Virus record (IMG/VR): IMGVR_UViG_3300035661_002932
Coordinates: 1 to 22,042 of that record
Origin: a virus
DNA length: 22,042 bases
Direction: 5' to 3' (one strand)
The position numbers and the translations under genes are program-made. Each line of letters begins with the position of its first letter. The stretch's first letter is position 1. Shown here piece after piece: positions 1 through 22,042 of this stretch. The notes beneath the pieces were generated by a model, which was not told where the DNA came from, did no database searches, and saw only the letters and a program-made list of their open reading frames with translations.

Positions 1-828
1 ATCAGTTGCAGTGCCTGGTCCGCTTGATGGGTTGATTACAACCGTAACTGGAACGTCTTGGTATTTTTTCTTTAAGTTAATAATTAGGTTAACATTAGCG
101 TTTGTATATATGTCTTCAGGGTACTGATAGAATGGGATAATGATCCCACAGCTGACAGTATCTTTATCATAGATGGTTCGACCTTGAATCTTATTGCCTG
201 GGATGTTGTTAATTTTTAAGCCGTAGTTCCCACCAGCACCCCCATCAGTAACTGTAAACTCGGCAGATGGAACAAGGACCCGTTCATTGGTCAACGATGT
301 GTTAGTTGCCAGTGTTAAGTAAGCCGCATCTGTAGGTGCACCACCGCTGCCGCTACCACCGGATGATGAAATGGTAATAGTGCCAACACCATATGTCACC
401 GTTACGTTAGTGCCAGCAATAATCGTCTTTGCTGTTGTGCTCCAACCGCTGGTCGTTGTCACGGCATGCACAGACAATGATGCACCTGCAGGAACAGTAA
501 CACCGGCATTTGTAGCACCTGCATCAATCACACCACCAGAGCCAGGATACACAATCACCGCATATGCGGACGGGTTGACAATTGTGTATGTTGTGCCTAC
601 TACTGTAGTAGCTGGTAAGATTACACCTAAGTTATCGGATGTAATTGACGTAGAGATGATAGACAGCTCATTGGTAATAGCAGCAGCCGTGTTTTGAGTC
701 GAGCCAGTAGGAATCAACCCTGTAGAGGTTGCACGAATGATGCGCCCGACAACCTTTAAGTCACCACCAATATTGATGAATGATCCAGTTTCAGGTGAGA
801 TTGTTTCTGTACTGTTGTCAAAATCCAT
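1..828 (-). CDS. Tail fibre-like protein, partial, with spherulin-4-like domain
   Basis: The minus-strand reading frame opens at the ATG at 828 and stays open to the window edge, so the C-terminus is missing (276 codons seen). The N-terminus begins MDFD, as does the next tail protein at 2905. Residues 1-165 are Thr/Ser/Gly/Val-rich, typical of fibre shafts. From about residue 215 the sequence changes character: GIIIPFYQYPED, then VPVTVVINPSSGPG. This pairing of an IPxYxYP strand with N-P-x-S-G-P-G is the signature I know from the spherulin-4 family, to which fungal GH135 glycosidases such as Sph3 belong. I infer a host-surface polysaccharide-binding or -cleaving tail module; the catalytic part lies mostly outside the window. 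A weak AGGT precedes the ATG. A terminator for the upstream gene sits between the two, so this gene needs read-through or its own promoter. Confidence 0.8.
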   Translation of the reverse strand, partial: MDFDNSTETISPETGSFINIGGDLKVVGRIIRATSTGLIPTGSTQNTAAAITNELSIISTSITSDNLGVILPATTVVGTTYTIVNPSAYAVIVYPGSGGVIDAGATNAGVTVPAGASLSVHAVTTTSGWSTTAKTIIAGTNVTVTYGVGTITISSSGGSGSGGAPTDAAYLTLATNTSLTNERVLVPSAEFTVTDGGAGGNYGLKINNIPGNKIQGRTIYDKDTVSCGIIIPFYQYPEDIYTNANVNLIINLKKKYQDVPVTVVINPSSGPGTATD

Positions 829-843
829 GTAAACGTACCTATG

Positions 844-873
844 AAAAAAGGGAGCGGGTAAATATCCGCTCCC
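844..873 (-). terminator. Rho-independent terminator after the 670-aa tail gene
   Basis: An 8-bp perfect stem (GGGAGCGG at 850-857 with CCGCTCCC at 866-873) with an 8-nt loop is followed on the minus strand by six T (844-849). It lies 20 bases after the stop of the 670-aa tail gene. Confidence 0.9.
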
Positions 874-892
874 TTTATTTACATCAACTAAA

Positions 893-2905
893 TTAGTTGG
901 TTACTTCAGTTGCGTAGACAGTTGCCACCCAACGTACAGTCTTTGAAGCTTCCCCTGTCACAGTAACCTTCAGCGAACCGTTGGTCGTGTCAGCGGTAAC
1001 CTTTGCATCCCATGCAGTGTTTGTTTCAGCAACCACTGTCTTGGACACAGAACCGACCATAGCTGTAGTACCAGCACCTACATCACGTTTGATGATACCA
1101 GTGAATGTATAAGCAGCATTACCGCCGGTTGCATCAGTACGACGTGCAACCACGTCAATACGGAAAGTAACCGAGGAATTATCTACCAGAGCCCAGCGTT
1201 GAGTACCAGCATCACCGTCAAGGAACAGCTCAGTTTCTGTAGCCGTAGTGGTGATGTTACGCAGCACCGAGATAACATGTTGTGCATCACCGGATGTGGC
1301 AAAACGACCGTTTGCAAACGTTTCCCCTGTACGACGAGCAACAGCTGCATCACCAAACGCAATGGAGTTAGTAGCCGTTGCTGTAGGTGCAGTAAATGTA
1401 CCTGCGTTTTCTACATACAACTTAACCGGCAGATCAGCATATGTAAGAGCACGGAAGGTAGGTGCACCAGCAGAGCCGTTAGGTGCGGCAAACACCGTGT
1501 TAGCAGCCTGAGAAGCCAGTGCTGCGGACAATGTGCCGGTAGTAGTAACTGGCGAACCAGACACTGTAAAGATCGATGGCAACGACAGAGCAACCGAAGT
1601 CACACCGGTGTTGGCAATGGTAAGCGAGCCGGCTGCCGAAGTTACCGAAACACCTGTACCAGCTGTAATGGTTTTGTATTCCAGGCCAGTTGCACCAGCA
1701 TTGACACCAAGAATCTGGTTAGCCGTGCCGATCGAGGATAAGCCGGTACCACCAAGGGTAGTAGCAATCGGCGAAGTAATCGAGAAGGTTGTACCAGTTA
1801 GAGTCAGACCGGTACCAGCAGTGTAGGTACCAGCACCACCAAATTGCACGAATGTAATTGCGGTTGTGTCAAGGGTACCACCTTGATCAGAAGTACACAC
1901 CCAGCCAGTATCAGCTTGTGTATTACCTTCTTCAACAAAGACGAATGCACCAGGAACTTCAGTCCAAGCGTCCATGTCAACCGCACGAGTCGGTGCACCG
2001 GAAGCATTAACGGTGTAGATACCGTTTTCTGCAGCATTTGTTTGATTCTTGATCAAAATGCGATCACCGGTAGCCAGTGTAACACCATCTACCGTTTGAC
2101 CGTTAACAAACGAGGTTGCCAAGGTACCGGCAGCGGTAGTAGCAACACGCACCGAGCCTTTCGGGTCCAGACCCTGTGCAACCGAGTCAACATATGCTTT
2201 TGAGACAGCATCGGTTGAACCTACTGGAGTTGTCGGCAGGCCGGTCACAGTACCGCCACCAGACAGAGTAATATTTGCTGCCGAGTTAAGGGTCAGGCTA
2301 CCAATATTAGTGTCACCGGCCTTGTTGATCGGTGTGTAACCCAGAGCGGTAGTAATATCGGTTGAATCAACAGCTTGTGTACCAGTTACACGACCGTAGC
2401 TGTCTACTGTTACCTTCTTAAAGGTACCTGTACCTGAGTCAGTGACTGTTGCAAGGTCAATAGTAGGAGCACCAGCAACACCGTCACCGTTGGTTACGGT
2501 AATGCGGTTATTTGTACCCGCCAATGTGTACGAGGTATATGTACCTGCCGCAGTGCGAGTAATCAGACCGTTTGCGGTAAGACCGCTCAGGCCTTGAAGT
2601 TCGGTACCTAGTGTTAGTGTAATAGTACCGTTAGTAGTGATAGGCGAGCCGCTGACGGACAGGCCCGTTGAGCCAGAAACGGCTACCGATGTTACAGTTC
2701 CGGAACCTGCAGATGCGACCCATGCAGAGCCGTCGTAGGTTTCCATTCCTGGAGTATCAGTGTTCCACCGCATGCTACCAGCAGGAACGCCAGTCGGTCG
2801 AGCTGCTGTATTACCAGCAGGGAAGACCAGAGCACCAGTGGCATCAATGGTAATTGTGTTTGTTTGAGTCGGCTTAATTGACTCTAAGAGAAAATCAAAA
2901 TCCAT
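893..2905 (-). CDS. Tail fibre-like protein, 670 aa
   Basis: A long Gly/Thr/Ser/Val-rich protein typical of phage fibres. Near residues 35-65 there is the common fibre pattern GSMRWNTDT...YDGSAW. Residues about 70-230 are a repetitive shaft with GTVTSV and NGTITLTL strings. Residues about 233-355 match a widespread fibre module (SKAYVDSVAQGLDPKGSV, DRILIKNQ, ENGIYTV). Residues 496-670 form a C-terminal domain that is clearly related to the C-terminus of the neighbouring collagen-repeat protein: ARRTDA, KTVRWVA, and a final EVTN are shared. The stop of that neighbour directly abuts this ATG (TAA-ATG), and a strong GGAGG sits 8 nt upstream, so the two are one operon. Host binding is inferred from the fibre character; no enzymatic motif was seen. 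Confidence 0.88.
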   Translation of the reverse strand: MDFDFLLESIKPTQTNTITIDATGALVFPAGNTAARPTGVPAGSMRWNTDTPGMETYDGSAWVASAGSGTVTSVAVSGSTGLSVSGSPITTNGTITLTLGTELQGLSGLTANGLITRTAAGTYTSYTLAGTNNRITVTNGDGVAGAPTIDLATVTDSGTGTFKKVTVDSYGRVTGTQAVDSTDITTALGYTPINKAGDTNIGSLTLNSAANITLSGGGTVTGLPTTPVGSTDAVSKAYVDSVAQGLDPKGSVRVATTAAGTLATSFVNGQTVDGVTLATGDRILIKNQTNAAENGIYTVNASGAPTRAVDMDAWTEVPGAFVFVEEGNTQADTGWVCTSDQGGTLDTTAITFVQFGGAGTYTAGTGLTLTGTTFSITSPIATTLGGTGLSSIGTANQILGVNAGATGLEYKTITAGTGVSVTSAAGSLTIANTGVTSVALSLPSIFTVSGSPVTTTGTLSAALASQAANTVFAAPNGSAGAPTFRALTYADLPVKLYVENAGTFTAPTATATNSIAFGDAAVARRTGETFANGRFATSGDAQHVISVLRNITTTATETELFLDGDAGTQRWALVDNSSVTFRIDVVARRTDATGGNAAYTFTGIIKRDVGAGTTAMVGSVSKTVVAETNTAWDAKVTADTTNGSLKVTVTGEASKTVRWVATVYATEVTN

Positions 2906-3823
2906 TTAGTTCGTTACCTCCACAGTACGAATGTGAGCTACCCAGCGAATTGTCTTGCCGCTCTCACCTTTCACCTTCAAGCGCAATGCCCCAGTGTAGG
3001 TGTCAGCCTCTGCTAAAACATCCCATGATGGGCTATCTTCTGATATGACTGTCTTATTTATATTTCCTATTAACCTTGTAGATTGAACCGTAGCACCACG
3101 ATCAATCCCGCCCCGAAGCTCATAGACAGCACCTTCTCCATCAGCATCCGTCCGTCGGGCAATGAATGTAATCGAAAAAGCCATTGAAATGTTAGTACCT
3201 AACAAAAGCTTATCAGACACACCGTCTAAAAACATTTCGGTCATTGCATCGGTAGTTGTAATAATGCGAGCAACATAGCTGCCAACTTGTGCATCACCGG
3301 GTTGTGCAAATGCACCAGCTGCATGCATAACTGCACCATGTGCATTAGCTACAGCTCCGTCACCTAGTGCAACGGCCATTGATCCGCCGGCAATAGGTGG
3401 GTTTATAGGTGTCCCATTTTCAGCATACAGGTTTAGGTTTATCGCACCTGTTGGACCTGTTGGACCTGTTGGACCAACATTACCTTGTGGCCCAGTAGAA
3501 CCGACCGCACCTGTTGGTCCTGTTGGACCTGTTGGACCTGTTGGACCTTGCTTTCCACCGCCGGTGCCGCCTCCCGCACCAACTGTAATCCAGTTAACGC
3601 CGTCATAAAACTTGAATGCTAGCTCTTCAATGCTAAAAACGAGTAAGCCAACATCTGGCTCGGAGATTGCATCAATTTGATCAAGCGTTAGACGGGGTGC
3701 AAGGAAACCTTTGTCAGTAGTATTGATAGCAAAAGCTACCGAATTTGAGGTAGGTGGCTGACATGGATCACCAATTACTACTGCCCGGTAGGCTGATGCA
3801 TTGATATGTAAAATTTTTGACAT
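2906..3823 (-). CDS. Collagen-repeat tail fibre-like protein, 305 aa
   Basis: The N-terminal part (to residue 80) carries a pattern common in fibres, [12 protein letters not shown] followed by FYDGVNW. Residues 93-127 are collagen-like Gly-X-Y repeats, mostly GPT. Residues 132-305 are the C-terminal domain shared with the 670-aa protein downstream. I chose the ATG at 3823, with AGGT 6 nt upstream, over the adjacent in-frame TTG at 3826. A T4-late-like box lies about 57 nt upstream of the start. Collagen repeats in phage fibres usually form trimeric rods; a trimeric fibre or head/tail decoration is inferred. The shared C-terminal domain suggests a receptor-binding or carbohydrate-binding tip used by two different stems. 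Confidence 0.88.
3055..3062 (-). promoter_or_regulatory. T4-late-like box TATAAATA inside the collagen-repeat gene
   Basis: A perfect match to the T4 late promoter consensus on the minus strand, about 150 bases upstream of the 670-aa fibre gene. It lies inside coding sequence, so a chance match is possible, but it would give the downstream fibre gene its own late transcript. Confidence 0.35.
3446..3547 (-). repeat. Collagen-encoding 9-bp tandem repeat
   Basis: Near-identical 9-bp units (on the plus strand ACCTGTTGG) encode Gly-Pro-Thr. They fall in two runs split by a degenerate stretch encoding [11 protein letters not shown]. Such near-perfect repeats are prone to length change by slippage or recombination. 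Confidence 0.9.
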
Positions 3824-3879
3824 CAATATACCTATAAACGTTTGCCAGCTTTCATGCTAGTTTTCAATTTGGATGAAGC

Positions 3880-3887
3880 TATTTATG
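3880..3887 (-). promoter_or_regulatory. T4-late-like promoter CATAAATA for the tail genes
   Basis: Seven of eight bases match the T4 late consensus TATAAATA. The box is intergenic and on the strand of the fibre genes, giving a leader of about 50 nt to the ATG at 3823. Structural genes are the expected targets of late transcription. Confidence 0.6.
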
Positions 3888-3914
3888 ATTCTAAATATTA
3901 AGCTTGTCCTGAAC

Positions 3915-3941
3915 AAAAAGAAAGGGCACCTTTAGGTGCCC
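3915..3941 (-). terminator. Rho-independent terminator after thyA
   Basis: The stem GGGCACC/GGTGCCC (3924-3930 with 3935-3941) has a 4-nt loop and further A:T pairing. A T-rich tract TTTCTTTTTG follows on the minus strand, 20 bases after the thyA stop. Confidence 0.9.
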
Positions 3942-3960
3942 TTTTGCTGAGTGCGATGGC

Positions 3961-4836
3961 TTAAACTGCAATCGGTAGCTTGACAAACGGGTTTGACTCA
4001 TACCCGATGACATCAAAATCTTCAATCTTGAAGCTATCAATGTCAGTTGTGTCATTTTTAATCACTAATTCAGTCTTACAATCAATGATCTTATTGTTTG
4101 CAATGACCTTCATCAGCTCATCCACATGGTTAAGGTATACATGAGCATCACCGTAGTTGACTTTAAGGTAGCGAGGCTTTAACCCAGCACATTGTGCTAG
4201 CAGATGAGTCAGCAATGCATACTGTGCAATGTTGAACGGTGCACCAAGACCCAAGTCCCAGCTACGCTGTGCCCACATCAAGTCTAAGTGTCCATCATTA
4301 CTGACATAACACTGGAAGTCACGATGACAAGGAGGTAAGCTCATGATCGGCAAGTCACCTACGTTCCAAGCCGAAACGATCAACCGACGGTCTTTTGGCT
4401 TGTTCTTCAGCTTAATGATCAGCTCTTTGATCTGATCAATCTTGGTTTCAGATACCTTTGCAGCAAGATAGGTAATTGAACCATTCAAGTGTTGAACAAT
4501 CTCACCTTTTGAGCCAACAACCTTGTGGTGCTTCCAGCTACGCCATTGCACGCCGTACACCGGCCCAAGGTTTCCTTGCTCATCAGCCCAATCATCCCAG
4601 ATTGGGACATTGTGCTGCTTAAGGAAAGCCGTGTTCGGCTCACCACGGAGAAACCAAAGCATCTCAATGAATGCTGACTTCCACAATGTCTTCTTGATAG
4701 TGACCAATGGGAATCGTTCACGGAGGTCAAATGTCAGCTGACCGCCGAACACCGACTTAGTGCCTACACAAGTTCGATCTTCACGAACCTCACCATTTGT
4801 CAGCACCTCTTTCAACAGGTCTACATATTGTTTCAT
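3961..4836 (-). CDS. thyA: Thymidylate synthase
   Basis: Converts dUMP to dTMP with methylene-tetrahydrofolate. From the chosen start the protein is 291 aa and begins MKQYVDLL, as E. coli ThyA begins MKQYLEL. Visible family motifs are DRTCVGT, FPLVTIKKT, LGPVYGVQWR, DRRLIVSAWN, the active-site Cys170 in PPCHRDFQ, and GAPFNIAQYALL, whose Asn marks dUMP rather than dCMP specificity. A longer open frame to 4878 was rejected because the ATG at 4836 overlaps the upstream stop as ATGA, has AAGG upstream and aligns with the family start. There is an extra segment around residues 105-135 compared with E. coli. It is the last gene of a nucleotide-metabolism operon and is followed by a terminator. Confidence 0.97.
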   Translation of the reverse strand: MKQYVDLLKEVLTNGEVREDRTCVGTKSVFGGQLTFDLRERFPLVTIKKTLWKSAFIEMLWFLRGEPNTAFLKQHNVPIWDDWADEQGNLGPVYGVQWRSWKHHKVVGSKGEIVQHLNGSITYLAAKVSETKIDQIKELIIKLKNKPKDRRLIVSAWNVGDLPIMSLPPCHRDFQCYVSNDGHLDLMWAQRSWDLGLGAPFNIAQYALLTHLLAQCAGLKPRYLKVNYGDAHVYLNHVDELMKVIANNKIIDCKTELVIKNDTTDIDSFKIEDFDVIGYESNPFVKLPIAV

Positions 4837-5015
4837 AGAACTTGCCTTCTGGCTTTGATGTAACCGCATTTTATGCAAACACGGGCTTGGATCAGCTCAG
4901 TCCGGACAGGGTAGTCACCGCCATCCGGGCTATAGATGTCTACCGAACCTTTGTTCTTCCATGTTGTATAAGCATGGAAGCCAAAAGCACAAAGCAAACG
5001 ATCAATGAAGCTCAT
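4833..5015 (-). CDS. Small hypothetical protein with a CxxC motif, 60 aa
   Basis: Begins MSFIDRLLCAFGFHAY and ends with a basic tail containing CIKCGYIKARR. The single CxxC could be half of a zinc site completed on dimerisation, but that is a guess. The stop overlaps the thyA start by four bases (ATGA), and the start overlaps the end of the upstream gene by 14 bases. No family is recognised. I chose the ATG at 5015; the only alternative in frame is a TTG at 5036. Confidence 0.7.
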   Translation of the reverse strand: MSFIDRLLCAFGFHAYTTWKNKGSVDIYSPDGGDYPVRTELIQARVCIKCGYIKARRQVL

Positions 5016-5304
5016 ACATATGACAGGCCTTTTCAAAGGTCACTATCGGGTCACGGTTAGGTTCTTCCGTGATGATGATCTTGTACTCAGGGATGATTGC
5101 ACCTTGCGGCACAATATCAAACACCGGAGTCAATGATAAGGCCTTGTATTCAAACATGTCCAAGATAGGATCATACCGGATATCAACTACAATCACCTGT
5201 GCCAATGCGAGCTGAATGATACTGAGCATCCGGGGATCACCTTCACGCATGAGGTGACCGGAGATAGTGAAACGGCCGAAGCGCTTAACAACGTTCTTAA
5301 ACAT
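5002..5304 (-). CDS. Hypothetical protein, 100 aa
   Basis: A 100-aa protein of mixed hydrophobic and charged composition with no motif I recognise and no membrane segment or signal peptide. It begins MFKNVVKRFGRFTISG. Its ATG overlaps the stop of the MazG-like gene by one base (TAATG), so it is probably translated by coupling. It belongs to the operon that ends in thyA. Confidence 0.75.
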   Translation of the reverse strand: MFKNVVKRFGRFTISGHLMREGDPRMLSIIQLALAQVIVVDIRYDPILDMFEYKALSLTPVFDIVPQGAIIPEYKIIITEEPNRDPIVTFEKACHMYELH

Positions 5305-5987
5305 TATTGCTTCTTATACTTGGCCAGAATCTCTTCGGTACGAGGGCCGACCCAACCTGCTGGCTTGATCACATCCCATGCCGAACCTCGCTTGGAGTCA
5401 GAGGCCTTTTGGGCACGCTCTTTGCTCATGTTGGCACGCTGTACATCAGCCCAGAACTCATTCCACGCCTCAAGGGTGATACCCATGTCTGATGCGGCAT
5501 ACAGCACGTTGTTGTAGAACTCAATCAGTGCACGCTTGACTCCGACTTCATCTTGGGCGGTATGAGCCTTTTCATATGAGTCAATGTTCTTGAAGCACAG
5601 CTGAACAAAACGTTCATGATTGGTAGAGGACAGGAAGTCCGGACCATTTTCTTTAGCCGGCTCATTTGATTCCATGATCGGGTACACATCAACCAGCTCA
5701 ATAGCATTCTTGCCACCTTTCAGCTCATTGAAGATCTCAACATCAATACCGTGCAACAGCGCACAGCCGCTGATGATGTAGATCAAGTCAACCAGCGAGT
5801 CAATTGCTGTACCCAGGTCACCATCACGATAAGCCTCGATGTACTCCGTCAGCTCCTCATTGAAGAACCCTACACGAAACTTGTAGAGGTCAGCAGGGAG
5901 GAAGGTGAAGGCTGACGGAGTCTCGAGGCCAAACTTATTGTGGAAAGCTTTAACGTCAGCAATGTAGCTAATCATTTTATCTGTCAT
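5304..5987 (-). CDS. MazG-like all-alpha NTP pyrophosphohydrolase
   Basis: A 227-aa protein resembling phage all-alpha NTP-PPases of the MazG/DR2231 superfamily, which clean up or interconvert nucleoside triphosphates. Metal-binding residues are readable as the EELTE helix (residues 44-48) and DSLVD (63-67), followed by LIYIISGCALLHG, the usual hydrophobic helix. The C-terminal part has WADVQRANMSKERA, resembling the conserved VHRSNMSK element of the phage subfamily, and then KPAGWVGP. A longer frame to 6089 was rejected because its first codons lie in a terminator stem; the ATG at 5987 has AAGGA 9 nt upstream. It is the first gene of a four-gene nucleotide operon. The substrate (dUTP, dCTP or other) cannot be read from the sequence. 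Confidence 0.82.
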   Translation of the reverse strand: MTDKMISYIADVKAFHNKFGLETPSAFTFLPADLYKFRVGFFNEELTEYIEAYRDGDLGTAIDSLVDLIYIISGCALLHGIDVEIFNELKGGKNAIELVDVYPIMESNEPAKENGPDFLSSTNHERFVQLCFKNIDSYEKAHTAQDEVGVKRALIEFYNNVLYAASDMGITLEAWNEFWADVQRANMSKERAQKASDSKRGSAWDVIKPAGWVGPRTEEILAKYKKQ

Positions 5988-6061
5988 GTGATGAATTCCT
6001 TCATGAAGTAGTAATGAATGAATTCTATCATATGCATCCTTAGAGTGATATTTTTTGAATG

Positions 6062-6087
6062 AAAAAAGGGTGAGCCGAAGCTCACCC
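6062..6087 (-). terminator. Rho-independent terminator with UUCG loop after the PARP operon
   Basis: An 8-bp stem GGGTGAGC/GCTCACCC (6068-6075 with 6080-6087) is capped on the minus strand by TTCG and followed by six T. It ends the operon of PARP, Nudix and the 216-aa protein. Confidence 0.93.
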
Positions 6088-6112
6088 AAAGGCTGAAATT
6101 TGAAAGCTGTGC

Positions 6113-6763
6113 TTACAGGCCGAACAGCAGGTCACCTTGCTCGGTCGCAACCTTGACAGCCGCGGTCGGTGCAACTTCAAGGACATACTTAACCAGGCTT
6201 TGCATATCGGCTGCAACTTGACCTAAGTCATTGCCAAAACCGTCGGTAGCACGACGATGATTGTACAGGATCATGCTACCGAGAAGCACATCCGCTTGCA
6301 GGATGATGCCAATGTCATCAGCGCCATCACGAATTGCCTCACGGCTTTCATAATCAAGCGGGAAACCGTCTTCATTCAACACATTGAATGAGTCAGACAC
6401 GAACTCAGTCAGATTCGAGGTGATAGCATAAAAGCGATCACCACGCAAGCCATCAATGCGTGCACGTTGGGCCCAGATTTCAACAACCGAATGCAGGTTC
6501 AGCTGAGAGAACAAATGATCGGCAGCATCTTCACCGCTCAAATGAATCTCAACGCTAATGCGATGTAGCGGAGCGACATCCTCCTCACCTGCCCGAACAA
6601 TGAACTCACGACCCAAATAGTTACCAGCATTCATCTGGGCATGAGCCAGCAGCAGGTCATTGGTAGCGCGAGTCTGCACGGTATCCATGTCAGCTTCGGT
6701 GAAATAATGAAAAACGGTATTGCCATCGGCCGAGTATTGACCAGGATATTGAACTTTGATCAT
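6113..6763 (-). CDS. Hypothetical protein in the PARP-Nudix operon, 216 aa
   Basis: No family recognised. The protein is mostly soluble and acidic, with no signal peptide or membrane segment. Segments that look structured are REFIVRAGEED, ISVEIHLSGEDAADH and RRATDGFGNDLGQVAADMQS. The ATG overlaps the Nudix stop by four bases (ATGA) and has AAAGGAG 8 nt upstream, so it is tightly coupled to that gene. A terminator follows 26 bases after its stop. By position it may act with the ADP-ribosyltransferase and the Nudix hydrolase, for instance as a partner or substrate, but nothing in its sequence shows this. Confidence 0.85.
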   Translation of the reverse strand: MIKVQYPGQYSADGNTVFHYFTEADMDTVQTRATNDLLLAHAQMNAGNYLGREFIVRAGEEDVAPLHRISVEIHLSGEDAADHLFSQLNLHSVVEIWAQRARIDGLRGDRFYAITSNLTEFVSDSFNVLNEDGFPLDYESREAIRDGADDIGIILQADVLLGSMILYNHRRATDGFGNDLGQVAADMQSLVKYVLEVAPTAAVKVATEQGDLLFGL

Positions 6764-7206
6764 GATGTTGCTCCTTTGAGAAGGTTAGGTGCATTTGCTT
6801 CGAGCCATGCACGCATGCTCTTGCTAAGCCGAGTTAGTGCTTCAGCAGGTGTGACGAGCTCGTATTGGTCAACTTCGGGGTACTGATAAGTTCCACGGTC
6901 AACCATTGAGGTACACTTTAGCCGGAGCAAGTCCACCGGTTCGGGGTAGTCAAGCAAAAATAGGTGGACATTCTTTTGCTTGCTATAATGTGCGCAGCCT
7001 AGGTCAACTGCGCGGTCCTTATATGCGGTTAGGTCAAGCCCAGTTTCTTCAATCGTCTCACGAACCGCAGCTGAGATATGATCCTCACCTTCTTCAGCAA
7101 TACCTTTGGGAAAGTCCCAATGTTTATTGCCAGTTGAGTGGCAGATCAACCAGCCGGCGGCCGTGTTGATGATAAAGCCGCAGCTTGTCTTTGTTTTATC
7201 AGTCAC
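6760..7206 (-). CDS. Nudix hydrolase
   Basis: A 148-aa protein with a complete Nudix box: G35-x5-E41-x7-R49-E50-x2-E53-E54-x-G56 (GIAEEGEDH then RETIEETG). Nudix enzymes cleave nucleoside diphosphates linked to another group. The preceding HWDFPKG resembles the W-x-x-PKG of Ap4A and (di)phosphoinositol-type Nudix enzymes, so dinucleoside polyphosphates are one candidate substrate. Because the gene overlaps the end of the PARP gene by 8 bases, ADP-ribose or protein-linked ADP-ribose is another candidate. It starts with GTG, supported by GGAG 7 nt upstream. It is translationally coupled on both sides. The substrate assignment is inference; the family assignment is secure. Confidence 0.94.
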   Translation of the reverse strand: MTDKTKTSCGFIINTAAGWLICHSTGNKHWDFPKGIAEEGEDHISAAVRETIEETGLDLTAYKDRAVDLGCAHYSKQKNVHLFLLDYPEPVDLLRLKCTSMVDRGTYQYPEVDQYELVTPAEALTRLSKSMRAWLEANAPNLLKGATS

Positions 7207-8524
7207 CGCTGAACTCCACGAGGGTACGAATGTCTGCTTGGCTGGTACGGTACACGATCATCTCATTGTTCATCACACCAGATTGACCACCGACAGCATA
7301 GCAGCTGTCATAGCCAGCAGGGATATTGCTCAACGGGCGATTTGGTGTATAATAGTTGCCCATTGCAACTTGAGCCAAGAACATAAAGCAGTTGTTGTCA
7401 CGAGCACCGCCATCCCAGTAACCATAAGCGTAGTTGAGGGATTTGGTGGACTGATCAGAGAAGTACAAGCCGTCACCAAACATTCGACCGGTGATTGCAA
7501 TGGAGCCGCCGCTCTTCGGAATGATCAGCTTGTTCTTGAGGATAGACAGCACATTGTGAGTACGAGTGCCGTGCCACAGCTCCCAAACATTGGGCAGCTT
7601 TGCACCATCGTTGTCAAACTCCTGACGCATGGATGGGATATGCACCGTGTAGGCACGTACTGGCTTCAAGCGATGGGAGGTATGCATCGTGTTGCGGCCC
7701 TTTTCATAGAAGGCTACAATACGCTTGAACTCAGCAGAGCTCGGATCAATGACTGACAGCTCAACTTCAAAGACCTTGTCATCAACCTTTTTGCCAGCTG
7801 CCTTAGCTGCGGCTTTCTCAGTGTCCTTGACACGTTGTTCAGCCAAGCTAATCGAAGATTCCAGCTGATCCAACAGCTGAGACTGACGTTGCAGTGCTGC
7901 GTCATTGGAGATGAATGTACGATGCCAGCCACGATGTCCAACTTTTTGTGGCACGAGCATCAGGTAGTCATTCAGCTTGCTCTTGAAGTCCGACGTGTCA
8001 AAGGCTTGCTTCTGCACCGGTTCAACGAAACCCTTGAGCAGAGCACGAGCCTGGTCAATGTTGCCTTGCGTAATGATGCCGATGGGAGTGGTGACCAGGC
8101 CAGTGGTTAGGTCAATGTCCAGCTGCCCGCCTGAAGCAACGTGCAGCTCATGGCGGTTTGCTTCAGCAAGACGATGCACAAGCTTCTCCAGTACGGTGTC
8201 ACCTTTAGCAATGTCACGAACTGCAGTAGCCTTGACATTTTGCACCTTGGCAGAAGGACCAGACGGGCCGGTGGGGACAGCAACAACTTCAATCTCGCGG
8301 TACTCACCTTCAGCACGGCCAGGCTTAGTCTTTTCGCGAATTTTGGAGTCGAGCTTGGAGCGGGTGATTGCTTTTCGAGGTTCGGTGGTGCAGGTAGCAC
8401 CAATACGACCGTACTTGATAACGACAGTCATATCCTCGTAAAGGGCATACTCCCAAAACTTATTGTTGTTATTGTCTGCATTGGCACAGACAAACTTGCG
8501 ATGCTCAATTACCTTATCAGACAT
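7199..8524 (-). CDS. PARP-like ADP-ribosyltransferase with WGR and helical domains
   Basis: A 441-aa protein with the domain order of the catalytic half of eukaryotic PARP1. Residues 1-80 are a WGR domain (NKFWEYALYEDM, then KYGRIGATC; the canonical WGR triplet reads YGR here). Residues about 110-300 resemble the PARP helical domain: TPIGIITQGNIDQARALL, LMLVPQKVG and LLDQLESSISL. Residues 300-441 are the catalytic ART fold with the full H-Y-E triad: His318 in LWHGTR, Tyr354 in FGDGLYFSD and Glu421 in NNEMIVY. The Glu is the residue needed for poly-ADP-ribose chains in PARP1. It would use NAD+ to modify proteins or nucleic acids; WGR domains usually sense DNA breaks. It is unlike the T4 Alt/ModA/ModB transferases. 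A T4-late-like promoter lies 59 nt upstream, and a Nudix gene overlaps its end. Confidence 0.95.
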   Translation of the reverse strand: MSDKVIEHRKFVCANADNNNNKFWEYALYEDMTVVIKYGRIGATCTTEPRKAITRSKLDSKIREKTKPGRAEGEYREIEVVAVPTGPSGPSAKVQNVKATAVRDIAKGDTVLEKLVHRLAEANRHELHVASGGQLDIDLTTGLVTTPIGIITQGNIDQARALLKGFVEPVQKQAFDTSDFKSKLNDYLMLVPQKVGHRGWHRTFISNDAALQRQSQLLDQLESSISLAEQRVKDTEKAAAKAAGKKVDDKVFEVELSVIDPSSAEFKRIVAFYEKGRNTMHTSHRLKPVRAYTVHIPSMRQEFDNDGAKLPNVWELWHGTRTHNVLSILKNKLIIPKSGGSIAITGRMFGDGLYFSDQSTKSLNYAYGYWDGGARDNNCFMFLAQVAMGNYYTPNRPLSNIPAGYDSCYAVGGQSGVMNNEMIVYRTSQADIRTLVEFSGD

Positions 8525-8582
8525 GATTCCTCTTAACCTTATGAACGCTTAACATTATGAAGTGCAGTGTTTGCTGCAGAGA

Positions 8583-8590
8583 TATTTATA
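8583..8590 (-). promoter_or_regulatory. T4-late-like promoter TATAAATA for the PARP operon
   Basis: A perfect eight-base match to the T4 late consensus in the intergenic gap, on the right strand, leaving a leader of about 50 nt before the PARP ATG at 8524. Confidence 0.65.
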
Positions 8591-8624
8591 GCCGCTCAAT
8601 CGAATGTATCATCATGAACAGCTT

Positions 8625-8843
8625 TTACTCCTTCAGCTTACGGTCCAGCTCAAGCAACTCCATATTGTGTAGGTAGGTAATGTGCTCGGCTACTGCCTGT
8701 CCAACATTGAAGCAAATGTTTTTACGGACATGCAATGTCTGTGAACCTGCATTACCTTGTTCAACCTTCAGCTTGTGATCTGCACACTCGGTATAGACAG
8801 AACCGTCAATAGCTACCCAACGTTCATTAAGCAGGGAGGACAT
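8625..8843 (-). CDS. Small hypothetical protein, 72 aa
   Basis: Begins MSSLLNERWVAIDGSVYTE and ends in a charged helix-like tail. GGAG lies 9 nt before the ATG. No family is recognised and there is no membrane segment. It lies 100 bases upstream of the PARP gene, with the late-promoter box in between, so it may or may not be co-transcribed with it. Confidence 0.72.
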   Translation of the reverse strand: MSSLLNERWVAIDGSVYTECADHKLKVEQGNAGSQTLHVRKNICFNVGQAVAEHITYLHNMELLELDRKLKE

Positions 8844-8882
8844 TACTTAATTCTCCAGAACCAGCAGAAGACCTACTTTTGA

Positions 8883-8945
8883 TCATATCTCAGATATAAG
8901 GACGATGATAAAAACCACCATAACAAAGATAAAAAAATAATACAT
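8883..8945 (-). CDS. Possible tiny membrane peptide, 20 aa
   Basis: The reading frame MYYFFIFVMVVFIIVLISEI is almost wholly hydrophobic, as a single membrane span. It has an AGGAG 5 nt before the ATG, which is ideal spacing. It conflicts with the frame-corrected reading of the broken gene covering this stretch, and a run of T coding for Phe can look membrane-like by chance. Confidence 0.3.
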   Translation of the reverse strand: MYYFFIFVMVVFIIVLISEI

Positions 8946-9284
8946 TGCTTACTCCTTCTTCGTAATAACCGTGCTTCGGAATTGTTTTACAGAAAAGCTG
9001 ACCGTACAAGCCTTCATCACGGTCAACAGCACAGATGTGATCAACATATACTTCATCCACTTCTTGCCTTTGATGGCCGTTGACTTAGCAGTCATTGCTC
9101 CTTGTTTTTGCAAAGCCAGCTTACGCAGGTCAAGTGGGTGAACTGCTTCTTGTTAATCGAATATGTAGCACGAGTGTGTTCAGGTACGTGCCGTCAGGAT
9201 GTTTGTTGAATCGGATGACACGGTCAGCAATTCCGTAGCCATTGTCATCCGACTCAACATCAAACTTGATGATGTTTCGCTCAT
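8890..9284 (-). pseudogene. Frameshifted small gene after the RNA ligase
   Basis: A strong GGAGG precedes the ATG at 9284, but that frame stops after 34 Ser/Thr-rich codons. Protein-like sequence continues in other frames in a chain: MSE, then NIIKFDVESDDNGYG and HPDGTYLNT, then RATYSINKKQF, then DLRKLALQKQGAM, then VDEVYVDHICAVDRDEG and CKTIPKHGYYEE. Each of the four switches is a move of minus one, meaning one missing base, and each falls beside a base that may have been doubled (near 9276, 9177, 9144 and 9060). Joined, they give roughly 110-130 aa with no recognised family. The end at 8890 is uncertain. Either the gene is decaying or the assembly has local single-base gaps. Confidence 0.5.
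8949..9095 (-). CDS. Possible 48-aa membrane ORF (alternative reading)
   Basis: MTAKSTAIKGKKWMKYM followed by a hydrophobic stretch LITSVLLTVMKACTV, ending TKKE. AAGGAG lies just upstream but only 2 nt from the ATG. The first 13 residues coincide with a segment of the frame-corrected broken gene, and the hydrophobic part looks like an out-of-frame product, so this is the weaker interpretation. Confidence 0.2.
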   Translation of the reverse strand: MTAKSTAIKGKKWMKYMLITSVLLTVMKACTVSFSVKQFRSTVITKKE

Positions 9285-9285
9285 G

Positions 9286-10479
9286 TTAATCAGCCTCCGC
9301 AACCGAATCAACCATCTGCAGCTGACGCAGGTCGAAACGATCATTCAAGTAGTTGCGTTCAAAGAACTCGGTGAAGTTCGGTTCACTACCGCTGTAGACC
9401 TGCATGATTAGGCCAAACAACGGGTGCTTTGCACCAGCCGGACCCAGCTTCATGGCAACAGCCTTACGCTCCATACCCTTATGCTCTTCAGCAACAGTCT
9501 TGACCTCATGGATCAAAGCATCCAGCTGACGAACAACTTCAGTTTCAATGCTGAGAATTTCCGTGATGTCCAAGCCGTCGCCCACCAGCTTAGCCTTCAA
9601 GTCATCCAACGTTTCATCCAGCACCATGCGAGCAACATCACGCACACGCAGGAAGGTCATGGCATGATGGCGGTCCATGTACCACTTGGTCTTCAGCTTG
9701 TACATTTGACCGTCTGCGGTCTGGAATACCCAACCTTCAATGCCTTCAGTTTCTTGTTGCAGCTTCATGAAGAAGTCGGCTTTGTCTTCAGCTTCAGCCA
9801 AGCCGTTCAACAGGTCATGCTGACTTTCAACCAGCGGGACCTTGAAGTCATCGCACAGCTTACGCAACATGTCTTCAGAATAGTAGTTGCCGGTCACATT
9901 GTCACGGACATGAAGCAGCTTCAGCTCGTGTTCCGGATATGCAACCACAATGCGTGCATTCGGCGAGGTGAACTCGTAGATGGCGGTTGCATTAAGCTTC
10001 GTTACATGGTCACACAAATCAATGATGTTTTGCTTGCCCTTCAAGAAGGAGCGCGCCAGGTTGCATACATCGGACTCAAAGCTCTTCTTGGATTTGATGT
10101 CAAAGTCAGCCTTGCCGAAGATTGTCGAGAACGGAGACTTATGAGCCCCCACACGGACGGTGTGGATCATGGAGCCGTCACGCTTCAGCATGATGCGAGT
10201 GATGTTATCCCACGGGATGTTATGCACCAACGTTTCTTCACGTTCGTTCACATTGAAGAACTTGTGCAGCGGGCGGCCGACAACCTCACCGTTGGAGTTG
10301 AACACAATACCACGGCACTCTTGGGACCACTTATCATCGAAGGTGCCTGCGCTGGAGACCATATAGCAAGCAACGGTAAAACCGTTACGCTCGCTGAAGC
10401 GAATTTCCTCTTTGTGGGAAACACGTGACTGCAGATCATCGATCTTCTTAATCAGCGGGAAGGTGACCTGGTTATCCAT
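9286..10479 (-). CDS. rnlA: T4 RnlA-type RNA ligase
   Basis: Joins 5'-phosphate and 3'-hydroxyl RNA ends using ATP through a ligase-AMP intermediate. Nucleotidyltransferase motif I is LKRDGS with the adenylated Lys99; ECRGIVF lies upstream as in T4 RnlA; motif IIIa-like AIYEFTSPNARIVVAY, motif IV EGWVF and motif V YKLKTKWY follow in order. The C-terminal part has HPLFGLIMQVYSG, close to the HLFGIIMSLYQG of T4 RnlA, and supports the Rnl1 subfamily. The 397-aa length is close to the T4 enzyme. GAGG lies 7 nt before the ATG and an early-type promoter is upstream. In T4 this enzyme repairs tRNA cut by host anticodon nucleases together with Pnkp; a PNK-like kinase is encoded at 19559-20101. Confidence 0.96.
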   Translation of the reverse strand: MDNQVTFPLIKKIDDLQSRVSHKEEIRFSERNGFTVACYMVSSAGTFDDKWSQECRGIVFNSNGEVVGRPLHKFFNVNEREETLVHNIPWDNITRIMLKRDGSMIHTVRVGAHKSPFSTIFGKADFDIKSKKSFESDVCNLARSFLKGKQNIIDLCDHVTKLNATAIYEFTSPNARIVVAYPEHELKLLHVRDNVTGNYYSEDMLRKLCDDFKVPLVESQHDLLNGLAEAEDKADFFMKLQQETEGIEGWVFQTADGQMYKLKTKWYMDRHHAMTFLRVRDVARMVLDETLDDLKAKLVGDGLDITEILSIETEVVRQLDALIHEVKTVAEEHKGMERKAVAMKLGPAGAKHPLFGLIMQVYSGSEPNFTEFFERNYLNDRFDLRQLQMVDSVAEAD

Positions 10480-10515
10480 GCTTTAGCCTCATATGAAGGT
10501 TGTTGTGATGGAATG

Positions 10516-10545
10516 ATTGTACAACAACTGTCCATGAGTTGTAAA
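10516..10545 (-). promoter_or_regulatory. Early sigma70-like promoter for the RNA ligase
   Basis: TTTACA (10545-10540), an 18-bp spacer and TACAAT (10521-10516), 37 bases before the RNA ligase ATG. It shares both hexamers with promoters at four other genes in this window. The -35 starts directly beside the terminator of the upstream operon. Confidence 0.7.
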
Positions 10546-10548
10546 CAT

Positions 10549-10585
10549 GAAAATGCCACCATGACATACATCAAGGTGGCATTTT
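10549..10585 (-). terminator. Rho-independent terminator of the topoisomerase-small-subunit operon
   Basis: An 11-bp perfect stem AAAATGCCACC/GGTGGCATTTT (10550-10560 with 10575-10585) with a 14-nt loop follows the stop of the 92-aa gene by 14 bases. The T run on the minus strand comes from the lower stem. Confidence 0.88.
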
Positions 10586-10598
10586 TACACAAAACGAT

Positions 10599-10877
10599 TT
10601 ATTGCTGTTTTGCTGCGATCAGCACATCAAACTTTGCAATTAGCTCTTTGAGCTGATCTACATTACGGCTGTCAATGACAGTGCAATCAAAGTGCCCGTA
10701 TTTGCATTTGTAACCAAAGACATACTTGATTGCATGCCATGCTCGCTTGTACCAAGGTTGCCAATGATTAAGAAAAACCGAAATGTAAATCTCTTCAGCC
10801 TCAGCATTCAACGTAAAGCGCAACAAATGCTCATCAGCAAAGCAACCGCACTCTACATAATGATTACCGTCGAGCAT
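10599..10877 (-). CDS. Conserved-looking small phage protein, 92 aa
   Basis: From the ATG at 10877 the protein begins MLDGNHYVECGCFADEHLLRF and contains NHWQPWYKRAWHAIKYVFG and KYGHFD. This layout (CxC near the N-terminus, a W-rich basic helix, then KYGHF) is familiar to me from small uncharacterised proteins in many large phages, but no function is known to me. The cysteines could bind metal. The longer open frame to 10979 was rejected because it overlaps 115 bases of the TraR gene. The start overlaps the TraR stop by 14 bases. It is the last gene of its operon, before a strong terminator. Confidence 0.8.
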   Translation of the reverse strand: MLDGNHYVECGCFADEHLLRFTLNAEAEEIYISVFLNHWQPWYKRAWHAIKYVFGYKCKYGHFDCTVIDSRNVDQLKELIAKFDVLIAAKQQ

Positions 10878-11112
10878 TACGTTGCTTTTGCTCTTGCAAT
10901 AAAGTCTCGCAATCAATACAACGAACCGCACTTGGAACTGCAGCTTTACGTGCAGCACCGATATCTTCACCGCAATCAATGCATGTAGTTACGAGCGAGA
11001 CTTTATCAAGCTGAGCACGTACACTTTCCAGTGTCTTGTCAACAAGGCGTTGTTGGATGAAGAACGGTTCATCGTCTTCTGTAATAGTAGTTTCTTGAAT
11101 GTTGTTTGTCAT
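10864..11112 (-). CDS. TraR/DksA-family C4 zinc-finger protein
   Basis: An 82-aa protein with the TraR/DksA zinc finger: Cys44 and Cys47 in CIDCGEDI, then AARKAAVPSAVRCIDC with Cys65 and Cys68. The R-x-x-x-x-P-x-A spacing is typical of the family. TraR and DksA bind the RNA polymerase secondary channel and mimic or enhance ppGpp control. An N-terminal helix of about 40 aa, as in TraR, precedes the finger. I infer that it modulates host transcription during infection. The ATG overlaps the nuclease stop (TAATG). Confidence 0.92.
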   Translation of the reverse strand: MTNNIQETTITEDDEPFFIQQRLVDKTLESVRAQLDKVSLVTTCIDCGEDIGAARKAAVPSAVRCIDCETLLQEQKQRNARR

Positions 11113-11870
11113 TATTGTAACGCTTGTCCGATAGTCTTCTTAAAACCATCCTGGTTCGAAGTTAGGTTCGGTGTGAAGTTAATGCCGGTAACACGTTCAA
11201 CTTCAACAACAGGTACCGCATATTGCTTGTACATAGCCCCCTTGACGTTGGTGTTCGGCACAATGTATCCAATTGCAAGGCCGTCATTCTTGTCAATGAT
11301 CACCTTGAAAGTATGGGAAGGAACTGCAACACCAGCACCGATAGTCTTGATAGGACGGTCAGCAAAGATGGGACCAGTAAAAACATATACACCGTTCTTT
11401 GAGATTGCAAGCTTACGTGCATGCTCTTCAATCTCACGCCACACACCGCGGTTTAGAATTGGGTCTTGCGGGACCATGTTTGACATGTAAAAACTTTGCA
11501 ACATTGCAGCAGAGTCTTTACGCATATCTTCAACCGGTGCCATATGACCTTTATCATACCCAGAGCCAACATAATCACCTGGTACTGCACGAGCTGTAGC
11601 CTGTAGATCAGGGTCAGCCTTGAACTTGTCAATACGCGGGTTAACACCGCTGATGTTTTCAGGCAGCAAAAGCTCAACCGAGTACACAGGCACTTTCAGT
11701 TGATCATCATGCAAGGTATAGAACGCAATACGACACAGCTGTGTCGTATGTGCATGACCCGTGACCGTAGGATACCCGTAAGGCATGAACTGGTCACAAT
11801 GAGGTGCTGGTTCATTGCCGAAGGCGGCCAATGATGCTACAAGGCCGAAAATTGCTAACCACTTCTTCAT
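11112..11870 (-). CDS. Secreted DNA/RNA non-specific endonuclease (NUC1 family)
   Basis: From the ATG at 11870 the protein is 252 aa and starts with an apparent signal peptide, MKKWLAIFGLVASLAAFG, then NEPAPH. The nuclease core has DKGHM at residues 106-110 (DRGH in the Serratia nuclease, with the general-base His109), SFYMSNMVPQ with Asn131, and LNRGVWREIE with Asn140 and Glu146, the usual metal-site region. GAGGA lies 5 nt upstream, and the previous gene's stop is one base away. A longer frame to 11915 only adds non-signal residues overlapping the dNMP kinase. Export implies action in the periplasm or outside the cell, for example against incoming DNA of competing phages or for nucleotide scavenging; that role is inferred. 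Confidence 0.94.
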   Translation of the reverse strand: MKKWLAIFGLVASLAAFGNEPAPHCDQFMPYGYPTVTGHAHTTQLCRIAFYTLHDDQLKVPVYSVELLLPENISGVNPRIDKFKADPDLQATARAVPGDYVGSGYDKGHMAPVEDMRKDSAAMLQSFYMSNMVPQDPILNRGVWREIEEHARKLAISKNGVYVFTGPIFADRPIKTIGAGVAVPSHTFKVIIDKNDGLAIGYIVPNTNVKGAMYKQYAVPVVEVERVTGINFTPNLTSNQDGFKKTIGQALQ

Positions 11871-11871
11871 A

Positions 11872-12444
11872 TTATTCCTCGAATGAGCCTTTGATTTTCC
11901 CATATAGGTCATCAAGGCCTAAAGACTTGTCATTACAGATCACTACATCCGTGTCAGCATGCGTGATGCCCAACTCGGATTCATGATTGTATCTATCATC
12001 CTTGATCAAATTAGGCACAGTCAAGTAGATGAGCTTTGCACCAGGCAAGCTGCGAAGCCATTCAGCTTCATTCTCAAACCGGACATCAGTGATGATAGTG
12101 CAGAAACCGGCTTCTTGGTTTGCAAGATGCTCCATCTCAGCACGTTTGATCCACACATCCTTCCGCATCATGTTACGGCCGTACTCTGTGCCGAGCAGTT
12201 GCATGGCCTTACGCGGAGTAAAGCCCCAGAAAGGATCAACCTCTTCCTTAAGCTTACGATCTTCAAGCTGAAGGTCTGTAAAACCGAACATCACCTTGCA
12301 AGCTTCCTTCAACGGCTTAGCAAAAGCATAACGCCGGTACTTACGAGGGAAGAGTGTTTGAATGTAGTTTGCTACGGTATCTTTACCGCCGTTCAGCGGG
12401 CCATGAATGCCGATGATTGTGGCACTCTTTAGAGAAATTGACAT
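11872..12444 (-). CDS. Deoxynucleoside monophosphate kinase, T4 gp1-like
   Basis: Phosphorylates dNMPs to dNDPs for phage DNA synthesis. The Walker A-like loop is GPLNGGKDTVA (residues 15-25), with Lys21. Further family features are FWGFTPRKAMQLLGTEYGR, IITDVRFENEAEWL and HESELG near the C-terminus, in the order seen in T4 gene 1 protein. The length (190 aa) is a little shorter than the T4 enzyme. The ATG overlaps the small membrane protein gene by 16 bases with no clear Shine-Dalgarno, so coupling is likely. It works in the same pathway as thymidylate synthase at 3961-4836. Confidence 0.93.
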   Translation of the reverse strand: MSISLKSATIIGIHGPLNGGKDTVANYIQTLFPRKYRRYAFAKPLKEACKVMFGFTDLQLEDRKLKEEVDPFWGFTPRKAMQLLGTEYGRNMMRKDVWIKRAEMEHLANQEAGFCTIITDVRFENEAEWLRSLPGAKLIYLTVPNLIKDDRYNHESELGITHADTDVVICNDKSLGLDDLYGKIKGSFEE

Positions 12445-12653
12445 ATAGCTATGATGATTTTCTTTCCAATGTTGTACAATGCAGCAGTTGACTCATACAT
12501 ACCGATGAACAAGTACCACATTGTAAGCCCAGTGAAAGCAATCTTCGAAAGCAAAGATTGATAGTCACTTGGATAAGATCGAATGGGCATCCACAGATGA
12601 ATACCCACTACGGCCGTTACTAACAGTGCATTGACAATGTCAAAGATGTTCAA
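12429..12653 (-). CDS. Small membrane protein, 74 aa, TTG start
   Basis: Two hydrophobic segments are visible, roughly residues 7-24 (VNALLVTAVVGIHLWM) and 37-68 (FTGLTMWYLFIGMYE and IIIAICQFL), with a polar stretch between. The TTG start at 12653 is supported by AAGGA 8 nt upstream and by a four-base overlap with the topoisomerase stop (TTGA). No family is recognised. An inner-membrane location is inferred from composition; it could be a superinfection-exclusion or holin-like protein, but nothing specific shows it. Confidence 0.78.
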   Translation of the reverse strand: MNIFDIVNALLVTAVVGIHLWMPIRSYPSDYQSLLSKIAFTGLTMWYLFIGMYESTAALYNIGKKIIIAICQFL

Positions 12654-14005
12654 ACTGCAAGGTCCTTAGACAGATCCAACTCTTCAAGGTCTTTCACATA
12701 CAATGCTTCAGCCGTGGTGGCCTCATAGTATGCAATTTCATTTTTCACAGCTTCAACTTCAGCTAACAGCTTATCGATCTGATCCTTGGTAAGATTGTAG
12801 ATACGAATCTCAAGGAGCTTATCAATATGCTTAAAGCCGTTGTTGATCAACAGCTCTTCCAGCTGAGCTTTAGTCAGCTTTGAGAACTCTTGGCTACGTT
12901 CGAGGTACATGTTGATAAAGTGAACCTTCTCCTGCAACAGCTCGAGGTCCTTTGTTAGTGCTTCGATCATGCGAAGACGACGAACTTCATACAGCTTGAC
13001 ACGTTCCTCAATGAACGCGTCACACAGCTCCTCTGGAGAGGAGAAGCATTTCAGCTTCCCATTCGGAAGCCATACCGTGAGGTTTTCAGACTCACGTGAG
13101 GTCAGCTTCAGCTTTTGCATGAGGACATCCTCATCCTCATAACCAGTAGTACGAGGCACGGTCAACTCAAACTCAAACTTCTTCGAGGTGGAACGGTTCT
13201 CGTAGTCCTTAATATAGGACAGGTCAATTAGCTTCAGCAGCACTTCCTTGTAGTCATCTTGATAGGTACCGATAGGCAGCTCAGAGACTAGCAGAGTGGT
13301 GGAGTTAACCTTCTCAACCTTGCCTTTGATCAACACTTGGCCAGAAGCAAGGCGCTCAACAGTACCAGTGAAGCCACGATACCAAGGCACGAGCTTGATG
13401 TTAGTGGTCTTACCCTTGAGCTTGTTAAGGATGTACTTCTTCAGGTCATTTGGGTTGTACGGTAGGATCTTTGTAGCAAAGCCTGTACCCATACCGGCCA
13501 CACCGTTGATCAATACATTCGGCAGGATTGGTATGTAGAACTTCGGCTCAATCTCCTCACCATCTTCCTCAAGGTGCTCAAGGATCAAGTCATCCTCACG
13601 CTTGAAGATTTTACGAAAAGCCGGTGTCATCTTCGTGAAGATGTAGCGGGAAGCCGCATTAGTAGGAGACAAGCGGGAGCCGAATTGTCCGAGCGGCTCA
13701 AGGTAGTTTAGGTTATTTGCTCCAGCAAAGTCCTGTGCCAACCCCACGATGGTGGCTTCAAGTGAAGCCTCACCATGGTGGTATGCCGCAACCATCGAGA
13801 CCGCAGCAGCTAGCTGAGAAACCTTGATGCCGGTCTCAGGAATGCTACCAGCACGTCGAAGCGTACCGTAGATGGCTTTGCGTTGAGACGGCTTGAAGCC
13901 ATCCATCAGCGAAGGGATTGCACGTTGGTTTGCATAGACCGAGTACTCACGTACCGGGCCATCAAACAGCTGCTTAACGGGAATTACACGTTTTTGCGTA
14001 GTCAT
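12650..14005 (-). CDS. 52: DNA topoisomerase II medium subunit, T4 gp52-like
   Basis: The breakage-reunion (GyrA/ParC-type) subunit, 451 aa, close to the T4 gp52 length. Seen near the N-terminus: NQRAIPSLMDGFKPSQRKAI, then YHHGEASLEATIVGLAQDF, GQFGSRLSPTNAASRYIF with the catalytic Tyr121 after Arg120, and LPNVLINGVAGMGTGF. It would cut both DNA strands and form the 5'-phosphotyrosine link in complex with the ATPase subunit encoded just upstream. There is no Shine-Dalgarno, and the -10 box of its promoter ends only 7 nt before the ATG, so the mRNA may be leaderless. The C-terminal gyrase-like wrapping domain is absent, as in T4. Confidence 0.96.
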   Translation of the reverse strand: MTTQKRVIPVKQLFDGPVREYSVYANQRAIPSLMDGFKPSQRKAIYGTLRRAGSIPETGIKVSQLAAAVSMVAAYHHGEASLEATIVGLAQDFAGANNLNYLEPLGQFGSRLSPTNAASRYIFTKMTPAFRKIFKREDDLILEHLEEDGEEIEPKFYIPILPNVLINGVAGMGTGFATKILPYNPNDLKKYILNKLKGKTTNIKLVPWYRGFTGTVERLASGQVLIKGKVEKVNSTTLLVSELPIGTYQDDYKEVLLKLIDLSYIKDYENRSTSKKFEFELTVPRTTGYEDEDVLMQKLKLTSRESENLTVWLPNGKLKCFSSPEELCDAFIEERVKLYEVRRLRMIEALTKDLELLQEKVHFINMYLERSQEFSKLTKAQLEELLINNGFKHIDKLLEIRIYNLTKDQIDKLLAEVEAVKNEIAYYEATTAEALYVKDLEELDLSKDLAV

Positions 14006-14012
14006 GATTATG

Positions 14013-14041
14013 ATTGTACCTTATCTGAGTTGGTTTGTAAA
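14013..14041 (-). promoter_or_regulatory. Early sigma70-like promoter for the gp52-like gene
   Basis: TTTACA (14041-14036), a 17-bp spacer and TACAAT (14018-14013). The ATG is 7 nt after the -10 box, so the transcript would begin at or next to the start codon. Confidence 0.72.
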
Positions 14042-14047
14042 CGGTCT

Positions 14048-15961
14048 TTAGACTTTGATCGGGTCAGCTGAGATGTCCAGCCAAACCTTACGCTTGTCGG
14101 TAGCACCGTCTTCTTTGCCAAAGACAAGGTTGATGATCTCACCATCCATGACCTTATCCATTGTGATCTGCACGAGGTGCTCATCAACCTTGGACAGGTA
14201 TTCCTTGAAGTCCTCAGGAGTGGAAGTACCCAGACCCTTATAGTACTTGAACTGCTTGACAGAATCCTTGTTGCCAGCCTTGTTCAACCATTCGTTATAC
14301 TCGAGCTCAGTCTCAAAAGCAATCGGCTCTTTCTTACCCTTAACCCAAACCTTGATGATCGGGGTGAAGAAACGATACACGACACCCAGCTCAAACAGCT
14401 CAGGCCAGAACTTGTAGAGATTGCTAATCATCAGGCCGGCAATATGAGCACCGTCATGGTCCGCATCAGATGTGATAACGAGATGGCTGTAACGAAGGTC
14501 CTTGACCGACTTGACCGGCTCACCGATCTTGAGGCCCATTGCAGCAATGATATTGAAAAACTCTTCATTGTCTGTCAGCTTCTTGACATCGACCGAGTTG
14601 ACGTTCAGCGGCTTACCCTTCAGGGCAAGTGAGCCCATCGTCTTTGGGTTACGACCAGAGATGATAGCCTTTGCAGCGGAGTCACCTTCGGCAATGAACA
14701 GGTAGCATTCGGTCGGCTTCTTACCGGCATACGTTGCATCTTCCAGCTTCAGGATGCGACGCGGGTTGACCTTATCAGCATCCTTGTTCAGCTGCTTCAG
14801 CTGTGCAATCTCAGCTGCCCTTGCTTTTGCTTCCACCCAAGTCAAAACCGACTCAATGATGGGAGACTTCAGCAAACGCTGAATGAGCTTGTCGGAGACC
14901 TTATATGAGGTCTTGTACTCACGCGGTTCGGTGATCAAGTTTTCCTTGGTCTGTGAATCATAACGCGGCTTGATGATACGAGCATTGATGAACACGCGCA
15001 TATGAGACTTGATTTCGGACGGCTTCAGGTCCTTGATCTTATACTTAGTCTTGAAGTGGTCACGCAGCTTGTCAACAATCTGATCAACCACATAATCAAT
15101 ATGGGAGCCGCCTTGCAGAGTTTGAGTAGAGTTGACAAAGGAGACATGTGCGAAGCCGTCATCAGACTTGCTAATGCCAACCTGCCAGTCATCATTCTCG
15201 TCATACTCAAAGTCCGGCGTATACAGCTTGATGTAGTCCTTGAAGGATTCAACACGGATGCGATGATCATTAAGGTATACCTTCAAGCGCGGGTTGCAAC
15301 CAGCAATGTCATAGACACGCTTGACAATCTTTGCGTAATTGTCATCATCCAGCTGAGCTTCGATGTGAGCATAGTCAGGCACAAAGGTGATCTTCGTGAA
15401 GCCAGCTACCTCACCGTCAATGATCATTGGGTCGGTCCTCTCCATCATGTTCTTAGTCCAAGTTTGCTTGAACTGCTTCTTGCCGTCGGATGTCTCAACG
15501 GTAAAACGTGTGGAAAAGATGTTGGTCAGCGAGCTACCCTCACCGTTTTGACCGGTGCCGTCTGAGTCTTCATTATCATCGAAGTTGGAGCCGGAGCGAA
15601 GATAGCCGAAGATCAGGGTAGGCACATACTCATTGTACTCGGAGTGCTTTACAACAGGAATGCCACCGTTGTCATACACAGAGATAGTACCGGTTGCACG
15701 ATCAATGTCAACCTTGATCACATCAAGATGCTTACCTTCGGGGCGCTTCGAGTGGTCAACTGAGTTGGACACGATCTCATCAAACAGCTTCAGCAAGCCA
15801 GGGTTCCAAGTAAGTTTCTTGGTCTCCATCTTGCCTTCAGCATTAACTACGAAGGTTTGTGCAGTGTGGGGTTTAACCGAGCCGATGTACCGGCCAGGGC
15901 GGAGCAGCACATGTTCAACGTCAGTAAGACGACGGTACTTCTGCTCAATGGTTTTCGTCAT
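14048..15961 (-). CDS. 39: DNA topoisomerase II large subunit, T4 gp39-like with TOPRIM
   Basis: The ATPase subunit, 637 aa. GHKL ATPase motifs are LFDEIVSNSVDH with Glu62 and Asn66, YDNGGIPV (96-103) and GQNGEGSSLTNIFS, nearly the GVGSSLTNIF of T4 gp39. The transducer part includes GGSHIDYVVD and RYDSQTKE. The C-terminal TOPRIM domain has LFIAEGDSAAKAI, LALKGKPLNV and the metal-binding DADHDGAH. In T4 the TOPRIM part is split between gp39 and gp60; here it is one uninterrupted chain, as in bacterial GyrB/ParE. GAGGA lies 6 nt before the ATG, and an early promoter is upstream. With the gp52-like subunit it forms a complete phage topoisomerase for replication. Confidence 0.97.
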   Translation of the reverse strand: MTKTIEQKYRRLTDVEHVLLRPGRYIGSVKPHTAQTFVVNAEGKMETKKLTWNPGLLKLFDEIVSNSVDHSKRPEGKHLDVIKVDIDRATGTISVYDNGGIPVVKHSEYNEYVPTLIFGYLRSGSNFDDNEDSDGTGQNGEGSSLTNIFSTRFTVETSDGKKQFKQTWTKNMMERTDPMIIDGEVAGFTKITFVPDYAHIEAQLDDDNYAKIVKRVYDIAGCNPRLKVYLNDHRIRVESFKDYIKLYTPDFEYDENDDWQVGISKSDDGFAHVSFVNSTQTLQGGSHIDYVVDQIVDKLRDHFKTKYKIKDLKPSEIKSHMRVFINARIIKPRYDSQTKENLITEPREYKTSYKVSDKLIQRLLKSPIIESVLTWVEAKARAAEIAQLKQLNKDADKVNPRRILKLEDATYAGKKPTECYLFIAEGDSAAKAIISGRNPKTMGSLALKGKPLNVNSVDVKKLTDNEEFFNIIAAMGLKIGEPVKSVKDLRYSHLVITSDADHDGAHIAGLMISNLYKFWPELFELGVVYRFFTPIIKVWVKGKKEPIAFETELEYNEWLNKAGNKDSVKQFKYYKGLGTSTPEDFKEYLSKVDEHLVQITMDKVMDGEIINLVFGKEDGATDKRKVWLDISADPIKV

Positions 15962-15988
15962 GGTTGGTCCTCTTTGCTAGATGACAGT

Positions 15989-16017
15989 ATTATACTATCA
16001 TTGTGATCTGTTGTAAA
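15989..16017 (-). promoter_or_regulatory. Early sigma70-like promoter for the gp39-like gene
   Basis: TTTACA (16017-16012), a 17-bp spacer and a perfect TATAAT (15994-15989). The expected transcript has a short leader with GAGGA before the ATG at 15961. Confidence 0.8.
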
Positions 16018-16221
16018 CAGCACAGGGAACCAAGCTAACGTTGTTCGTTGACGGTGCAGCGTTACTTATTAACTTTCAACTTATGAACAACTTCAACTTA
16101 TTGGTTCTTAACTGAGCAAGTATTTATTGCTCTTTACTTTGCCCATCTTTGATGAAAGACATGGCACATCCATCCATCACCATCATGCTTAGAACATTTT
16201 TGAATGCTCTATAATGTGATA
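16018..16221. other. Non-coding gap between the topoisomerase promoter and the structured RNA
   Basis: No gene is supported here. It holds two direct copies of TTCAACTTAT (16075-16084 and 16092-16101, 17 bp apart start to start) and a small hairpin GAGCAA/TTGCTC near 16114-16132. The loop of that hairpin contains AATAAATA on the minus strand, seven of eight to the T4 late consensus. The right end carries the -10 box of the plus-strand RNA. Confidence 0.5.
16186..16215 (+). promoter_or_regulatory. Plus-strand promoter for the structured RNA
   Basis: A perfect TATAAT at 16210-16215. There is no good TTGACA; TGCTTA at 16186-16191 is the best upstream element. A start near 16222 would place the 5' end exactly at the first helix of the RNA. 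Confidence 0.5.
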
Positions 16222-16580
16222 GTGAAGCTTTTTCTATGGCTCCAGGCACCTGATAGCCACAAAGGCTATTAGTTAGAGAGCAAAGCTTCCTACCTGACTC
16301 GGCCCTTGATCTTAAGTCAGGTAGCAGGTACTACGCTTACAGCAGAGTTCACCACTCTCAGCCTGCGCAGCAAGTTATCGGGCGCGGAAAGTAACCGCTA
16401 TTACACGAAGATGGCTCTTGGGTGCCCGTTTATCGACCGTGCCTGCACACGTATCATCCCCGGATGTGTAAGGGAAAAGCATAGTTTACAAGGCAGCCTC
16501 GATGCCTTGGCGATCTTTTTGAAGTGCTACCAACCGCATGGTAACCAACTTATGTGTAGGCGCTTCGGGCCCCAATTATG
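16222..16580 (+). ncRNA. Candidate structured non-coding RNA, unknown class
   Basis: About 360 bases more GC-rich than the flanks, on the strand opposite to the neighbouring genes, with many perfect stems. GAAGCTTT (16224-16231) pairs with AAAGCTTC (16282-16289) and encloses TGATAGCC/GGCTATTA (16251-16258 with 16264-16271). CTACCTGACT (16290-16299) pairs with AGTCAGGTAG (16315-16324). Next come AGAGT/ACTCT (16344-16358), GCGG/CCGC with a 7-nt loop (16384-16398) and CAAGGCA/TGCCTTG with a 7-nt loop (16489-16509). CAGGCAC (16243-16249) could pair at long range with GTGCCTG (16439-16445). The first helix starts 2 bases after the predicted transcription start. No tRNA T-loop, tmRNA 5' motif or complete RNase P motif set was found. 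The 3' end is not defined. A 91-codon plus-strand frame inside lacks a start signal. Confidence 0.5.
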
Positions 16581-16647
16581 ATAGCTAACTTAACTTATGA
16601 GAATGATGATTGTAACTAGCTTTATGAAAGTTATGCTATTATTGGGC

Positions 16648-17520
16648 TTATACAGGTAAGGTCTCCGCCATGATGAAGTCACTTGCTTCATCATCATTTT
16701 CAAGCACGGCCTCATCGGTCAGCAGCTTATTGTAGGCTGAAGGGTTGAGCTTATAGCCGTCAAGCAGCTGCTTGCACAGCTCATTGACATCACCTGTACC
16801 CGATGTACCAAAAATTACCTCATTGACAAAGCGATGATCATTTACGCGTCGTGACTTGTCCTTCAGATGCCTATATATCATGCCTTTGAAGTCAGATGGG
16901 CCAGTATAGTTGAAGAATGATTCACTGCGGATGATAGCCACAGGTGCAAAAATTCCCAGGTTAGGGTGACACTTGGCTACAAGTATGAAGTCAATGCGTT
17001 GGTTAAGCGGCAGCTTGGGATTGCAGTGGTTGTAAGCTGTTTCGATCTTCCGCTTAGTGTCCCATGCAATGTTACCGTTGGCAAGCCAAGGCAAGCGCTT
17101 TGACTCTAGGCGGTAAGTATGACCGAATAAGTCAAGCTCATGGTCATAGAAGTTTTGATGAACATCGTCATCATGTGAGTTATGCCGAACAGCTGCACCC
17201 TCAATGCGGTTCATCAGCACATGCATGCAAGCTTCAATCAGCTCACCCACCATAGTCCGATTATAAAGAAAGGTGAGAGCTGCATCACGAGAGCCAGCTG
17301 CAATCTCAGCTCCTAGGTAATGCTTGGCTTGCTCAATGCTACCATGCACCATATGTGCATCATAAAGCTGTTCAGCTACTTGATGAGCACGATCTTTAAC
17401 ATGCAGCAGCTGACCAGGTGTCAGCAGGTCATGAATGTTGAAGTACCCCTCTTGGGAGGTAAAAGCAATTGCTAACATATCCAGCACGTGAATAGCTCCA
17501 GTCTGTCGGTCAATGATCAT
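16648..17520 (-). CDS. Hypothetical protein, possible PD-(D/E)XK nuclease fold, 290 aa
   Basis: No named family is recognised. The middle contains DHELDLFGHTYRLESKRLPW, where Asp130 is followed after eight residues by Glu139-x-Lys141, the spacing of the PD-(D/E)XK metal site at the end of a beta hairpin; then NGNIAWDTKRKIETAYN and RIDFILVAKCH read like further core strands. The N-terminal half is helical and the C-terminus acidic. A nuclease role is an inference from this motif only. The ATG at 17520 has no Shine-Dalgarno and lies two bases after the stop of a broken small gene, so it may have depended on coupling. No terminator is clear after it; the plus-strand RNA converges on its end. Confidence 0.82.
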   Translation of the reverse strand: MIIDRQTGAIHVLDMLAIAFTSQEGYFNIHDLLTPGQLLHVKDRAHQVAEQLYDAHMVHGSIEQAKHYLGAEIAAGSRDAALTFLYNRTMVGELIEACMHVLMNRIEGAAVRHNSHDDDVHQNFYDHELDLFGHTYRLESKRLPWLANGNIAWDTKRKIETAYNHCNPKLPLNQRIDFILVAKCHPNLGIFAPVAIIRSESFFNYTGPSDFKGMIYRHLKDKSRRVNDHRFVNEVIFGTSGTGDVNELCKQLLDGYKLNPSAYNKLLTDEAVLENDDEASDFIMAETLPV

Positions 17521-17522
17521 TT

Positions 17523-17663
17523 TTATTTGAAGATAAAGTAAGCACGGTAGCTCTCATAGTAAGCTGAGCTATCATAAGACACTTGCCAGTCAGCCTTTTC
17601 AAAGATCGGCTCAACATCAAGACATTCTTATAAAGATACAATTATGTGATGCACAGACGGCAT
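17523..17663 (-). pseudogene. Small gene interrupted by an in-frame TAA
   Basis: From the ATG at 17663 the frame reads MPSVHHIIVSL, then TAA, then continues in the same frame as ECLDVEPIFEKADWQV and YYESYRAYFIFK to a second TAA two bases before the next gene. The second part looks like real protein (balanced composition, no Ser/Thr bias) but has no start of its own. Intact it would be 46 aa. No family is recognised and no clear Shine-Dalgarno is seen. A nonsense change or a base error are both possible. Confidence 0.42.
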
Positions 17664-17665
17664 GA

Positions 17666-18190
17666 TCAGCGAGCCAGCGGCTTCTTTTCCAGAATTTCGC
17701 AGATCAGTGCTTCAACCGAACCGGTCGACCAAAGCTTGTGGTTGACACCAATCACACCGGATTCATAAGCACCAGTACGACGTGCATTAACCTTCTCATA
17801 TACCGGCTTGGCCGAATAGATGGATTCTGGTAGCACGATCCCCCATGCGGTCATAACACCTGAGCTGCCGCCGACAGCATCCGGCTCTTCGATGAAGTGG
17901 GTCATCGGGAACAGCTCATGCACACCACAATCATACAAGGCTTCACTGTCATTGATTAAGTCGGAGTACATGCCGCCGTTCAGGACGATCATGGTCTTGT
18001 GGTTTTCTGCCCAGTCAATCAGTATCTTACCTGCCTTGGTCTTGGCAGTGTACTCAGTAAACAGGTCTGAAACTACGTGAGCAGACTGGATTCCTTGTTG
18101 GATGGAGGAGTAGTAAAAGTTGACAAAGGTGTACAGCCGCAGGGGTCCGGTTCCGGTGTCTCGATATTTGGTGGTGCGCTTGGTTGACAT
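17666..18190 (-). CDS. Hypothetical protein with weak PTH2-like pattern, 174 aa
   Basis: GAGGG lies 6 nt before the ATG. The order of elements recalls the peptidyl-tRNA hydrolase 2 fold: a strand RLYTFVNFYY, a helix SIQQGIQSAHVVSDLF (compare the Q-x-x-x-Q-x-x-HA helix of PTH2), a strand TMIVLNGG, a helix, and later VGGSSGVMTAWGIVLP in the place of the PTH2 G-x-x-T-x-L-x-I-x-P strand. The resemblance is by eye and weak; the C-terminal 40 residues are extra. If true it would act on peptidyl-tRNA or be a fold relative without that activity. The upstream frame overlaps this gene by 118 bases, which looks like an artefact of a frameshift in that gene. Confidence 0.8.
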   Translation of the reverse strand: MSTKRTTKYRDTGTGPLRLYTFVNFYYSSIQQGIQSAHVVSDLFTEYTAKTKAGKILIDWAENHKTMIVLNGGMYSDLINDSEALYDCGVHELFPMTHFIEEPDAVGGSSGVMTAWGIVLPESIYSAKPVYEKVNARRTGAYESGVIGVNHKLWSTGSVEALICEILEKKPLAR

Positions 18191-18936
18191 GTAAAGCCCT
18201 CAGGATTAAACAACAGCTTCGTTTGACCCATGCTAAAACGATCAAGCTGAAGCTGCATTCGCTCGAGTCGTCCGATGTAGATCGGTAGCATGGTCTCGAT
18301 GTCAAAGAAGATATAGCGCTTGGTTCCTACCTTGCCATTGAACAGCCGATTGAAGTAATCCTCTTCAGCCGTCTTCATAGCTTTAGCGCTCAAGCTCCTT
18401 AGCTTATCAAGAGTGCTTTTCGGGATGTTCCCAAAATGCTCCGGAACGGTAATGCTACCCTTCCGCTCATGCTTTAGCAAAAGCTGAACTACACGGTATA
18501 ACAGGTGGTGTGAAGCCATGAACTCATCAGTACCTAAGCGTAAGTCAACCCAATTTTGCCCGGATCGATTTACTGCTTTGACCTCCAAGTACGGGATACC
18601 CGTTACATGAATGTCGATGCTGCTTGTAGTACCGCCTAAGGTCACATCATCAAAGATGAAGTAGATAAGTACCTCACCTCGACCGATCCCGCTACCAAGG
18701 TCATCAATAGTCCCATGCATTGTGAACAGTTTCCGCGAAAAAGCGGGAAACGCTGCAATGAAGTTCATAAGCACCGGAATCAGATCATCATCCGTTAGCA
18801 CGGGAGTGATATGCTTCAGCGGTTCAGGGTTACCTTCATTCAGCTCTGCTATCCATCGTTGCCTAAGACGATTTTTAACCTCTAGAGTGATAGCTGCATC
18901 TCCATCTGTTTCCTGGGTTGATTGTACCACATTCAA
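18073..18936 (-). CDS. Possible PD-(D/E)XK nuclease-like protein with disturbed ends
   Basis: The open frame has 287 codons. Its core is GIGRGEVLIYFIFDD (with Gly87-Glu88), then SSIDIHVTGIPYLEVKAV, where Asp108 and Glu118-x-Lys120 fit a PD-(D/E)XK nuclease site with the upstream GxGE often seen in such enzymes. Both ends are suspicious. The only start in this frame is a TTG at 18936 that lies inside the promoter spacer, whereas AGGAAACAG-ATG at 18905 opens a frame MEMQLSL that stops at once but is one missing base away from EVKNRLRQRW. At the other end, residues after TKLLF are Pro/Thr-rich and antagonise the next gene; one extra T near 18208 would give TTTTAA, a stop just before that gene's Shine-Dalgarno. 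The expected product is about 233 aa. Confidence 0.72.
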   Translation of the reverse strand: MNVVQSTQETDGDAAITLEVKNRLRQRWIAELNEGNPEPLKHITPVLTDDDLIPVLMNFIAAFPAFSRKLFTMHGTIDDLGSGIGRGEVLIYFIFDDVTLGGTTSSIDIHVTGIPYLEVKAVNRSGQNWVDLRLGTDEFMASHHLLYRVVQLLLKHERKGSITVPEHFGNIPKSTLDKLRSLSAKAMKTAEEDYFNRLFNGKVGTKRYIFFDIETMLPIYIGRLERMQLQLDRFSMGQTKLLFNPEGFTCQPSAPPNIETPEPDPCGCTPLSTFTTPPSNKESSLLT

Positions 18937-18949
18937 ACAATGTTGTAAA
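18921..18949 (-). promoter_or_regulatory. Early sigma70-like promoter for the nuclease-like gene
   Basis: TTTACA (18949-18944), a 17-bp spacer and TACAAT (18926-18921). A transcript from about 18914 would carry AGGA just before the ATG at 18905 and would exclude the TTG at 18936. Confidence 0.7.
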
Positions 18950-18962
18950 TCTTTGAGAGGTA

Positions 18963-18997
18963 TAAAGAAAAAGCCACCTCTAGTTAAAGAGGCGGCT
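18963..18997 (-). terminator. Rho-independent terminator after the endolysin
   Basis: A 10-bp stem (18972-18981 with 18988-18997, one G:T pair) with a 6-nt loop is followed on the minus strand by TTTTTCTTT. It lies 12 bases after the endolysin stop and just before the next promoter. Confidence 0.9.
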
Positions 18998-19009
18998 CTT
19001 AATCAAAAG

Positions 19010-19501
19010 TTAAGCCGAAGGCTGTTGGTCGCTGTCGGTTACCTGGGTGTCTTCGTATTCAACCTCAATGACATCATCGAGAGTTTTACCGGCATTAAAG
19101 TCGGCTAGTGTCAACCCGCCAGTGAATTGGAAGTGCGGGAACTCTTTGAAAGTCTTCCAATTACCGCCCCATTCAAGGCCTAGGTCTGTGCCTAGCTTAC
19201 CGATGGTTTGCCACAATTGGCCATCAGCTCCACCAGTATTCCAGACTGGCTTACCTGCACGAAGCGGGACAACGTCAAACGCTACATGCCAATTGTGGAA
19301 GCTTTGACCAGCTTTTGCATTTGTAACCTTCACACCTGGCTTTGTACGACCTTGTGCATACAAGGCATCTTGACTTTCAAAGTCACGGTAGGTGGAGGTG
19401 ATGAGCAGGTCAATGCCGTGCTCTTTTGATGCTTCAATCAGCTCTTCAGCCAAGTACTTAACGTATGGGTGAAGGTCATCGAGGCTGCGTGAATTGATCA
19501 T
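19010..19501 (-). CDS. M15-family peptidoglycan peptidase (endolysin)
   Basis: A 163-aa zinc peptidase of the VanY/L-Ala-D-Glu endopeptidase type that cuts the peptide part of peptidoglycan for host lysis. Zinc ligands are readable as His69 and Asp76 in SFHNWHVAFD and His123 in FPHFQ; TSTYRDFESQDALYAQGR and LGLEWGGNWKTF are the usual flanking elements. No signal peptide is present, so a holin would be needed. About 30 C-terminal residues (TLDDVIEVEYEDTQV onwards) form an acidic extension beyond the usual domain. The Shine-Dalgarno AAAGGAG, 8 nt before the ATG, is one arm of a 10-bp inverted repeat, described separately. Confidence 0.95.
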   Translation of the reverse strand: MINSRSLDDLHPYVKYLAEELIEASKEHGIDLLITSTYRDFESQDALYAQGRTKPGVKVTNAKAGQSFHNWHVAFDVVPLRAGKPVWNTGGADGQLWQTIGKLGTDLGLEWGGNWKTFKEFPHFQFTGGLTLADFNAGKTLDDVIEVEYEDTQVTDSDQQPSA

Positions 19502-19505
19502 GATG

Positions 19506-19546
19506 TAGCTCCTTTGTTATTGATGTCTTATTTAATAAAGGAGCTA
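19506..19546 (-). promoter_or_regulatory. Shine-Dalgarno-sequestering hairpin with late-promoter box in its loop
   Basis: On the minus strand TAGCTCCTTT (19546-19537) pairs perfectly with AAAGGAGCTA (19515-19506); the second arm contains the endolysin Shine-Dalgarno. The 21-nt loop carries ATTAAATA (19536-19529), six of eight to the T4 late consensus and complete in its TAAATA part. A late transcript starting near 19523 would lack the first arm and so have a free ribosome binding site, while read-through mRNA from the kinase gene would be blocked. T4 lysozyme gene e is known to be controlled in this way. Confidence 0.72.
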
Positions 19547-19558
19547 TAACTTGCTGCT

Positions 19559-20101
19559 TTATTGCTGCAGCTGCCAGATATGAGCAAAGCCTTCAGCCTT
19601 GCTCGGAGCCTCATAGCTGCTAAGCATGTTGGTGATCACATGTGCCGGGATGTGCTTACCGGTAGCCGCTTCACGTTCAGCCAACCGACGCTTGATCTCG
19701 GCTTCAGGCACATCAAAGCCGATAGCAATGATCATGTGGTTGGGCATCAAGGTGATCTTCTCACTACGAGCTTTCTTGCCCATGTTGGTTTGATCATTGA
19801 TGATATTGATACCCGCTACAGCATTTTCAGCGATACCTGCCAACATTTGTTTCTTCAGCTGTTTCATGTTGACATGCTTATTGAATGCTTCGGTGTAAGT
19901 AATACCCTTGGCAGCTGCGATCTTGTCAATCATGGCATCGGTGCTGGCAATGTAGGTGTTCGGCAGCTCAGCCAATACCTTTTGTACGAAGGTGGACTTA
20001 CCTGAAGCAGGACATCCGATGAGGATCAAACCCCACGGCCGATTATCATTGTTGATGCGCTTCAGCTCGGCAATGATTTGCCCTGCGGTCATTTGCTTCA
20101 T
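19559..20101 (-). CDS. Polynucleotide kinase-like P-loop kinase, kinase domain only
   Basis: A 180-aa P-loop protein resembling the 5'-kinase domain of T4 Pnkp. Walker A is GCPASGKST (residues 29-37). The following STDAMIDKIAAAKGITY corresponds to the strand-helix holding the T4 kinase active-site Asp; DQTNMGKKARSEKI matches the T4 DTNLNPERR region; and RRLAEREAATGKHIPAHVI is the arginine-rich lid. The Pnkp 3'-phosphatase domain (DxDGT) is missing. It likely phosphorylates 5'-OH ends of RNA or DNA, feeding the RNA ligase at 9286-10479, though a nucleotide or other small-molecule kinase is possible. AAGGA lies 6 nt before the ATG, with an early promoter upstream. Confidence 0.9.
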   Translation of the reverse strand: MKQMTAGQIIAELKRINNDNRPWGLILIGCPASGKSTFVQKVLAELPNTYIASTDAMIDKIAAAKGITYTEAFNKHVNMKQLKKQMLAGIAENAVAGINIINDQTNMGKKARSEKITLMPNHMIIAIGFDVPEAEIKRRLAEREAATGKHIPAHVITNMLSSYEAPSKAEGFAHIWQLQQ

Positions 20102-20131
20102 GTGTTATCCTTCCAGCTATTAGATAGAAGG

Positions 20132-20160
20132 ATTGTATCATGAACTTAGGTACCTGTAAA
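20132..20160 (-). promoter_or_regulatory. Early sigma70-like promoter for the PNK-like kinase
   Basis: TTTACA (20160-20155), a 17-bp spacer and TACAAT (20137-20132), about 30 bases before the ATG at 20101. It starts only 6 bases after the preceding gene ends. Confidence 0.75.
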
Positions 20161-20165
20161 CAGGC

Positions 20166-20714
20166 TTATTGCACAGGTATTGCTTTAAGCAAGGTGCTTA
20201 AGTCATCAATCGAAAGCCGTGTAGGGACTCGACGTGTTGGGATGCCACGAAATACTAGTGCAAGGTACGTTGTTTGCTGTTCAGTGACCTCATCTTGGAA
20301 CGGAGTCTCTTCAGCATACAATAAGTAGTTAGGATTACACATATACGGCACAACATCGGCCTTAACATTGTTCTTGATTCGATTTAGCCGTAGAGCAGGT
20401 AAGCTACCTTCAAGGTTGACAATGTCAAGCATACCTGGTGTACCGTCGCACGATGACACACCTGTTTGAATACCCTGTGTGACATCAACGGCATCAAGTA
20501 TGGATTCGATACTTTCCATTGATGCAAGCGTATAGAACGTATACTCAGGATAACCGATAATATGCACCCGAGACGCAGTAAATGTGGTGCGATAAAGCTT
20601 ATCTTCAAGCACTTCCTTTTCAACAAGGAGGATTGAGCTCTTGTTGACGATGATAGGTTGCTTGTTTGTAAAGGAGCTGGTTGTCAGCTTGTCGAATCGT
20701 AGGAATTGTGTCAT
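20166..20714 (-). CDS. Hypothetical protein, 182 aa
   Basis: No family is recognised. The protein begins MTQFLRFDKLTTSSFT and reads as a soluble, beta-rich domain (PIIVNKSSILLVEKEV, then RVHIIGYPEYTFYTL), with a C-terminal helix SIDDLSTLLKAI. There is no Shine-Dalgarno before the ATG at 20714; a late-like box GATAAATA ends 6 nt upstream, which would give an almost leaderless mRNA. The next early promoter begins directly after its stop. Confidence 0.8.
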   Translation of the reverse strand: MTQFLRFDKLTTSSFTNKQPIIVNKSSILLVEKEVLEDKLYRTTFTASRVHIIGYPEYTFYTLASMESIESILDAVDVTQGIQTGVSSCDGTPGMLDIVNLEGSLPALRLNRIKNNVKADVVPYMCNPNYLLYAEETPFQDEVTEQQTTYLALVFRGIPTRRVPTRLSIDDLSTLLKAIPVQ

Positions 20715-20720
20715 GGAAGC

Positions 20721-20728
20721 TATTTATC
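20721..20728 (-). promoter_or_regulatory. T4-late-like box GATAAATA next to an ATG
   Basis: Seven of eight bases match TATAAATA. It lies 6 nt before the ATG at 20714, closer than a normal leader would allow, so it is either a leaderless late promoter or chance. Confidence 0.35.
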
Positions 20729-20734
20729 TCATAA

Positions 20735-20916
20735 ATGAGCTTTATGAAACTACATGATCTCTTTGAGAGGACCTATCACTTCAGACAGGCGCTGATGTAA
20801 AGCGGCTTTGGCACGAGATCAATCATACTTGCTTTAATGATGAGCTTACTGAACCGCCGATTTACATCGAAGCACTTGACAAGATGAATCATCATAAGTG
20901 GAAAGCTGAAGGCTAA
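20735..20916 (+). pseudogene. Broken SprT-like small gene on the plus strand
   Basis: From the ATG at 20735 the frame reads MSFMKLHDLFERTYHFRQALM and stops at 20800. Stepping back one base at 20791, where GCGCT may once have been GCGGCT, the reading continues as ADVKRLWHEINHTCFNDELTE and PPIYIEALDKMNHHKW to the stop at 20914-20916. The joined product, about 60 aa, resembles the start of phage SprT-like proteins, in which a helix with W..IN..CF..L precedes P-x-I; HEINH also happens to fit HExxH. The rest of an SprT domain is absent. It is one of only two plus-strand items here and converges on the HNH gene, sharing stop-codon bases with it. Confidence 0.5.
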
Positions 20917-20931
20917 CGTTTGCGGTTAGCC
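20911..20931. terminator. Possible bidirectional hairpin between convergent genes
   Basis: A 7-bp stem GGCTAAC/GTTAGCC (20911-20917 with 20925-20931) with a 7-nt loop lies over the two overlapping stop codons. No good T run follows on either strand, so termination is uncertain. Confidence 0.4.
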
Positions 20932-21242
20932 GTGATGGTGTTATCATAATAGTCCGATGGTTTCTTCTGGACCCAATTGATGAACTTTGCAATGTCTGGG
21001 TGTGCCTTTATCACTTCCCAGGTATTGTATACTTTCTCAAGCTCACGCTCTGTGAAAGTTGCGTGAATCTTACGATGACAAATGCGATGGATAAAGTACT
21101 GATCCTTGCCACCGAATGTCTTAGGCACCAGATGATGCCGATCAACATTCACTAGGCCAAGCGGCCGTCCACAGACAGCACAAGGCTGATTCTGATTTAC
21201 AAAGAGCTCAGCCTTTGATGCAGGTGCTTCAACTTTCATCAT
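20913..21242 (-). CDS. HNH endonuclease domain protein
   Basis: A 109-aa protein from the ATG at 21242. The HNH motif is complete: CAVCG (Cys21, Cys24), VDRHHLVPKTFGG (His36, His37) and ICHRKIH (Cys55, His60), giving a zinc-stabilised beta-beta-alpha metal nuclease site. A helical C-terminus ends with KKPSDYYDN. It could be a free-standing homing nuclease or a DNA-processing nuclease; small HNH genes are common mobile parts of phage genomes. Starts at 21293 (GTG) and 21251 (ATG) are possible, but residues before 21242 overlap protein-like sequence in another frame belonging to the upstream broken gene. Confidence 0.88.
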   Translation of the reverse strand: MMKVEAPASKAELFVNQNQPCAVCGRPLGLVNVDRHHLVPKTFGGKDQYFIHRICHRKIHATFTERELEKVYNTWEVIKAHPDIAKFINWVQKKPSDYYDNTITANRKR

Positions 21243-21475
21243 CGGGCTCATTAAAGGTTTCTTTATACCGGTCAAACAGTGGGGAGAATACACCGTGACA
21301 AATGCTCGGTGAGTCAGGTATCACAAATCAAAAGCCATTCCACATTGCAACAAGATGCTTATCCTCATGTATGTGCTTTGCAATGGATTCTGCCGACATC
21401 TTGTGACTAGCGGATAGTCTTTGGTAGCTTGATCTGATGATCTACCTTAATGGTAGAACCGAGCTTGAAGTTCAT
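21229..21475 (-). pseudogene. Small gene broken by a frameshift and an in-frame TGA
   Basis: AGGAG lies 6 nt before the ATG at 21475, and the frame MNFKLGSTIKVDHQIKLPK ends at TAG after 22 codons. Protein-like sequence resumes in the next frame as SHKMSAESIAKHIHEDK and HLVAMWNGF, meets TGA, then goes on in the same frame as FVIPDSPSICHGVF and SPLFDRYKETFNEPDDES to a TGA inside the HNH gene start. Joined it would be about 80 aa. No family is recognised. It sits directly behind smpB with 1-base spacing, so it belonged to that operon. Confidence 0.42.
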
Positions 21476-21476
21476 G

Positions 21477-21923
21477 TCAGTCTCCTGCAAATAAGCGTTC
21501 GATCTCTCGTGCAACATCACGCTCTTTGATGGTGTTACGCTTATCATGCAACTTCTTACCTTTGGCAAGGCCGATCTCAATTTTGACACGTCCTTTGCTA
21601 AAGTGTGCATTCAGCGGCACAATGGTAAAGCCACGTTCAGCAACCTTGCCTATTAGCTTTTGAATCTGTTGCTTATGGAGCAACAGCTTACGCGTGCGTG
21701 TTGTATCGGCATGCACGTGTGATGAGGCTTGCACCAGCGGGGTAATATGTGAGCCGATCATTACAACCTCCTCACCTTTGATTATCACGTGTGCTTCTGC
21801 AATTTGAATGCCCTTAGCACGGATAGCCTTAACCTCCCAACCTTCAAGAACAATGCCGGCTTCAATCCGATCTTCGATGAAGTAATCAAAGCAAGCCTTG
21901 CGATTTGTTGTAATATTGCTCAT
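21477..21923 (-). CDS. smpB: SmpB, tmRNA-binding protein
   Basis: A 148-aa full-length SmpB. It has the family landmarks in order: [71 protein letters not shown] and the C-terminal [13 protein letters not shown]. SmpB binds the tRNA-like part of tmRNA and places it in stalled ribosomes for trans-translation. The RNA-binding strands and the GKKxHDKR element are intact, so binding to host tmRNA is plausible. The C-terminal tail, which enters the mRNA channel, is present but short and ends acidic (FAGD). It overlaps the upstream gene by four bases (ATGA). I see no tmRNA in the window. Sequence style looks proteobacterial. Confidence 0.97.
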
Positions 21924-22042
21924 TGTTCTTTCGCCTGAATCAGGGTAACCTTATCATCATAGAAAAGGGTGCACCGCTTCCGTTGATTCTTAGGAAACAG
22001 CACGATGCTTTTCAGCACAGGAGGAAACGGGTCATTCCAAGC
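21920..22042 (-). CDS. C-terminal end of an unknown protein, partial
   Basis: The last 40 codons of a gene running in from beyond the window: [16 protein letters not shown], then [13 protein letters not shown], ending QAKEQ. Its TGA overlaps the smpB ATG (ATGA), so it is upstream in the same operon. Too little is present to identify it. Confidence 0.75.

Follow-up and report, generated by a model that had tools for sequence, protein, structure and literature searches.

The gene for an M15-type endolysin in the DNA analysed here (the window, a complete virus record of 22,042 bases) is probably controlled by a stage-specific translational lock of the type known from gene e of bacteriophage T4, a reading to which we assign a probability of about 0.75. 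Taking into account the layout of promoter and terminator, early transcripts from a host-type promoter (20160-20132) would run through a kinase gene into the endolysin gene. In these long messages a 5' arm pairs, in computed folds, with the Shine-Dalgarno (SD) sequence, which would keep ribosomes from starting and prevent the premature appearance of the lysis enzyme. Later, a gp55-type RNA polymerase would start about 6 nt downstream of a ATTAAATA box, within the hairpin loop, and the late message, beginning in the loop and lacking the 5' arm, would be freely translated.

The endolysin and its genomic context

The window is a fragment of a T4-like phage, and its minus strand carries nearly all of its genes. 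Its T4-like genes include those for both topoisomerase subunits, a T4-type RNA ligase, a dNMP kinase, a thymidylate synthase, and PARP-like and tail-fibre-like proteins. Upstream of the PARP-type ADP-ribosyltransferase (7199-8524, minus strand), which has WGR and PARP regulatory domains, a late-type box TATAAATA is found at 8590-8583. SmpB, the partner of tmRNA in trans-translation, is phage-encoded (21477-21923, minus strand; Pfam E 1e-54), and no tmRNA was found within the window.

The endolysin protein matches Pfam Peptidase_M15_4 and VanY above the cut-off, falls in the PHROG class endolysins, and has as its closest solved structure 2vo9, an L-alanyl-D-glutamate peptidase. The H, D and H of the M15 metal site are present, the S-H-A-D and PH columns being conserved in an alignment with RB49-type enzymes, and the start codon is consistent with the relatives, whose alignment begins at residue 1. 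The enzyme does not belong to the T4 gene e family (lysozyme, a glycoside hydrolase), and the statement of the first-pass annotation that the lysis enzyme here is an unrelated M15 peptidase agrees with Pfam, PHROG and 2vo9.

A hairpin over the ribosome-binding site

In the orientation of the gene, the start region reads TAGCTCCTTT ATTAAATAAGACATCAATAAC AAAGGAGCTA CATC ATG, and comprises the following elements:

19546-19537, minus strand: 5' arm TAGCTCCTTT (anti-SD), pairing with the 3' arm
19536-19516, minus strand: 21-nt loop, from the sequence and the minus-strand RNA fold
19536-19529, minus strand: late-promoter-like box ATTAAATA, with its TAAATA core at 19534-19529, 27 nt before the start codon
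19521..19524, minus strand: predicted late transcription start, from T4 spacing (PMC1524935) with the box at -13 to -6
19515-19506, minus strand: 3' arm AAAGGAGCTA with the SD AAAGGAG, 7 nt before the ATG
19010..19501, minus strand: gene of the M15-type endolysin (L-alanyl-D-glutamate peptidase / VanY-like), 163 aa, ATG at 19501-19499

The two arms form a perfect Watson-Crick helix of 10 bp, with the ATG falling outside the stem. Thus, the 10-bp perfect inverted repeat over AAAGGAG with ATTAAATA in a 21-nt loop, originally noticed by reading the letters, is borne out by both the sequence and the RNA fold. The minus-strand RNA of the hairpin (68 nt) folds at -12.4 kcal/mol with a z of -3.26, equalled in 2 of 200 shuffles, and no known RNA family in Rfam matches it. 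The window contains six perfect inverted repeats of at least 10 bp with loops of 3-40 nt, against 0.72 per shuffle, and the endolysin hairpin is the only one of them sitting on a ribosome-binding site. Its helix over the SD is the top one among the scored genes of the window and ranks second among 360 gene starts from six genomes (the window phage and five related records). The stronger start is that of a 50-aa ORF of pf16 (position 120667, minus strand, in L054), which has a 15-bp perfect helix.

It might be argued that a purine-rich ribosome-binding site has met a pyrimidine-rich complement by chance, with no regulation involved. Such repeats can arise trivially, as in L021, where AAAGGAGCTA is present at each of two divergent genes and so creates the repeat, and the hairpin is a single finding picked among many. 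However, dinucleotide shuffling of the endolysin upstream sequence gave an SD helix this strong in 6 of 20,000 trials, and the hairpin is accompanied by a late-type box and lies in an early-type operon. Moreover, gene 6763 of the window has a near-identical ribosome-binding site (CAAAGGAGCAACATCATGATCAA vs CAAAGGAGCTACATCATGATCAA) with no complementary arm, and therefore the endolysin arm is an added element and not a by-product. Chance is thus the least probable of the explanations considered here.

A reading of the repeat as two facing ribosome-binding sites of divergent genes, as in L021, was rejected because the upstream gene lies on the same strand as the endolysin. The hairpin was also rejected as a terminator, since neither strand has a T-run after the stem.

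It has also to be considered that the inverted repeat may act as DNA or on the plus strand, as the operator of a regulator or as a structure in an antisense transcript. The plus-strand RNA folds more stably, two G.U pairs lengthening its helix to 16 bp (z -4.55), and L020, an unrelated contig, has identical 14-nt arms, with its ribosome-binding site located further downstream. Against this, every convincing gene at the locus is on the minus strand, with none on the plus strand at the hairpin, and no plus-strand promoter-like site lies near it, the only one listed in 18800-21000 being at 20295-20322. The arm, furthermore, covers the ribosome-binding site exactly, and we regard a DNA or plus-strand element as very improbable. 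The L020 arms (TAGCTCCTTTGTTA / TAATAAAGGAGCTA, L020:8916-8951), equal to those of the window plus strand, are found between two genes which, judged by eye, resemble T4-like structural genes.

Computed opening of the Shine-Dalgarno sequence

In a modelled early mRNA of 684 nt, which begins near 20125 and includes the first 60 nt of the endolysin gene, the SD pairs with the 5' arm with a mean probability of 0.96, and its opening costs 10.3 kcal/mol. When 60-200 nt of upstream sequence are included, opening requires 8.0-11.7 kcal/mol, and in a transcript starting in the loop it falls to 3.8-3.9 kcal/mol. The same method gives about 15 vs 4.6 kcal/mol for T4 e. By computed folding, the SD is thus sequestered by the helix in transcripts initiated upstream, which would be repressed in translation, whereas a late transcript started at 19521-19524 would have a leader of about 22 nt devoid of the 5' arm.

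The late-promoter-like box

The box ATTAAATA has two mismatches, at -13/-12, with respect to T4 TATAAATA, and near-matches to it are no commoner than chance within the window. Both points fit a different reading, in which the hairpin represses translation, the box lacks promoter function, and the lock is either constitutive or opened by temperature, by a protein, or by the traffic of ribosomes on the kinase gene. The two mismatches alone would indeed make the promoter claim weak, but the statistics of TAAATA in the relatives alter the picture.

In the window, seven of nine TAAATA sites are on the coding strand, six of these seven being intergenic, and most other window boxes have the form ATAAATA, from which the endolysin box differs at -12. 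In X1, pf16 and G001 (a 103-kb contig), sense-strand TAAATA sites ahead of genes exceed expectation 7- to 8-fold (28 vs 3.9, 30 vs 4.3 and 22 vs 2.6 expected, respectively, with 6, 5 and 5 on the antisense strand), and most sites are located 15-45 nt ahead of a gene start. The strict T4 TATAAATA is hardly enriched over the whole records of these three, and ATTAAATA itself appears four times upstream of X1 genes against 0.31 expected. The genes marked by TAAATA in X1 and G001 encode portal, tail sheath, terminase, baseplate and tail-fibre proteins, together with one ribonucleotide reductase. Homologues of the gp55-like sigma factor are encoded by X1, pf16 and G001; none was found on the 22-kb window fragment. 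T4-like phages vary in their late box at the positions where the endolysin box deviates (PMC1524935, PMC2984593), examples being CTAAATA in Aeh1 (PMC1524935) and NATAAATA in cyanophages (PMC2984593). These motif statistics suggest that TAAATA is the late-type core of this phage group, and that the endolysin box, which lies at the matching distance, is a putative late promoter.

The strong, strand- and position-specific enrichment of TAAATA in the relatives argues against a box without promoter function, as does the location of ATTAAATA at the very point from which initiation would leave the 5' arm out of the transcript. Regarding ribosome traffic, a gap of 57 nt separates the kinase stop codon from the start of the endolysin gene, which makes coupled translation less than obvious. 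Repression by a hairpin whose box is not a promoter is thus unlikely, and a late promoter inside a stage-specific lock is preferred.

The predicted early operon and a second hairpin

Upstream and downstream of the hairpin, the following features were identified:

20160-20132, minus strand: early-type promoter TTTACA-17-TACAAT, exact, ahead of the kinase gene (consensus scan)
20133-20127 / 20113-20107, minus strand: second, smaller SD hairpin, at the kinase gene, ATCCTTC / GAAGGAT, 7 bp
19559..20101, minus strand: AAA_33 / polynucleotide-kinase-like gene (Pfam, PHROG), putative first gene of a two-gene early operon
18969..19000, minus strand: intrinsic terminator directly after the endolysin stop, 13 pairs and a T-rich tail
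14041-14013 and 18949-18921 (exact) and 16017-15989 (one mismatch), minus strand: further copies of the early-type promoter

Copies of the early-type motif stand ahead of both topoisomerase genes, one of these copies having a single mismatch, and the host-type form of these promoters, together with the genes that they precede, points to early action. The terminator at 18969-19000 is the sole terminator-like site found in 18800-21000. Consensus scans thus place the endolysin downstream of an early-type promoter with no terminator found between it and the kinase gene and with one after it, so early read-through would be expected. This layout would make the endolysin the second and last member of an early operon that begins with the kinase gene. 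Early-type promoter, upstream gene, anti-SD arm, late-type box, ribosome-binding site, endolysin and terminator follow one another in the right order, an arrangement that supports the T4-e-like mechanism put forward in the first-pass annotation.

The kinase gene has a comparable arrangement, in which the 5' arm of its hairpin overlaps the -10 end of the promoter and lies upstream of the expected early start. Opening of the kinase SD costs 0.8-1.3 kcal/mol in transcripts from its own promoter vs 9-16 kcal/mol with longer leaders. In the unrelated contig L022 (3742-3786), the -10 box of a sigma-70-type promoter, TTGACC-17-TATAAT, falls within an SD hairpin loop. A sigma-70 promoter of this kind in the endolysin loop was rejected, as no matching hexamer pair is present there. 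The kinase hairpin and L022, though single cases, suggest a general insulator. Anti-SD arms placed just 5' of a gene's own transcription start might insulate against read-through in these phages generally, with late (endolysin) and early (kinase) promoters alike, and T4-like phages might have acquired them separately at endolysin genes unrelated to one another, a generalisation that we advance tentatively and consider rather doubtful.

Distribution among relatives and other M15 endolysins

The nearest M15 proteins are at most 68% identical to the window endolysin and belong to other phages, mostly small. At all 11 folded gene starts of the closest M15 relatives from viral contigs, the hairpin is absent. 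The six nearest T4-like records contain no match to the M15 protein, and no close relatives carrying the endolysin locus were found in which covariation of the stem could be followed.

At more distant M15 endolysin genes (RB49/KMB43, phiKp20/PTP25 and UPEC03/L182/L183), an anti-SD arm, a TAAATA and the SD follow one another much as in the window. The RB49 enzyme is 29% identical to that of the window; RB49 and KMB43 have TCTAAATA at the foot of a stem covering SD and AUG, and in phiKp20, PTP25, UPEC03, L182 and L183 CCTCTT is followed by TAAATA inside the structure and then by the SD in the 3' arm. In the RB49, Slopekvirus and Pseudotevenvirus M15 genes, the SD opens more readily in the transcript predicted for the late promoter. 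Among these genes, late boxes within structures over the ribosome-binding site were seen at L175:5080-5190 (the RB49 endolysin), L177 and L178:500-603. The endolysin genes of ENT3 and L185, and the lysozyme gene of contig L016, have a late box without a clear lock, which tells against the proposed device.

According to a 2010 review, gene e is not apparent in RB49, RB43 and RB16, and its figure on that gene accordingly leaves these M15 genes out (PMC3014915). A literature search of open papers yielded no description of the RB49, Slopekvirus or Pseudotevenvirus M15 hairpin devices.

In a scan of IMG/VR for CTCCTTT..TAAATA..AAAGGAG, the matches listed include baseplate, sheath and homing endonuclease genes. 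Among the matches listed, after removal of near-duplicates, 19 genes were in the sense of the box vs 14 antisense, a difference which is not significant; also among the matches listed, stems were longer in the sense orientation (p 0.005).

Thus, the repeat itself is not shared by the 11 folded M15 relatives from viral contigs, and comparable but different stems are found in RB49, Slopekvirus and Pseudotevenvirus. The control device had initially been described as either conserved by position or convergent. Taking into account that the stems differ between the window, T4, RB49 and Slopekvirus/Pseudotevenvirus, that the nearest T4-like records have no M15 match, and that the closest M15 relatives have no hairpin, convergence or repeated gain of the lock is favoured. 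If the lock is real, lysis enzymes of two unrelated types are kept silent during early read-through in T4-like phages by one common solution, reached with several different stems, which would suggest that selection favours the timing and not a particular enzyme or sequence.

Comparison with known systems

The gene e device of T4 is already known, and the M15 endolysin would be a new example of it. In T4, experiments have established that a hairpin hides the SD in long early transcripts and that late mRNAs lack the 5' arm (PMC3014915); the window lock is predicted from sequence and computed folding. In both phages the gene for the lysis enzyme lies downstream of another gene on the same strand (nudE in T4), and has an SD hairpin and a late promoter, putative in the window, in the hairpin region. 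The arrangement had been called exactly that of T4 e, and it is the logic that holds, not the details: the window has one box, in the loop, and its AUG outside the stem, whereas T4 has one late box in the 5' arm, another in the loop, and its AUG in the stem (PMC3014915). The box (ATTAAATA vs TATAAATA), the stem sequences and the enzyme, an M15 peptidase and not a lysozyme, also differ.

Other late genes of the T4 family whose SD is sequestered are soc, 49, 25, 26, I-TevI, segB and Aeh1 mobE (PMC2988022, PMC3014915). They share with the window endolysin the location of a late gene inside early or middle transcripts, with the SD locked by RNA structure, but they are not lysis genes, and several are homing endonucleases, for which transcripts from a late promoter are free of the 5' arm (PMC2988022, PMC3014915).

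RB49 (Krischvirus), Slopekvirus and Pseudotevenvirus resemble the window in having a related M15 enzyme with an upstream TAAATA box and anti-SD arm, although the enzymes are only distantly related and the stems differ. Protection from read-through of the IS10 type follows the same inside-out logic, in which only transcripts from the gene's own promoter lack the anti-SD arm; IS10, however, concerns a transposase gene with a host promoter and involves no phage timing.
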